Source: Gammaproteobacteria bacterium
Lineage (GTDB): Bacteria; Pseudomonadota; Gammaproteobacteria; JAJDYQ01
Length of the DNA: 64,000 nucleotides
Direction: 5' to 3'
Assembly (NCBI GenBank): GCA_028289815.1
Contig: JAPYNQ010000017.1
Span: 1 to 64,000 of the forward strand
Part shown: one piece after another, positions 1 through 64,000 of the stretch
Position numbering within the stretch: position 1 is the stretch's first letter
How the letters are laid out: the number at the start of each line of letters is the position of its first letter
Made by a program: the position numbers and the translations under genes
The notes under the pieces: generated by a model
What the model was told of the DNA's origin: nothing
Seen by the model: only the letters and a program-made list of their open reading frames with translations
The model's database searches: none

Positions 1-881
1 TTACTATTTTTCTCCAGCTCCGAGACAAATGACTTGCAGGCTTCAGCTTTTTTTTCGGCAGAGAGACCCATAGAAATATAATGTTCAAAAAAATGAAAAT
101 TATCTATTGCATCATCCCATGCGCGACAGACATTGTTCATATAATTTTCTTCATGATCACAGGCTATTCTATATAGATGAATATCCTGCGACATTTCGAG
201 TGCCAGCGCATGCTCTATCAGGCTTTTTATACTCGCAAAGCCTGTATCATAGGCGATGAATACCAACATTCGGCCTGATTTTTCGTTGAGAAGAAACTGT
301 CCGTCCGGTCCTTTTATCAAAACTTCCTCATTGTTATGCAAACCATTAAACAGGTAATCACAGAATTCACTGTCTGAGTACCGCACGTGAAATTCGAGCA
401 ATCTGCCGTTACAAGGACAGCTGGCAATCGCTAATGTCTGATGAGATCCATGATTCAGTTCAAGCGTAACAATTTGTCCGGCAAGAAACTGTAGTGTCTG
501 TGTACGTGGCGTTCTAAGCTGTATGATCAGAATATTTTCCCTAGCCAGCTGTATTTTCTTAACTTTGGCATTGATCTCCTGATAAGGTACTTCAATAGTG
601 CCACGATATTCTATCGCCTGCATCACAATATTGCTGCGAGCAGCACAAATGCAGGGCAGAAAATACCCCAGGCCCTTTTGGATCTCACTAAAATGATAAT
701 TTGTCTGCTTTAATGTTTTTACTTTACCCTCAATCAGACGCGATGCACATTCTCCACAGGAACCATTGTCACATCGATACCGGAGATTGATACCAGCATG
801 TAGCCCGGCTGCCAGAATGCTCTCTTTTTCATAAACCGGAAAGCTGCGCCGGCTGGGCTCCAATGTTATTCGGTACTGCAT
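1..881 (-). CDS. 2Fe-2S ferredoxin/flavin reductase-like protein (3' end outside the window)
   Basis: An uninterrupted reading frame starts at ATG 881 and runs off base 1, giving 293 visible codons. Residues 1-90 form a plant-type [2Fe-2S] ferredoxin domain with Cys37, Cys42, Cys45 and Cys77 (C-x4-C-x2-C-x31-C). The following part resembles the FAD- and NAD-binding halves of phenol hydroxylase/CDP-6-deoxy-glucose reductase-type oxidoreductases: a GQIVTLEL stretch, then an FIAYDTGFAS stretch where the pyridine-nucleotide loop is expected. One base separates its start from the stop of the dsrS-like gene, so it is probably the last gene of the same transcript and may supply electrons to a sulfur-oxidation step. 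The general class is clear; the substrate is unknown. Confidence 0.75.
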   Translation of the reverse strand, partial: MQYRITLEPSRRSFPVYEKESILAAGLHAGINLRYRCDNGSCGECASRLIEGKVKTLKQTNYHFSEIQKGLGYFLPCICAARSNIVMQAIEYRGTIEVPYQEINAKVKKIQLARENILIIQLRTPRTQTLQFLAGQIVTLELNHGSHQTLAIASCPCNGRLLEFHVRYSDSEFCDYLFNGLHNNEEVLIKGPDGQFLLNEKSGRMLVFIAYDTGFASIKSLIEHALALEMSQDIHLYRIACDHEENYMNNVCRAWDDAIDNFHFFEHYISMGLSAEKKAEACKSFVSELEKNS

Positions 882-882
882 A

Positions 883-2040
883 TCAGCGACTTTGACAACG
901 ACCCAGCAGATGATCAAATCTCTGAAATATATGTTCGGTTACCGGCTTCAGTTTTTTTCGCATCAGGGTTCCTTCGGCTGTAGTCTGCGAAAAAATATGA
1001 GTAACCAACAATTCGGACATGTGCGCAACCCACAGCAGTGACTCTAACAGGGATAGCAAGACGTGATTTTCATTCAGTTTATGGATCAATACCTTCCACT
1101 CTTGGTCGGCACGAGCGAATTTATCGCTGCCTATATCCATTAACTGTGCAGTCTGTCGATTGATCTCTGCTATCTTGTCCGGTGATTGGTCCTGCAATAC
1201 AGGCAACATATCAGCCATTTTTTCTTGCAGAGTATCCAGCAGATATACAACAACATCCTGATTAGCCGGCTTTTTGAATACAGTATAAGCCGTATCCAGA
1301 AACCCCTGTCCTTCCTCGCTTAGCAACCAGCGAAGTTTGACAGAAAACCGGTTATCCTTTAGCTGTTTCAGTATTTTATTGGCATCACCATATGCTTTAT
1401 GCGCAGCTTGACCGTGTGGCATAGCCTTGACAGAAGACTTTAGAAAACCAATCAAACAGACGTTATTGCGTTGGCTGGTACGCCAGAGTTCCTGCTTTCG
1501 ATCTTCATCAATCAGCTCTCCTTGTAACATCAGGCACACAGAATCAATCATGGGACCGGGCTCGGTTTCAAATGCCAGATGCTCAAACAAATGATCTGCC
1601 AGTACTGGCCCCAGATCGCTATTCACTATCGCTTCTTTTTCCAGCATGCGACGCGCATTTTCCGATTCAGGCATACACCACCAGGCGCGGCGCCCCAATT
1701 CAGGTGTCAATTCTTCGGCATGTACCACCGCCATCACGGCTTCGGGCTCTCCAAGCATCAGCAGCCTTTGCAGATTTTCGCCTCTGGTCTGCCCCATACG
1801 TGTCCAACGACTGATCAATACCGGATAACCACCGGGCGAACCCAAAACATAACCGGAAAGAAATTCACGAACCCTGCGCACATACTGTTCATGTTTATCC
1901 GGTGGATTCAGATCAATGTGCGCCTCAGCATTTTCCATCAGGCCGAAAACCTGCATACGACTCTCATCAATACGCACTGCGTGCGGATTCTGCACCATCA
2001 TAACGTTCAGTTGTAATAAATCCTCGTTTGTCAATTCCAT
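883..2040 (-). CDS. dsrS: DsrS-like cytoplasmic protein
   Basis: A 385-residue soluble protein with no signal peptide, no membrane segment and no metal-binding motif that I recognise. I call it DsrS from size and place: in Allochromatium vinosum the cluster order ends dsrN-dsrR-dsrS, and DsrS is a cytoplasmic protein of similar size and unclear function. Here it follows dsrR after two inserted genes (a MoxR ATPase and a VWA protein). The intergenic gap to the VWA gene is one base, so the two are probably translated from one message. Predicted mostly helical. I did not recognise a sequence signature, so the name rests on synteny. Confidence 0.55.
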   Translation of the reverse strand: MELTNEDLLQLNVMMVQNPHAVRIDESRMQVFGLMENAEAHIDLNPPDKHEQYVRRVREFLSGYVLGSPGGYPVLISRWTRMGQTRGENLQRLLMLGEPEAVMAVVHAEELTPELGRRAWWCMPESENARRMLEKEAIVNSDLGPVLADHLFEHLAFETEPGPMIDSVCLMLQGELIDEDRKQELWRTSQRNNVCLIGFLKSSVKAMPHGQAAHKAYGDANKILKQLKDNRFSVKLRWLLSEEGQGFLDTAYTVFKKPANQDVVVYLLDTLQEKMADMLPVLQDQSPDKIAEINRQTAQLMDIGSDKFARADQEWKVLIHKLNENHVLLSLLESLLWVAHMSELLVTHIFSQTTAEGTLMRKKLKPVTEHIFQRFDHLLGRCQSR

Positions 2041-2041
2041 A

Positions 2042-3340
2042 TTAATTCAGTTGTATGCGCTGCCCCCAAGGTACGGGAGACTTGCCCTTGACCAGCCAAA
2101 TGACCGGCCAGGATGGTTCTATTGCAGGAAAATGTCCCTGTGCATCAGTAAAATAAACCAACAGATCAGGTGGCTGGTCGCACCGATTCGCCCATTCAAT
2201 CGCCGGGCGGAAGTCTGTGCCGCCACCACCCTTGATATTGCCGGGCATTATGATTTCCTCCCATGCCTCGTATACCCAAGGTCCACCATCTGCCATTTTT
2301 GCGTCGCAGGCATGCAGAGTAATCCGCGCACGTATCTGTCCTTTGATGGCATTAATTTCACTGAAAAAATTGTTTATTTCATCGTCAACGATAGAGCCAC
2401 TGCTATCAACGATTACCATAAGATTAATCTGTGAACTTCTCAGGCTTGGATAAATCGCTCCACCTTGCTCGCGGCGTGAAGTCGGCCGGGTAAAACTATA
2501 GTCATCTCTGGCGACCGCACTCATATAGCGTGCCAATAACATTCTCCAAGGTAGTTGTGGCTGTAGTAAATGATCTACTATGCGGGCTATCCCACCACCC
2601 AGCTTGCCAGCCTGAATAGCAGCTTGTGCTGCCCCAGCCATACGCTGTTGCCATTGTATCGCCAGATCCTGCTTTTCTTCTTCTTTTAAGAGCGGAGGTA
2701 ATACAGTCTTCTGCTCCATCATGTTTTGCTCCGCTGCAGTATTTTTATCATTACCACCTTTAACTTTCCGGGTATCCGATGAGGGTTTTTGTTTTTTTTC
2801 AGCAGCTTGATGGGTACCTGACTGTTGCTGCTTGCAAATATCTCTCTCATCGCTATCTGAATCACTGGTCTGATTACTACTATCTGCATTGAAATCCCGA
2901 TCATAAACATGTTGATCCATTGGTTCCTGATCAAGCTGATCATCAATCAGAGGATATATTTCTTCGGCTGTCAGACCATCATATTCTTTGAGGTATAACA
3001 CATTCGGTGGTGGTTTCAATCCATCGTTTATTAATAATGAATTAACCGCAAAATCACAGGCAATGTCCCAGCGGTGTTTTTCTCGATAACGTCGCCGTGC
3101 AAAATGTAATAATGCACAATGCAAGGCATCATGTGCCAGCATGAATTGTGTCTGCTCTATGGATAGTGAATCAATATAATCGCGATTATAATAAAATGAT
3201 TTGGCATCGGTGGCCGTTGTACTACACCACTCAGTAGCATCCATCAGAGGCAATCTTAAGGCCAATGCTCCCAGAAAAGGACGCCCCAAAATGAGTTTGG
3301 TACGGGCCGAACCGAGTTTGATTTTAATTGGGTCGGACAT
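2042..3340 (-). CDS. DUF2201-type VWA / metallopeptidase-like protein
   Basis: 432 residues. The N-terminal part (about 1-140) resembles the putative metallopeptidase domain of DUF2201 proteins, with an H70-D-A-L-H74 pair inside a helix, then WD91-92 and CD96-97. Residues 150-215 are a hydrophilic, low-complexity Asp/Ser/Lys-rich linker. The C-terminal third is a von Willebrand A domain with a complete MIDAS: D312-S-S-G-S316, Thr375 in a GGGGTDF loop and Asp399. Such VWA proteins work with MoxR-type AAA ATPases as chaperone or cofactor-insertion pairs. The matching ATPase lies at 3861-4904. The target could be a Dsr protein, but that is inference from position only. Confidence 0.8.
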   Translation of the reverse strand: MSDPIKIKLGSARTKLILGRPFLGALALRLPLMDATEWCSTTATDAKSFYYNRDYIDSLSIEQTQFMLAHDALHCALLHFARRRYREKHRWDIACDFAVNSLLINDGLKPPPNVLYLKEYDGLTAEEIYPLIDDQLDQEPMDQHVYDRDFNADSSNQTSDSDSDERDICKQQQSGTHQAAEKKQKPSSDTRKVKGGNDKNTAAEQNMMEQKTVLPPLLKEEEKQDLAIQWQQRMAGAAQAAIQAGKLGGGIARIVDHLLQPQLPWRMLLARYMSAVARDDYSFTRPTSRREQGGAIYPSLRSSQINLMVIVDSSGSIVDDEINNFFSEINAIKGQIRARITLHACDAKMADGGPWVYEAWEEIIMPGNIKGGGGTDFRPAIEWANRCDQPPDLLVYFTDAQGHFPAIEPSWPVIWLVKGKSPVPWGQRIQLN

Positions 3341-3416
3341 TTAATATCTATATAGAACACAGATGGACATTTTTTTATCCGATTACTCAATAGAGTTTGA
3401 TGCCTATGACAGTATT

Positions 3417-3824
3417 TTATGGAATATCTACTTTGTGGAGTGTCCTAAGAAATTCATTTCTACTATTACTTTCAAATCTCTGATGACTTTCATCATTTAT
3501 CTTTCGCCTATTTGCAGAAAATGCAGGCATAACATAACCCCATGTACGATTTCTGGCAAATACTACAACTACGTCCACATAGCTTTCTTTCCATCTATTT
3601 TCTATTTCCTGATTTTCGTCTTTGGCTTCTATGGTTTTAACTTGAACTCGATAATATTCAGGTCCATCGGAAATTAGTATATCTGTTTTATGTCCATTAT
3701 CCAAAACTGGAGTAAAAACCTGCTATCCATCGTACATTAGCCAACTAATAACCTGATTTTCAAATGCAGTATTTTTTAATGTTCGGTGTGTCCCTTCTTT
3801 AACAGGAGTCATTCTTCCGGGCAT
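3417..3824 (-). pseudogene. PD-(D/E)XK endonuclease-like gene broken by an amber codon
   Basis: Reading from ATG 3824 gives a 135-residue protein interrupted only by TAG at 3725-3723 (codon 34), where tryptophan (TGG) would be one base away. The reading continues in frame on both sides. It has an N-terminal helix with Glu22 (TAFENQV), then KTDILIS and YRVQVKT, the D...(Q)xK order of the PD-(D/E)XK_5 group. The gene lies between the MoxR ATPase and the VWA gene, which usually adjoin, so it looks like an insertion that later died. A TTG at 3704 could restart translation but would lose the first helix. A sequencing error at one base is the alternative. Confidence 0.7.
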
Positions 3825-3860
3825 AATGCTTTCTTCCTGTAATAAAATAACAAATACAAA

Positions 3861-4904
3861 TTAAGCATATAGCATCACATCTGCAATATGCTTTGACCAA
3901 TCCGAAAACTCGGGCACACTGAAAATGGACTCACCGACCGCTCGGTGCATGTCGGCAACCAGCACCACACCCATCTCTTTTTGTGGAAATTTGCCGGCAT
4001 AGTTCAGAATATTGCCAAAAGTTCTGTCGGCACTATCTTCATTTTTAAATCGAATCGCACAACCAACCAATGAAGATGCCACTGCATATTGCAGATCAAT
4101 TTCTTCCGGTACGGCAACATCTTCTCCAGAGAGAATAGCATCAATATCCGGCAGATTATCCATGTTATCAATAAAAGCCTTCAATTCGATGCCGGCAGCC
4201 AAACCGACACAGGATTGTAAGGTGCCGGCAAGTAAATCCTTATTACCATAAAATTTCTGTAATGCACGATGTGCAAATTCCCATGAACGTGGAGATGGAA
4301 AAGATACCGGGTTATGTGCCGGATCAAAATCAAATATCAGTTCCGGACGAAAACGCAAGAAAGCGATTATCCGTTCATCAATCTGATTCTGCCAAGCCCA
4401 GGCCACCCAGTCATCCAGATGTACATCAAATTCATAATGGGAAAACCGGTTAGCAAGAGGCGCCGGCATGACATAGGTAACACCGCGATCTCCATGACGA
4501 TTGCCTGCTGCAAAAATTACCCAGCCTTCAGGCACTTTATATTCACCAAGACGCCGATCCAAGATTAACTGATAAGCAGCTGCAGAAACTGTTGGTGGCG
4601 CAGAAGTAATCTCATCGAGAAATAATATTCCTTTATCGCCATGCCGTCTGGTATCGGGTAGTAAGGCAGGGATAGCCCATTCTACTGAATTACCGAGACG
4701 AAAGGGAATGCCACGTAAGTCAGAGGGCTCCATCTGAGACAATCGGATATCAATAATATTAACACCGTGATTCGCTGCAATCTGGCTGACAAGTTGTGAT
4801 TTACCGACGCCCGGCGGGCCCCATAGCATCACAGGGGTATGGTGACCATACTCGGCACTCTCAAATTCCCGGTTCAGTATCCTGTATATATGTGCTGGGC
4901 GCAT
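3861..4904 (-). CDS. MoxR-type AAA+ ATPase, partner of the VWA protein
   Basis: 347 residues. Walker A is G29-P-P-G-V-G-K-S36, Walker B lies in GILFLDEIT near residue 95, and a sensor-1-like FAAGNR follows. The family is the AAA_5/MoxR group, whose members act with VWA-domain proteins to remodel or metallate target enzymes. The VWA partner is at 2042-3340 in the same direction, interrupted only by a dead nuclease gene. Upstream, dsrR starts at 5318 and stops 87 bases before this start. Co-direction with the dsr genes suggests a maturation role for the sulfur oxidation machinery, but this is not shown. Confidence 0.85.
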   Translation of the reverse strand: MRPAHIYRILNREFESAEYGHHTPVMLWGPPGVGKSQLVSQIAANHGVNIIDIRLSQMEPSDLRGIPFRLGNSVEWAIPALLPDTRRHGDKGILFLDEITSAPPTVSAAAYQLILDRRLGEYKVPEGWVIFAAGNRHGDRGVTYVMPAPLANRFSHYEFDVHLDDWVAWAWQNQIDERIIAFLRFRPELIFDFDPAHNPVSFPSPRSWEFAHRALQKFYGNKDLLAGTLQSCVGLAAGIELKAFIDNMDNLPDIDAILSGEDVAVPEEIDLQYAVASSLVGCAIRFKNEDSADRTFGNILNYAGKFPQKEMGVVLVADMHRAVGESIFSVPEFSDWSKHIADVMLYA

Positions 4905-4991
4905 GTATGTCCCCGTTTTTTTGATCCGACCGGGCTTGCATCTATACTATTACAATCAACAACACTATTTTATCAGTCCGTAATCGGTATT

Positions 4992-5318
4992 TCACTTCTT
5001 ATAGGTTTTTCTGGAGTGGCTTGGATCGTTAGGATTGTCAAAGATAAAGTGAAACTGGCCTTGCTCAATTTCAACATAATCCAGTATCGTACCTTCCAGC
5101 AAAGGTTGCTCATCAGCGGAAACAATCACCATTATATTTCCGGCATAATCTTGGCTGTCACCATCTTTAACACCTTCATCGTCAAAACCCATACGATAAT
5201 CCAGACCACCTTCGGGTGTATGGGTTGTTGCAATTCTCAGCGGCAAGCCGGTTGCATCGGACTGCTCGGCCGCAATTTCTATCTGTCTGATTGCATCTTG
5301 TGTCACATTTATTGTCAT
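4992..5318 (-). CDS. dsrR: DsrR, cysteine-free A-type (IscA-like) protein
   Basis: 108 residues with the HesB/IscA fold pattern (MTINVTQDAIRQI start, GLDYRMGF middle). It has no cysteine at all, although A-type iron-sulfur carriers use three. This matches DsrR of A. vinosum, described as an IscA homologue without the ligands that influences dsr expression. I chose ATG 5318 rather than an upstream start because it is preceded by AGAGAGG at good spacing and because its ATGA overlaps the dsrN stop (TGA 5317-5315), a sign of coupled translation. Confidence 0.85.
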   Translation of the reverse strand: MTINVTQDAIRQIEIAAEQSDATGLPLRIATTHTPEGGLDYRMGFDDEGVKDGDSQDYAGNIMVIVSADEQPLLEGTILDYVEIEQGQFHFIFDNPNDPSHSRKTYKK

Positions 5319-6685
5319 GACGCACCTCTCTTGTACTGCTTTACAAATTTTACAAACTGTCTGACCCACGGATTAGACCGGGTTGAGCGAAGATGAGCAT
5401 ATCCGGCTACCGTATTACGAAAGATAATACCGTCTTTACTGCCATCAATGCCGTGGCCGCGTTGAACCTCATACGCATAATCCAGTCCATCATCAACATT
5501 CTCAAGACTGGAATGATGGAACTCATGCGCACATATGTTATTACCTTCCACATTAGGCTGCCATGGCGCTTTGCCTGTCAGCTTTAGCCGGGTATATCCA
5601 CGTCCCTGCGTACATTGGTGCATGCGTACATCCGCGGCAATAGCATTAGACATCTTGCAATATTTACCTTCCCATTCTATACCACGACATAAATACATCA
5701 GCCCTCCACACTCAGCATATACCGGCAAACCACTATGTACCGCCTTTCTAATTGCATCGCGCATTGAGCTATTGCGGGATAGTTCCCGCATGTGGGTTTC
5801 AGGAAATCCTCCGCCAATCACAAGCCCGTCAATTTCAGGTAATTGTGTGTCCTTAATCAGGTCAATACAGACAAGTTCAGCCCCTTGATCGGCAAATTCG
5901 GAAAGATCGTCCTGATAATAAAAACCAAATGCGGAATCCCGGGCAATACCAATTCGAACTTCGGCCAATACATTACTTTTATATTGTTTTTTTTCAACAG
6001 GCCTTTTCAATCGTAGCAACGTAACCAGAGTATCCAGGTCCACTTGGTTCTCAATATGCTTTTTTATAAGGTCTATCTTATTGCCGGCGAAACTATATTC
6101 ATTACTGGGCACAAGCCCTAGATGACGCTCATCAATCACTAGTTCGGTATGCCGGTCAACAGCACCCAACACCGGCAAATCACTGTATTTCTCGATGGCT
6201 TGGCGTAGTTTAACTTCGTGACGTTTACTCGCTACTTTATTCAGAATAATACCGATAATATCAACATCAGAATCAAACCGTTGATAGCCCATAACCAACG
6301 GGGCAACACCACGTGTAATACCTTGAACATCTATAACAAGTATTACCGGGACATCCAGATATTTCGCCAGTGCCGCATTACAATCGCTACCATTCGGATC
6401 AACGCCGTCAAATAATCCTTTATTACCTTCAATAAATCCCAGGCCAGACTGTTGGTAGTATATCTCCCATAATTCACGAATTTCATCATGTGTCTGTGTG
6501 TTGAAATCCAAGTTAAAGCAGGGCCGGCCACTGGCCTGTGTCAGCCATAACGGGTCAATATAATCCGGTCCCTTTTTGAAAGGTTGTATTCTATATCCAC
6601 GTTCAGTTAGTGCAGCACATAAGCCTATACTGATTGTCGTTTTTCCCGAGGATTTATGGGCCGCAGAAATAAAAATCCGGGACAT
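5315..6685 (-). CDS. dsrN: DsrN, cobyrinate a,c-diamide synthase-like sirohaem amidase
   Basis: About 456 residues from ATG 6685 (five codons inside the longest frame, giving the typical MSRIFISAAHKSSGKTT start). The N-terminal half is a P-loop CobQ/CobB-type dethiobiotin-synthetase fold with a KSSGKTT loop. The C-terminal half is a class-I glutamine amidotransferase with the nucleophile in YAECGGLMYL and a downstream His/Glu region (EFHHSSLE). DsrN amidates sirohaem to the siro(haem)amide used by DsrAB. Its stop overlaps the start of dsrR by four bases. Confidence 0.92.
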   Translation of the reverse strand: MSRIFISAAHKSSGKTTISIGLCAALTERGYRIQPFKKGPDYIDPLWLTQASGRPCFNLDFNTQTHDEIRELWEIYYQQSGLGFIEGNKGLFDGVDPNGSDCNAALAKYLDVPVILVIDVQGITRGVAPLVMGYQRFDSDVDIIGIILNKVASKRHEVKLRQAIEKYSDLPVLGAVDRHTELVIDERHLGLVPSNEYSFAGNKIDLIKKHIENQVDLDTLVTLLRLKRPVEKKQYKSNVLAEVRIGIARDSAFGFYYQDDLSEFADQGAELVCIDLIKDTQLPEIDGLVIGGGFPETHMRELSRNSSMRDAIRKAVHSGLPVYAECGGLMYLCRGIEWEGKYCKMSNAIAADVRMHQCTQGRGYTRLKLTGKAPWQPNVEGNNICAHEFHHSSLENVDDGLDYAYEVQRGHGIDGSKDGIIFRNTVAGYAHLRSTRSNPWVRQFVKFVKQYKRGAS

Positions 6686-6742
6686 CAGCGTATCCCGCAT
6701 GGAATATTCGATCTGTCAGTCTTGGGCCACAGTAGACTAATC

Positions 6743-7975
6743 TCAGGATGAAGCCTTGGCAACATAATGAGGATCAACGATTTCATCAGCCAGACTCTGA
6801 GGTAAAAACCGCAAAACTGAGATGCCAATAACAACCATAATAAGCGCCACACCAAAGCCCATGCCTGCACCCAGAATGATTTCAGGCAGTGAAGTTGAAT
6901 AGGCTACCGACATACCATCCATAAAACCACTGTTGACGATCTCCATACCAGGAAAAATATCCAGAGGATAAGCCTGACCACCAATAATGATGACATACAT
7001 CTGTGCCAAACCACCCAAGACAGCCAACGCTGATGCAATACCAATCATCAAGCGCTGACTGCTCAGTGAGCTAAATAGAATAATGGTCGGGACGACTGAA
7101 CCAATTAAAATCTGTAATCCCCAGAATATCGATGAATATTGACTGCCACCATTTTTACCTAGCAAGATAAACGCTTCAATTCCATGATGTTCAGCTGCAT
7201 ACAGATTTGTCAGATGATAGACCAGTACGAAATAAAGAACGGCACTGATAAATACTGCCAGCAAATTCTTCAGGCGACGTAAAACACTATCTCCAAGCTC
7301 CCGGCCAGTCCAGCTATACGCTATCATCAATACAAGAATGTAAATAGCGAGGCCCGCAACAAAAGACATCATAATAAACATGGGTGCCATGATAGCCGCA
7401 TCATAGCTCTGGCGCGCCACTAGGAATCCAAAAATTGAACCAGTACCAGTCGTCAAAATCAGGCGCCAGATAAATGCGATCATACCGGCGACTTTAGAAT
7501 ACTTTCGCATCCTTTTTTCCATCATAAACCAGATATACAGGATAACGATTACAAAAAATCCGTTATAAAGTAGTTGGTTCCATGCAAAAATGGATTTGAG
7601 ATTCCAATAGGTCATTGCAATAATCAGACGATCCGGTCGCCCCAGATCAAGTATGAGAACAACGAGGCCGCCTGTCAGCAACGCAATGGCAAGCAACGCG
7701 GAAAGTGGAGCTAACGGCTCATAGGCAGCCTTACCAAATACTGATGCAATCGACGCGATATTGAGTGCGCCAGAGGCGGCGATGATTAGATACACTGCAA
7801 AAACATGGGGCATGCCCCAAACAATCTGGTTCGTCATGCCGGTTACATAATGTCCATGATGTTCCATATACATGGCGGCGACAAAACCAGTCAGCGTTAT
7901 CGCACCAAGGACACCCAACAAGGCCCAATATCCGAAACTTTTGCCTTCAATCTGTGTAAAATTAACCGGCTTCAT
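6743..7975 (-). CDS. dsrP: DsrP, NrfD-like membrane subunit of DsrMKJOP
   Basis: 410 residues with about ten hydrophobic helices spread along the whole length, as in NrfD/PsrC-type quinone-interacting subunits. It is the integral-membrane partner of DsrO in the DsrMKJOP transmembrane complex that exchanges electrons between the quinone pool and periplasm or cytoplasm. It sits between dsrO and dsrN with short gaps and the same direction. Start ATG 7975 gives the cytoplasmic MKPVNFTQIEG tail before the first helix. Confidence 0.93.
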   Translation of the reverse strand: MKPVNFTQIEGKSFGYWALLGVLGAITLTGFVAAMYMEHHGHYVTGMTNQIVWGMPHVFAVYLIIAASGALNIASIASVFGKAAYEPLAPLSALLAIALLTGGLVVLILDLGRPDRLIIAMTYWNLKSIFAWNQLLYNGFFVIVILYIWFMMEKRMRKYSKVAGMIAFIWRLILTTGTGSIFGFLVARQSYDAAIMAPMFIMMSFVAGLAIYILVLMIAYSWTGRELGDSVLRRLKNLLAVFISAVLYFVLVYHLTNLYAAEHHGIEAFILLGKNGGSQYSSIFWGLQILIGSVVPTIILFSSLSSQRLMIGIASALAVLGGLAQMYVIIIGGQAYPLDIFPGMEIVNSGFMDGMSVAYSTSLPEIILGAGMGFGVALIMVVIGISVLRFLPQSLADEIVDPHYVAKASS

Positions 7976-8011
7976 AAATAGCTTGTATCCTGTCCGAAAT
8001 AGCTGCCGTAA

Positions 8012-8758
8012 TTAGATGTTACGATAACGTACACCCAGATTCAGACGTAAATCAGCACGAAGCTGACGGCTTGGATATTTGGCCAATTCCCGGGAAATCC
8101 GGCTATCAGGGTCATTCAGGTCACCGAAAACCAGGGCGTCATGTTGACACGCTTGGACGCAGGCCGTTGTACCCTCTCCCGCATCCACTTTGTGAATACA
8201 AAAAGTACAGGACTCAACTGTGCCCTTGCCACGCGGCGCATGCACTGCCTGGCCAGTCACATCTTCGTGAATGAAGGAACGTGCCTTATAAGGGCAGGCC
8301 ATCATACAGTAACGACAGCCAATGCAGATATGCTTATCAACCAGCACAATTCCATCAGCACGCTTGAAGGATGAACCGGTGGGACATACATCGACGCAAG
8401 GCGGATGTTCGCAATGCTGGCACATGACCGGAATACCGTATTCCCTACCTGTCTGTTTGTCTCTTAAATGCACTTTGCGTATCCACTGGGCATCCGTTGC
8501 AGGACGCCCTAGCTGATGCACGCCATTTTCTTCATGACATGCCGTAACACAATCAGTACAGCCATCAACACATTTATTAGCATCAATCAGCATCCCCCAC
8601 CGAGTTCTATCGGTCACTGCATCACCAGGATCACGAGCAGCCCGAGCAACGTCATATAAAATCACGCCGGGAACCACACTCATCGCAGCTGCGCCCGCGG
8701 CAGTCTGCTTAACAAATGAACGTCTGGACTGGTCGGTCATTTCTTTACTCGCCGCCAT
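8012..8758 (-). CDS. dsrO: DsrO, periplasmic Tat-exported iron-sulfur protein
   Basis: 248 residues. The N-terminus has a twin-arginine signal (SRRSFVKQ, then a hydrophobic stretch to about residue 40). The mature part is a ferredoxin-like subunit with multiple Cys clusters (CVDGCTDCVTAC, CQHCEHPPCVDVCP, CIGCRYCMMACP), consistent with several [4Fe-4S] centres. It pairs with membrane DsrP. Its start overlaps the dsrJ stop by 14 bases. An internal ATG at 8740 (MTDQSRRSF) is an equally good start and would remove the overlap. Confidence 0.93.
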   Translation of the reverse strand: MAASKEMTDQSRRSFVKQTAAGAAAMSVVPGVILYDVARAARDPGDAVTDRTRWGMLIDANKCVDGCTDCVTACHEENGVHQLGRPATDAQWIRKVHLRDKQTGREYGIPVMCQHCEHPPCVDVCPTGSSFKRADGIVLVDKHICIGCRYCMMACPYKARSFIHEDVTGQAVHAPRGKGTVESCTFCIHKVDAGEGTTACVQACQHDALVFGDLNDPDSRISRELAKYPSRQLRADLRLNLGVRYRNI

Positions 8759-9179
8759 ATGGCCTATCTTGATTAAACTTCACTGTGAGTTGACGCATTT
8801 TATTAATCTCATCAGGAGTCGTGCGATGGCAACCAAAACAATCAATACTTACAGCCACATAATTATGGCAACTTTCACAGAACTGTCCCTTTGCATTTAT
8901 CGGCATAGCCTTACCTTGCTCGTCATAACCTGCATGACAGTCAATACAATCTTTAAGTGAGTGCTTGGCAGTAATACCACGTATGCCTTTATACACGGTT
9001 TCATCGCGTTGATGCAGGATAAAGTTCATATGTTCGCGGCGCATAATATCAGCAGGTTCGACACATTTTTCACCGACAGGCTGCGGGTATTTCGGCAGGC
9101 TGACACGATCACCGGCAACAACACTACCAACAATCAGCATCGGTCCCAGCAAGAATAGTTGACCCAGAATCGCTCTCAT
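8745..9179 (-). CDS. dsrJ: DsrJ, periplasmic trihaem cytochrome c
   Basis: 144 residues with an N-terminal signal peptide (cleavage probably near VVAGD, residues 20-24). Three CxxCH haem sites: Cys78-His82, Cys101-His105 and Cys114-His118. Cys39 is outside these motifs and matches the extra conserved cysteine proposed to ligate one DsrJ haem. It is the cytochrome subunit of DsrMKJOP. The downstream dsrO reading frame overlaps its end. Confidence 0.93.
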   Translation of the reverse strand: MRAILGQLFLLGPMLIVGSVVAGDRVSLPKYPQPVGEKCVEPADIMRREHMNFILHQRDETVYKGIRGITAKHSLKDCIDCHAGYDEQGKAMPINAKGQFCESCHNYVAVSIDCFGCHRTTPDEINKMRQLTVKFNQDRPYGGE

Positions 9180-9191
9180 TAAATTTCCTGG

Positions 9192-11180
9192 TTACAAACC
9201 CATTCCCATATCAATGTAACCCGTCGGGCATACATCAGAACAGATATGACAGCCAATACATTTCATATAATCAGTGTCAACATAGCGACCGGTGGTGTAT
9301 TTATCCTTCTTGACACGGAATACCGCATCCTGAGGACAATAAATCACACAGTTGTCACATTCAAAACACAGGCCACAACTCATACAACGCTTGGCCTCTT
9401 CAACGGCGTTTTCTTCTGTAAGACCAAACAGGCGCTCCTCAAAGTGACCCAGCACCTCATCGGAGGATGGAACCTTTTCATCACGTTTATTACGAGGCAC
9501 ATGCTCGAAGTGAGCAAGAAAGATCATGTCTGAGGAAATAATTTCATCTTCAGCACGATTTTCGTAATTATGAACTGCAAAATTAGATGAGGATGTACCA
9601 CGCAAACCCTGATCAATAGGACGAGGACCATTAGCTGCATCGGCATCAAAATTATCCGGTATGTGATCGGCCTCATTCAATTTGTCCAACAGATCAAAGT
9701 GATGCACATCAACCTTCGGTCGATTAACAAAGCCTTGCTCTTTGAGATATAGATCAACACTATCAACGGCAATTGAAGCCTGGCCGATAGCCGTGGTCAG
9801 CAAATGGGGGCGAATGATATCACCACATACAAAATGACCGGGCTTGTCAGGAACAGCATAGTTTTTGTCAGCATCGATCAGGTTACGATCATTGGCCATT
9901 TTCTCCAATCCCTCCATATCGCCGCCCTGACCAATAGCAGAAACGATCAGATCGACCTCAATAATCTCCTCCGTACCTTCCACAGGTACGGGGCGACCAT
10001 CTTCCATCTTACACTCAGCTATTTTCAGAGCTATTGCGCGACCACTGTCACCAACGATAACCTCAACGGGCATCACGCCGGTCTTAATTGTGACACCTTC
10101 AATCAATGCGTCATTCACTTCGTGTTCTGCGGCAGTCATTTCGTCCTGCCTGAACAAAGAAGTTAGAGTCACATCTGCACCCTGGCGCGCAGCGGTAACC
10201 GCTGAATCATGTGCAACATAGCCATCACGAACAACCAACTCAGGACGGTCTGTTGGGTTTGTATGCTCAATGTGACCCAAACGGCGGGCGACAGATACTA
10301 CGTCAATAGAGGTATCACCGCCGCCCACACATACAACTTTATCCGCAGTAACCTGCATACGACCTTCGTTAAACGCCTTAAGAAAAGCGACTCCACTCAC
10401 ACAGTTTGGCGTACCATCCCAACCAGGAACTGGTAAACCACGACCCGTTTGGCAACCCAATGCCCAGATAACAGCATCAAACTGACTTTCAAGATCTTCC
10501 ACAGAAACATCCTTGCCAACATGCGTTTTCATACGAGTTTCAACACCCATATCAATAATGCGCTGTATCTCAGCATTCAGTATATCGCGCGGAGTACGAT
10601 AGACAGGAATACCATAGCGCATCATGCCACCCAGAAATTCGTTACTATCGAAAATAGTGGCTCCATGACCGCGACGACGAAGCTGATAGGCCGCAGCCAT
10701 GCCGGCAGGACCACCACCTATAACGGCAACTTTCTTACCCGATTCCTTTTCAGTTACCTCAAATCTGTAGCCTTGTTCAATGGCATTATCACCTATAAAG
10801 TGTTCCACTGAATTAATGCCCACAAAATCTTCGACTTCGTTACGATTACAACCATCTTGGCATGGTGCGGGACAGACACGCCCCATCATTGACGGGAAAG
10901 GATTAGCATCAGTCGCACGGCGGAAAGCATACTCCTGCCAAGACATCCCTTCTGGCGGTTGCTCCATGCCACGCACGATCTGTAACCAGCCACGAATATC
11001 CTCACCAGACGGACAACTACCCTGACAGGGTGGCGTACGATGCACATATGTCGGACAACGATGAGAATGGTCTCCTTCAAAGACATCGTCTTCAAAGCTG
11101 TCCCACCGGTTATCACCTTCACGAAATTTACGAAAAGTATGACCTTCGCCCTTGTAGGTTTTACTCCATGGAGTTGCCAT
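9192..11180 (-). CDS. dsrL: DsrL, iron-sulfur flavoprotein oxidoreductase
   Basis: 662 residues. The N-terminal cysteine region (CQGSCPSG, CPAPCQDGC) resembles the glutamate synthase small subunit. An FAD loop (VIGGGPAGMAAAYQL, around residue 155) and an NAD(P) loop (CVGGGDTSIDVV, around 285) follow, then a C-terminal pair of ferredoxin clusters (CMSCGLCFECDNC and CIGCHICSDVCP). DsrL is the NAD(P)H-linked redox partner of DsrAB and is diagnostic for the oxidative pathway. The ATG at 11180 follows a purine-rich AAGGAG about seven bases upstream. Confidence 0.95.
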   Translation of the reverse strand: MATPWSKTYKGEGHTFRKFREGDNRWDSFEDDVFEGDHSHRCPTYVHRTPPCQGSCPSGEDIRGWLQIVRGMEQPPEGMSWQEYAFRRATDANPFPSMMGRVCPAPCQDGCNRNEVEDFVGINSVEHFIGDNAIEQGYRFEVTEKESGKKVAVIGGGPAGMAAAYQLRRRGHGATIFDSNEFLGGMMRYGIPVYRTPRDILNAEIQRIIDMGVETRMKTHVGKDVSVEDLESQFDAVIWALGCQTGRGLPVPGWDGTPNCVSGVAFLKAFNEGRMQVTADKVVCVGGGDTSIDVVSVARRLGHIEHTNPTDRPELVVRDGYVAHDSAVTAARQGADVTLTSLFRQDEMTAAEHEVNDALIEGVTIKTGVMPVEVIVGDSGRAIALKIAECKMEDGRPVPVEGTEEIIEVDLIVSAIGQGGDMEGLEKMANDRNLIDADKNYAVPDKPGHFVCGDIIRPHLLTTAIGQASIAVDSVDLYLKEQGFVNRPKVDVHHFDLLDKLNEADHIPDNFDADAANGPRPIDQGLRGTSSSNFAVHNYENRAEDEIISSDMIFLAHFEHVPRNKRDEKVPSSDEVLGHFEERLFGLTEENAVEEAKRCMSCGLCFECDNCVIYCPQDAVFRVKKDKYTTGRYVDTDYMKCIGCHICSDVCPTGYIDMGMGL

Positions 11181-11276
11181 TTTTAATCTCCTTATTATTA
11201 CTGCCCATTACAAAAAACAGGGTCGGAAAATACCTGTTGCTTAAGAAAACCCGATAAAGTCAGAGTTTCTTTTAAT

Positions 11277-12773
11277 TTACTGCTTAGCCTCCAAGACAAT
11301 CGCATTACTGACGAGCTGATGAACACTGACAATCATGTCCATGCCCATTCCATAATAAGGGAGCACCTTGGTGAACTGTGACTTGCAAATAGCACAGATA
11401 GCCGCCATATGGGTCACGCCATATTCCTCAATAACATGTTTAAGCGCATTCATCCGTGGAACTGCGCCCTTGACACGAAGCTCTATTAAATCATCCGTCA
11501 ACAGGCCACCCCCGCCACCGCAGCAGAAAGTGGCATCATGAATTGTTTCGGGTGCCATATCGACAAAGTTATTCACTGCGGCTTTGATGACTTCACGGGG
11601 AATAACAAACTGACCGCCCGGCATATCGCCCATACGGGTTGCGCGAGCAATATTGCAGGAGTCATGGAAAGTCACAATTATGTCGTCGTTCGCAGACGGA
11701 TCGAGCTTTATCGCATCACGCTTGATCAGATCATGAGTAACTTCAAGTATATGTTGAGGAATCGGATATTTTGGATCCAGAAAATCAAACGGACCTGCCA
11801 GTGTGTTTAGAAAACTGTAGGCAACTCGCCATGCGTGGCCACATTCACCAAATACAATTCTCTTTACCCCAAGCTCCTGTGCCGCTTCGCGAATACGCAT
11901 TGAGACGTTACGCATATTTTCATACGAACCGATAAACAGACCGAAGTTTGCTGCTTCAGAGGCATGCGAACTCAATGTCCAGCTAATACCAGCTTCATGG
12001 AATACCTTGCCGTATCCAATCAGGCCGTCAACATGAGGTTCAGCGAAAAAATCAGCCGAAGGGGTAACAAGCAGTACATCCGCTCCTTTTTCATCAAGAG
12101 GATATTTGACTTCAACACCTTCATCTTCAAAGACATCTTCTTCAAGACCCTCCAGTGTGTCCACTAGCGCCGGCTCAGGGAGCCCCAGGTTATTCCCAAT
12201 TTTGAAAACCTTGGCAATAATTTCATTACAGTATTTCTGCCCCATACCAATATCGTTCAGAATCTCGCGGGCAGCCATGGAAATTTCTGATGTATCAATT
12301 CCATAGGGACAAAATACAGAACAGCGACGACACTGCGAACATTGATGATAATAGCTATACCATTCATCGAGCACCTCACGTGTCAAATTTTGTGCGCCAA
12401 CCAGCCCCGGTAAATATTTACCGACCAGTGTAAAATAGCGGCGATAAACCTTACGCAATAAATCTTGGCGGCCGACCGGCATATTGTTAGGATCGGATGT
12501 ACCCAGAAAATAATGACACTTATCGGTGCAGGCACCACATTTGACACAGGAATCAAGATAAACCCGAAATGAACGATACTTGCCTAGTAAATCACTCATC
12601 TTCGCAATAGCACGATCATGCCAGTCCTCAACCAGCTCGCCAGGATAGCTCAAGGGTCGCTGGTGCTCCGGCTTCGCAATAAACGGTGAGCTGTGAGACA
12701 TAGTACCTTCCTGCACAGCAGGTGCTTCAGTATCCGCTTTTAGCTCCGGTATTTCAAAATCAGGCTTGGCCAT
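11277..12773 (-). CDS. dsrK: DsrK, HdrD-like iron-sulfur subunit
   Basis: About 498 residues. Two N-terminal [4Fe-4S] motifs (CVKCGACTDKC and CSQCRRCSVFC) are followed by two CCG-type domains (CGHAWR region, and FHDSCNIAR with FCCGGGGG). This is the HdrD-like catalytic subunit thought to act on the DsrC trisulfide or disulfide at the cytoplasmic face. It follows dsrM directly. I prefer ATG 12773 (MAKPDFE); a GTG two codons earlier immediately abuts the dsrM stop. Confidence 0.93.
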   Translation of the reverse strand: MAKPDFEIPELKADTEAPAVQEGTMSHSSPFIAKPEHQRPLSYPGELVEDWHDRAIAKMSDLLGKYRSFRVYLDSCVKCGACTDKCHYFLGTSDPNNMPVGRQDLLRKVYRRYFTLVGKYLPGLVGAQNLTREVLDEWYSYYHQCSQCRRCSVFCPYGIDTSEISMAAREILNDIGMGQKYCNEIIAKVFKIGNNLGLPEPALVDTLEGLEEDVFEDEGVEVKYPLDEKGADVLLVTPSADFFAEPHVDGLIGYGKVFHEAGISWTLSSHASEAANFGLFIGSYENMRNVSMRIREAAQELGVKRIVFGECGHAWRVAYSFLNTLAGPFDFLDPKYPIPQHILEVTHDLIKRDAIKLDPSANDDIIVTFHDSCNIARATRMGDMPGGQFVIPREVIKAAVNNFVDMAPETIHDATFCCGGGGGLLTDDLIELRVKGAVPRMNALKHVIEEYGVTHMAAICAICKSQFTKVLPYYGMGMDMIVSVHQLVSNAIVLEAKQ

Positions 12774-12779
12774 GCGCAC

Positions 12780-13538
12780 CTATCCCGAGCTCTGGTCCGC
12801 GCTATCCAAATCCAGACTTCTCGCCCAATCGGCAACATGACGCTGTTCACGCGGATTATCGACCTGATTACGGGTCGGACTAAAAAATACACCGGGCGCA
12901 TGCAACAGCTTGCTGAATGGGAAAATGATTGCCAACACCGCTACCAGACCCAGATGTATGATGAGGAATATACTGGATGGCAGCTCCTGCCAGTCAAACA
13001 CCATCAAACCGACCATAAAAGCCTTGAGACCTACAACATCTATCGGCGCAATGAAACTCATCATGATGCCACTCACTGTAATCATGATGATAAGTATTAA
13101 CATCAGATAATCAGAGGGTGCCGATATGTAGCGAACGCGGTCTACAAAAATACGGCGACCCAACAAGCCCAGAAGACCTACCAGCATTATTAAGCTGGCA
13201 TATTGGCCCGCAAACTGAACCAGCCAGTTGTTAATCAGTGGCCAGATAAAAAAGTCAGAACTCACAACGTAGCGCAGGTGGCGCACAAAAGCCAATGCCA
13301 GCCCCAGATGAAACATCCAACCAAAGATCCAGGTCCACTTGGTCGCACGAAACAGGCTTTCGAAGAAAACCACTTCACGAAACATACGAAATACAACGCC
13401 TGAGCGGGTTATAGGTGCGGGCGTTGTAGGAATCTTCAAAGGTGCCGGCACACTCCAGTACTGACGCAGTTTCAGGGCAAGGCCGGCTGCAAATATGCCC
13501 AGAGAAACATAAAACAGTGTGGCGAATAAGTACGACAA
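12780..13538 (-). CDS. dsrM: DsrM, membrane cytochrome b subunit
   Basis: 252 residues with about five or six membrane helices and histidines inside helices suitable for haem b (FHLGLALAFVRHLRY, IIHLGLVAVL). This is the NarI-like quinone-interacting partner of DsrK. The stop codon touches the dsrK start region, so the two are translationally coupled. A long hairpin lies between dsrC and this gene. Confidence 0.92.
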   Translation of the reverse strand: MSYLFATLFYVSLGIFAAGLALKLRQYWSVPAPLKIPTTPAPITRSGVVFRMFREVVFFESLFRATKWTWIFGWMFHLGLALAFVRHLRYVVSSDFFIWPLINNWLVQFAGQYASLIMLVGLLGLLGRRIFVDRVRYISAPSDYLMLILIIMITVSGIMMSFIAPIDVVGLKAFMVGLMVFDWQELPSSIFLIIHLGLVAVLAIIFPFSKLLHAPGVFFSPTRNQVDNPREQRHVADWARSLDLDSADQSSG

Positions 13539-13576
13539 GACATTACCCTAAAAAAATTTGAAAGCTCTTAAAACAT

Positions 13577-13605
13577 GGCTGGCAACGGCATAGCCACTAC
13601 CAACC
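13577..13605 (-). terminator. Hairpin downstream of dsrC
   Basis: On the minus-strand transcript, 13605-13593 (GGTTGGTAGTGGC) pairs with 13589-13577 (GCCGTTGCCAGCC) over 13 positions, counting G-U wobbles, with a three-base loop. It begins about 25 bases after the dsrC stop. Only a short TTTT follows, so it is more likely a partial terminator or an RNA-stability hairpin than a full stop. That would explain a higher dsrC message level relative to dsrMKLJOP. Confidence 0.55.
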
Positions 13606-13631
13606 ATTTATCGTTGCGGTGCTTCGGACGA

Positions 13632-13964
13632 TCAAACACAGCCGGTTGGCTTGGGCAAACCGGCATAGCGACAAGCCTGCTTACCCGGACCATACGGAAA
13701 CAACTCATACAGATACTTGCTGTTACCTTTATCTTTGCCCAGCTTTTTGCCAACCGCCTTTGTCAGCACACGTACTGCAGGAGCAATCTGATACTCTTCG
13801 TAATACTCGCGCAGGAAATTAATAATTTCCCAATGATCATTCGTCAACTCAAGATCATCTTCCTTGGACATGGCATCCGCAACATTGGGTTCCCAGTCAT
13901 TCAGGTTAGCCAGATAACCTTCTTCATCAACTTCCAGTGATTTACCATTTACTTCAATAGTCAT
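13632..13964 (-). CDS. dsrC: DsrC, sulfur-carrier protein
   Basis: 110 residues, the normal size. The flexible C-terminal arm is intact: Cys98 (GKQACRY) and the penultimate Cys109 (PKPTGCV end), the two cysteines that carry the trisulfide or persulfide. DsrC accepts sulfur from DsrEFH, presents it to DsrAB and is recycled by DsrMK. It lies after dsrH and before dsrM, in the canonical position. Confidence 0.96.
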   Translation of the reverse strand: MTIEVNGKSLEVDEEGYLANLNDWEPNVADAMSKEDDLELTNDHWEIINFLREYYEEYQIAPAVRVLTKAVGKKLGKDKGNSKYLYELFPYGPGKQACRYAGLPKPTGCV

Positions 13965-14008
13965 ATTAGTTCTCCAATAAAAAATAGAACGTATTGTTCA
14001 TATTCAGA

Positions 14009-14305
14009 CTAGAGCCAGGACTGCGTCGAGTCTTTAGCCTTCACCAGATCTACAAAACCGGCATAATCAACCACACTAACACCATCAATCAGCTTATCTT
14101 CACCAATCCCACGGGCAGCAAGATCTGCGCCCAGTACAGAAATGTCCAGACCACTAAGTTTTTCCGCCGCCTTCCCACCTCGAGCAGCGGCATAAACCGC
14201 ATCTTCAATAAGTAAAACAACATCACTATCTTTAACAAAATCAACGGCCGTATAGAGGCTACTTTTCTCGTAAGGCGATTTATTCACAATATGCAGAATA
14301 GACAT
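14009..14305 (-). CDS. dsrH: DsrH, TusB-like subunit lacking the usual cysteine
   Basis: 98 residues with the TusB/DsrH fold, including the family-typical start (MSILHIVNKSP) and the VDYAGFVDL region near the end. It forms the DsrE2F2H2 sulfurtransferase hexamer. The protein contains no cysteine: the residue where I recall Cys20 in A. vinosum DsrH is Ala20 here (SSLYTA). DsrE keeps its active cysteine, so the complex can still transfer sulfur. Confidence 0.9.
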   Translation of the reverse strand: MSILHIVNKSPYEKSSLYTAVDFVKDSDVVLLIEDAVYAAARGGKAAEKLSGLDISVLGADLAARGIGEDKLIDGVSVVDYAGFVDLVKAKDSTQSWL

Positions 14306-14316
14306 GACACTACTCT

Positions 14317-14724
14317 CTAGAAATTAAACATAATGTCTTGGTCGGCCATCAAGTCAGCCAGCTCTGCGCGACTGACCAGACGTATGGAATCTTTCTCTGC
14401 CCAGTCTTCATCTTCATCCTCCCAGACCAGATGCTGCAAATCATCCAGCAACAAGCCGCGCTCATCAAGAGAGTCTTTCTCAACATATATTTTGGTAACC
14501 TCATAGTCACCTAGAGCAGCATAGGTTGCGGAAAAATTTTTCATACCGGTATCTTCGGTATTCTGCCCCTTGGTCAGCTGATATACACCATCATCAAGGA
14601 AAGCCAAACTAACATCCTGATCGAAAGCAGCACCGATCAGTACAACCTCCAGAGACTCCCAAGCATAGATCGTTCCATAAGGTGCACGACGATTCACGTA
14701 CATTAGTTTTTTAACATCAGACAT
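14317..14724 (-). CDS. dsrF: DsrF, TusC-like subunit
   Basis: 135 residues with the TusC/DsrF pattern (MYVNRRAPYGTIYAWESLEVVLIGAAF). It is the structural subunit of the DsrEFH hexamer that relays sulfur to DsrC. It sits eight bases after dsrE and eleven before dsrH, in the standard order. There is no sign of decay. Confidence 0.93.
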   Translation of the reverse strand: MSDVKKLMYVNRRAPYGTIYAWESLEVVLIGAAFDQDVSLAFLDDGVYQLTKGQNTEDTGMKNFSATYAALGDYEVTKIYVEKDSLDERGLLLDDLQHLVWEDEDEDWAEKDSIRLVSRAELADLMADQDIMFNF

Positions 14725-14732
14725 GCCCGTAC

Positions 14733-15125
14733 CTAGTCACCAAACACAACCAGACGGTCGCTTTGTACCGCGCCTTCGATCAACTGACCAAGGCCGGAAA
14801 TACGGAATCCGTCAGCAATGTTCGTAGCATCCTTGCCGTTACGTTCAGCTTCACCATCATCCACAATACCGCGGCGCTGCGCCGCCGCAACGCAGAGCAC
14901 CAAGTCAAGTTCATACTCTCTGGCCAGCTCTGACCAGCGGTCAACAGCATGACGATCATCCTGGGGCGGGGTCGTCAGACGCGTACCGTTATTTACTCCA
15001 TCGTGATAAAAGAACACACGAAATATCTCGTGGCCCTTTGCCAGTGCCGCTTTTGCAAAGTTATATGCGGAATCAGCGGCTTGGTGCTGATACGGCCCCT
15101 CGTTTACCTGAATGGTTAATTTCAT
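14733..15125 (-). CDS. dsrE: DsrE, TusD-like sulfurtransferase subunit
   Basis: 130 residues. The active cysteine is present at Cys78 (VLCVAAAQRRG), the same position known to be essential in A. vinosum DsrE. The N-terminus (MKLTIQVNEGPY) begins the Rossmann-like DsrE/TusD fold. It binds persulfide sulfur and passes it through DsrEFH to DsrC. The dsrEFH genes are a marker for sulfur-oxidising rather than sulfate-reducing organisms. Confidence 0.95.
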   Translation of the reverse strand: MKLTIQVNEGPYQHQAADSAYNFAKAALAKGHEIFRVFFYHDGVNNGTRLTTPPQDDRHAVDRWSELAREYELDLVLCVAAAQRRGIVDDGEAERNGKDATNIADGFRISGLGQLIEGAVQSDRLVVFGD

Positions 15126-15142
15126 CGCCGGCTTTACCCGTC

Positions 15143-16222
15143 CTAAAAACGGATGTGAGTTGAAGAGTTAAGACTTTGACGTGCGCCACGCCAGTTATCA
15201 ATATGGAACTTGGTAAACGGCAAGTCAGTCAGCTCAAAGAAACGTGGCCAGCCAATACGCTCAACCCAATCATTCATACGCTCCCAGTCACGCGCATCTT
15301 TCTTGTATGCGGCAAGAATACGCTTAACAATAGCCGTTGCTTCAGGCCAACGTGGCGGATTATTAGGAATACCAGCCGCAACCAACTTCTGGAAAGTAGG
15401 CTTGGAACGGGCGTTTGAATGATTACCGCCGACCCATACAGCCAGCTTGGTATGCTCAGGATCATTGATCTGCATCGGAGGACAGGGCGGAAAACAGGCA
15501 CCACAGCAAATACATTTCTTCTCATCAACTTCCAGTGAAGGCTTGCCGTTCACCATAGCCGGTCGAATTGCGGCCACTGGGCAACGGGCAACAACCGAGG
15601 GACGCTCACAGACATTAGAAACCAGATCGTGATTAATTTTAGGTGGCTTTGTGTGCTGGACATTAATGGCGATATCACCTTGGCCACCACAATTAATCTG
15701 ACAGCAGGAAGTCGTAATATGAACACGATTAGGCATTTCCTCACGCTTAAACTCCGTAATCAACTCATCCATCATAGACTTCACAACACCGGAAGCATCA
15801 GTACCTGGAATGTCGCAATGCAGCCAACCCTGAGTATGAGACAAAGTACTGATGGAAGGACCTGTACCTCCGACCACAAAGCCCGCATCTTCCATCGCCC
15901 GGATCAGTGGTTCTACCTTGGATTTATCGGTAACGGTCACCTCCATATTGGAGCGAATAGTGAAGCGGACATAGCCGTCACCCTTTTCATCAACGATATC
16001 CATCAAAGTACGCAGCGAAAACACGTCAAGAATCCGCTGCGTACCGACGCGAACAGTCCAGACTTCATCCCCCGTCTTGGACACGTGATGCAAAACACCA
16101 GGACGCGGACGATCATGATAATCCCACATGCCGTAGTTCTTGCGCAGTGTGGGATGCATGTACTGCCAACCGTCCGGGCAACCGGACTCAATCGGCATAC
16201 GTGGCTTTTCTTTTTCAGGCAT
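15143..16222 (-). CDS. dsrB: DsrB, reverse-type sulfite reductase beta subunit
   Basis: 359 residues, full length. It has the sirohaem/[4Fe-4S]-like cysteine region (TTSCCQINCGGQGD) and an inserted ferredoxin domain (CICCGACFPPCPP, with a second CP motif upstream in VARCPVAAI). With DsrA it forms the alpha2beta2 enzyme that oxidises DsrC-bound or sirohaem-bound sulfide to sulfite in the cytoplasm. It follows dsrA after an 84-base gap. Confidence 0.96.
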   Translation of the reverse strand: MPEKEKPRMPIESGCPDGWQYMHPTLRKNYGMWDYHDRPRPGVLHHVSKTGDEVWTVRVGTQRILDVFSLRTLMDIVDEKGDGYVRFTIRSNMEVTVTDKSKVEPLIRAMEDAGFVVGGTGPSISTLSHTQGWLHCDIPGTDASGVVKSMMDELITEFKREEMPNRVHITTSCCQINCGGQGDIAINVQHTKPPKINHDLVSNVCERPSVVARCPVAAIRPAMVNGKPSLEVDEKKCICCGACFPPCPPMQINDPEHTKLAVWVGGNHSNARSKPTFQKLVAAGIPNNPPRWPEATAIVKRILAAYKKDARDWERMNDWVERIGWPRFFELTDLPFTKFHIDNWRGARQSLNSSTHIRF

Positions 16223-16306
16223 ATTTCTCTCCGAAAATCAAATCTCAGAACCCGGCGCTCTTGGCAAACGGCACACGGGAATAAAATAAAAAGGCGCGAC
16301 CGCAAA

Positions 16307-17563
16307 TCATGCAGATTTTTCTTCAGCCTTGCGCCGGAACCATTTCTCCGCCTCGGTATCCCACTCATCCATACGAACATAACTGGATTGACGCGGGTGA
16401 CTAACCATGTTCGGATCGACATCCACACCGATACCCTCCAGAAAGTTCACTAAGCCGATACGCTCAATCATTTCACCGGTACGCTCGTGCTCCAAGGCAT
16501 TCTCGGCAAAAAAATCAATAGTCTCTTCGGCCAGCTCTACCAGCTCTTCGTAGTCTTCCTCGGTTTCCAGCTTTTTGAAAGGAATGATTACCGTGCCCAT
16601 CAAATCACCGATCTTGAGTGTACGCTTACCGCCGATCAGGACAGTAACACCCTTATCATCGCCCACAGAAAGTGCCTTGGTCATAACATTGATACAGTGC
16701 ATACACTTTACGCAGTTACGGTTATCGACAACAATCTCATCATTATCCGTCAGGCTGATTGCGTTTGTCGGACAGCGAGTAATAACATTGTCGATTACAT
16801 ACTGACGACCCTTAGCTTCGACGAAGGCCTTGGCCTCATCCTGCTTGACTTTAATGTCATCACGCCAAGTACCAATAATGGCCATATCCGCACGCTCAAT
16901 AGCATTCTGGCAGTCATTAGGACAACCGGACACCTTAAACTTGAACTTGTAGGGTAACGCGGGACGATGAACATCGTCAGTGAAGTTGTTTACCAGCAGA
17001 CGGTGAATTTTCATTTCATTAGCGCAGGACTGCTCACAGCGTGCCGCCCCAACACAAGACATCGCCGTGCGTACACATGGGCCAGCACCGCCCAAATCAA
17101 AGCCGTATTCATTGATTTCATTAAAGAAATGCTGAGTGCCTTTTGTCGTGGTGCCAATGAACATAATGTTGCCGGTTTGACCATGAAAAGTCTGCAAACC
17201 AGAACCGTGTTTTTCCCAACTATCAGCCAGCTGACGCAGCATGTCGGTAGTATAATGGTTACCGGCGGGTGGCTGCACACGCAGCGTATGAAACTCCCTA
17301 GACTTCGGAAACATCTCGCCAACTTCCGAGAAACGGGGAATGATGCCACCACCGTAACCAAACACGGAAACTGTACCGCCCTTCCAATAACCCAGGCGAG
17401 TGTTGTAGGAATGCTCAAGCTGACCCAGCAGGTCGTTCGTCACTTCATTAATACGTTGATCCGGATGCTGATCACGCAGGCGCTTGATACCAGAAATAAA
17501 ACTTGGCCATGGTCCTTCTTCCAACTGGTCCAGCATCGGAGTTTTACGGGTTTCTATTGCCAT
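16307..17563 (-). CDS. dsrA: DsrA, reverse-type sulfite reductase alpha subunit
   Basis: 418 residues. The sirohaem-coupled cluster ligands are visible as C-x5-C (CVGAARC) and C-x3-C (CPNDC), and a ferredoxin insert (CVKCMHCINV) lies between the reductase halves. First gene of the cluster. The start ATG at 17563 is preceded by AGGAGA seven bases upstream. The downstream gene order (B-E-F-H-C) places it in the oxidative branch. Confidence 0.97.
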   Translation of the reverse strand: MAIETRKTPMLDQLEEGPWPSFISGIKRLRDQHPDQRINEVTNDLLGQLEHSYNTRLGYWKGGTVSVFGYGGGIIPRFSEVGEMFPKSREFHTLRVQPPAGNHYTTDMLRQLADSWEKHGSGLQTFHGQTGNIMFIGTTTKGTQHFFNEINEYGFDLGGAGPCVRTAMSCVGAARCEQSCANEMKIHRLLVNNFTDDVHRPALPYKFKFKVSGCPNDCQNAIERADMAIIGTWRDDIKVKQDEAKAFVEAKGRQYVIDNVITRCPTNAISLTDNDEIVVDNRNCVKCMHCINVMTKALSVGDDKGVTVLIGGKRTLKIGDLMGTVIIPFKKLETEEDYEELVELAEETIDFFAENALEHERTGEMIERIGLVNFLEGIGVDVDPNMVSHPRQSSYVRMDEWDTEAEKWFRRKAEEKSA

Positions 17564-17722
17564 TTTGCTTCTCCTGACATATCTCGTGTTGGCTATTGCG
17601 CAAGTACCACATCAGGTACCCGGCACTGTATCGCAAAAGTATACTTGTGCGAATGTTCGGCAGCTTAATCCGGGGGTACGAAAAATTTAATCCTCACTAA
17701 TGGGGTGGAAACAAAAACCTGA

Positions 17723-17740
17723 TTATCCCGAATGGGGTAA
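17723..17740. promoter_or_regulatory. Inverted repeat in the divergent dsrA / tauD-like promoter region
   Basis: The 338-base gap between dsrA and the oxygenase gene (17564-17901) contains no gene. It contains an imperfect palindrome TTATCCC-GAAT-GGGGTAA (six of seven arm positions match) and a second AATGGGGT copy at 17698-17705. The two copies lie 160-180 bases before dsrA, suitable for an operator shared by both directions. The regulator is unknown; no -35/-10 pair stands out strongly. Confidence 0.35.
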
Positions 17741-17901
17741 GGACTTAATCCAAATTAACCAAAACATGCTTTCAAGCACACTTTAATAGTGCATAGTGAC
17801 TAATCGTAATGAAAAAATTTAATCTGCTCTGCTAATAACAAACGGACAGCTCAACAATCCACCGCACACGCACCATCCAGACATTCACCAAACCAACTAT
17901 A

Positions 17902-18783
17902 ATGAAATTTCTAGGCAATAACAGTTCAAGGCGGGAATATCTGGCGTGGCGAGAGTGGAAGCTCAATCCTCCGATTCCGTTAAAGAAGGTCAGACTGAAA
18001 AATCACGACACTCTTGAAGATAATGAAAAGCAAAGCATTCTCTCCCAAGCAGGTTGGCACAATGTGGCCGCCTTTTCCGTATGCAATCCTGCAAAGTTCA
18101 GCACTAATGATCTGAAAATACTAGCACAGCAGCTCGGACTACAAATGCCGGACAGTAACTTATACGCTAATGAAGATGCCATTTCCGAGATCAAGGTCGT
18201 TGACAAAAGTCGCCGAGGCGAATACATCCCGTATACAGATAAAGCTATGGGCTGGCACACCGACGGCTACTACAACTCCAAGGATAAAACTATTCGCGCC
18301 TTCATACTATATTGTCAACAGGATGCTGCCACAGGTGGTGCCAATCAACTACTCGACCCTGAACTGGCCTATATTCACATATATGACAATAACCCAAGCT
18401 ATATTAACGCACTCATGCAGCCGGATACTCTGACAATCCCCGCCACCATAGAAAATGACCGACTAGTACGACCTGAGCAAAAAAGCCCGGTATTCAGCAC
18501 AGACCCTTACACCGGCATGCTGCACATGCGCTACACCCAGAGAAAAACACACATTGAATGGAAGGCAGATAAACTAACCCAAAAGGCCCTCTCCCTTCTA
18601 AGAGATCTGCTTGACAGCAACTCGGATTCCATCCTCAATATCCGCCTCAACCCGGGGGAAGGCTTGGTTTGCAACAATGTGCTGCATAACCGCAGCGTAT
18701 TTTCAAACTCAGAGAAGCAAAAACGGCTTATATTTCGTGTGCGCTACTATGATCGACTGCCGACCTGGCCCATAGATATCTGA
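17902..18783 (+). CDS. TauD/TfdA-family Fe(II)/2-oxoglutarate dioxygenase-like protein
   Basis: 293 residues with the facial triad of the family: His119 and Asp121 in GWHTDGYY and His262 in VLHNRSVF, then an arginine near residue 279 (RLIFRVRYYD) that would bind 2-oxoglutarate. TauD-type enzymes often release sulfite from organosulfonates, but the substrate here cannot be read from the sequence. It is divergent from dsrA and followed at short spacing by two uncharacterised genes in the same direction. Confidence 0.85.
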   Translation: MKFLGNNSSRREYLAWREWKLNPPIPLKKVRLKNHDTLEDNEKQSILSQAGWHNVAAFSVCNPAKFSTNDLKILAQQLGLQMPDSNLYANEDAISEIKVVDKSRRGEYIPYTDKAMGWHTDGYYNSKDKTIRAFILYCQQDAATGGANQLLDPELAYIHIYDNNPSYINALMQPDTLTIPATIENDRLVRPEQKSPVFSTDPYTGMLHMRYTQRKTHIEWKADKLTQKALSLLRDLLDSNSDSILNIRLNPGEGLVCNNVLHNRSVFSNSEKQKRLIFRVRYYDRLPTWPIDI

Positions 18784-18800
18784 CAATAGCCGGAAAGACC

Positions 18801-18995
18801 ATGCTGAATCTCAGTGAAGTACTACTACAAAACTTGGAACTTGAAGGATTTGAAGAATTGAAACAATTGATCACACAGTACGCATTGGATGGCGAAATCC
18901 ACCTTCGCATTGATATTAAGCCCTCCTTCCGGGACACGCCAGAAAACTGGGAAGATCAGCTTGAAATGGCCTTTTACGAGCCCAATCGAAGTTAA
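18801..18995 (+). CDS. Small uncharacterised protein
   Basis: 64 residues, acidic, no cysteine and no membrane segment. It starts 17 bases after the oxygenase stop and stops 23 bases before the next start, so the three look like one operon divergent from dsrA. I do not recognise a family. The amphipathic LSEVLLQNLELEGFEELKQLI stretch suggests a helical interaction module. Confidence 0.6.
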   Translation: MLNLSEVLLQNLELEGFEELKQLITQYALDGEIHLRIDIKPSFRDTPENWEDQLEMAFYEPNRS

Positions 18996-19018
18996 ATTGA
19001 TACCAAAATCGTCAAATC

Positions 19019-19729
19019 GTGAATAATCCGCTAGATCAGCTGCCTGATGCTAGGTTCAACCGAGACATGATGATCTCAGGCGAAACAGCCGCGGCCAAGC
19101 TGGAAAGTATTGAACAAAAGCTCTCTGCCAGTATCCCGGATGAGGCCATGAGATCGCGGCTGACACTGGATAAAGCTCGCCTGCTGACCGAACTTGATCA
19201 AAAAACCGAAGCATGGGACATTGCTCGCAGTATCTTCGACCGATACATGGCAAACAAAGACTATGAAGGCGCGGTTGATGCCTGTGACATCCTGTTTCTC
19301 ACCGAACAGGACGAGCAGTCGCTGGCAGCGCTGGGAATGGGGGTCTGGCTCAGCGTGACGTTCCCCATTGATCCGAACCTGACGGTCAGTATGCTGCAAC
19401 ACATCATTGATGAAACCCCGGAAGAAGCCGATGGTGCCGCGGTTGCCGCCACTGTCGCCAGCTACATCGTCGATATTCGAGCTACCGGCAAACAATATGA
19501 CAAGCTCGCCTTTTTTACCAATCAGATGTTAGCCAATGTTGCGCGCCGCCACAGCAATGTGGAAACCCAGAAACAATTCGATTTCTGGCTTGACAAATTA
19601 GAGCTCAAAGAACCGGCAAAATTTCTGGTACGTCTTCGCAATATCGTTGACATACTGGTGCAGGAAAGCTGGTGGTTCGACCGCGAGGCACTACAATCCG
19701 CAATACCCGACAACCGATCAGGTAAATAG
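19019..19729 (+). CDS. Helical-repeat (TPR-like) protein, function unknown
   Basis: 236 residues, all-helical in appearance, with repeated patterns of the TPR type between residues 20 and 130 (AAAKLESIEQKL, AWDIARSIFDRYM, YEGAVDACDILFL). No signal peptide. The start is GTG 19019; an ATG at codon 17 is the alternative, and neither has an obvious ribosome site. It ends the operon that begins with the TauD-like gene. Confidence 0.6.
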   Translation: MNNPLDQLPDARFNRDMMISGETAAAKLESIEQKLSASIPDEAMRSRLTLDKARLLTELDQKTEAWDIARSIFDRYMANKDYEGAVDACDILFLTEQDEQSLAALGMGVWLSVTFPIDPNLTVSMLQHIIDETPEEADGAAVAATVASYIVDIRATGKQYDKLAFFTNQMLANVARRHSNVETQKQFDFWLDKLELKEPAKFLVRLRNIVDILVQESWWFDREALQSAIPDNRSGK

Positions 19730-20594
19730 CGTGACGTAGCGAGCAGCTCCGGAGCAAGGCGCACAGGTCGCAGTAGATTAAACCCGAACACATTCAGGCT
19801 ATGTAAGCTCACCATACTGCTCAGTGAGATATTCAAAAACCGCATGAGAACCTGGTATCACAGGTCAGCATGCGGTCAATGCCAGCTGTAGTAGTGTTAA
19901 ACCGTGGTACCCTGATTCCTGTCCCGTGATGCTGCGTGCCACACCCAGCTTGGCTGATTCCCCGATACAGATACCGCGCTCTGCACAGCTCATAAATCAT
20001 CTTATATCGGTGCAATGTGGGTTATGCCCGGGCCTTGGGGACTGATCCGTCAAACTATCCGGGCCTCTGCAACGATACCAAACCAGTCACTTGTAGGCAG
20101 TGCATAAAATCCACAATACCGCATTGAGAAAGTGCCGACTATCGTGCGCAATAGCATCCAAACTTCCTCTCCTACCCAGCGAGTAGCGTTCCAATAAAGC
20201 CCGGACACTACCCGAAATATCGTGTCGATGTCAGGAATCGGTAGTGTATCAGTTTGACTTTTGCTATTCGATTGACAGGGATTATGGGTAGTGTATCAAT
20301 TTGACTTTTTTCTTAGCTACTCTTGCTCTTCTCATATCATCAATCAAGGTGAAACATGGTCACTAAGAGGCACATAGGATGGAATGCCCATAATGATTCA
20401 ACTAGGCGTTTGGACTTTATACTTGCGGGTAGTGAACAACTTTATCCTGATCGGGGAAGACAGAATGCGCCCAATCAAAACCGGAATCTCACGTTATGTC
20501 TGTTATTGATTGACTCCGAGAGCAGGTTCTGACACATATATCAAGCCATTAAATTCACTGACATCAAACCTTGCATATCCACTACAGCCACGCA
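19730..20594. other. Gene-poor stretch with two direct repeats
   Basis: No convincing gene in 865 bases. Two 22-base near-identical direct repeats (GTAGTGTATCA-[G/A]TTTGACTTTT) lie at 20241-20262 and 20288-20309, which may be relic ends of an insertion sequence. Other short frames here are fragmentary. The stretch probably holds decayed accessory DNA between the TPR-like gene and dgt. Confidence 0.5.
20241..20309. repeat. Pair of 22-base direct repeats
   Basis: Copies at 20241-20262 and 20288-20309 differ at one base (GTAGTGTATCAGTTTGAC versus GTAGTGTATCAATTTGAC). They are 47 bases apart and begin with GTAGTGTATCA. The pattern resembles the multiple repeats near the ends of some insertion sequences, but no transposase remains beside them. 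Confidence 0.55.
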
Positions 20595-21881
20595 CTAACC
20601 CCAATCCCTTATTGAACCGGGATGGTAGCCGGTTAATCTTTGATACAGGCGCAATGCCTGATTATCGGTCAGACTGCTGACGATATCTGCCGCCCTTCTT
20701 TTCTTGGAGCAGTCGTAGTCTATCTCAGCGGCTATCCAAGGCGGCACCAATTCACAATTTTTGTCTCCCCTGAAGATATTAAACAGGGTTTTGATTACTA
20801 ATTTGTTGCCTTTCTGCTGTGTCTTGAGAGAAGAAGATCGGATGACATAGTGCCAGATCAGATCTTTTAGGATCTCCACTTCGTATTTGCTTTCCTCGGG
20901 AATAATCAGCATATGTTTTTGATCATGCTCCAGACTCAAAGATGACAAAAACCTTGTTATCAGATGAGAACACTGGGCTCTTACTCTTGCTTGTTCTTTA
21001 CGACCGCCGCTGTACCTTCTCAGAGGCAGGTATTGCATAACATCCTTATATGCCTGCTCATAATAATCCCATTTAGCATACCGTTCAGGAAATTTATCTT
21101 GCCAGCGTTGTTTTACTGAGTCCAAGAAGATCTGGCTTTCATCTGAGCTGGTGTTGGCCAGCTCACGTAGCGGGATCATACCTGCCCGATAAAAATCATC
21201 CACATCATGTACGGCATAAGTAATATCATCCGCCCAATCCATGACTTCCGCCTCCAAAGAACGGGTATCATCTGATTTTCCTTCGCGAACCCATTCAAAT
21301 ATCTCTTTCTCTTCCGTATAGGCACCCCATTTTTTCTTGTCTTTGCGGTACAGCCAAGGGTATTTCATCAGACCATCAAGAGTTCTTCTTGTTAAATTTA
21401 GCCCATCCTCATTCGAAACTCTGACCGATAATTTGGATACTATCCTTAAGGATTGTGCATTTCCTTCGTAACCTTCCTGAACATCACCTTTCAAACACCT
21501 ATTGAGTTGTTGCTCACCAATATGTCCGAATGGCGGATGGCCCAGATCATGTGCAAAGGCACTGGCTTCGCTAGCCTCCGGTTCAATTCCGCCACAGTCT
21601 TTTAACTCTGCATTTCTCCCATTATCACTGTCTCTGATAAGTTGCTCTGAAAGCCTGCGACTGATTTGTGCCACCTTGAGCGTATGAGTTAGCCTATTGT
21701 GAACTATATCACCTTCTATCGGGCTTGTTACCTGAGTCACACCCGCCAACCGTCTAAAGGCGTTAGAATAAAGCAAGCGGTCCCTGTCAGTCTGGACTGG
21801 ATCCCGCTCATCGCCCTGCTTCTTTTCCGAAGACTTGTGAAACCTCTCGTGCGGGTCAACCATATCCAGAGAGTCACTCAT
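20595..21881 (-). CDS. dgt: dGTPase family HD-domain triphosphohydrolase
   Basis: About 428 residues from ATG 21881. HD-superfamily metal ligands lie in NRLTHTLKVAQI and AFAHDLGHPPFGH, and EVMDWADDITYAVHDVDDF forms the second conserved dGTPase block. These enzymes cleave dGTP to deoxyguanosine and triphosphate; related dNTPases are known to limit phage replication. A longer frame starts upstream, but ATG 21881 overlaps the preceding small gene by eight bases and gives the usual N-terminus. I cannot say which dNTP it prefers. Confidence 0.85.
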   Translation of the reverse strand: MSDSLDMVDPHERFHKSSEKKQGDERDPVQTDRDRLLYSNAFRRLAGVTQVTSPIEGDIVHNRLTHTLKVAQISRRLSEQLIRDSDNGRNAELKDCGGIEPEASEASAFAHDLGHPPFGHIGEQQLNRCLKGDVQEGYEGNAQSLRIVSKLSVRVSNEDGLNLTRRTLDGLMKYPWLYRKDKKKWGAYTEEKEIFEWVREGKSDDTRSLEAEVMDWADDITYAVHDVDDFYRAGMIPLRELANTSSDESQIFLDSVKQRWQDKFPERYAKWDYYEQAYKDVMQYLPLRRYSGGRKEQARVRAQCSHLITRFLSSLSLEHDQKHMLIIPEESKYEVEILKDLIWHYVIRSSSLKTQQKGNKLVIKTLFNIFRGDKNCELVPPWIAAEIDYDCSKKRRAADIVSSLTDNQALRLYQRLTGYHPGSIRDWG

Positions 21882-22110
21882 GATCAGGCAGGGTAACCGT
21901 CCAATCCGGGGCAAGCCTGATGAGATTGCCTCCCACCATATCCCACAATACATCTCGAACATCTATATTGCTTATGCCCTCGTTCATAGCAGACTTTAAC
22001 AACTGATCAGCGGGCATTTCACCTTTTGACTCCTTCAATATTTTCGTGAAAACCTGAAAAAATTTGTCTTGAGTATCTTCGCCATATACGGATTTCTGAC
22101 AAGATGACAT
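21874..22110 (-). CDS. Small uncharacterised protein overlapping dgt
   Basis: 78 residues from ATG 22110 (MSSCQKSVYGEDTQDKFF). Soluble and helical, with a C-terminal half like a small winged-helix (ADQLLKSAMNEGISNIDVRDVLWDMVGG, then a strand-rich tail). It ends inside the dgt start, so the two are co-translated. No known family is assigned; it could be a regulator or partner of the dNTPase. Confidence 0.6.
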   Translation of the reverse strand: MSSCQKSVYGEDTQDKFFQVFTKILKESKGEMPADQLLKSAMNEGISNIDVRDVLWDMVGGNLIRLAPDWTVTLPDHE

Positions 22111-22324
22111 CTTACTATCCTCCAAGTAACCTAACGTAGGTGGGAATGATATGCTTGTTACCCCAGCATCCATTTGACGCTTCACATCCGGGGCAATCCC
22201 GCCGCCTCCTCGTCCAGCAGCCCCATTCCCGAATGGCGGCCGACCGATTCAAATAAGCGGATTTCTTAACAAAAATTCGTGGTTCTTGAGCTTGGAAACA
22301 TCCTAAAAACATACGAATCTTGCG

Positions 22325-22715
22325 TCAGGAATTATTCGGTACCAAGTATGGGGTAATTCCCCCGGAGTGATGGCACCTGCTCCCCTGCCATCCTGATATA
22401 CCTGATCCCAAGGCGATCATTCTTGGTGGGTTGTCGCTGACAGGGACTGTACCGAATGATCCTTGTAGACATTCACAACAGCCTCTATCAAATTGACCTG
22501 ATATGCACTGAACCGGTCAGCCAGATCCCAGAATCAATGTCGATAAGGCCTCCCCGGAAAGACTTGTACCAATGATAAATGGAGGGTACCACAGGCCCGT
22601 ATTGCCATGCCTCTACCGGTTCATCGATCAATTGACGTTGAGTATTTCCGAGCATCCAGCCATGGCACAGATAAGCCAGCTTGAAGATCGGTTGCCATAA
22701 TCAGCCAGAGGCTAT
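22325..22715 (-). pseudogene. Panacea-domain (SocA/DUF4065-like) antitoxin pseudogene
   Basis: Reading leftward from about 22715 gives KLAYLCHGWMLGN, EAWQYGPVVPSIYHWYK, then, after a frame change near 22530, YQVNLIEAVVNVYKDHS, SLSATTH and SPWDQVYQDGRG. This is the order of conserved blocks in the Panacea domain of SocA/GepA-like proteins. The reading frame is broken at least once by frameshift and once by a stop just before SPWD. Such domains are antitoxins in toxin-antitoxin pairs. No toxin gene remains beside it. Confidence 0.65.
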
Positions 22716-23049
22716 GAACATATTGATATTCGGTTATTGCGGCACTGATACTACCAGTCTAGCACAACTTTTAAAGTTTTTGTATGAGAATTTTTTGACC
22801 GTCGTAGAACCGCTCCCGGATACACGACAGCAAACTGCCACGCAATATGGCCTGCCTGACGAATGCCACCATCTCTATTGGCCGCCTGTGCGGGGAGTTC
22901 TAACATCATCAATGACCAAGTACAGCGATATTATGACCGCCCGACAGGGCAATGCACCGCACGAAGTGCGATGCCCAATATGTATTATTTCAAAATCGGC
23001 CTCTCATCCTAACCATCTCCCATACCATACTATCTCGCCAATGACGGCA

Positions 23050-23448
23050 TCATCGGTACCCAGTGCCAACGGTGCATAGGCAATGATTATCGCTTTGTAA
23101 CCACCGCTTGTGATCGGGTGTTTGCTCTAACCGCTTAACATATAATTCATTCCCGACTCTCGCGGCGACCACCGCGCCGCGGCGTACTTGGTTGCGTTGG
23201 TGGTCAATCAATAGGGTATCGCCGTTACTCAAGCCTAGTTCCATGCTGTCGCCTGCCATTTCGACCGCACTGACTAAACCCGGTTGTATAGAGTGGCGGT
23301 GCAACCATTCGCGCCGAAACGCCAATAGTCCGACAGGCCTCCCATCGTCAGCAGTTCGTCCGTAACCGGCGGCTAACTGTACCTCCAGCTTAGGGACTAA
23401 AACATGTTCGGTATTATTGACTTTGGGGTGCCGAAAGCTGGCCGATGA
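23050..23448 (-). pseudogene. S24/LexA-like repressor, C-terminal part only
   Basis: The open frame (to a stop at 23449-23451) reads from EHVLVPKLEVQLAAGYGR through VEMAGDSMELGLSNGDTLLID to VVAARVGNELYVKRLE. These are the conserved strands of S24 self-cleaving repressors, with the catalytic Ser in GDSM and Lys in VKRLE. The N-terminal DNA-binding half is missing, because a stop occurs only about 25 codons before the domain starts. It is probably a relic of a prophage or integrative element. Confidence 0.7.
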
Positions 23449-23688
23449 CTACTGGCACACCTAACAGGAATCTGTCATCTTGACTCTACGGTGAGTACTG
23501 GTTAGGCGGCTAGTAACTTAACTCTACTACCTGCTGTCGGGATGACACTACCCAAGCTGCTTTTTGTTCATAACCATAGCAAGTTTCTTATGGATTCCGC
23601 TTACCTCGGAGTGATGGAGTTTTCTACGGATCGGGTTAGGTTGGGCTAGACAAGCTCATTCTCCCGCATCAGATTTGCCTTATAGTTG

Positions 23689-25716
<2,028 letters not shown>

Positions 25717-25740
25717 TCAGTTTTTTTATGCAGCAGATAA

Positions 25741-27711
25741 TTACTTCAAGTGAGGGGTAAAGCGTCGCACACTTTTTATGAATTGCCTTTGCCGGTCCGG
25801 GGATGATGCCATTCCATATCGCAGTGCAAGGTAATATTGAATGAGGCCCCGGGCCTTGCTGGCTGAAGCCGGTGTCAATTTATGCCGCATTCGTGAAAAG
25901 TATTCAGTGGGACCTTCGGTGTTGTTTTTGCTGATGCCTGTTTTGGCCAATTTCTGACAGAGGCGATCATAAGCCTGTTTTAGCCGATCCTGGCGGGCAC
26001 CTGCTCCCTGCCAGAATATCCATAGGCCGATTAATGTGCCGACCAAAGCCAGTAATACCACCATTCCTATAACCATACCCTGCCAATCAATATTTGCGAA
26101 ACCCAGCTTTTTGAACAGCTCAAATTGACGCTCGCGGTTAAAGCCGATCACCCACTCGTCCCATCTGTAATTGAAGCTGTCCCATCGGTATCTTAGTCCG
26201 AGTAGTATGCTGTTACCACCAAGCAGTATGGTCGGTAACAAGTCTCGTTCCGCTACCGCATCCTGTATGCCACTTTCTATGCGGTCAGGTGAAACCGCTG
26301 CGGTCGGGTCAACTCGCTGCCAGCCGGTACCATCAATCCAGATTTCAGCCCAGGCATGGGCGCTGGACTGTCGGATGATCAGGTACTCGTCCACCGGATT
26401 TTTTTCCCCGCCCTGGTAGCCCGTAACGATACGTGCCGGTATGCCGGCCGCCCTTGCCAGATATACGAAGGCACTAGAGTAGTGCTCACAGAATCCGCGC
26501 CGGGTCTCGAACAGAAAATCATCCATGGCATCATTACCAAGTAATGGCGGATTCAGGGTGTACACAAATGGCTGTTCGTTAAAATAACGTAGGGCTCTAT
26601 CAATAACACGCCGGTCATCTTCGCCGACCAGCTGCCGCCATTGTCGGGCCAGCGCAATCGTCTTTTGGTTCAGGCTATCCGTGTCGGGCAGCCACAAATT
26701 TTTAGTGCGCTCGTATCCGGATAGGCTATGGTTGCGGATGCCCGAATCCGATGTTAGTGAATATCGAGTAACACTGTTGATTTTCTTTCGACTCAGTAGC
26801 TGCACCTCTCGCGTTAAACGATAGCCACTGTCTTGCAGATTTACAGGGTAATTGAGAGCAAACAGCCAGTTGCGCTGATGAGGTTCAAGGGTGACAGTGT
26901 ATTGTATGGTTTTGCCTTTCTCACCCTTGATAAGGTTGGCTGTGGCCTTACCAAAGGCGTTGTCGGCCTCCCAAGTCTGTCCATCGTATCGACTGAAGAC
27001 CGGGCCACGCCAGTATAGATCGGAATGTGGCGGAATTTGCCCTGCAAAACGCACGCGAAATGCTATTTCTTCCGATTCGATCAGGCTGCTCACTGAACCC
27101 GGAGACATGCTATTGCTTAACCCGGTAACCGCGGCTTGTGCATCTTTGGGTAATCCCCATAACGGTCCGGGGATGCGAGGAAATAATATGAACAGGACCA
27201 ACATGAATGGCGTTGCTTGCAAAATCATGCGGCTTGCTATCATCAGACGCCTACGAGTATCCAAGGTAGAAATTTTATCATTGAATAGTATGAGGATAGA
27301 GGTCAGATATATTACTGTGGCGAAGACATAGAGGGCTACCCAAGGGCTTTGGGTATGGAAGAAATTGCTCGCTATCAAAAAATACTCCACATAGACAACA
27401 ATATAGACGTCCCGCTTGCCATTGATTTCGAGCATTTTCAGAAATGCCAGCAAGATCAGAAAGCCCGTACCGGCATCCCTTCCCAAGAGAGTACCAAACG
27501 ATACACTCATCACTAGTATGGCCAGTAAAAGCAACCCTGCCCGTTGCCATTTATCAGGTTGGCGGATTTTATTGAGGAGCATGGCCGCTAACCATAAAGC
27601 CATGATCAAGCTCAGGGCAGTCACAGGCAACGGGATTCGTGGAAAAAAGGGTACGGTAACGAGCATGATGCCCGCTAACAAAGCCCATAATTTGTGGCTG
27701 TCAGCCGGCAT
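25741..27711 (-). CDS. TgpA-type membrane transglutaminase-like protein (DUF3488)
   Basis: About 656 residues from ATG 27711. The N-terminal third has several membrane helices (DUF3488). A periplasmic transglutaminase-like domain carries the Cys-His-Asp triad in RRGFCEHYSSAFVYLARAAG, SSAHAWAEIWID and VDPTAA. One more membrane helix and a DUF4129-like cytoplasmic tail end the protein. It follows the DUF58 gene with an overlap of about 11 bases. The DUF58-TgpA-MoxR set is common in proteobacteria. The substrate is not known from sequence. Confidence 0.9.
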   Translation of the reverse strand: MPADSHKLWALLAGIMLVTVPFFPRIPLPVTALSLIMALWLAAMLLNKIRQPDKWQRAGLLLLAILVMSVSFGTLLGRDAGTGFLILLAFLKMLEINGKRDVYIVVYVEYFLIASNFFHTQSPWVALYVFATVIYLTSILILFNDKISTLDTRRRLMIASRMILQATPFMLVLFILFPRIPGPLWGLPKDAQAAVTGLSNSMSPGSVSSLIESEEIAFRVRFAGQIPPHSDLYWRGPVFSRYDGQTWEADNAFGKATANLIKGEKGKTIQYTVTLEPHQRNWLFALNYPVNLQDSGYRLTREVQLLSRKKINSVTRYSLTSDSGIRNHSLSGYERTKNLWLPDTDSLNQKTIALARQWRQLVGEDDRRVIDRALRYFNEQPFVYTLNPPLLGNDAMDDFLFETRRGFCEHYSSAFVYLARAAGIPARIVTGYQGGEKNPVDEYLIIRQSSAHAWAEIWIDGTGWQRVDPTAAVSPDRIESGIQDAVAERDLLPTILLGGNSILLGLRYRWDSFNYRWDEWVIGFNRERQFELFKKLGFANIDWQGMVIGMVVLLALVGTLIGLWIFWQGAGARQDRLKQAYDRLCQKLAKTGISKNNTEGPTEYFSRMRHKLTPASASKARGLIQYYLALRYGMASSPDRQRQFIKSVRRFTPHLK

Positions 27712-28711
27712 GCCCCGCATCCTTGTACAACGCCAGCGCCTGCAAGCATTCATGCCGGTGGTGTGCGCCATTATCCGGCTTTATTTCAATTGCCGGCATC
27801 CGCAAACCATACATTCTGCCGGCCTGCTGGGCATCCAGAATCATTCGAGTCATTATTGACAGGCGGTTTTCTGCAGAGGTCTCACCCAGCGTAAACCAGT
27901 CGATCCATTCCAGCTCGGGCTGCCCGCCGGTGAATTTTTTACTGAACAGCTGATCGGTTCTGGCAGCCATTTTCCAGGAAATGCGCTGCCAAGGCTCTCC
28001 CGTCTGGTATTTCCTCAAGCCCGCAAAATCTTCCAGCCCTTCTGCCTCGGAAGGCTGTTCGCCGCTCTGGCTGCTTATGGGCACGATAGCGCCTGCCTTA
28101 TCGGCAGGCACCGGATAAACCAGCGCCTGCATGTCGAGGTCAACCCAGGTCCACGCGACGAATAAACCAACAGGAAATTCTGTTTCGATACGAATTCTGC
28201 CCGGATTGAACAGCCCCCGGTTTTGCGTCCGACAACTGAAATGCAGCAGTACCTGCTCACCGACAGGCACATCAATCACTTCACCCGGCATGAATTTCTG
28301 CGGCAGACTGATGGCATAACGCCGATCATTGGTTTCATTTTCAAGCTGGATAGCGAATTTAGCCAATTGTCCTGCAAATACCGGCTTTGCGCCTGTACCT
28401 TTGAGCTTCAGTCCCGCCATGTTACGCCATGTCATCAACATGGCAACATTGCCAAGCCCTGCCAGTAAAAAAGTCAGCATAAAACCCAGGCTTATGGTGT
28501 AGTTAATTGAACCGATCAACAGTACCAGCAGCAGTATCGTGAATATCATCCCAACCCGGGTTGGTAATATGTAAACCAGAGAGTTATTGAGTTTTATCAC
28601 CCCTGAAAACGGTCCGCTACGTTTGGCCAAGAATCTTTCTACAGGGCGGCGCAGGCACTCAAGCGGATACTGTAACGGTGCCGCCAGCCGATTCACTATA
28701 GAGGAAACCAT
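27701..28711 (-). CDS. DUF58 family protein
   Basis: 336 residues. Two N-terminal membrane helices (VGMIFTILLLVLLIGSINYT and a second one), a beta-rich middle part, then the DUF58 core (LEDFAGLRKYQTGEPWQRISWK). It works with the upstream MoxR ATPase and the downstream TgpA-like protein in one operon. DUF58 proteins carry a VWA-like fold and are thought to be MoxR partners. It starts three bases after the MoxR stop. Confidence 0.88.
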   Translation of the reverse strand: MVSSIVNRLAAPLQYPLECLRRPVERFLAKRSGPFSGVIKLNNSLVYILPTRVGMIFTILLLVLLIGSINYTISLGFMLTFLLAGLGNVAMLMTWRNMAGLKLKGTGAKPVFAGQLAKFAIQLENETNDRRYAISLPQKFMPGEVIDVPVGEQVLLHFSCRTQNRGLFNPGRIRIETEFPVGLFVAWTWVDLDMQALVYPVPADKAGAIVPISSQSGEQPSEAEGLEDFAGLRKYQTGEPWQRISWKMAARTDQLFSKKFTGGQPELEWIDWFTLGETSAENRLSIMTRMILDAQQAGRMYGLRMPAIEIKPDNGAHHRHECLQALALYKDAGHAG

Positions 28712-28713
28712 AT

Positions 28714-29676
28714 CTACGGGATGGGTACGTTTTGCAAAATGATGTCAGCGGCAACTATATCTGATGCATTACCGGCGCGCCCGCTTGCAAGCAGGCGGTG
28801 ATTGACAACTGACGGTAACACTGTCTTGACATGTTCCGGTACGACAAAGCCATGACCAGTAATGAATGCCCATGCTTTGGCCGCGCTTAATAGCGCCAGC
28901 CCTCCTCTGGGTGACAAGCCAAACTCAAAATTATTGGAGCTGCGGCTGAACTGCAATATGGCTTGTATGTAATCAAGAAGTGCATCCGATACATGCAGTT
29001 GCTGTGCTTGGCTTTGGAACAGCTTGAGTTTTTTCTGGTCGAATACTACCTTCATCTGATCAATCATGCTGCGCCGGTCTGCACCTGACAACAGATCTCT
29101 CTCGGCCTGCTTGCCGGGATATCCCATATGGATACGCAGCAGAAACCGATCTAATTGTGATTCAGGCAGCGGGAATGTACCAATCTGATGCACGGGGTTT
29201 TGGGTTGCGATAACGAAAAACGGATCAGGCAATGACCGGGTGGTGCCTTCAGTGGTGACCTGATGTTCTTCCATAGCTTCAAGCAGGGCACTTTGCGTCT
29301 TGGGTGTCGCCCTGTTGACTTCATCTGCCAGAATCAGGTTCGAGAAAATGGGTCCCGGATGGAACTCGAATATGTTATTTTCACGATCAAATACGGATAA
29401 ACCCAGAACATCTGCCGGCAACAGATCACTGGTAAATTGAATCCGCTGGAAATCCAGTCCCATCACTTGGGCAATAACATGCGCCAGTGTGGTTTTTCCA
29501 ACCCCCGGCAGGTCTTCGATCAGCAGGTGCCCGCGAGCCACCAGACAGGTCAATGCCAACCTTATCTGCTCTTCCTTACCGAGAATAATTTTACCGATGG
29601 TTGATAGTGCCTCATCCAGTAAACCGGCTAACCAGGTGCTCTGCTTGACGGGGCTATCCATATCTGACTGCAACAT
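28714..29676 (-). CDS. MoxR-family AAA+ ATPase
   Basis: 320 residues. Walker A is D55-L-P-G-V-G-K-T62, Walker B lies in NLILADEVNRA, and sensor-1 in FVIATQNPV. The family is AAA_3/MoxR. It heads the operon with DUF58 and TgpA-like genes. Distinct from the MoxR-type protein near dsr (3861-4904), which belongs to the AAA_5 group. Confidence 0.92.
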   Translation of the reverse strand: MLQSDMDSPVKQSTWLAGLLDEALSTIGKIILGKEEQIRLALTCLVARGHLLIEDLPGVGKTTLAHVIAQVMGLDFQRIQFTSDLLPADVLGLSVFDRENNIFEFHPGPIFSNLILADEVNRATPKTQSALLEAMEEHQVTTEGTTRSLPDPFFVIATQNPVHQIGTFPLPESQLDRFLLRIHMGYPGKQAERDLLSGADRRSMIDQMKVVFDQKKLKLFQSQAQQLHVSDALLDYIQAILQFSRSSNNFEFGLSPRGGLALLSAAKAWAFITGHGFVVPEHVKTVLPSVVNHRLLASGRAGNASDIVAADIILQNVPIP

Positions 29677-29936
29677 ATTTGTTTTTGTTGGTACACACTG
29701 TCGTTTGAGTTCGATTCAATACCTGCTGAAATTCTACGATAGTTCCTGCCTTACATGGAAACGTTGTACAAGCAAAAGATGGTATTTGCAAAAATATCAG
29801 CAGCACATCAGGAAAGCCCTGACAGATTTTTCAAGATTCCTATTGAAGCGTTTTTGCCGTGTTTTCTTGAGTATTATAGAATACCAGCAGTTTCAGGTTA
29901 CCTGACTGCTTCAGATCAACTCTTGAGGATTAAGCC

Positions 29937-30254
29937 ATGCCGATTTATGAGTATGAGTGTGTCTCCTGTGGCCATAAGGTTGAGGTGATACAAAAAATGA
30001 ATGATATACCACTGATAGATTGCCCCGAGTGCGATGAGTCACAGCTAAGAAAGTTGGTATCAGCCGCCGGATTTCGTCTCAAGGGCGGTGGCTGGTATGA
30101 AACTGACTTTAAATCCGATAGCCGAAAGCATGTTTCGGATGGAGACAAGAATACTGCGGGCGACGAGAAAAATCTTTCCGGCAGTGAAAAAAGTACTGTG
30201 AGCAGCGGAGATAATACCTGTGGTACGGGTGATTGTTGTCCTGCGATCAAGTAG
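29937..30254 (+). CDS. FmdB-type zinc-ribbon protein
   Basis: 105 residues. The FmdB start MPIYEYECVSCGHK is followed by CPECD, giving a CxxC...CxxC zinc ribbon. The second half is hydrophilic and ends with a Cys-rich tail (CGTGDCCPAIK). Such genes often precede aspS or other tRNA genes in proteobacteria, as here (aspS starts 94 bases downstream). Regulatory role suspected, not established. A TATTAT-like -10 box lies about 60 bases upstream. Confidence 0.9.
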   Translation: MPIYEYECVSCGHKVEVIQKMNDIPLIDCPECDESQLRKLVSAAGFRLKGGGWYETDFKSDSRKHVSDGDKNTAGDEKNLSGSEKSTVSSGDNTCGTGDCCPAIK

Positions 30255-30290
30255 CCTCTGTCATTTACATCTTGACAAATTATCACCTGA

Positions 30291-30310
30291 ACGGACGGTT
30301 ATCCGTCCGT
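30291..30310 (+). terminator. Hairpin between the FmdB-type gene and aspS
   Basis: A perfect eight-pair stem ACGGACGG-TTAT-CCGTCCGT lies 37 bases after the FmdB stop. Only a short TTTT follows. A TTGACA at 30273-30278 precedes it at promoter-like spacing from GGTTAT (30297-30302), so it could be a terminator for the first gene, an attenuator for aspS, or both. Confidence 0.45.
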
Positions 30311-30347
30311 CGTAGCTTTTATAGGCCTTGAAAGCGGACCATTACAT

Positions 30348-32123
30348 ATGCGAACTCATTATTGCGGGGAGGTAAACGAATCTCTGATTGATCAAACCGT
30401 AGAGGTTGTCGGCTGGTGCCATCGCCGTCGTGACCATGGTGGTGTGATTTTTATTGACCTGCGAGATCGAGAAGGCTTGTTACAGATTGTTATTGACCCC
30501 GACACCCGGGAGGCATTCACACATGCCGAGCGGGTACGCAGTGAATTTGTCCTTCGGGTTAAGGGGCTGGTTTGTCATCGCCCTCAAGGGACGGTAAATG
30601 AAAATCTTGCCAGCGGGCAGGTCGAGATATTATGCGCAGAACTGGAAGTCCTGAATAGTGCTGAGACCCCGCCATTCACGCTTGATGACACAGATATCAG
30701 CGAAGAGGTACGCCTCAAATACCGCTACATTGACCTGCGCCGTCCCACAATACAGCAGCGCATACTGTTACGTTCAAAGGTCGTTCGTCACCTGCGAAAT
30801 TTTCTTGATAAGCACGGCTTCCTTGATATGGAGACACCGATTCTGACAAGAGCGACACCTGAAGGCGCGCGAGACTATCTGGTACCAAGCCGCACTCACC
30901 CCGGCAGTGTATTCGCCCTGCCACAGTCACCACAGCTATTCAAACAATTACTGATGATGTCAGGATTTGACCGCTACTATCAGATCGCCCGTTGTTTCCG
31001 TGATGAGGACTTACGTGCAGACCGACAACCGGAATTTACCCAGCTTGATATAGAAACCTCCTTTATGGATGAAGAGGAAATCATGTCGGTCACGGAAGAG
31101 ATGATGCGCCAATTGTTCAAGGATGTAAAAGGCGTGGAATTGCCCAGTCCGTTCCCGCGCATGAGTCATGCCCAAGCCCTGCAAAAATATGGCGTGGACA
31201 GTCCTGACCTAAGAATTCCTTTGCAGCTTGTTGACCTAGCCGACATTATGCGGGATGTCGAATTTAAAGTCTTTGCCCAACCTGCGCAAGACCCGCAGGG
31301 GCGGATTGTCGCACTTAAGGTGCCCGGAGGCAACAGCCTGACCCGCAATCAGATTGATGACTATACGACCTATGCGGGCCACTATGGTGCTAAAGGGCTG
31401 GCTTATATCAAGGTCAATAATGTTGCCGCCGGTCGTAATGGCCTGCAATCACCGATTCTGAAATTCCTGCCGGATGAGGCAATTAGTCGGCTGGTGGAGC
31501 GCGTTGGTGCTGGTGATAATGACCTGATCCTGTTCGGCGCCGGAAATGCACATATCGTGAATGAATCCATGGCCGCCATACGCGTCCGGATTGGCCATGA
31601 CATGGAACTGGCAGAGGAGGGCTGGAAACCGTTATGGATTGTGGACTTCCCGATGTTTGAACGAGACCACAAAGAGGGCCGTTTCACGGCACTGCATCAC
31701 CCGTTCACAGCCCCGGCAACACAATCTACTGACGAGCTTAAAGACAATACTGAAACCATGCTATCGCGCGCCTACGATATGGTGTTGAACGGTAACGAAA
31801 TAGGCGGCGGTTCAATCCGCATCCATAAGGCAGATATTCAGCAAGCAGTTTTCGACCTTTTAGGGATTGGGGAAGATGAAGCACGTGACAAGTTTGGTTT
31901 TCTGCTGGATGCCCTGAAACAGGGTTGCCCACCGCATGGCGGCATCGCCTTTGGTTTGGACCGCTTGGTGATGCTGATGTCCGATGCTGACTCCATCCGG
32001 GACGTTATAGCATTTCCCAAAACCCAGACAGCCAACTGTCCGCTGACACAGGCACCCTCTGGAGCCGAAGAACAACTGCGGGAACTTGGCCTGCGCCGAC
32101 TTAAAAGTGGTACCACAAAATAA
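30348..32123 (+). CDS. aspS: Aspartyl-tRNA synthetase
   Basis: 591 residues, usual bacterial AspRS length. The N-terminal OB anticodon-binding domain is followed by the class II catalytic core: motif 2 ([18 protein letters not shown]) and motif 3 ([13 protein letters not shown]), with the bacterial GAD insert between. Charges tRNA-Asp. Start ATG 30348 follows the FmdB-type gene. No sign of decay. Confidence 0.97.
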
Positions 32124-32183
32124 GTAAAAACAGGGTAAGGACTATACTGTACAGACGATCATCCGACCTAAGATGAAAACCCG

Positions 32184-32582
32184 TTATTTGACCGTTATTG
32201 TCACTTGGCCTCGCACCCCGTCGTATATCATGATTGCATTTTGCAAAAAAGTCCTGCCTAGCAGCGCATGATGAAACTGCTCTCCGGTATCCAGATCACC
32301 CAGATCGACACCGGCAAATCTGCCATGTTGTGTGAAATTGAGGTCCGGGATATGGATTTGCGCCATGTAAACGTCATGCAACTCCACACCGCTAACACCA
32401 GCGATAGGCACTCTGTCTATAGCCGGCAGTTCGAGCTTTTTTGCAAATGCAATATCAATACAGCTTTGAGTTGCTCCGGTATCAACCAAGGCAATAGCAG
32501 GTTCACCATCTTCCTCTGGAAGGATATGGTACTCACTATCAATTCTATAGTGCCCAATAACAACCCGGATGGACGGAACCAA
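32184..32582 (-). CDS. Retropepsin-like aspartic protease, probable frameshift near its 5' end
   Basis: 132 residues in the longest frame. It carries the aspartic protease signature ALVDTGATQSCID and the partner region HHALLGRTFLQN, the pattern of bacterial retropepsin-like (RVP_2/DUF1758-type) proteins. The frame has only a TTG start (32582). An alternative frame from ATG 32649 (MPIIEAGIPDGNG...DGLIKLG) gives a typical N-terminus of this family and would overlap the upstream gene by 14 bases. The two frames join if one base is gained or lost near 32583, so the gene may be frameshifted. It follows a DUF5678-like gene. Confidence 0.7.
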   Translation of the reverse strand: MVPSIRVVIGHYRIDSEYHILPEEDGEPAIALVDTGATQSCIDIAFAKKLELPAIDRVPIAGVSGVELHDVYMAQIHIPDLNFTQHGRFAGVDLGDLDTGEQFHHALLGRTFLQNAIMIYDGVRGQVTITVK

Positions 32583-32635
32583 GCTTGATCAACCCATCCG
32601 GATCAAGCGCTCCGTTGCCATCCGGGATACCGGCC

Positions 32636-32899
32636 TCAATGATGGGCATTAATAAACCGATAAGCAATAGATGACGGCATACGCATTTTAACGGGGGCAC
32701 CCACCTGACGAATCAGGAATGGCCCCCTGCCGAATCTCTTTTTAGTCTGTCTTGCCGCAGTATCAAAGGTGTCATACGATGAAATAAATTCACCGTTATA
32801 GATCAGGACAAATTTATCAGCGTGATACCTGTTTAACTGCTCGGACAAGCCATCAAAGGCTTTTATGTTTTCCTCAAGCGTAAGTGGTGTATCTGTCAT
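32636..32899 (-). CDS. DUF5678-like small protein
   Basis: 87 residues. The pattern Y-H-A-D-K-F-V-L-I-Y-N-G-E-F followed by a tail with FGRGPFLIRQVG is that of DUF5678-like proteins, which commonly sit directly upstream of a retropepsin-like gene in bacteria. Function not known. The stop at 32636 is close to the retropepsin-like gene start, so both are probably one transcript. Confidence 0.6.
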   Translation of the reverse strand: MTDTPLTLEENIKAFDGLSEQLNRYHADKFVLIYNGEFISSYDTFDTAARQTKKRFGRGPFLIRQVGAPVKMRMPSSIAYRFINAHH

Positions 32900-33073
32900 G
32901 CTTTTATCCTCACTACCAACAAAGTGCTGGTTTAATCGGAGTTTCCTTACAATATAGGGAACCTATCTACATTGCAATTATACATTAATATGTTATAGAT
33001 ATATTGTGATCGGCGTAATTTCAATATTAATGCTTGAACCAAGCGCATCAGGTCAGGCCATCACAACAGTGGT

Positions 33074-33670
33074 TCACGGGTAACGATGAAACCTCACCCA
33101 TTCACCATCCGTCAGCCGGTAGCAGGTACGCTCATTTAGCCGGTCGGGATGTCCTTTCCAGAATTCAATCGCATTCGGGATGACCCGATAGCCGCTCCAG
33201 AATGGCGGACGCGGAACATCGATGTCGGCAAATTTCTCTTCATACCGGGCAACACGTTCCAGTAATTGCTGCCGGTCTTGCAGTGTCGTTGACTGGCGGG
33301 ATGCCCAAGCACCGATACGGCTGGCCCTAGGACGTGAATACCAGTAGCGGTCGACCAGTTCATCGGAAAGCCCCTCTACCCGACCTTCCACTTGAAGCTG
33401 TTGATGAGATTCCTGAAAATACATACAGAGTGCCACAAATGGATTGGCAGCAATATGCTGTCCTTTCCTGCTGGTGGTATTAGTAAAGAAGGTCAAACCT
33501 TTCTGATCAACATGCTTTAATAATACGGTACGGACTGCCGGATTACCGGACTCGTCCGCCGTAGCCAGCGACATTGCCCTAGGTTCAGGCAGACCAGCCG
33601 CCTGCGCCAGCAGTTCATGGATACGCTCCAGCATGTCATTTGGAAGGTCGGCCATATAATCCTCTGTCAC
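33074..33670 (-). CDS. pdxH: Pyridoxamine 5'-phosphate oxidase
   Basis: 198 residues. FMN-binding residues lie in RTVLLKHVDQKGLTFFTN and SRKGQHIAANPF; the C-terminal PdxH signature is RLNERTCYRLTDGEWVRFHRYP and WSGYRVIPNAIEFWKG. Catalyses oxidation of PNP and PMP to pyridoxal phosphate. Start at ATG 33670, with a second in-frame ATG five codons later; the family usually starts near the second. Confidence 0.93.
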   Translation of the reverse strand: MTEDYMADLPNDMLERIHELLAQAAGLPEPRAMSLATADESGNPAVRTVLLKHVDQKGLTFFTNTTSRKGQHIAANPFVALCMYFQESHQQLQVEGRVEGLSDELVDRYWYSRPRASRIGAWASRQSTTLQDRQQLLERVARYEEKFADIDVPRPPFWSGYRVIPNAIEFWKGHPDRLNERTCYRLTDGEWVRFHRYP

Positions 33671-33934
33671 AACTGATCATGTAGGGCACGGGACTAGGAA
33701 CATGAAAGAACCATTGCCGGCTGCATCGGAACTGCCACCTCATGCCCGTGTGGCGCGAGCACCGCGGTGCTCTCTGTATCATTACCGTTTTTCATATCTG
33801 TCGGCATTATGATCTCATTTGAAGGTGCCATCAACAGCCTTTGGCCGATCAAGACAAGAAGTCAGCTTTCGTTGCTATAACATCTTTGATTAAGTTTATA
33901 ATCAATCCAATCCGAAGACTCTGAGGGGCTTGTA

Positions 33935-34621
33935 ATGATACTAACCGACGATGATATCAGAGGTGCTATTGAATCCGGTCAGATTGAGATAACACCATTT
34001 GACGACAAGCAAATACAGCCTGCCTCAATCGATCTGCGGGTTGGCGGGCAAGGCATCACGACCACATCCAAAGCGGTGATCAATGTGGAAGACAAAGGCT
34101 TTTTTGAGTTACGCCCCGGTGATTTTGGTATTGTCCTGACGCTGGAAAAAATGCGATTCGACGACAGCCACACTGCCCGCATTGGATTAAGGAGCAAGTA
34201 CGCCAGAAAAGGCATTATTGCAACAACCGGCCCTCAGGTCGACCCGGGATTCAATGGTCGGCTGAAAATCGGGATAACCAACCTTTCTCCGCATATCGCT
34301 TCCTTTCCGTACCAAGATGATCTGATTACGCTGGAGATACATCAGCTTACAAAGCCGTGTGCAAAACCCTACAACGGACCCTATCAGAACGATGATGCGC
34401 TCTCTCCCGAGGATATTACTGTTGTCACAGAAGGAGACAATATCGGTTTCTCCAGAATGCTGGAAAGCCTGCAATCTATCTCAAGAAATGTTGGAGAGTT
34501 GACCAAAAGAGTAGATCAGTTTACCTCGCAAAACGAAGTTATACGACAACAAAACAGCCATATTTTATGGGCAGTCGGCATGGGTGCTGCTTTTATAGGA
34601 CTATTGGTGATCTTCAAATGA
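33935..34621 (+). CDS. dUTPase/dCTP deaminase-fold protein with C-terminal coiled coil and membrane anchor
   Basis: 228 residues. Residues 1-160 resemble Dcd/Dut: SIDLRVG, R86-S-K-Y-A-R-K-G, then D103-P-G-F-N-G-R-L-K. The glutamate that bacterial dCTP deaminases use to activate water is glycine here (Gly113, in KIGITN), while the Asp of the dUTPase-type DPGF motif is kept. The last 55 residues form a coiled coil (SRNVGELTKRVDQF) and a single membrane helix (about 210-227). Usual family members are soluble and lack this tail. Substrate not certain: dUTP hydrolysis, dCTP deamination, or a nucleotide-sensing role. Confidence 0.7.
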   Translation: MILTDDDIRGAIESGQIEITPFDDKQIQPASIDLRVGGQGITTTSKAVINVEDKGFFELRPGDFGIVLTLEKMRFDDSHTARIGLRSKYARKGIIATTGPQVDPGFNGRLKIGITNLSPHIASFPYQDDLITLEIHQLTKPCAKPYNGPYQNDDALSPEDITVVTEGDNIGFSRMLESLQSISRNVGELTKRVDQFTSQNEVIRQQNSHILWAVGMGAAFIGLLVIFK

Positions 34622-34679
34622 TTTTGCAGGCAGAAGCATCTTCGCCAGAGACATCTGCATAGTTTCAGACAAGTACCTG

Positions 34680-34920
34680 AAGCGCGGCAACAAGAAAAGC
34701 TATGGCACTGCCGATGACCACTAAAATCAGTCCGGTTGCCGATATCAGCCGCTAGGTCAGCTTGGGTTCAAGTCCGGCCAGGTCCGTTTTGGTTGCCATA
34801 TCGTCGGGATTCTTTGCCAATGCCCTAGCAGCCGCATCGGCCTTTTCTTCCGGGGTACCGCGCCAAGAACACATCGTAAACCTCTTTTTGAATGGTACCC
34901 GTAGCTAAATGGTAGCATGA
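34680..34920 (-). pseudogene. Decayed CCDC90/DUF1640-like small coiled-coil membrane gene, copy 1
   Basis: Translating leftward gives KEVYDVFLAR, then with a frame change EEKADAAARALAKN and MATKTDLAGLEPKLT, a stop (TAG, where the second copy has TGG), then RLISATGLILVVIGSAIAFL. This matches the small MATKTDLAELETRLTWRL family (helix, coiled coil, membrane segment). The frameshift and stop make it inactive. Copy 2 lies 140 bases away in the same direction. Confidence 0.6.
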
Positions 34921-35049
34921 CGGGAATAAAACAACAAAGTTGAAAATACCAACGGGTCTTGATTTTCACACCTCATAAGACAGCCAGTATCCCTATCTCC
35001 ATATGCAGCGGCCCCACTCCCGCAGGCCGGAATATAACTTCCCTCAAGG

Positions 35050-35255
35050 GTTTGCAGTTAGACCAATGGCCGCAAGAATCAGGCTAGCGGCAGCAATCAA
35101 TCGCCAAGTCAGCCTGGTTTCAAGTTCGGCGATGTCCGTTTTTGTGGCCAGCGCCTGAGCAGCAGCGCCGGCTTTGGCTTCTGATGCCCCAGCATCAATG
35201 AAAGCGTCATACGCTATCTTTCTCGTACCGTATCGTCGCCGTAAACTGATTCTAA
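35050..35255 (-). pseudogene. Decayed CCDC90/DUF1640-like gene, copy 2
   Basis: Reads YDAFIDAGASEAKAGAAAQALATKTDIAELETRLTWRLIAAASLILAA, with the coiled-coil and membrane segment intact but the N-terminal MATIRYEKDSV-like part in another frame (shift near 35210). Clear relative of copy 1 and, more distantly, of the intact coiled-coil gene at 36873-37466. The three lie within 2.8 kb, so this is probably a local gene-family cluster in decay. Confidence 0.6.
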
Positions 35256-35285
35256 CACAAATCGGAGTTCAAGTATATAAGTACC

Positions 35286-35320
35286 AAAAAAAACGGGGAC
35301 ATATATCAACATGTCCCCGT
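35286..35320 (-). terminator. Rho-independent terminator after the porin gene
   Basis: On the minus strand ACGGGGACAT pairs perfectly with ATGTCCCCGT (10 pairs) and is followed by a run of T (35293-35286). It lies 58 bases after the porin stop, the right place and strand. Confidence 0.85.
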
Positions 35321-35377
35321 CAGTTATGGACTGCTGTACAACTGCTGCAGTCCGTTTTTCAAGTCAGACAATCCGAC

Positions 35378-36541
35378 TTACAGAAGGCCGACATCAAAGT
35401 TGTAGCGGATGCCGATATTGACCTGATTACTGGCATCGTCCCGTCTATCATCGTCTAGCCTCAACCAGTCAATATACGTATCCAGGCCCGGAGCTAAATT
35501 TTTAGCCAGTCCGAGGGTAAGTCCTCTCACCTTGTCGCCGTCACTATTGTCGGTGTCATAATCGGATATTCCTGACAGCAGCTTAAAACCGTCACCGAAG
35601 GAATAGACCGCCACTACGTCAAGGCCAGAAGGATCTTCTCCCTCTCCACCACGCATCAATGTATCCTCACGGCTTATATTCTCATAAAGAGCAGCCACGT
35701 AGAGATCCTTGTTGATATTGAAACTGGCAGCGATACCAACATGTGTTTCTTCGCCATCAGCATCAGAACTGGTACGAACCACGTCGACGGGAACACCATC
35801 CGTAACATTATAATAAGTCCCATCAAGGCTCTGTCCCACACTAGATACGGGTACAGTATCGGTGCTATTGCCACCTACATCAAACGCAAGGACTGAAACA
35901 CTCTCTTCTTGATCCCGATTCCAGTAGGCTACACCGATATAGCCTCGACCAAAATCAAAGCCTGCACCAACCGTAAACGCACTGGTATCATCCGAACCAT
36001 CCACCTGCACGCCGGCACCGATATTGAGGCCGCCAATGCTGTGATTGTATTTGATGAAGTCGCTGGTGCGGAAAGGACCACTGTACCCCATAGGGGTGTT
36101 GGTAGCATTGTAAAGGACATCAACCGGCACAGCGACGATATCATAATATGTATTCCACTGCTGACCGATACCCAGAAAACCGGCATTCTTGCTCTGCAGA
36201 CCGGCAAAGGCCAGACGTACATCGCCTAAATCGCCACCATTACCAATATCAGCCTTCCATTCACCGCGCAACACCCCGTGCAAATCGCTGCTGATTGGAA
36301 TTTTACCTTGGATACCAACCCGTGAAGAATCGTCGCGGATGTCGGTTGTACTATCGTCACCGTCGTCGTTAAAGGTTACCTTGGGCCGGAACTTGCCATA
36401 CAAGCGAAAGTTAAAGCCCTTGTCGGCCAGCTCTGACTTCATGCCACCCCCTTCGGGTACCATTTGCGCCTGTACCGGCACCGATAGCGATAATGCCACG
36501 GGCAGACAGGCCATAAAAATACTGCTGAAAATGCGTTTCAT
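35378..36541 (-). CDS. Outer-membrane porin
   Basis: 387 residues from ATG 36541. A signal peptide (MKRIFSSIFMACLPVALSLS, cleavage after VQAQ) precedes a beta-strand-rich Gly/Asp protein of the Gram-negative porin type (family resembling OmpC/porin_4). Start is well supported by AGGAGG about seven bases upstream. Trimeric general or anion porin is likely; selectivity cannot be inferred. Confidence 0.88.
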   Translation of the reverse strand: MKRIFSSIFMACLPVALSLSVPVQAQMVPEGGGMKSELADKGFNFRLYGKFRPKVTFNDDGDDSTTDIRDDSSRVGIQGKIPISSDLHGVLRGEWKADIGNGGDLGDVRLAFAGLQSKNAGFLGIGQQWNTYYDIVAVPVDVLYNATNTPMGYSGPFRTSDFIKYNHSIGGLNIGAGVQVDGSDDTSAFTVGAGFDFGRGYIGVAYWNRDQEESVSVLAFDVGGNSTDTVPVSSVGQSLDGTYYNVTDGVPVDVVRTSSDADGEETHVGIAASFNINKDLYVAALYENISREDTLMRGGEGEDPSGLDVVAVYSFGDGFKLLSGISDYDTDNSDGDKVRGLTLGLAKNLAPGLDTYIDWLRLDDDRRDDASNQVNIGIRYNFDVGLL

Positions 36542-36656
36542 GGAAGTTTCCTCCTGAATAAAGTAAGTTGCGCTGAACCCTGTTGACCCAGCTTCTGCCA
36601 TATTGCCATACGTTTTAATCGGAATGCAACACTTTTTTGCATTTATTTGTCAAATA

Positions 36657-36696
36657 ACAACATTATTTTTGAATAGATGTTGTAATAAAACAACAT
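36657..36696 (-). promoter_or_regulatory. Operator-like repeats upstream of the porin
   Basis: The 331-base region upstream of the porin holds no gene. It contains a perfect inverted repeat ATGTTGT-AATAAA-ACAACAT (36677-36696) and a third half-site ACAACAT at 36657-36663. This is arranged like a regulator binding site just ahead of the porin; a TTGACA-like box (rev of 36648-36653) lies close. The regulator is not known. Confidence 0.45.
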
Positions 36697-36872
36697 TTTA
36701 CGCGGTCAATACGGACTATCGTCGTCCTAACACTGAGCCAAATTGTGATTCACTGCTGTTACCTGAAGTAACTCACAGGCTTTCTAAACTCGAACAGCCG
36801 CACTGGCAGGTAAACCACAACAACTTTAATTAGCAGCAATCCGCTTTTAGATTCGCAATACTCAGGTTACGG

Positions 36873-37466
36873 TCAGCCGACTTCGGGCAAATACTTAAAC
36901 AAGGCCACTGCCAACCCCATAATGGCCACCATACCGGCAAACATTCGCCAGTAAAACATCACCATGCGATTAGCCAGCCGGGCCTCCATCTGTGCAAACT
37001 CCGTTTTCATCTCTGACCTGAGCCCGGTGATTTCTCCTTTCAGTCCTGTCTCCACCTCGTTGATTTCCCCTCGCACCTTGGCAATTTCCCCTCGCACCTC
37101 GGCAATTTCCCCTCGTACCTTGGCAATTTCCCCTCGCACCTCGGCAATTTCCCCTCGTACCTCGGCAACTTCCCCTCGTACCTCGGCAACTTCCCCTCGT
37201 ACCCCGGCAACTTCCCCTCGTACCTCGGCAATTTCCTCCTTCAGTTCTGTCTTTACCTCAGCGATTTTTTCCTCCAGTTCTGTTTTTACCTCGACGATTT
37301 CCATGCGGATTTTGATGACGGCTTCATCCAGTTCGGAGCGGGTAACCGGTTCGCCGGCACTGGCAGCCAGATTCATCTGGGCGGCGCAGGCCCGTGCCTG
37401 GCGGGCTTCCATGCCCGCAGCTTCCAGCGCTTCGGCAGCAGTCAGGGTGTCAAAAGCGAGATTCAT
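36873..37466 (-). CDS. CCDC90/DUF1640-like coiled-coil protein with C-terminal membrane helix
   Basis: About 197 residues from ATG 37466 (MNLAFDTLTAAEALEAAGM). The N-terminal helix resembles the FDTL...EALEAAG start of the family. Next comes a long coiled coil with eight seven-residue repeats (EVRGEVA/EVRGEIA, coded at 37064-37231), then a TGLRSEMKTEFAQMEARLA region and a membrane helix (FAGMVAIMGLAVALF). Role unknown; family members are membrane-tethered coiled coils. The repeat is an expansion not seen in the two decayed relatives at 34680-35255. Confidence 0.75.
   Translation of the reverse strand: MNLAFDTLTAAEALEAAGMEARQARACAAQMNLAASAGEPVTRSELDEAVIKIRMEIVEVKTELEEKIAEVKTELKEEIAEVRGEVAGVRGEVAEVRGEVAEVRGEIAEVRGEIAKVRGEIAEVRGEIAKVRGEINEVETGLKGEITGLRSEMKTEFAQMEARLANRMVMFYWRMFAGMVAIMGLAVALFKYLPEVG
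37064..37231. repeat. Eight tandem 21-bp repeats inside the coiled-coil gene
   Basis: Eight direct copies of a 21-base unit (consensus about TTTCCCCTCG-YACCTYGGCAA on the plus strand) encode seven-residue units EVRGEVA or EVRGEIA with E/K/G variation at the first position. The units keep the frame, so copy number changes would lengthen or shorten the coil without breaking it. Confidence 0.85.
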
Positions 37467-37597
37467 AGTCGGATTGTGCAACAGTCAGCCCCGATTATCA
37501 AGATATTAGATACTCTAAAAGGAAACTCTGAATTAAGCTCAGAGCTTCCTTAGGGAGCGCATTCCTTATGGTTTCTGGGGGATAATCTTTGATTTGC

Positions 37598-37627
37598 TTA
37601 ATTCTGGCAACGTTAACTGTGTATAAT
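37598..37627 (+). promoter_or_regulatory. aapJ: Probable aapJ promoter
   Basis: A perfect TATAAT at 37622-37627 with TTAATT 18 bases upstream, about 50 bases before the aapJ start at 37679. The ATG itself follows AGGGGGAT. This fits a sigma-70 promoter for the whole aapJQMP operon. Confidence 0.5.
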
Positions 37628-37678
37628 GCAGTCTGTTTGTATTTTTCTGTTAATCCACGAAGGGGGATCTTTAGAGCA

Positions 37679-38719
37679 ATGAAACATTTGAAGCACTTAA
37701 AATGGCAGGCACTGGCACTATCCGGTGTATTGTCTTTTTCCGGGTCGGCATGGACCGGTACCTTGGAGGATGTACGAGCACGTGGCGAGCTCGTCTGCGG
37801 CATAGATGGAGGACTACCGGGCTTTTCCGCGCCGGACAATTCCGGCAAGATGCAGGGCGTCGACGCTGATGTCTGCTACGGCATTGCCGCCGCTGTACTG
37901 GGTGACCGCGACAAGGTCAAATTCGTCCCACTGACAGCAAAGGAGCGATTTACTGCTCTATCATCCGGCGAAGTGGATGTGCTCAGCCGCAACACAACAC
38001 ATACACTGACGCGCGATTCTTCGCTGGGACTGAACTTCACTTATTACAACTTCATAGACGGCGCGGGCTTTATGATCCGCAAGGCCATGGGGGTTGATTC
38101 CGCCAAGGGGCTCGGCGGCGCACGGCTCTGCATCCAGGCCGGCACCACGACCGAACAGGCGGTCGGTGACTTCTTTCGTGCCAATAGTCTGCAACCGTTT
38201 ACACCAAAGCCGTTCGACACCTCTGTGCAAACTCGCGAAGGATATGAGGCCGGTGCCTGCGATATACTGTCTTCGGATAAATCGCAGCTGGCGGCAATCC
38301 GCAGCGAACTCGCCGACCCGGGCGCACATGTCATTTTACCGGAAACCATTTCCAAGGAACCGTTGGGACCGGTTGTCCGCCAAGGAGACGATGTGTGGTT
38401 CAACACCGTCAAGTGGGTATTGTATGCGATGATGAATGCTGAGGAACTGGGCGTAACGTCGTCTAATATCTCCTCGCACAGCAACAGCACTAATCCGGCG
38501 ATTGCACGATTGGTCGGTAAGGAAGGCGGACTTTGCAAGCTCATCTCCGCGACGCTGGACGACCGATGCTTTTACAACGTGATCTCGCAAGTTGGCAACT
38601 TCGGCGAAAGCTATGAAGACAATGTAGGCGAAAACACCTCCATCGGCCTGAAGCGTGAAGGCAGTGTCAACGACCTGTGGAGTCGCGGCGGCCTGATTTA
38701 CGCGCCGCCCCTGCGGTAA
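37679..38719 (+). CDS. aapJ: General L-amino-acid ABC transporter, substrate-binding protein
   Basis: 346 residues from ATG 37679. A signal peptide (MKHLKHLKWQALALSGVLSF, cleavage around AWTG) precedes an SBP_bac_3 domain with the amino-acid binding pattern (LVCGIDGGLPGFSAPD, GVDADVC, RNTTHTLTRDSS). AapJ-type proteins capture many L-amino acids in the periplasm. A strong terminator follows, so its transcript may exceed that of the permease genes. Confidence 0.9.
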   Translation: MKHLKHLKWQALALSGVLSFSGSAWTGTLEDVRARGELVCGIDGGLPGFSAPDNSGKMQGVDADVCYGIAAAVLGDRDKVKFVPLTAKERFTALSSGEVDVLSRNTTHTLTRDSSLGLNFTYYNFIDGAGFMIRKAMGVDSAKGLGGARLCIQAGTTTEQAVGDFFRANSLQPFTPKPFDTSVQTREGYEAGACDILSSDKSQLAAIRSELADPGAHVILPETISKEPLGPVVRQGDDVWFNTVKWVLYAMMNAEELGVTSSNISSHSNSTNPAIARLVGKEGGLCKLISATLDDRCFYNVISQVGNFGESYEDNVGENTSIGLKREGSVNDLWSRGGLIYAPPLR

Positions 38720-38742
38720 GGTCGCGCGGGACATCCGGAAAA

Positions 38743-38767
38743 GGGCGGCAAAGTGCCGCCCTTTTTT
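38743..38767 (+). terminator. Rho-independent terminator/attenuator after aapJ
   Basis: GGGCGGCA-AAG-TGCCGCCC followed by TTTTTT. The hairpin lies 24 bases after the aapJ stop and about 65 bases before the aapQ start, so a share of transcripts probably stops here and the binding protein is made in excess. Confidence 0.8.
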
Positions 38768-38832
38768 ATTTGTACTGCACACAAAGCGAACCATAGTTTT
38801 GCCTTTTACCCGGAATCTCATATAATCCAGAG

Positions 38833-40041
38833 ATGGTTGAAAAAACCAAAGTCAGCAAGATGGGCGGCCGCCAAATCCCACTACATCGTGACCCCAAAGT
38901 CCGTGCCGTCGCGTTCCAAGCAGCAGCAGTGCTGTTTTTTGTCTGGTCACTGTGGACGATTGGGAGCAATACGGTTGCCAATATGGAGCAGCGAGGCATC
39001 GTCCTCGGTCTGTCGTGGCTGGACAAATTGGCACCATTCCAAGTCGGTTTTTCACCGTTTTTGGATAACGTGCTGGGCGAAAACACTTACTGGCGTATCT
39101 TTTTTATCGGTGTCCAGAATACGATTTATGTCAGTGTTTTCGGGATCATCGCAGCTACCTTGCTGGGTTTTGTTATTGGCGTGATGCGCCTGTCACCAAA
39201 CTGGCTGGTGGCGAAAATCGCCTCCGCGTATGTCGAAATTTTCCGCAACATTCCGCTGCTGCTGTGGTTTTTCTTCTGGTACTTTATTGTGTTTTTGCCG
39301 ATTTTGCCCGGCGTGCGCGAAAGTATTTCATTCGCGGATGCGGTATTCATCAACAAAAGTGGTTTGTACTTGCCGCGTCCGGTTACGGAAAACATTGGTG
39401 CAGCGGTGGTTTTTTTGCTGATTTGTACCGCCACCATCGCCGGAGTCGTGTACCTGACAAGGTGGGCAGGAAAGCGCCAGGACCGTACCGGCGAACAGTT
39501 TCCGGTACTGCCAACATCTCTGGCAATTTTAATCCTTGTACCGATTGCCGGATTCTATGCTTCCGATTCCCCCTACTCTCTGGAATATGCTCAACTCGGA
39601 GCATTTCAACTATCTGGCGGCATCAATCTTACAACGGAATTTTTTGTCGTCTGGTTTGCCCTGACAACTTATACGGCGGCGTTTATCGGCGAAAATGTGC
39701 GTGGTGGCATTTTAGCGGTGTCACATGGACAAACCGAGGCGGCCCGCTCTCTGGGGCTGCATCACGGACAGAACATTAAACTGGTCATCATTCCACAGGC
39801 GATGCGCGTGATTATCCCGCCGACCATCAGCCAGTATTTGAATCTCACCAAAAACTCCACACTGGCCATTGCCATCGCCTACGAGGAAATTGCCTCCATC
39901 TGGATGGGTATTTCACTCAACACTACCGGTCAGGCACTCATCATCATTGCCATGACTGTCGGCGTCTTCTGGACGCTGTCGTTTTTAACGTCGGCACTTT
40001 TGAACTGGTACAACAAACGAGTACAGCTGACCGAGCGATGA
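38833..40041 (+). CDS. aapQ: Amino-acid ABC transporter permease AapQ
   Basis: 402 residues with an AapQ-type membrane architecture: about eight helices, with an extra N-terminal pair compared with short His/Glu-type permeases, and the EAA loop in GQTEAARSLGLHHGQNIKLV. Its last four bases (ATGA at 40038-40041) overlap the aapM start. Works with AapM as a heteromeric channel. Confidence 0.93.
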   Translation: MVEKTKVSKMGGRQIPLHRDPKVRAVAFQAAAVLFFVWSLWTIGSNTVANMEQRGIVLGLSWLDKLAPFQVGFSPFLDNVLGENTYWRIFFIGVQNTIYVSVFGIIAATLLGFVIGVMRLSPNWLVAKIASAYVEIFRNIPLLLWFFFWYFIVFLPILPGVRESISFADAVFINKSGLYLPRPVTENIGAAVVFLLICTATIAGVVYLTRWAGKRQDRTGEQFPVLPTSLAILILVPIAGFYASDSPYSLEYAQLGAFQLSGGINLTTEFFVVWFALTTYTAAFIGENVRGGILAVSHGQTEAARSLGLHHGQNIKLVIIPQAMRVIIPPTISQYLNLTKNSTLAIAIAYEEIASIWMGISLNTTGQALIIIAMTVGVFWTLSFLTSALLNWYNKRVQLTER

Positions 40042-41192
40042 GCGAGTTCACACCCATTCCTGCCAGAGAACCACCCGCGTCGTCGGTCGGCGTAGTCGGC
40101 TGGTTGCGCACACATCTGTTTTCATCTTGGTTCAACGGTGCCCTGACGGTACTGATCCTCTGGTCACTACTACTGATTGTACCACCTTCCCTGCAGTGGC
40201 TGCTCGGAGATGCTTCCTGGAGTGGCGGCAGATCAGATGACTGTAAAACCGACTTTGTCAGCCCCGAAGATGGCGAGACTTACCGCGTCGATGCCCCTGG
40301 AGCATGCTGGACATTCACTAAAGTACGCTTCATGCAGATCATGTTCGGGCTGTATTTCGCCGCGAACCCGTCCGAAGTATGGCGACCAGTATTAATGTTT
40401 TCGTTGTTCGGTGGCCTGATAACGCCACTGCTTATCCCGAAGTTCCGCTGGAAATGGCAGCTGGGCATGTTTACCTTGCTGGTATTTCCATTTATCGCGG
40501 TCGCACTGGTACATGGTGAATGGCTGGGTCTGCCGGTCGCCGAGACAAACGAATGGGGCGGCTTTATGCTGACATTCTTTCTGGCAGCCGGCGGTATTGT
40601 CCTCGCACTGCCAATCGGGGTCGTGATGGCGTTGGGGCGGCGCTCGGAACTGCCGATTATCCGTTCGCTGTGTGTGTTTTATATCGAGCTCTGGCGCGCC
40701 GCGCCGCTGATTACAATTTTATTCATGGCATCTAATCTTTTACCGTTGTTTTTTCCGTCCGGGGTGGATTTTGACAAGGTTGTGCGTGCGCTGATCGCCA
40801 TCACGATGTTCCAGTCGGCCTACACCGCCGAGGCGATTCGTGGTGGGCTGCAGGCAATTCCTAAAGGACAGGACGAGGCAGCATCCGCACTGGGAATGGG
40901 TTACTGGAGAAAAACCGGCTTTATCACCTTGCCGCAGGCGATGAAAATTTCCATACCTGGCATTGTCAACACATTCATAGAGCTGTTCAAAGACACCACG
41001 CTGGTCGGCATCATCGGGCTGCATGACTTTCTCGGCAGCGCACAGATCGCAGCCCGCTCACCGGAGTGGAAGGGTTACGATTTTGAGGCCTACGTGTATG
41101 TCGCATTGATCTTTTTCATGTGCTGTTTTGCGATGTCCAAATACAGCCAGCACTTGGAACGAAAGCTGGACACCGGGCACAAAGAGCGGTAA
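40038..41192 (+). CDS. aapM: Amino-acid ABC transporter permease AapM
   Basis: 384 residues. Similar to AapQ but different in its N-terminal region; the EAA loop is GQDEAASALGMGYWRKTGFI. The coupling helix region and C-terminal helices are typical of polar amino-acid permeases. Its start overlaps aapQ by four bases and its stop lies 51 bases before the ATPase. Confidence 0.93.
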   Translation: MSEFTPIPAREPPASSVGVVGWLRTHLFSSWFNGALTVLILWSLLLIVPPSLQWLLGDASWSGGRSDDCKTDFVSPEDGETYRVDAPGACWTFTKVRFMQIMFGLYFAANPSEVWRPVLMFSLFGGLITPLLIPKFRWKWQLGMFTLLVFPFIAVALVHGEWLGLPVAETNEWGGFMLTFFLAAGGIVLALPIGVVMALGRRSELPIIRSLCVFYIELWRAAPLITILFMASNLLPLFFPSGVDFDKVVRALIAITMFQSAYTAEAIRGGLQAIPKGQDEAASALGMGYWRKTGFITLPQAMKISIPGIVNTFIELFKDTTLVGIIGLHDFLGSAQIAARSPEWKGYDFEAYVYVALIFFMCCFAMSKYSQHLERKLDTGHKER

Positions 41193-41243
41193 GCGCATGC
41201 CGGGTATGGCGCTGTTTGCACCAACATTGATGGACAAAGGAGC

Positions 41244-42065
41244 ATGACGATGAGCGAAGCCGAAAAGTATTATGAAAAGGGCATCCTGCCACGTGCAACG
41301 GGTGAGATTCCGGTACCATCGGACGCGCCGGAGATATGTGTTAAGATGACCGGCGTCAACAAATGGTACGGACAATTTCATGTCCTGCGCGATATTAATC
41401 TAGAGGTCTGCACTGGAGAGAGGATTGTCATCTGCGGCCCGTCTGGCAGCGGCAAAAGCACAATGATCCGCTGCCTGAACCGCTTAGAAGAGCATCAGGA
41501 AGGGACAACCATCGTCAACGGCACCGTGCTGGACGACGATATCAAACACATAGATGAAATCCGCCGCGAGGTGGGAATGGTCTTCCAGCATTTTAATCTT
41601 TTTCCGCATCTGACAGTTCTGCAAAATCTGACGCTCGCGCCCATCTGGGTGCGCAAGACCGCCAAGAGAGAAGCTGAAGAGACGGCGATGCACTATTTGT
41701 CGCGCGTCAAAATTCCGGAACAGGCTGACAAGTATCCAGGGCAATTGTCAGGTGGACAGCAACAGCGTGTCGCCATAGCACGAGCACTTTGTATGAAACC
41801 CAAAATTATGCTGTTTGACGAACCAACCTCAGCCTTGGACCCGGAAATGATCAAAGAGGTGTTGGACGTAATGATTGAGCTGGCGCAGGAAGGAATGACG
41901 ATGCTGTGCGTGACTCATGAGATGGGCTTCGCACGCACGGTAGCGAATCGCGTCATCTTTATGGATGCCGGCCAGATCGTCGAACAAAATGAACCGGAAG
42001 AATTTTTCAACAACCCACAAAACGAGCGGACGAAGCTCTTCCTGAGCCAGATTCTTTCGCATTAA
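41244..42065 (+). CDS. aapP: Amino-acid ABC transporter ATPase AapP
   Basis: 273 residues. Walker A G65-P-S-G-S-G-K-S-T73, ABC signature LSGGQQQR, Walker [14 protein letters not shown]-loop in CVTHEMG. Drives uptake of polar amino acids through AapQM with AapJ. The N-terminal 30 residues (to [10 protein letters not shown]) are an extension common in AapP/BztD proteins. Last gene of the operon. Confidence 0.95.
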
Positions 42066-42066
42066 A

Positions 42067-42290
42067 TTAGGCAATGTGAGATAAAGGTTCACAGTAAACC
42101 CACTGACCAATGTGGCATTCTACTTGGCGCAAGTGGAGACGCTTGCCGATGGTGATGCGGTCGAACATGGCGAAGGTCACCTCTTTGAGCCGCTTGAATT
42201 CGTTGTACAGGCATTGAATCCACGGAGATTCCGTATAATTCCGTCTTGGATTTTTCAGAGTGCAGGGAACTATTTAACCGCAGAGGCTTA
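42067..42290 (-). other. Unclassified fragment between aapP and the autotransporter
   Basis: Minus-strand reading yields a short open stretch (around WIQCLYNEFKRLKEVTFAMF, ending just at the aapP stop) that looks like the tail of a protein but has no start or recognised domain. It could be a transposase relic. No other gene in the 232-base gap. Confidence 0.25.
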
Positions 42291-42297
42291 AATACCC

Positions 42298-44874
42298 CTA
42301 GAGGTCGCGCCGCAACGCAAAGGAAACTGCACTGGTTCCGTACTCTCCTTCATACTCGAGGCCGAGTGCTACTCGTGTCTTGTTGTTACTTGTGACGGGA
42401 AGCGAGTATCCAAAGGCGTACCGTGCCAAATCCGGTGCGTACAGATCGGTAACAGTCTGACTCTTTAAAAGTGACTGAGATTGTCCGCGGTAGAACGCAT
42501 CCACAAAGCCGGCACCAGCAACAACTACATGATTGATACGGATCTGCCCGCTACGAATCGCTGTCTTCTGTTGGGCTGAAAACCGCACAGTGTCCTCATT
42601 CTGAAATATACCCCGCCCCTCAACGCCGAGAGACCACCCTGTAGCCTTCAGTCCGGTGATAGAAAAAAGAGAACGATTATCTGCTGAGATACTTGCGGAA
42701 AGATACTCGTAACCAACAAGTCCACGCCAGCTTTCAAACAGGGGTACAGAACCGAACAGCCGGAGTTGCCGAGTCGTGGTTCCTGTTACCCTGCCCAAAG
42801 TACTGAATTTCGTCCCCCAGATGCTCTGGCCCTCATCAATACGAGAAAGTTCGGCCGAGATATCGTAGAAGCCGGCCTCTTGCCGGCGCCAGCTTAGTCC
42901 ATATTGACGCCACGGCGCATTTGCTTCCTGCCCTGAAACAACCGCGAACGGGCGCAGCCCCATTCCAAGCATTTGCAGAGAAACGGCCCCTTCACGGTAT
43001 GCGAAGAAAGGAACTGCAACACTAGGACGAGGACTCCAATCCTGCCACGCAGAGGTTCTACAAGTATCACACAAGTGGTGCGCCAGACGCCATCTTCCCA
43101 GTTTCGCCATCGTGATATCCAATCCATGAGTAAGGGTTTCATCGGGTTCGCGGCCTGCCTCAACGAACAGTCCGTAACCATGCGCTCCACCCCGGATAAG
43201 AGAGTTCCCGGCAGGTTCAAGCATGTCTGTAGCCGCATGGCCCTGTACCGGAAGATTCCAGCTTGCGATATCAATGATCCGGCCCAGCTCCATGTTGTAA
43301 TATGCGCTACCCACGCCTCCTACCGCCAATTGGACACCGCCCAGGCGGCTCGCCATATGGGCGAACGCTGGCGATAAGGTAAGGCGTACATCCCGCAAGG
43401 GGACTCCCCGGTACCGCGCCTGCGCATTATTCTGAAGAATCACCGGATAGAGAAGTCGCAGAGCACCCTGTCGGGTGATGGCACGGCCCAGATTCAAATG
43501 TCCCCATCCGTACACGGGGTCTGGTTCATCCGGATTGTCTATGCGTGAGCCGACCGGATCTGCGGAATAAAGCAGCAAGGCCAAAACAGACTCGGCCGGC
43601 ATAGCGGGCAGACGGCTGCGAAGCACCGCCAATGCCCCGCTTGCCAGAGCAGCGGCAAACGATGTACCTGACAGAGAGCGCTGTGATTCGGGACCGAGCG
43701 TGAGGCCGACACCCGGAGCGGCTAGGCAATAGCTTCTGGTCGCGCCACACGCATTGGACCACGATGCCAGTTCACGGTTTTCACGCGTCGCGACCACAAC
43801 CAACCATTTTCCAAGCAGGTGCGGTTCAAACTGAGGTGCCTCTTTCCATCCGCCCGGGGAGTTATATTCGGCGCAGTCGTCCTGTCCACAGTCGGTTCCC
43901 CAGATATCCCTGAAAGGGATAGGGCGATCACTTAGGCGGTCGCTTTCCCGACGATTGGGCAACCACTCGAATTTCTGAATAAACTCTTCAGCAGTGAACC
44001 TCACTCTACCCAACGTGCAATCGCTGTCGCTGAAGGAGCTCCTGCCGCACAGGGAAAGCTGGCTGTTGGGCGAGTTCCATCCGTCATTTCCCGCCGAGAA
44101 TACTACGATTGTATTACGGTCGCTGAGCGCCGCCGCGGACTTCGAAAACAGATTTTTCAGCCATGGGGCTATAAGCGGGCGGAAATATGGCAGGTTTGTG
44201 ATATTGCTGTATATGCCGTCCCGATCAGTCAATCGTCCCCAGTATTGCCGACCTAAAGCAAAGCTGAGGTTGACTACAAAAGTATCGCTTGTGGCTGCGT
44301 ATCGGATAGCCTCATCGGGATGCACGGGAACCACCAACTGGATGGGCATCACCGAAGCCTGCGGCGCAACCCCATGAAAGTTCCTTGAACGCATCAAAGT
44401 TCCTGCAATAGGGAAAGGTCCTCCTGAATTATCCTTGGCCCCGGCTGCCAGCAATGATACATACGTACCGTGTGCGACCCTGTTTGTTGAGGACACATCG
44501 GTGTCGTCATTGTTCAGATCCCTTGCCCCGGTAATTCTGCCCGCCAAGTCCGGATGGGATGTATCTATGCCGTCGGGATCTACCACCGCGATGGTGACAC
44601 CCTGGCCGAAATAACCGCGCTGATAGGCCGGTTCCGCATTGATGCCATCCAGCCCCCAATGCCCGGTATATTCTACAGTCTGATAACTCCTGCCATCCGA
44701 GGTATTGGGAGGTGGAATATCATATCCGGCGGGTTCAGATGAGTTGGAGGATGGGAGTGTCGGTTCGTGCGGCTCATTTGCAGGTGATGGTGGTGGCCTT
44801 GACCCGCCGCCCGAGCTACAGCCATTTACGCTCAACAAGGCACACAACAACAGGACAAAGCTGATCGCCTTCAT
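42298..44874 (-). CDS. Subtilisin-family (S8) lipoprotein autotransporter, NalP/SphB1-like
   Basis: 858 residues from ATG 44874. A lipoprotein signal peptide ends at Cys19 (LLSVNGC), and a Pro/Ser-rich linker follows. The S8 peptidase domain has Asp99 (IAVVDPDGID), His135 (NRVAHGTYV) and Ser405 (SLSGTSFAAA). The C-terminal part (last about 270 residues) is Gly/aromatic-rich and strand-like, ending in FALRRDL, as in an autotransporter beta-barrel. Neisserial NalP and Bordetella SphB1 share this layout and process other surface proteins. A longer frame extends 23 codons upstream but has no lipobox-type start. Confidence 0.88.
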   Translation of the reverse strand: MKAISFVLLLCALLSVNGCSSGGGSRPPPSPANEPHEPTLPSSNSSEPAGYDIPPPNTSDGRSYQTVEYTGHWGLDGINAEPAYQRGYFGQGVTIAVVDPDGIDTSHPDLAGRITGARDLNNDDTDVSSTNRVAHGTYVSLLAAGAKDNSGGPFPIAGTLMRSRNFHGVAPQASVMPIQLVVPVHPDEAIRYAATSDTFVVNLSFALGRQYWGRLTDRDGIYSNITNLPYFRPLIAPWLKNLFSKSAAALSDRNTIVVFSAGNDGWNSPNSQLSLCGRSSFSDSDCTLGRVRFTAEEFIQKFEWLPNRRESDRLSDRPIPFRDIWGTDCGQDDCAEYNSPGGWKEAPQFEPHLLGKWLVVVATRENRELASWSNACGATRSYCLAAPGVGLTLGPESQRSLSGTSFAAALASGALAVLRSRLPAMPAESVLALLLYSADPVGSRIDNPDEPDPVYGWGHLNLGRAITRQGALRLLYPVILQNNAQARYRGVPLRDVRLTLSPAFAHMASRLGGVQLAVGGVGSAYYNMELGRIIDIASWNLPVQGHAATDMLEPAGNSLIRGGAHGYGLFVEAGREPDETLTHGLDITMAKLGRWRLAHHLCDTCRTSAWQDWSPRPSVAVPFFAYREGAVSLQMLGMGLRPFAVVSGQEANAPWRQYGLSWRRQEAGFYDISAELSRIDEGQSIWGTKFSTLGRVTGTTTRQLRLFGSVPLFESWRGLVGYEYLSASISADNRSLFSITGLKATGWSLGVEGRGIFQNEDTVRFSAQQKTAIRSGQIRINHVVVAGAGFVDAFYRGQSQSLLKSQTVTDLYAPDLARYAFGYSLPVTSNNKTRVALGLEYEGEYGTSAVSFALRRDL

Positions 44875-44998
44875 CTTTTTTGCGTACCTCCACCATAGCC
44901 CGAAGCCCCCAAACATTACCATGCAGAGTAAGTCACACCCCACCAGCTACCAGCCAAATCGTCGATCAAGCATGCGGCAGTCCCTGCAAGATTTGCCG

Positions 44999-45622
44999 TT
45001 ATTTACCATGCCGCTCAATTCGCGCAGCTTCCAGTTCCTGTGCCTTGTTGATTATTTTTTGCAAACCGGAAGCATCTTTTACACCGTGACCGCCGAAGAA
45101 TTCCATTGGTGACATACGCTTGGCTTTCATCAGGTTCCGTCCCAGACCGGCATTTTTCAGCGATTCCCTGATGCCAGATAAAAAGCCATTCCTGAAGTAC
45201 AGGGATAACCCCAGTCTGAGCTCATTGACACGGCCTTTTCTCATCATGTTGTTCCAAAATACCTCACTGAACCACTGGGTCGGGTTGTTTTTTGGCTGGA
45301 TACCCAGACGCTTGGCGTAATGGGCCAAGCCATGCATGATATGGGTGATCGGCAGTTCACGCGGGCAACGCACGATACAGCTATAGCAGGATGTGCACAT
45401 CCACATGGAATCGGATGTCAGCACATCCTCACGTTTGCCTGCACGGATCATCATAAATATCTCCTGCGGCGGATGTTCCCAAGCATTGCCCAGCGGACAG
45501 GAACCCGCACAGACACCGCACTGCATACACATCTTCACCCATTCACCTTCTTCAACATTGGTTTCGACTTCTTTGAGGAAATTGTTGCGGTACTTTTCGA
45601 CCATTGCTGTATTTGTGCTCAT
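44999..45622 (-). CDS. hdrC: HdrC-like iron-sulfur protein of the Qmo/Hdr complex
   Basis: 207 residues with two [4Fe-4S] motifs, CMQCGVCAGSCPLG and CTSCYSCIVRCPRE. HdrC-like subunits link QmoAB with an HdrB-type or membrane subunit; in several sulfur oxidisers the qmoC function is split into hdrC and hdrB genes. No HdrB gene or membrane domain is beside it: the protease gene follows after 124 bases. It stops 11 bases after the qmoB region. Confidence 0.85.
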   Translation of the reverse strand: MSTNTAMVEKYRNNFLKEVETNVEEGEWVKMCMQCGVCAGSCPLGNAWEHPPQEIFMMIRAGKREDVLTSDSMWMCTSCYSCIVRCPRELPITHIMHGLAHYAKRLGIQPKNNPTQWFSEVFWNNMMRKGRVNELRLGLSLYFRNGFLSGIRESLKNAGLGRNLMKAKRMSPMEFFGGHGVKDASGLQKIINKAQELEAARIERHGK

Positions 45623-45633
45623 CGTTACTTTCC

Positions 45634-47874
45634 TTAAAACTTGAATGGGTTCATGCCAACTTTCGCGACGGTTTCCACCATATCATTAATTAACTGCGGG
45701 GCACGCTCGACATCGGTGATGGCAACTTCATGGGTTGCTACACGTTCGGGTTCCAGATTCAGCTGGCTCAATGTATCGTCAACCTTCGACATACGGATAC
45801 TCGCCAAACGGGAACCACGAACGAAGTGACACTGATAATCGTCATCTTTACGGCAACCCATCAGAACAATACCGTCATAACCGGAGTTCAGGGCATCGGT
45901 AATCCAGATAGTATTGACCGATCCCAAGCAACGGACGGGGATTACACGTGCGAATTCACTATAGTGATTGCCATTCCGTGCGGCCATATCCAAGGCCGGG
46001 TAAGCATCGTTTTCACATGCCAGCACCAGAATACGCGGCTTTTCGTCGAACTCGTCAGGCATTTCGACATTTTTAATTTGTTGGCCGACAGTATCGACCG
46101 AGTAGTTTTCAAAAGAAATAACCCGCACCGGACAAGCACCCATGCAGGTACCACAACGGCGACAGCGGGCTTCGTTAAACTGCGGATAGCGTTGCTCGTC
46201 TTCGTCAATCGCACCGAATGGACACTCAACCGTGCAACGCTTACACTGTGTACAACCTTCCTTTCGGAACTGAGGAAAACTCAGATCCCCGGAACGAGGG
46301 TGTGCAGCACGACCCTGCGCAGCATCTTCAAGCGCATGAATTGCTTTCATCGCAGCACCGGTACCGTCCTCCCGTGCCTGTGCGCTATCCATTGGACGAC
46401 GAACCGGGCCGGCAGTATAGATGCCGGTGCGGCGGGTTTCATAAGGAAAGCAGATGAAATGTGAATCAGTAAACCCGTTTACCAATTGCGGCATATCCGT
46501 TCCTTGGCGATAGTCGAGATTAAGAATAGATTCAACCGACACTTCGACATACTCCTCACCAGCTTCTTCCGCGGCCATTTTATCTTCAGCCATCTGCTCC
46601 ATATCAGGGCCGGAATTGGGCACTTGGCCAGTAGCCAGAACGACCAAATCGGCCTGCATTTCAGTGTCTTCGTTCAGAATCAAATCTTTGAATCTGACAC
46701 TGTGGGCATCGGAACCGGCAACAACCTCATGGACAGTGCCCTTGGTGAATACCACTCCTTTTTTCTGGCCGGAACGATAAAAGTCTTCGCCCGGTGCACC
46801 CGGTGTACGCAGATCAGTATGGATGACCGTGGTGTCTATATTGCTATCACTATCCTTGAAATACATGGCCTGCTTGATAGATACCAGACAGCAGGTACCA
46901 GAGCAATAAGGCAGATGGCCCGGCTTGTCGGAGCGCTGGCCTGCACATTGTACAAAGGCCACGCTGGTAACTTCTCTGCCGTCAGACGGGCGCTTGATCG
47001 GACCACCGGCAGCTTCTTTGGCCAGCTTTTCCAGTTCAGCCTGGGTGACGACATCAGGTGTCTTACCGTAACCCAGCTCAGGCAGCTGCCGGGCGTCATA
47101 GTCTTTGTAACCGGATGCTTGCACAACGGCACCAAAATTTTCGGTGGTGGTAGAACCGGACTCCGTGCTGATGTCAGCGGAAAAACGGCCCGGCGCACCG
47201 GAGGTTCTGGTAACAGTCGAGTTCAAGTGAACGGTAATGCGAATATCGGTTTCAATGGCTGCAATCATTCCGACGACACCGGTATCGACCGGGTCAGCAT
47301 AAGGTGAACGGCTGGGTATATCTTTCCAGGCATCAGCCAGATGACCACCCAGAGCACCAGCCTTCTCGACAATTGTGGCCTTATAGCCGGCTTTGGCGAT
47401 TTCAATCGCCGCCATCATGCCGGTCACGCCACCACCGACAATCAGCACACTATCAACACGACTTTGCTCTCCCGAAGGACTCGGAGCACTGCAAAACTTG
47501 GACTCAAAGCAGGCCATACGAACATAGTCTGCCGCCATTTCCTGAGTCAATTCACGAGCTTCGTCGGTATCCGGGCGGGCCCAGATCACACCTTCGCGCA
47601 GATTACCTCGGGTAACCGCAACGTTTTCAAAATTGAAAGCCTCGGTCTTGGCGCGACGGGAGCAGGCACAAATCGCAACATTGGTTACACCCTCGTTGTC
47701 AATATCGTCCTGAATCAGCTGCACACCAGCCTTTGAACACAGAAAGTCATGCTCCCTCACCATATCCACCCGACCTTCACGCTCGGCGATTATCTTCAGC
47801 TGATCGACATCAAGGCGCTCGCCAAGACCACAACCTTTGCATATATAGGCAGCTATTTTTTTTTCATCAGCCAT
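45634..47874 (-). CDS. qmoB: QmoB, FAD/iron-sulfur protein with HdrA-like and MvhD-like parts
   Basis: 746 residues. Starts with a Cys-rich segment (CKGCGLGERL, CACSRRAKTEA), an FAD loop (VLIVGGGVTGMMAAIEIAKAG), a ferredoxin domain (CTQCKRCTVECPFG and CRRCGTCMGACP), and an MvhD/FlpD-like C-terminus (LACENDAYPALDMAARNG, MGCRKDDDYQC). QmoB takes electrons from or donates them to APS reductase and the quinone-linked part. Separated from qmoA by only two bases. Confidence 0.93.
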   Translation of the reverse strand: MADEKKIAAYICKGCGLGERLDVDQLKIIAEREGRVDMVREHDFLCSKAGVQLIQDDIDNEGVTNVAICACSRRAKTEAFNFENVAVTRGNLREGVIWARPDTDEARELTQEMAADYVRMACFESKFCSAPSPSGEQSRVDSVLIVGGGVTGMMAAIEIAKAGYKATIVEKAGALGGHLADAWKDIPSRSPYADPVDTGVVGMIAAIETDIRITVHLNSTVTRTSGAPGRFSADISTESGSTTTENFGAVVQASGYKDYDARQLPELGYGKTPDVVTQAELEKLAKEAAGGPIKRPSDGREVTSVAFVQCAGQRSDKPGHLPYCSGTCCLVSIKQAMYFKDSDSNIDTTVIHTDLRTPGAPGEDFYRSGQKKGVVFTKGTVHEVVAGSDAHSVRFKDLILNEDTEMQADLVVLATGQVPNSGPDMEQMAEDKMAAEEAGEEYVEVSVESILNLDYRQGTDMPQLVNGFTDSHFICFPYETRRTGIYTAGPVRRPMDSAQAREDGTGAAMKAIHALEDAAQGRAAHPRSGDLSFPQFRKEGCTQCKRCTVECPFGAIDEDEQRYPQFNEARCRRCGTCMGACPVRVISFENYSVDTVGQQIKNVEMPDEFDEKPRILVLACENDAYPALDMAARNGNHYSEFARVIPVRCLGSVNTIWITDALNSGYDGIVLMGCRKDDDYQCHFVRGSRLASIRMSKVDDTLSQLNLEPERVATHEVAITDVERAPQLINDMVETVAKVGMNPFKF

Positions 47875-47876
47875 GA

Positions 47877-49160
47877 TTATACTCCTATGCCAGCGGCTTT
47901 ATTGACCACCTGAATAGCGCGAAGTGCGGCAGCGGTGGCGTGCTGAACGGAACGGTTTACATCTAGGGCATCGGCAGCACTGCCGGATGCGAAGATGGCA
48001 CCATTTTTTTCATCAGGTTCAATAAAGCCATCCTGATTAATCACAATATCAATCGGAAAAGCATCCCTGTTGACGCTGGGCTGCATACCGGTTGCCAGAA
48101 CCACCATGTCATAGGGTGTTTCATAGCGTTTACCGCCCTCGGTATCCACTCCATGCAATACCGGGTTATCGCCCTTGTCCTTGGTAATGCTGGCCACCTT
48201 GGATTTAATAAAAGCGACCTTTTCATCATCCTGAACCTTCTTGTAGAAATCTTCAAGGCGGTCAATGGTACGCATATCAATGTAGTAAACATCAACCATA
48301 CCATCCTCGGGATAGGCTTCGCGTACATAATGCGTCTGCTTGAGCGAGGACATACAGCAGATACGGGAGCAGTGACGCAAGTGGTTGCGGTCACGGGAAC
48401 CGGCGCACTGAATAAAGGCCACTTTCCGGGCTTCCCTGCCATCAGAAGGGCGAATCAGCCTGCCATCGGTCGGCCCTTGAGGGTCGGCCATACGCTCAAA
48501 CTCCACATTGGTGATAACATTTTCATACCGATCATAGCCGTAAGGCTGAATCTTGCCGGCATCGTAAGGCTGCCAGCCAGTCGCCCAGATAATTGCTCCG
48601 GCCTTCAGCTCAATTTCCTCGACCTGCATATCCAGATCAATGGCATCGTATTTACAAGCATCCTTGGCCTTGCCGGCATCTTCAGTGCCGATAATGCGCT
48701 CGTCAATGACATACCTCTGAGGGTAAGCCATGTTATATGGCAGATAAGCACCCTTGCGCTTGGACATACCGTAGTTAAATTCATCATCAAACTCGGCCTC
48801 AACCACCTTCTCACATTCACCACAGGCCGTGCAGTTTTCGTTTATAAAGCGAGGTTTGAGAGCAACCTTCAATGAATAATCGCCTGCCTCACCGGTAACC
48901 TCAGTCACCTCGGCCATAGTCAGAATACGCAGGTTACGATTGTGCTTGGCGCGACGCAGATTGATTTCCATACCACAGGTAGGGTGACACATTTTAGGAA
49001 AATATCTGTAAAGCTGGGCGACACGACCACCGAGAGACGGATTCTTCTCGATGAGAATGACCTGCTTACCGCATTCTGCGGCCTCTAGGGCAGACGTCAT
49101 ACCACTGATGCCGCCACCGACGACCACAATAGTCTCGTTGCTTGCGACGATATCCGACAT
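47877..49160 (-). CDS. qmoA: QmoA, HdrA-like flavoprotein
   Basis: 427 residues. FAD loop VVVGGGISGMTSALEAAECG and the HdrA-typical cysteine block (KMCHPTCGMEINLRRA, NCTACGECEKVVEAE). ATG 49160 is chosen because GGAGGAG sits about nine bases upstream; a 42-residue upstream extension has no support. It heads the qmoA-qmoB-hdrC operon. Electron transfer to or from APS reductase is the known role of the family. Confidence 0.93.
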   Translation of the reverse strand: MSDIVASNETIVVVGGGISGMTSALEAAECGKQVILIEKNPSLGGRVAQLYRYFPKMCHPTCGMEINLRRAKHNRNLRILTMAEVTEVTGEAGDYSLKVALKPRFINENCTACGECEKVVEAEFDDEFNYGMSKRKGAYLPYNMAYPQRYVIDERIIGTEDAGKAKDACKYDAIDLDMQVEEIELKAGAIIWATGWQPYDAGKIQPYGYDRYENVITNVEFERMADPQGPTDGRLIRPSDGREARKVAFIQCAGSRDRNHLRHCSRICCMSSLKQTHYVREAYPEDGMVDVYYIDMRTIDRLEDFYKKVQDDEKVAFIKSKVASITKDKGDNPVLHGVDTEGGKRYETPYDMVVLATGMQPSVNRDAFPIDIVINQDGFIEPDEKNGAIFASGSAADALDVNRSVQHATAAALRAIQVVNKAAGIGV

Positions 49161-49449
49161 AGAATTTACTCCTCCGATATAAGGGAATCCTAGGACCGCT
49201 CTGCTTCGGATCATAAATTCGGCGGCCTCCGGCTGACAACCAAGCAGGATACTCTTCAATCTGTACTGGTGCCAGCTAATCAGCATCTCCCTGCATTCAA
49301 ATTTCCAATGTTTTTATAAGCGCCTTATATGGAGGCGAACACTATCTGGCGAATATCTATGACCGCGGAGGTATCGACCACATAACGGTCAGAAGGAGAG
49401 AAAAGCGCCCCTTCAAGTTGGACATAACCCATGCTATCTTGGTGCGGGA

Positions 49450-49697
49450 GAGCGTCGCCGGAATATATTTTTCTGCTTGGTCCGTACCACACCATCCACC
49501 CAAGCTGGTTCTATATCCGGCATCTCCTTGTACATAAAGACCAAAGCAGACAATGCCTGATTCTGCATTGCAGCAGATGCTTTCCCCTATACGACCAAAT
49601 CCGTTAAAAGCGCCTCCATATCGGCCTTGCCCCGCTCGGCGGGATGGCGTTTATGGTGAGGCAGAATATAGTGCTTAATGCCATAAAAAGATGAATC
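49450..49697 (-). pseudogene. Integron-integrase (IntI) N-terminal relic
   Basis: Reading leftward gives YGIKHYILPHHKRHPAERG, KADMEALLTDLVV, then after a TAG, KASAAMQNQALSALVFMYKE and PAWVDGVVRTKQK. The string HPAERG...MEALLT...NQALSALVFMYKE is the SAM-like N-terminal domain pattern of IntI recombinases. The catalytic RHRY part is absent, and a stop breaks the frame. It runs away from the small genes beginning at 49875, the usual arrangement for an integron. Confidence 0.65.
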
Positions 49698-49874
49698 ATT
49701 TCAGCAAAAAAATTTCGTATATTAGCGAGACAGGCTTATATGCTAGAATCAAAGAGAAAATAACTGTAATCTTCATTTAACTATTGGAATTATCTGTGGA
49801 AAGAAAAATGTGAGGTATTGCAATTATTAGATTACTTGGAGGGTAGTTTTCTAACTGCCCAATAAAGAGGATAT
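49698..49874. other. Likely former attI/Pc region
   Basis: Between the intI relic and the first cassette gene lie 177 bases without a gene. A hairpin GGGTAGTT-TTCT-AACTGCCC (49844-49863 region) sits just before the first start; it contains a TTCTAAC core-like sequence. No good GTTRRRY attachment core remains, so recombination at this site is probably lost. Confidence 0.3.
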
Positions 49875-50366
49875 ATGCCAGCTGGAGACAATGAAAAATT
49901 ATTTCGAGACTGCATGAAAAATAAATTCGGCCCCGATTGCTTGGAGGGCAAGCGGGGCAAGCACCGATATACATACACCTGGCCTGGGTTTCCGGAAGTA
50001 GAAATTTCAGTTGATGATTCAATTATTCTAAATGATGGTAGGCGCGTTTTAATTGAAGTGGATTCCGAAAATCAGGCGAAACTGTTGGTAGGCCAATATA
50101 CCCTGATCAACCTCCTACTCCCATGTGAAGAAGAAAAGAATAACTCCTTGTTCTTGGTAGTTCACTACTACCGAGCTTCAAAATCGAAAAAGCTGTACAA
50201 CCGTGATAGAACATTGAAAAACCTTAATGCGATTCAACATATCAGTGCTGATGTAGATTGGATGCCTTTCAACGCATATAACATTGAGGAATTTAAAAAG
50301 ATTGTAAAAAAAGCAGAATCTTTAGAAGACCTTGTAAGTAAGGTATGGCCTAACAATGTAAATTAA
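49875..50366 (+). CDS. Cassette gene 1, unknown protein (nuclease-like pattern)
   Basis: 163 residues, soluble. VEISVDDSIILNDGRRVLIEVDSENQAK has the D...E-x-D spacing of PD-(D/E)XK-type folds, but the match is weak and the lysine is uncertain. It is the first gene after the intI relic, and its stop codon lies within a site starting GCCTAAC (50348-50354), the typical placement in integron cassettes. Confidence 0.65.
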   Translation: MPAGDNEKLFRDCMKNKFGPDCLEGKRGKHRYTYTWPGFPEVEISVDDSIILNDGRRVLIEVDSENQAKLLVGQYTLINLLLPCEEEKNNSLFLVVHYYRASKSKKLYNRDRTLKNLNAIQHISADVDWMPFNAYNIEEFKKIVKKAESLEDLVSKVWPNNVN

Positions 50367-50455
50367 CTCAGATCGAAAATTCGGCTGCGCTACATTTACG
50401 TCCAATTATCTGCGGCACCAGCACTCAACACCAAATCATATGGAATAATGGCTAT
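50348..50455 (+). repeat. attC-like site after cassette gene 1 (right core lost)
   Basis: GCCTAAC at 50348-50354 fits the RYYYAAC core perfectly and covers the gene's end. A GTAAAT/ATTTAC pair inside could form the arms. No GTTRRRY core remains before the next ATG (50456), so the right half is degenerate. Confidence 0.4.
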
Positions 50456-50971
50456 ATGAATTTTATTGAACACTCTTTTTTATGGGCGAAAGGAGAAATT
50501 TTCGAAGGCACTATTATAGCTATTGCTGGCGCTTCCTTTTTGCTGATTGGGTTAGCTTTCTGGAAATATGGTAGCACTGAAGGATCGAGAGCGTTTATCA
50601 TTCCAGTAATAATAGCTGGAATCCTCTTTATATCTGCTGGCATTCATTCTTTTTATAGTAACAGCAACAGAATCGAAGAATTCAAAGAAAATTTTTCCAT
50701 AAGCTCGACTGAATTTGTACTTGCAGAAAAAAAGCGAGTAGAAGGCTTTCAGTATCTCTATAAATATACCCAATGGATAGCTGCAATATTTTTTCTAACA
50801 GCAATAGCCACTCAATTTTTATCTGTATCTCCAAATATAAAAGCCATAGGTATCACACTGGCAATTATTGGAATGGCTGGCCTAATTATAGATTACTTCT
50901 CAAAAGAGAGAGCTGATATATACTACACAGAAATATTGAAAGCTAGGAATTTTACACAAGGAAACAATTAA
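50456..50971 (+). CDS. Cassette gene 2, four-helix membrane protein
   Basis: 171 residues with four hydrophobic helices (two N-terminal, residues about 15-65; two C-terminal, about 105-150). The start MNFIEHSFLWAKGEIFEG resembles a hypothetical family found in integron arrays of marine bacteria, from memory. No function known. The stop is followed directly by attC-like DNA. Confidence 0.65.
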   Translation: MNFIEHSFLWAKGEIFEGTIIAIAGASFLLIGLAFWKYGSTEGSRAFIIPVIIAGILFISAGIHSFYSNSNRIEEFKENFSISSTEFVLAEKKRVEGFQYLYKYTQWIAAIFFLTAIATQFLSVSPNIKAIGITLAIIGMAGLIIDYFSKERADIYYTEILKARNFTQGNN

Positions 50972-50973
50972 AG

Positions 50974-51049
50974 TGCTAACAAGCCAATCAACTCCATACC
51001 TATGGCATCAGATACAGCAAAACTGCGCCGATGATGCAAAACGTTAGGT
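50974..51049 (+). repeat. attC-like recombination site 2
   Basis: Left core CTAAC (50976-50980) and right core GTTAGGT (51043-51049, a full GTTRRRY) bracket 76 bases with partial inner complementarity (ATCA near the left, TGAT near the right). The next gene starts 11 bases after the right core, the short spacing expected for a cassette. Best-preserved site in the array. Confidence 0.6.
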
Positions 51050-51059
51050 ATAAAAAAAG

Positions 51060-51470
51060 ATGGAACCAGTAATACAAGAAGACATTACCGGTTGCGGAAT
51101 AGCCAGTGCCGCTGCAATTGCAGGCATTTCCTATCAACAAGCTAAAGCAATCGCCAATAGCATGGGGATCGATGCCAATGATCAATCACTTTGGTCAAAT
51201 CCCGAGCATGTTCGAGCACTTCTTGCGAAACTCGGAGTTAAAACGAGTAAAAATGAAAAGCCATTTCAAAGCTGGGCATCGTTGCCGGATTGTGCGCTGC
51301 TATCAATCAAGTGGCATTTAGAAAAAGGAAAGCCTTACTGGCACTGGACAGTTTTTATACGTAAGGAGGGCCGGGAATATGTCCTGGATTCCAAGAAGGC
51401 CTTGAAAAACAACATGCGAACAGATTTCGGAAGAATGAAGCCAAAATGGTTCATCGAAGTAAACGCCTGA
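51060..51470 (+). CDS. Cassette gene 3, C39-like cysteine peptidase domain protein
   Basis: 136 residues. The order DITGCGIASAAAIAG (Cys nucleophile), YWHWTVFI (His) and VLDSKKA (Asp) fits the C39-like/papain-like peptidase fold without the usual ABC transporter part. Substrate unknown. ATG at 51060 is 11 bases after the attC right core. Confidence 0.7.
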   Translation: MEPVIQEDITGCGIASAAAIAGISYQQAKAIANSMGIDANDQSLWSNPEHVRALLAKLGVKTSKNEKPFQSWASLPDCALLSIKWHLEKGKPYWHWTVFIRKEGREYVLDSKKALKNNMRTDFGRMKPKWFIEVNA

Positions 51471-51550
51471 TAAGGCGGTCAAGCTCATTCCGTCCTCTTG
51501 GACCTGAGCGGGATACCAACTTCGCTAGCCTGCTTATCATGGGCATTATA
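51460..51550 (+). repeat. attC-like recombination site 3 (VCR-type)
   Basis: TAAACGCC...TGATAAG on the left is complementary, with bulges, to CTTATCA...GGGCATTA on the right. The core parts resemble Vibrio-type repeats (AACGCC left, GGGCGTTAT right) with a G-to-A change in the right core. Stop codon of the preceding gene lies inside. Confidence 0.5.
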
Positions 51551-51573
51551 CTCAAGTAAAAAAGGAGAAATAA

Positions 51574-51993
51574 ATGAACAAAGAGGTAAAGTATGCAGGA
51601 TTCTGGTCCAGATTTCTGGCAACGATCATTGATTCGATATGGCTATACGGAATTATTTATACCTTATTGTGGATTTTATTAGGTGAGAGCATGTTTGATG
51701 CAGATGCAAGCTACACGATCACACAATTCACTTTTGAGTGGCTTATACCACTTGTTGTTGTCATGGCCTTTTGGATAACGAAGTCGGCCACACCCGGGAA
51801 AATGATTTTAAAAATGAAGATAGTTGATGCTGAAACTTATGAAAAAGTATCAGGGATTAGATTATTTATAAGATACTTGGCCTACTTTGCTTCCATAATC
51901 CCTCTTTTCCTAGGATTTCTCTGGATAGCATGGGACAAAAAGAAACAAGGATGGCATGACAAAATAGCCAAAACAGTAATAATAAAATTATAG
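51574..51993 (+). CDS. Cassette gene 4, RDD-family membrane protein
   Basis: 139 residues with three or four membrane helices and the RDD signature (AGFWSRFLATIIDSIWL; later TPGKMILKMKIVDAE). Typical short RDD protein of the kind found in integron cassettes. RDD proteins are membrane proteins of largely unknown role; some act in ion homeostasis. AAAGGAG is nine bases upstream of ATG 51574. Confidence 0.85.
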   Translation: MNKEVKYAGFWSRFLATIIDSIWLYGIIYTLLWILLGESMFDADASYTITQFTFEWLIPLVVVMAFWITKSATPGKMILKMKIVDAETYEKVSGIRLFIRYLAYFASIIPLFLGFLWIAWDKKKQGWHDKIAKTVIIKL

Positions 51994-52602
51994 CAAGCGC
52001 ATTACTTCAGGATAGCCTGTAATTGATTGCACCAGTATTTCCAACCATATCAAAAAATGCTTTTTCAGGTAAAGCTGTGATGTTAGTTATTTCAAACAGG
52101 CCAAAGCATGGGATGGAACTATAGTATGGCCGCACGAACGAGACATCTGTCCAGATACTTTGTATTTGGATTCAGTGAAAAATACCTGATTGGGCGATCC
52201 AGCCATTGCTTAGAAAAAGACGACTGGCATCAGATTCGTATGCAAGGCGGCCCACTAACGACCATAATGGTCTCATTACTTGAAACGATATCCAACATTG
52301 ACTTAACATCTCCGGTTAAAGCCGGGCAGGATACCTTCCAGCTTGGATTAGTACCAGCTAACAGGTATTTAGCTGTATTTATTTTCCAATGCTTATATAG
52401 GTTTTTCCCAACAACAGAATTGCCATCTGGTGGAGCGCATTGTCAGAGATCACGGCGATAAACGAAATTCTGGCGTATGCCCTTCTTTGATGCTTCCGGA
52501 GAGCAAAATCAACCGCTCTTTGGCATCCGGCTGTAACTGCTCGGCAACAGTGTCAAAATCAATTGCCACCGCGTTATGTTGGGCAATGGCTGCGAAAATT
52601 AA
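51994..52602. other. End of the cassette region, no convincing gene
   Basis: After the RDD gene, TATAGCAAGCGC (51990-52001) resembles the left core of a Vibrio-type attC with two A-to-G changes. A GCGTTAT (52571-52577) could be a right core. An open frame at 52108-52461 (117 residues) has no recognised domain and is of low confidence. Minus-strand traces of a DFDTVAEQL...ERLILLSGSIK protein lie near 52480-52580 and are probably relic DNA. Confidence 0.4.
52108..52461 (+). CDS. Uncertain 117-residue ORF at the end of the cassette array
   Basis: Open frame with no recognised domain and unusual composition; no clear ribosome site upstream. It might be a last cassette gene or chance. Kept at low confidence because it lies between plausible attC-like traces. 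Confidence 0.25.
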   Translation: MGWNYSMAARTRHLSRYFVFGFSEKYLIGRSSHCLEKDDWHQIRMQGGPLTTIMVSLLETISNIDLTSPVKAGQDTFQLGLVPANRYLAVFIFQCLYRFFPTTELPSGGAHCQRSRR

Positions 52603-52625
52603 GGGAATTATATACCTGACTACCC
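52603..52625. repeat. Left terminal inverted repeat of the IS1595-type element
   Basis: 23 bases starting GGGAATTATATACC and ending TGACTACCC. Pairs with 55397-55419 at 21 of 23 positions; the mismatches are at positions 6 and 14. The HNH stop codon (52622-52620) is inside it. Confidence 0.8.
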
Positions 52626-53201
52626 ATCAGGAACATAGTCCGTCCATTCGTTTCCATCAGACAGGCGTTCTTCGACAAACTGCAGAAACGGTTTGGCTCC
52701 CCGTCTTCGGTTGCAGTTTGGACAGAGTAGTTGCTTGTTTTCGGCCTCATCGGATCCGCCCACGGCTTTCGCCCTGATGTGATCAACGTCCGGTCTTTCG
52801 GGAAGCACGGCCAAACATCCAGGACAGAAGCCCCATTGTCTTAGTCGGTAGGCGTCAATAATGCGTTTATCCCCACCCCAGTCGGGAATGTCGCCGACCT
52901 CTGCATGGCGTTGGTCAAAAGCGCGGCCTGTCAGTTTCCATCCGTTCCTGTTGTTTGTCTGGACGCACTTATCGAGCAGTCCATCTTTCACCAGACTGCT
53001 CAGCACTCCCCATACGATATCGTCGTTTCCTTGTTTCCTTGCGTATCTTGGCTCACGGAATATTCCAGCGCGGCCACCTATTTCAGCAGCTCCGATGCAT
53101 TCCTGTTTCTTGGCTGCCTCATACAGGACTTCCAGAACCGCGACCCGAAGATGCGCGACACCACGATGTCCATGACGTTTGGCAAGTGGCGGAACGCTCA
53201 T
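52620..53201 (-). CDS. HNH endonuclease, likely restriction enzyme of the element
   Basis: 193 residues. C-terminal HNH motif: D140-H141, Asn155, and zinc pairs Cys126/Cys129 and Cys160/Cys163. The N-terminal half (ECIGAAEIGGRAGIFREP, DDIVWGVLSSLVK) is a winged-helix-like domain shared with the next upstream gene. Its ATG overlaps that gene's stop by four bases. With the adjacent methyltransferase it is the likely cleavage half of a type II system. Confidence 0.8.
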   Translation of the reverse strand: MSVPPLAKRHGHRGVAHLRVAVLEVLYEAAKKQECIGAAEIGGRAGIFREPRYARKQGNDDIVWGVLSSLVKDGLLDKCVQTNNRNGWKLTGRAFDQRHAEVGDIPDWGGDKRIIDAYRLRQWGFCPGCLAVLPERPDVDHIRAKAVGGSDEAENKQLLCPNCNRRRGAKPFLQFVEERLSDGNEWTDYVPDG

Positions 53202-53515
53202 TCTGAAATATCGTCTTTTCTGCGGTCAAATTCCTCGTCGGTCAGTTCCCAGCCATCGGACTTGTCCGGTTTGGCAGGATTCTGCGGACACCTTTTGACC
53301 TTGTTTTCCTTAACCAGTTTGTTGAGCATTCCCCAGACAATGTTATCGTTCCCGGACGCCTGTGCGTGTCCGGGTTCCCTGAATATCCCCGCTCTTCTGC
53401 TTATCGCGGCCGCTCCTATGCACTGATCCTCATGGCGAGCCTCCAGAAGAACGTCCAGTATCGCTTCCTCAAGATAAAATTCCCCAAGTCGGGAAAGCTG
53501 TCTGGGTCTAATCAT
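53198..53515 (-). CDS. Winged-helix-like protein homologous to the HNH nuclease's N-terminal domain
   Basis: 105 residues. Reads QCIGAAAISRRAGIFREP and DNIVWGMLNKLVK, close to the first half of the HNH protein. It may be a controller, a specificity partner or a heterodimer subunit. Overlaps the methyltransferase stop and the nuclease start by four bases each, so all three are translated together. Confidence 0.7.
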   Translation of the reverse strand: MIRPRQLSRLGEFYLEEAILDVLLEARHEDQCIGAAAISRRAGIFREPGHAQASGNDNIVWGMLNKLVKENKVKRCPQNPAKPDKSDGWELTDEEFDRRKDDISE

Positions 53516-54423
53516 CTCCTCATTTCCTCCACTCTCTGTTTCGCGATCTGAATGTATTCGGGATTGATGTCGATTCCGATACTATGGCGTCCAGCCTTGT
53601 GCGCCGCGACGCAGGTTGTTCCGCTCCCGAGAAACGGATCGATGACAATCTGTCCGGGTTTCGTGAAAAGCCTGATAAGATGTTCGCATATCCTGATCGG
53701 TTTTGGCGTAAGGTGCCCGTTATAGTGGGAACGGTCATCCTTCTCGACAGTCATCACGGTGGACGGAACCTTTCCCTTGAGTGTCTGTCCTGCGTCTATC
53801 AGTCCCGTTCCGTGCTCGATCCAGTTATCCACGAACGTCCCGTCACGTGGTTTCTGCACACACAGAACAGCCTCGAACTGCGGACGCAACTGCGGTGTTT
53901 TCCGGCCCGCCAAGGACTTTATGGTATCGCGTTTCTCTGATGGACTCATGTCATTTCGCCTTTCGACAAAATGATCCATGGAGAATGCCTTGAACTGTGC
54001 CCGTCGCGTGAACCGCCACGCATAGAGATCTCGAACCTCGAACCCTGAATCCTCGAAAGCGACCGCCATCCGGTGCACCAGGCGCGGAGCGGAAAACACG
54101 ACCGCGAACGCCCCGGGTTTCAGGATTTTCATTAGATCACCGGCGATCGGAACCATGAAATCCTGCAGACGCCGACCCTGGTTGGCGTCAAACTTCATTC
54201 CGACAGGCAAGCCTCCAACCGTTCCCGTGCCGCGCTTGCCGCCATTTCCCTTTTTCCAGTCATCATCCAGTCCGTCGAGAAAATAGGGCGGATCGGTCAG
54301 TGCCATATGTACGCTTTCAGGCTCCATGTCCGCCAGAACATCCCGACAGTCGCCGGGATACAGTTTCACTTTAGCCTGCGGACGCAGAAGCTGCTTGGCT
54401 ATAACATCGATGCGCCTAGCCAT
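53512..54423 (-). CDS. DNA methyltransferase (N6-adenine or N4-cytosine, beta class)
   Basis: 303 residues. The catalytic motif D44-P-P-Y47 comes before the FxGxG AdoMet motif (IDPFLGSGTTCVAA, near residue 265), which is the beta-class order. Aromatic and hydrophobic motif X follows in SIGIDINPEYIQIA. It would protect host DNA from the HNH nuclease. Its start overlaps the transposase stop by eight bases. Confidence 0.9.
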   Translation of the reverse strand: MARRIDVIAKQLLRPQAKVKLYPGDCRDVLADMEPESVHMALTDPPYFLDGLDDDWKKGNGGKRGTGTVGGLPVGMKFDANQGRRLQDFMVPIAGDLMKILKPGAFAVVFSAPRLVHRMAVAFEDSGFEVRDLYAWRFTRRAQFKAFSMDHFVERRNDMSPSEKRDTIKSLAGRKTPQLRPQFEAVLCVQKPRDGTFVDNWIEHGTGLIDAGQTLKGKVPSTVMTVEKDDRSHYNGHLTPKPIRICEHLIRLFTKPGQIVIDPFLGSGTTCVAAHKAGRHSIGIDINPEYIQIAKQRVEEMRR

Positions 54424-55354
54424 TGGTCAGCACCTCGAATGTAAGCCGCTTGCCCACCATACCCGCAACAAGGTGGGTCATCATGTCAATGGTATCGGAA
54501 TTTCGGTCATTATGACGTCCGGAAAACTCGGCAATGTAACGTTTGAGATGGGCTTCACTGACATGGTGGAAGGTACCGTGGTACCCCCGTTTCAGGGTTG
54601 CCCAGAATGACTCAAGTCCATTCGTATGCGCCATGTCATTGACGAATTCCCTGACGGAATGGTTCACGCTCTCATGGTCGCGGTCCATGCCCTTGTAGGC
54701 GGCCGCCTCGTCCGTGTACACCTTGGCGTCCCCGTCAGTGACTTCCTCGACAAACCCCTGAAGGGTCTCGCGGTCTGTTGATCCGACGACCCTAGCCATG
54801 ACCTTTCCTGTCTTACGGTCTTTCGCTCCGACAACGGCCGTCTTTCCGACCGATCCACGCCCTGTCATTTTCTTGCGCCTGCTGTTGCTCATGTTTTTGC
54901 GCTTTCCTCCGACGTAGGTCTCGTCAACCTCAACCGGTCCCTCAAAAGGATTGAAACCTTGCGGAAACGCCTCGCGGATGCGGTGCATCATGAACCAGGC
55001 GGTCTTCTGGGTTACCTTAAGATCACGGTGCAGTTTCATGGAAGATACTGATTTCAGACTGGTGCAGACCATGTAGATGGCCAATGCCCACTTTCTCAGG
55101 GGCAGACGCGATTCCTGTAGGATCGTTCCATGACGTACGGAAAAATCCTTTCGGCAGGTTTTGCATCTGTATGGTTGGGGCTTGTGGTTCTTGCGTTCGC
55201 TTACATGAACGCTTCCGCAATGCGGGCATACAGGTCCGTCAGGCCATATGATGGTCTCAAACCATTTTCTCGCCGTCTCTTCATCAGGAAACATGTCCAT
55301 AAGTTCGGGCAGTGAAATTCCCTTGCGGAACGATTTTCCCGGTGCTCTGTGCAT
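54416..55354 (-). CDS. IS1595-family (ISXO2-like) transposase
   Basis: 312 residues, complete. Zinc ribbon Cys43/Cys46 and Cys64/Cys67; DDE-type residues Asp144 (VEVDETYVGG), Asp215 (VYTDEAAAY) and Glu248 (HTNGLESFW). Starts 43 bases inside the right terminal repeat. The reading frame is intact, so the element could be active. Confidence 0.93.
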   Translation of the reverse strand: MHRAPGKSFRKGISLPELMDMFPDEETARKWFETIIWPDGPVCPHCGSVHVSERKNHKPQPYRCKTCRKDFSVRHGTILQESRLPLRKWALAIYMVCTSLKSVSSMKLHRDLKVTQKTAWFMMHRIREAFPQGFNPFEGPVEVDETYVGGKRKNMSNSRRKKMTGRGSVGKTAVVGAKDRKTGKVMARVVGSTDRETLQGFVEEVTDGDAKVYTDEAAAYKGMDRDHESVNHSVREFVNDMAHTNGLESFWATLKRGYHGTFHHVSEAHLKRYIAEFSGRHNDRNSDTIDMMTHLVAGMVGKRLTFEVLTNG

Positions 55355-55396
55355 TTTTTCCTCCTTATCTGATTCGTAATGTGAATTAACAATAGT

Positions 55397-55419
55397 GGGT
55401 AGTCAAGTATATAGTTCCC
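55397..55419. repeat. Right terminal inverted repeat of the IS1595-type element
   Basis: GGGTAGTCAAGTATATAG...TTCCC on the plus strand; its reverse complement matches the left repeat at 21 of 23 bases. The transposase starts 42 bases further in. Confidence 0.8.
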
Positions 55420-55436
55420 ATAAAAATGGTATCTCG

Positions 55437-56162
55437 CTATTTTGAATCCCCACTCTCAACCAGCTTGATTTCCCGAAAGCGAGCCACTACCCTGCCGCCG
55501 GCGTTGTCTGAATCAGCCATCAGGCCGATTCCGTCAATGATCGGATCGGTTGCAAAAATCTCGCGCCACCATGCAGCGACATTGATTGTCTGGCGATGCC
55601 ATACGCCGTTTTCTGCGTCAGCATTGGCGAATGCGCGTATCTGTACCCGGTGCAGAAAATTGTTATAGCGTTTGTATGGGCTGGGCCATAGTACGCCAAT
55701 GGCTTTTTCTCGCGCACGCACCAGATTAAGCGTCTTTGAACTTAACTTGCCACCAGCCGACAGGTAAATGCGAAAGGCAAAGTCATCGCCATCCCGGGTG
55801 TCCTCGGGCGGCCCACGAGTCGGCGACTCATCAACACGCCAGTCGAAGACTAAAAATGGGGTTGCACTCAGATCAAGCGGTTCTTCGAACTTCAGATAAA
55901 AAAATGACGCCCCGCCCACGGCAGTTGCCTGTAGTGCGTACCCGCCTTGATCAGAAATGATTTCGTACCGGGTTGGCGTCGAAACCTTTCTGGGGTCAAA
56001 AATCGCATAGCCCCATTTACCGCTCACGAGTTCATCAAGCGATTGTGGGCGCTCTATCGGCAGATCGGCGATGATTTGTGAATTCAGCAACACTCGCTCT
56101 GCAGCGCCAAGTGGCCACGACAACAGTGCGAGAGCGAGCGCGATAGAACCTTTCATATCCAT
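55437..56162 (-). CDS. DUF3047 family secreted protein
   Basis: 241 residues with a signal peptide (MKGSIALALALLSWPLGAAE, cleavage after GAAE region). DUF3047 blocks: FLVFDWRVDESPTRG, DDFAFRIYLS and GIGLMADSDNAGG. Beta-sandwich-like periplasmic protein of unknown function, common in sulfur-oxidising and other proteobacteria. ATG at 56162; a second ATG two codons on is possible. Its stop lies 18 bases from the IS element edge. Confidence 0.85.
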   Translation of the reverse strand: MDMKGSIALALALLSWPLGAAERVLLNSQIIADLPIERPQSLDELVSGKWGYAIFDPRKVSTPTRYEIISDQGGYALQATAVGGASFFYLKFEEPLDLSATPFLVFDWRVDESPTRGPPEDTRDGDDFAFRIYLSAGGKLSSKTLNLVRAREKAIGVLWPSPYKRYNNFLHRVQIRAFANADAENGVWHRQTINVAAWWREIFATDPIIDGIGLMADSDNAGGRVVARFREIKLVESGDSK

Positions 56163-56251
56163 TTATAACCCTCATCAATCACGCAATCATATGTTGAAGC
56201 GCGACCTTATTACCGCTAATGTGCGTCCGAAATATAGCAAGGTAACCCATT

Positions 56252-57064
56252 ATGCAGGCACAGGAAATTAATCTGGAAGAATATTTTATTCGGGACGAAC
56301 CGTATTATGAACCGGTTGGCAATGAAATTGTTGTTTTTGAGGCTGCCTACAGTAATGGTTTACCTGTATTACTGAAAGGACCTACCGGATGCGGCAAAAC
56401 CCGCTTTATGGAGCACATGGCCTGGAAGCTGGAGCGTCCGCTGATTACCGTTTCCTGTCATGATGATCTGACTGCCTCTGACCTTGTCGGTCGGTTCCTA
56501 GTAAAAGATGGTGAGACGGTCTGGGTGGACGGACCGCTGGCGCGTGCGGTACGGGCCGGGGCGATCTGCTATCTGGATGAAGTGGTAGAGGCCCGCAAAG
56601 ACACGACCGTAGTCATTCATCCACTTGCCGATGACCGTCGGGCCCTGCCGATGGAAAAAATTGGTCACCTGCTGGAGGCGGGACCGGAGTTCTGCTTGGC
56701 GATGTCCTATAATCCCGGCTATCAAAGCGTTCTCAAGGATCTGAAGCAGTCGACGCGTCAGCGATTTATCGCCCTTGAATTTGATTATCCCGATGCAGGT
56801 CTTGAGGCCCGCATCATAGAAAAAGAGGCAGGCATGGATACACAAATGGCGGATTTGCTGGTCAAATTTGCCGGCATGACGCGCAACCTGAAAGGTAACG
56901 GACTGGATGAAGGAGCCAGCACGCGCCTGCTGGTACATGCAGGCAAACTGATGGCAACCGGTGTGGACCCGATGTCGGCTTGCCGGAGCTCAGTAGCTCA
57001 GGCACTTACGGATGATCCGGAGATGCTGATTGCGGTTAATGAACTTTCCGCATCGTTATTCTGA
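56252..57064 (+). CDS. cbbQ: CbbQ/NorQ-type AAA+ ATPase
   Basis: 270 residues. Walker A G43-P-T-G-C-G-K-T50, Walker [12 protein letters not shown] (near 105-113). Conserved family strings such as [13 protein letters not shown] and [14 protein letters not shown] match CbbQ. CbbQ with CbbO activates Rubisco; NorQ/NirQ relatives activate denitrification enzymes. No cbbO or Rubisco gene is in the window. It lies 34 bases before hisB on the same strand. Confidence 0.9.
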
Positions 57065-57097
57065 TTTTTCCGTTATCCTTTGTATCATATCGCTCCT

Positions 57098-57703
57098 ATG
57101 AATACAGCCATGCCAAATAGAGTCGCCAGCGTAAAACGCGATACACGAGAAACACAAATCGAAGTCTCCCTGAATCTGGACGGAGTCGGTGAGTCAGGAT
57201 TTGAAACCGACGTCCCATTCCTTGAACACATGATGGACCAGATTGCCCGCCATGGCATGATTGATCTGTCTGTGAGGACCAATGGCGATACCGAAGTTGA
57301 TGATCATCATACGGTTGAAGATATTGGTATTACCATCGGTATGGCGCTGAGAAAGGCGCTGGGAGACAAACAGGGCATCCGTCGCTACGGCCACGCCTAC
57401 GTCCCTCTGGATGAGGCCCTGTCAAGGGTGGTGATAGATTTTTCCGGGCGGCCCGGTATGGTATTCCAAGCCGAATTCACACGCGCACGTATCGGAGATT
57501 TCGACGTAGATCTGTTCCATGAATTTTTTCAGGGATTAGTCAATCACGCCCTGATTACACTGCATGTTGATTGTATTCGTGGCCAAAACAGCCACCACAT
57601 TGCCGAAACCATTTTCAAAGCGTTCGGTCGCGCTCTGCGTATGGCCGTTGAGCCGGATCCGCGTATGGCCGGGATAATTCCCTCGACCAAAGGCACGCTT
57701 TAG
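57098..57703 (+). CDS. hisB: Imidazoleglycerol-phosphate dehydratase
   Basis: About 201 residues from ATG 57098 (ATG 57110 is possible). Metal-binding histidines in [26 protein letters not shown] and [19 protein letters not shown]. Monofunctional enzyme of histidine synthesis, without the E. coli phosphatase part. First his gene after cbbQ and followed by hisH. Confidence 0.95.
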
Positions 57704-57727
57704 CTTGCTGCCCACAGCGGCATCCTG

Positions 57728-58360
57728 ATGAAAGTTGCGATCATTGACTACGGTATGGGCAACCTGCGCTCGGTATCCAAGGCAATACAGCATGTTGCCG
57801 GGGATGCCGATGTTCAGATCACAGACGACCATGCCCGCATAAAAGCAGCGGATCGTATTGTTTTCCCTGGCCAGGGCGCTGCACGCGACTGTATGGCGGC
57901 AATTGGCAACCACCAGCTTAACCAGGCAATACTGGATGTCGCAATAAACAAACCGTTTCTGGGTATTTGTATGGGACTACAGGTTTTGATGCGACATAGC
58001 CGGGAGAATGATGGCACTCATCTTCTCAACCTGATACCGGGCGAAGTAGTACACCTCCCCCGTGGTCTGCATCTAAACGGCAACAAGCTCAAGATACCGC
58101 ATATGGGGTGGAACAAAGTTTCGCAAACTATGGAACACCCCCTATGGGATAATATTGAAGACGGTTCACGCTTTTACTATGTCCACAGCTACTATGTGAA
58201 ACCTGAAGACGTATCTATACAGAGCGGGGAAAGCACCTACGGTGTCCCCTTTACCTGCGCTGTCGCGCGGGACAATCTGTTTGCCGTACAATTTCACCCT
58301 GAGAAGAGCGCATTTACCGGACTCCGATTACTGAAGAACTTTATTGAATGGGAGGTTTAG
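57728..58360 (+). CDS. hisH: Imidazole glycerol phosphate synthase, glutaminase subunit
   Basis: 210 residues, class I glutamine amidotransferase: nucleophile Cys in FLGICMGLQVLM, His/Glu in FAVQFHPEKS. Supplies ammonia to HisF. Stop abuts the hisA start (58361), consistent with tight coupling. Confidence 0.96.
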   Translation: MKVAIIDYGMGNLRSVSKAIQHVAGDADVQITDDHARIKAADRIVFPGQGAARDCMAAIGNHQLNQAILDVAINKPFLGICMGLQVLMRHSRENDGTHLLNLIPGEVVHLPRGLHLNGNKLKIPHMGWNKVSQTMEHPLWDNIEDGSRFYYVHSYYVKPEDVSIQSGESTYGVPFTCAVARDNLFAVQFHPEKSAFTGLRLLKNFIEWEV

Positions 58361-59143
58361 ATGCTACTGATCCCGGCAATTGACCTAAAAAACGGCAAAT
58401 GCGTTCGCCTGCGCCAGGGGCGCATGGACGATGAAACTCTGTTTGCCGACGACCCGGTTGAAATGGCAGGCAAATGGGCAGATGCAGGCTGCAACCGCTT
58501 GCATCTGATTGACCTCAATGGCGCTTTTGAGGGTAAGCCGGTCAATGCCGAGGTCATTCATCAAATTTGTGAAACCTACCCTGATATTCCGATTCAGGTT
58601 GGCGGCGGTATTCGCACGAAAGACACCGTCACCGCCTATCTTGATGCCGGAGCACAGTTTGTCATTATCGGTACCCAGGCAATCAGGGCACCACATTTCA
58701 TCACCGATCTGTGTAACGAATTCCATGGTCATATCATCATGGGCCTTGATGCCAGAAATGGTCTGATTGCGGTACAGGGGTGGGCACAGATAACCAGTAA
58801 CCATGCCATTGATATTGCCCGAAAATTTGAGAACGAGGGCATCAGCGCCATTATTTACACCGATATTGCTCGTGACGGCATGATGCAAGGCGTCAATATT
58901 GAGGCAGTAAAGACGCTGGCTGAAGCCGTTGCCATTCCTGTTATTGCATCGGGAGGCGTATCCCGGTACGCAGATATCCGCGAGCTACAAAGCATATCCG
59001 ACAGCGGTATAGAGGGCGTTGTTATCGGTCGCGCCCTGTATGAAGGTGCCATTGATCTGAAAACAGCTCAGGAAATCATCAATCAGCCGCAAGAAACCCT
59101 CGATCCGGCAACAGAGCAGGAAATCATCGCTCCGTTACCATGA
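58361..59143 (+). CDS. hisA: Phosphoribosyl-formimino-AICAR-phosphate isomerase
   Basis: 260 residues, HisA/HisF barrel. Asp8 (LIPAIDLKNGKCVRL) and the phosphate site IQVGGGIRT and VIASGGV are visible. Amadori-type isomerase in histidine synthesis. Tail of about 15 residues longer than usual (TLDPATEQEIIAPLP). Confidence 0.96.
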   Translation: MLLIPAIDLKNGKCVRLRQGRMDDETLFADDPVEMAGKWADAGCNRLHLIDLNGAFEGKPVNAEVIHQICETYPDIPIQVGGGIRTKDTVTAYLDAGAQFVIIGTQAIRAPHFITDLCNEFHGHIIMGLDARNGLIAVQGWAQITSNHAIDIARKFENEGISAIIYTDIARDGMMQGVNIEAVKTLAEAVAIPVIASGGVSRYADIRELQSISDSGIEGVVIGRALYEGAIDLKTAQEIINQPQETLDPATEQEIIAPLP

Positions 59144-59176
59144 ATCGGAAAACAGAATATATCTGCGACGGTCCGC

Positions 59177-59947
59177 ATGCTGGCTAAACGAATTATTCCC
59201 TGCCTAGATATTGATGCCGGTCGCGTTGTCAAAGGCATCCGGTTTGTTGATATACGTGATGCCGGTGACCCGGTTGAGGCCGCACGCCGCTACGACGAGC
59301 AGGGTGCCGATGAAATTACTTTTCTGGATATTACAGCCACATCCGATGATCGCGGCACTATGGTGCGCGTAGTCGAAGAAGTTGCCTCACAGGTCTTTAT
59401 CCCGCTCACGGTCGGCGGAGGTATCCGTACAGCCGATGATATCCGGCACCTGCTCAATGCAGGCGCTGACAAGATAGCCATCAACTCCGCCGCTGTAAAA
59501 CAGCCTGAATTCGTCAAACAAGCCACCGACAGATTTGGTTCACAGTGTATCGTATTATCCATTGATGCGAGGCGCGCGAACATTGGCGATAACGTACCGC
59601 ATTGGGAAATTTTCACTCATGGCGGTCGTCAGGCCACGGGGATTGATGCCGTGGAATGGGCTGGTCGTATGACTGAGTACGGTGCCGGCGAACTCCTGCT
59701 AACCAGCATGGACCGAGATGGTACCCGCGACGGGTTTGACCTTGAACTAACGCGCACCATCTGCGATACCGTTGATGTCCCTGTGATCGCTTCCGGCGGT
59801 GTGGGCAATCTGGACCACCTCGTAGCAGGGGTAACTGACGGTGGGGCTGATGCAGTACTGGCCGCAAGCATTTTCCACTTCAATGACTACACCATACAGC
59901 AGGCAAAGGAATATATGGCGAACAAAGGCATAGAAGTCAGATTATAA
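59177..59947 (+). CDS. hisF: Imidazole glycerol phosphate synthase, cyclase subunit
   Basis: 256 residues. Catalytic Asp11 in [16 protein letters not shown] and Asp130 in [10 protein letters not shown]; conserved TVGGGIRT and [12 protein letters not shown]. Forms the HisHF synthase with hisH. Start preceded by GACGGTCCGC; ends two bases before hisE. Confidence 0.97.
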
Positions 59948-59949
59948 AA

Positions 59950-60264
59950 ATGGACAGTACTCTACAAAAACTCAACGGAATTTTGCAATCACGTAAGGCC
60001 GAAGACCCGGAGAAATCCTATGTCGCTAGTCTTTATGTCAAAGGTATGGACAAAATTCTGCAAAAAGTCGGCGAAGAAGCCATTGAAGTTATTATTGCCG
60101 CAAAAGATAACGACAGAAGTCAGATTATCCATGAAACCGCTGATCTGTGGTTCCATACCCTGGTCATGCTGGTTCAAGCCGACCTTGATGCCGATGATGT
60201 CCTGAAAGAGTTGGAGCGCCGCTTGGGTACTTCAGGACATAACGAGAAGGCTTCGAGAGATTGA
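59950..60264 (+). CDS. hisE: Phosphoribosyl-ATP pyrophosphatase
   Basis: 104 residues, alpha-helical MazG-like. GEEAIEVIIAAK and ETADLWFHTLVML form the metal site. HisE acts before HisI; hisI usually stands between hisF and hisE, but here only two bases separate them, so the cyclohydrolase must be encoded elsewhere. Confidence 0.95.
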   Translation: MDSTLQKLNGILQSRKAEDPEKSYVASLYVKGMDKILQKVGEEAIEVIIAAKDNDRSQIIHETADLWFHTLVMLVQADLDADDVLKELERRLGTSGHNEKASRD

Positions 60265-60361
60265 TAGTATTTTGCCACACCCGCACAGAACCCTTATCCG
60301 GTCTTGTGCAATTCCCCCTTCCGGCATCGTAACTCATAAGGCTCGTCAATTTCCGGTGTTT

Positions 60362-60985
60362 TCAGCTCAGAACTCGGAGCAGATCGTTAATCATGGGAGC
60401 ATGCCGCTTACACTGGCGGGAAAGCCTCAGGCGCTGCGCCCTGAAGACTGCGGCCAGTTCCTGTAATGCCGTATCAAAATCGTCATTAATGATCAGGTAG
60501 TCATACTCGTCAAAATGCGATGATTCGCTGACAGCATCCTGCATACGGCGAGTGATGATGTCCTCGCTATCCTGCCCTCGATCAATCAGCCGCCGCCTGA
60601 GTGTATTGCGTGAAGGCGGCAGTATGAATATACCGGTCGTATTCCTGATTTTCTGGCGAACCTGCCGTGCTCCCTGCCAGTCAATTTCAAGGATGATATC
60701 CAGGCCCTCGACAAGCTGCTGCTGAATACAACTGTTTGATGTTCCATAAAAATTATCAAATACCTCCGCATACTCAAGGAAATCCCCTCGATCAATCATT
60801 CCTCTGAAGGCCGTATTGTCAACAAAATGATAGTTCACGCCATCCTTCTCACCCGGGCGTATGGCCCGAGTGGTGTGCGAAATTGATATGACAGTCTGCT
60901 TGTCTATCTCAACGAACCTGTTCACCAGGCTGGTCTTGCCCGCGCCGGAGGGTGCTGAAACAATGTATAAATTTCCTTCCGCCAT
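60362..60985 (-). CDS. gmk: Guanylate kinase
   Basis: About 207 residues from ATG 60985, with AGAGG five bases ahead; a GTG six bases earlier is the longest frame. P-loop [11 protein letters not shown], then the guanylate-binding region ([20 protein letters not shown]). Converts GMP to GDP. Convergent with hisE and divergent from the SDR gene. Confidence 0.95.
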
Positions 60986-61137
60986 ATTCACCTCTTGCTC
61001 CGGCCCGCAAGTTTAACAGATTGATTTGCCCGACACAGACCCAGGCAGCCACCCTTAGCCGATTCATAGAGGCTTGTTGTAACTGTCGGCTGAGAGTATC
61101 TTTGCAACAATTTGGGATACAGTAGTGTGAGCAAAAA

Positions 61138-62112
61138 ATGTCACGCATAGAAAACATCTGTGTATTGGGAGGAACCGGCTTCGTCGGTCATGCTGTTGTT
61201 CGGCAGTTGTCAACAAACGGTTACAGGGTCACCATCCTGAGCCGTCACCCACAACGGGCGCGTGATCTTTTGCCTAACCCCGGCGTTTGCCTCATCAAGG
61301 CCGATATTCATCGCCAGGAAACCCTGGAAAGGTATTTCCGGGGTATGGATGCGGTAATTAACCTTGTCGGGATTCTCAATGAATTTCGCTATCAATCTTT
61401 TCGTGATATCCACGTCAAATTACCGGCGAGTACCATGCGCGCCTGCTGGAAGGCCGGCGTTCCTCGTCTTTTGCATATGAGCGCACTAGGAGCAGACACA
61501 GGTACCGGCAAAAGCGAGTATCTGCGAACGAAGGGGGAAGCCGAACAATTGCTATATATTAATTCGGGCGACAGCTTGGACGTTACCCGTTTTCGCCCAT
61601 CGGTTATCTTCGGGCAGAACGATCAGTTTTTTAACCGCTTTGCCCGGTTATTGCGTTACACCCCTTGGCTTTTCCCATTGGCCTGCGGCAACGCGTCGCT
61701 GGCACCTGTGTATGTCGAGGATGTTGCCAGCGCATTTGTCACTGCACTGGAAAACCCGGATGCTTACAGTCAGCGCTATGATCTGTGCGGACCACGGAAG
61801 TATTCGCTGCGCGAACTGGTGGAGTACACAGCAAAACTACTCGAACTCAGGCGTTGGATAATCCCATTGCCGGACCATATTGCCATGTTACAAGCATTTT
61901 TCCTGGAAATGGTTCCCGGAAAACCTTTCAGCCTAGATAATTTTTACTCCCTGAAAACCACCAGCCGATGCGAACATAATGGGCTGAAACGACTGGGCAT
62001 TGAGGCCACACCACTTGAGGCAGTTGTACCCCAGTATATGCTGGGGAAAACCTACCGTGCATACTATGACCGGTTTCGCAGGTATGCCGGACGTGGTAGA
62101 GACAACCCGTAA
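61138..62112 (+). CDS. NAD(P)-binding NDUFA9-like short-chain dehydrogenase/epimerase
   Basis: 324 residues, atypical SDR. The dinucleotide loop is VLGGTGFVGHAVV; LLHMSALGADTGTGKSEYLRTKGEAE carries Tyr-x3-Lys. The C-terminal PLACGNASLAPVYVEDVASA matches NDUFA9/epimerase-type proteins. Such genes often neighbour cca in proteobacteria. Enzymatic role unknown; possibly quinone or complex I related. Confidence 0.85.
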   Translation: MSRIENICVLGGTGFVGHAVVRQLSTNGYRVTILSRHPQRARDLLPNPGVCLIKADIHRQETLERYFRGMDAVINLVGILNEFRYQSFRDIHVKLPASTMRACWKAGVPRLLHMSALGADTGTGKSEYLRTKGEAEQLLYINSGDSLDVTRFRPSVIFGQNDQFFNRFARLLRYTPWLFPLACGNASLAPVYVEDVASAFVTALENPDAYSQRYDLCGPRKYSLRELVEYTAKLLELRRWIIPLPDHIAMLQAFFLEMVPGKPFSLDNFYSLKTTSRCEHNGLKRLGIEATPLEAVVPQYMLGKTYRAYYDRFRRYAGRGRDNP

Positions 62113-62125
62113 AGGGGCCTTTGGC

Positions 62126-63349
62126 TTGAAGGCCTACCTTGTCGGCGGGGCAGTCCGTGATTCGCTGCTAGGACAGGCAATCAGCGAAAAAGACTGGGTT
62201 GTTATCGGTGCTACTCCCGAAGAAATGCTCAATGCCGGCTTCAGGCCGGTTGGGAAGGATTTCCCGGTCTTTCTGCACCCCGAAACCCGTGAGGAGTATG
62301 CCCTGGCCCGTACCGAACGAAAAACCGCGCCCGGTTATCATGGCTTCAGCTTTCATGCCACTCCCAACGTTACGCTGGAAGAGGATCTTGGGCGTCGCGA
62401 CCTGACTATTAACGCCATTGCACAGGATGGCGATAACCGATTAATTGATCCTTATGGTGGAGTTAACGATATTGAACAGCGGGTACTGAAACATGTCTCC
62501 GAGGCCTTTGCTGAGGACCCCGTTAGAGTTTTGCGAGTCGCACGATTTGCAGCACGCTTTCACAAACACGGTTTTACCATCGCCGACAGAACCCAACATC
62601 TAATGCGGCAAATGACGGCACAGGGAGAAATAGATGTACTAGTACCCGAACGTGTCTGGGCAGAAACCTGCAAGGCACTGTGCGAAGAAAAGCCCTCCGT
62701 ATATTTTGAAGTTTTACGAGCCTGCGGCGCTCTGCAGAAATTATTCCCGGAACTGGATCACTTATGGGACACCCCGCAACCCGAGTATTGGCAACCTGAA
62801 ATAGATACCGGCGTGCACACTATGATGGCACTGGATATGGCTGCCCACTTGACCAAAGATGTTCAGGTAAGGTTTGCTACCCTGACACATGATCTGGGCA
62901 AAGGCGCAACCTCGTCCGATACCCCACTTTCCCAGCACAATCACGAACAATGTGATATTGATCTGATCAGAAAGCTATGCCGTCGCTACAGGGTTCCTAG
63001 GCAATACCGCGACTTGGCAACGGTGGTTGCAAAATATCATGGTCATTTCCACCGGATTACTGAAATGAGGCCGGCAACCATTTTAAGGACCCTGTACGGT
63101 ATAGATGCACTTCGAAGACCAGCACGCTTCCGTCAGTATGTGCTGGCCTGCGAGGCTGATTTAAGAGTCAGAACCGGACTTGCGGAAATTATTCCGCAGC
63201 AAACCAGACGGATAGAAGCCTGCTATGAAGCCGCCACCTCTGTGGATATCCCAGCAGTTGTACGGAAACTCAAAGGAGAGCAAGCAAGAGCTGCTATCGA
63301 TAATGCCCGCATTACGGCAATTGACAAGTTGGGGTTACGGCAAAACTGA
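62126..63349 (+). CDS. cca: tRNA CCA nucleotidyltransferase with HD domain
   Basis: 407 residues from TTG 62126, which gives the standard MKAYLVGGAVRDSLLG start and has AAAGGGG about eight bases upstream; an ATG at 62084 would overlap the preceding gene. Nucleotidyltransferase region KDWVVIG and RRDLTINAIA; HD phosphohydrolase block FATLTHDLGKGAT. Adds or repairs the CCA end of tRNAs. Confidence 0.92.
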   Translation: MKAYLVGGAVRDSLLGQAISEKDWVVIGATPEEMLNAGFRPVGKDFPVFLHPETREEYALARTERKTAPGYHGFSFHATPNVTLEEDLGRRDLTINAIAQDGDNRLIDPYGGVNDIEQRVLKHVSEAFAEDPVRVLRVARFAARFHKHGFTIADRTQHLMRQMTAQGEIDVLVPERVWAETCKALCEEKPSVYFEVLRACGALQKLFPELDHLWDTPQPEYWQPEIDTGVHTMMALDMAAHLTKDVQVRFATLTHDLGKGATSSDTPLSQHNHEQCDIDLIRKLCRRYRVPRQYRDLATVVAKYHGHFHRITEMRPATILRTLYGIDALRRPARFRQYVLACEADLRVRTGLAEIIPQQTRRIEACYEAATSVDIPAVVRKLKGEQARAAIDNARITAIDKLGLRQN

Positions 63350-63399
63350 TTTATATCGCCTTGAGTCAATCAGGGTTCTCCCATTTTATCTCTGTATTA

Positions 63400-63454
63400 A
63401 GCTCAGAAACGTAGCTGCACTACGAGGAGTGTGAAAGCGAGCGCAATATCAGTA
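63400..63454. repeat. Dispersed repeat, copy 1
   Basis: Begins AGCTCAGAAACGTA and ends GCGCAATATCAGTA. Similar in layout to the copy at 63944-64000 (AGCTTCAGAAACATA...TGCAATATC). About 540 bases apart, same orientation; imperfect. May be a miniature repeat or relic. Confidence 0.4.
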
Positions 63455-63943
63455 CGTAGGCTATGGGGAAAAAGACTTCTGCATAACTAGCCGCCATGTC
63501 CTGCCTGCTTGAAAACAGGCATCAAGCATATCGTGAGAAGGTCCCCCCCCCCGGAGACCTAGCATCACAATTGAAGACCCGTGGGGATAGCGTTCTCGCC
63601 ATTCATTGGCGGCATGTGACATTGACTCGGAAACGTCCGTCGCACAGGGATTTTCCCAACCCTCCGGCAAGGCAAATTCATGTCAAGCCCAAGCCTTGGT
63701 GGCAGGCAGACACAGGGCTTGGCTTACCTTGGCAAGCCATCATTTATCGGTTGATCGCTTCGCTAGGCAGGATACAGACCCGGCCCGCTCTGTACAAATC
63801 CAGACGATGCCGGTAAACATTGATTTAGCACCGTCCCGCACTAAGGGTTATTACCCCAACTAGGCAGGAGACAATAGATACCTTATCAACCACAATTAAA
63901 GAGTGCTCTTTGCGGCGGACCCATACAAGTCCTCCCAATGTAT

Positions 63944-64000
63944 AGCTTCAGAAACATACTGCACTTTTGAGAAGACTTAAAGACCGGTGCAATATCCACA
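63944..64000. repeat. Dispersed repeat, copy 2
   Basis: Begins AGCTTCAGAAACATACTGC and continues to the window end (GGTGCAATATCCACA). Aligned with 63400-63454 it shares the CAGAAAC, CTGCACT and GCAATATC blocks. Confidence 0.4.

Follow-up and report, generated by a model that had tools for sequence, protein, structure and literature searches.

Restriction-modification (R-M) systems have long been viewed as mobile, selfish addiction modules, and the vehicles that carry them are mostly composite or inferred. PMC3031569, which cites Khan (2010) and Rochepeau (1997), places R-M genes on IS-flanked or composite structures and on the PluTI element. Transporter insertion sequences (tIS) with passenger genes are also known: ISNha5, an IS1595-family member, carries transcription regulators (PMC11891212, citing Siguier, Gagnevin and Chandler, 2009), and IS220, of the IS1380 family, has a methyltransferase passenger (PMC11891212). 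The IS1595 family is described by its catalytic domain; most groups also have a zinc finger, and the elements are usually flanked by duplications of 8 bp (PMC8101967). Across the literature covered, which was partial and mostly titles and abstracts, we found no description of IS1595 elements with complete R-M operons.

Here we describe an IS1595-family element of 2,817 bp (positions 52603-55419), bounded by 23-bp inverted repeats, in a 64,000-nucleotide stretch of gammaproteobacterial DNA that we call the window. Like ISNha5, it has an IS1595-type transposase, short repeats and internal passengers that are not needed for transposition; the reported passengers of ISNha5 are regulators, whereas the window element carries a complete R-M-like operon and its clade holds several unrelated R-M types (PMC11891212). 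With IS220 it shares the presence of a DNA methyltransferase passenger in an IS, but the IS220 transposase is of another family and the methyltransferase alone is mentioned, with no restriction enzyme (PMC11891212). As with PluTI and the IS-flanked systems, R-M genes lie on a putatively mobile unit. Those units are described as IS-flanked or composite, whereas in the window the transposase and R-M genes form one overlapping chain within a single IS (PMC3031569).

Results

One insertion sequence encloses four overlapping genes

The element is framed by a left terminal inverted repeat, GGGAATTATATACCTGACTACCC (52603..52625, + strand), and a right one, GGGAACTATATACTTGACTACCC (55397..55419, - strand; found directly). 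The two start with GG, are identical at 21 of 23 positions and give the pattern GGGAA.TATATAC.TGACTACCC. With up to three mismatches allowed, this 23-bp pattern occurs at seven sites in the 2.18-Mb genome and at none when read backwards. Two of the sites outside the window lie directly before IS1595 transposase genes (C27 and C50), and the C50 copy has a perfect 8-bp duplication, CAATACAA. An earlier note on this DNA had described a single IS1595 element with 23-bp repeats, and the direct repeat search and the seven-to-none count bear this out. The note had also asked whether the repeats bound other copies; in this genome, at C27 and C50, they do.

Between the repeats are four intact open reading frames (ORFs), all on the - strand, in the order transposase, methyltransferase, 105-aa protein and HNH protein. 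Each gene runs into the next, by 8, 4, and 4 bp in turn, an arrangement that favors a single transcript and translational coupling. The note's account of an intact DDE transposase followed by methyltransferase, winged-helix and HNH genes in an overlapping chain held up in the ORFs, the Pfam matches and a structure model, as did its placement of the last stop codon: the TAG of the HNH gene (52620-52622) is supplied by the inner end of the left repeat.

The first gene encodes a 312-aa DDE transposase with an N-terminal zinc ribbon (54416..55354, - strand; PF12762, 4.3e-39; PF12760, 6.2e-12; NF033547, 9.5e-59). Judged by its DDE_Tnp_IS1595 domain and zinc ribbon, the element is a member of the IS1595 family. 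Ordinary members of this family have a single transposase gene, unlike the window element, in which three passenger genes follow the transposase, a mark of the tIS subset. These passengers are unrelated to transposition and lie between the repeats of one IS, not between two IS copies. We also weighed a composite transposon but set it aside, since the cargo lacks a second, flanking IS1595 copy and contig C9 has no other IS1595 match.

Within the right repeat, a -35-like TTGACT (55401..55406, - strand) reads into the transposase gene. Many relatives have a TTGAC hexamer in their repeat at the same or a similar position, with a spacer of 16-18 bp, and their best promoter scores average 8.5 out of 12, compared to 7.3 in shuffled sequence. 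The earlier proposal that the cargo depends on the transposase's promoter is plausible given the gene overlaps and the TTGACT, but the -10 element in the window copy is poor. An outward promoter-like pair, TTAACA-18-TATAGT, is also present at the right repeat (55386-55415); such matches are at chance level here.

We detected no convincing 8-bp target duplication around the window element, a point the earlier note had missed: the flanks, AAAATTAA and ATAAAAAT, match at 4 of 8 positions. The comparison of copies that the note had suggested for defining duplications gave perfect ones in C50 and most clade relatives, but not in the window copy. The window element occurs once in its genome, though IS1595 fragments there are many. 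As the copy is single and lacks a clear duplication, its own recent mobility is left to inference. The duplication was presumably lost later, and the IS1595 assignment draws on the other features given above. Loss by recombination between copies is possible, by analogy with two relatives, L145 and L146, described below. The empty site was not readable in two congeners, both of which lack the flanking gene (55437-56162).

A second IS1595 copy in the same genome (L060, G000:C6, 85-1277) encodes a transposase 59% identical to that of the window. Behind it, near the contig end, is an overlapping 81-aa ORF that has a PD...ECK nuclease-like motif and ends in a stop. This copy was left out of the R-M count that follows.

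Transposase relatives carry R-M genes of several types

We gathered relatives by transposase similarity alone, so that cargo did not bias their choice. At E < 1e-75, relatives were found in 14 of 385 genomes (another class of the same phylum). We read the DNA behind the transposase at 39 loci, in a survey that covered one phylum, consisted mostly of draft genomes and was not built to compare the R-M share with that of other passenger-carrying IS families. Cargo was classified with Pfam and PADLOC, and "R-M" here denotes domain matches. Most relatives have end repeats of the window type and perfect 8-bp duplications.

DNA methyltransferase cargo, usually with a nuclease, was present in 13 of the 33 rows of the transposase clade, including that of the window. 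L116 encodes an N6/N4 methyltransferase and a BglII restriction enzyme (PF09195, 1.7e-32; PADLOC REase_II, 3e-84); L119, a D12 methyltransferase and a NotI restriction enzyme (PF12183, 1e-39), between repeats identical at 23 of 23 positions and with the duplication TTCCGGTT; and L120, a C5 methyltransferase and a GIY-YIG nuclease. Type IIG-like enzymes with a specificity domain are encoded in L080 (PADLOC REase_MTase_IIG, 4.5e-98) and L140 (HSDR_N, N6_Mtase, and Methylase_S). Five elements (L123, L126, L133, L134, and L141) carry an N6/N4 methyltransferase fused to HNH. In L128, the layout is window-like, with a methyltransferase followed by a separate HNH protein that matches PADLOC REase_II, and L144 carries a D12 methyltransferase. 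The earlier claim of an R-M-like operon as an IS1595 passenger, co-oriented with and overlapping the transposase, draws strong support from these relatives.

Nine of the R-M elements have perfect 8-bp duplications (L080, L116, L119, L120, L123, L133, L134, L140, and L141). Moreover, the BglII-type element (2,748 bp) is present in four copies, L116, L145, L146, and L147, on one 4.15-Mb contig of genome G669. The copies are 100% identical over 2,746-2,748 bp and their flanks are different, which points to recent movement of the element together with its R-M genes. L145 and L146 have the flank AATCCATA in common, on opposite sides, as if the copies had recombined.

Several loci held other genes. 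L124, in the same clade and with the duplication AATATTGA, has as its single cargo a GIY-YIG gene with a match to PADLOC UzuA (7e-70), a candidate defense gene. In L132 (1808-2302), two small genes behind the transposase resemble HicB/HicA toxin-antitoxin genes by eye only. In L081 and L083, related IS1595 elements with perfect 8-bp duplications, the transposase is followed by a gene with a P63C domain and one with DUF3800. A protein of 133-147 aa that belongs to no known family (...NWVKARAACT...) is encoded directly behind the transposase in L123, L134, L138, and L130; in L123 and L134 it precedes the methyltransferase-HNH fusion.

To place the R-M rows among the transposases, we used a quick maximum-likelihood tree of 41 sequences. 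As the tree was rooted at the midpoint, a "group" here is whatever lies to one side of a branch with support. All 13 R-M rows, the window's among them, fell in one group of 33 (SH-aLRT 97). On this tree the R-M label changes 11 times, with at least seven changes forced by supported branches. R-M cargo scattered in this way (7-11 changes) argues for repeated gain, or for exchange and loss, and not for one ancestral R-M element. From these sequences, unrelated types of R-M module appear to have entered the clade repeatedly.

What these counts say about the clade can be read in two ways. One explanation is that the clade serves as a platform for R-M transposition, in which unrelated, complete modules sit directly behind the transposase, within its gene chain, as an autonomous unit whose loss is penalized by R-M; we lean slightly toward this explanation. 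The other is that the clade collects passengers at random and that the frequency of R-M cargo simply reflects how common R-M genes are, without any special link. Consistent with random collection, members and near relatives of the clade also carry P63C/DUF3800 genes, a GIY-YIG defense gene and unassigned genes, and R-M labels cluster on the tree no more than shuffled labels do. Against it, methyltransferases, mostly with a nuclease, recur in the clade as counted above and are found in none of the eight rows outside the 33-row group, a small sample, and in most of the 13 rows the R-M genes lie directly behind the transposase. We consider random collection possible but somewhat doubtful.

The cargo proteins recur in distant taxa

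The second gene of the window element encodes a 303-aa beta-class N6/N4 DNA methyltransferase (53512..54423, - strand; PF01555, 9.1e-35; PADLOC MTase_II, 3e-45). Its motifs DPPY (residues 44-47) and DPFLGSGT (262-269) are invariant across five sequences, and its predicted product is m6A.

The 105-aa protein (53198..53515, - strand) matched no Pfam family above its cut-off; we assigned a winged helix from an AlphaFold model (pLDDT 78; H-H-H-strand-strand-H). A fold search with this model returned generic winged-helix proteins only, none at E < 0.001. The protein is conserved in five other loci and adjoins the methyltransferase in every locus that holds that neighbor. We propose that it may be a regulator or specificity partner.

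The 193-aa protein (52620..53201, - strand) consists of an N-terminal winged helix and a C-terminal HNH nuclease domain (PF01844, 1.2e-8), in which the C-x2-C, DH, N, and C-x2-C-N residues are intact; the structure model of this HNH part is of low confidence. The N-terminal half and the 105-aa protein are paralogues (45-47% identical), a relationship that the earlier note had also missed. From its sequence we propose this protein as the candidate restriction endonuclease. The layout resembles that of Type II R-M systems whose restriction enzyme is of the HNH kind: the beta-class methyltransferase has as its neighbor an HNH protein whose N-terminal domain is a winged helix (compare L128 and the viral locus L057). 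Two features set the window element apart from these systems: its HNH protein fits no REase model in PADLOC, where the best match was PtuB (0.0012), and a paralogue of the protein's DNA-binding half is encoded separately.

We scanned contigs of 84,980 species with a winged-helix alignment, using two short peptide patterns, by which relatives can be missed. The scan yielded five more loci from distant taxa: two in Alphaproteobacteria (an Aestuariivita MAG and one other) and one each in a poribacterium, a dehalococcoidian and an elusimicrobiote. The Aestuariivita locus (L038) has all four genes in the window order, at about 57-68% protein identity; its transposase and HNH genes are broken by frameshifts or stops, and its methyltransferase and winged-helix genes are intact. 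A truncated transposase precedes the methyltransferase/winged-helix pair in L040, the pair is alone in L039 and L042, and L041 starts at the winged-helix gene. Since the HNH gene is broken in L038 and absent from L039, L040, L041, and L042, the methyltransferase and winged-helix protein form the conserved unit.

Around L039, L040, and L042, a blind search for decayed repeats with a duplication found no candidate that scored higher than shuffled sequence. In L038 the end pair has a 7/8 duplication, the best in the locus, with a score not above chance; its ends are placed by position and by 16/23 agreement of the left end with the repeat pattern. The earlier note had asked whether the trio is found outside IS1595 repeats, and the answer is mixed. 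The complete methyltransferase-winged helix-HNH trio was seen only in IS1595 elements (the window and L038), but the pair also occurs at loci where ends are not detectable (L039 and L042).

Viral contigs searched with the window methyltransferase, HNH and winged-helix proteins gave no relatives. A search of viral contigs with a methyltransferase alignment yielded relatives at 39-55%, without the winged helix. In two of these, L053 and L057, the methyltransferase adjoins an HNH-type protein by sequence reading, with a weak Pfam HNH match in L057 (0.044) and none in L053; L057 also has a winged helix-like plus HNH layout. Relatives of the winged-helix protein were found in neither plasmids nor phages, and relatives of the HNH protein were not found in plasmids.

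Two accounts fit the pattern in L038-L042: decay of an R-M system in which the nuclease is lost first, and a methyltransferase-regulator pair that has its own function. Possibly, then, the cargo is an orphan methyltransferase with a winged-helix regulator that exerts epigenetic control over transcription or transposition for the element or its host, and the HNH protein, which would then be non-cognate, arose late by duplication of the winged helix and fusion to a nuclease and can be dispensed with. Every complete locus has an intact pair, the HNH protein is intact in the window only, and its N-terminal half is common to the winged-helix protein, all as this explanation would have it. However, R-M decay also predicts nuclease-first loss, both L128 and viral L057 again have a winged helix-like plus HNH arrangement next to a methyltransferase, and clade relatives carry unmistakable REases. 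In addition, the pair persists without a transposase, which argues against a role in transposition only. We judge the orphan pair unlikely. That the HNH protein is instead a homing-type nuclease or nickase that aids spread of the element is highly improbable: phage HNH families are as good a match to its HNH domain as any (PHROG, best 3e-9), but to our knowledge homing nucleases usually come without a coupled methyltransferase, and the DDE transposase explains movement, with the 8-bp duplications of relatives at unrelated sites.

Discussion

The reading we favor, and hold to be probable, is that this locus is a transporter IS in which an IS1595 transposase and a Type II-like R-M module form one overlapping gene chain between the same repeats. 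The transposase would move the entire 2.8-kb unit via its repeats, and transcription from the repeat end would yield transposase and cargo together. The methyltransferase would methylate adenine in a short site, and the winged helix-HNH protein would cut that same site when it is unmethylated. The 105-aa winged-helix protein may regulate this pair or share in its specificity. If the two enzymes act in this way, the module could favor post-segregational retention of the element, as an addiction module would and as the earlier note had proposed.

A single IS that carries a transposase and full R-M genes, in the BglII type as four identical copies, provides a compact and testable vehicle. Such elements make it possible to examine directly if an IS is better retained and spreads further when its R-M genes are active. 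New restriction enzymes could also be sought in this clade, and the genes behind its transposases are candidate defense or addiction genes. If the clade is indeed a platform for R-M systems, it would offer a direct physical route for the mobility that has long been inferred for these systems.
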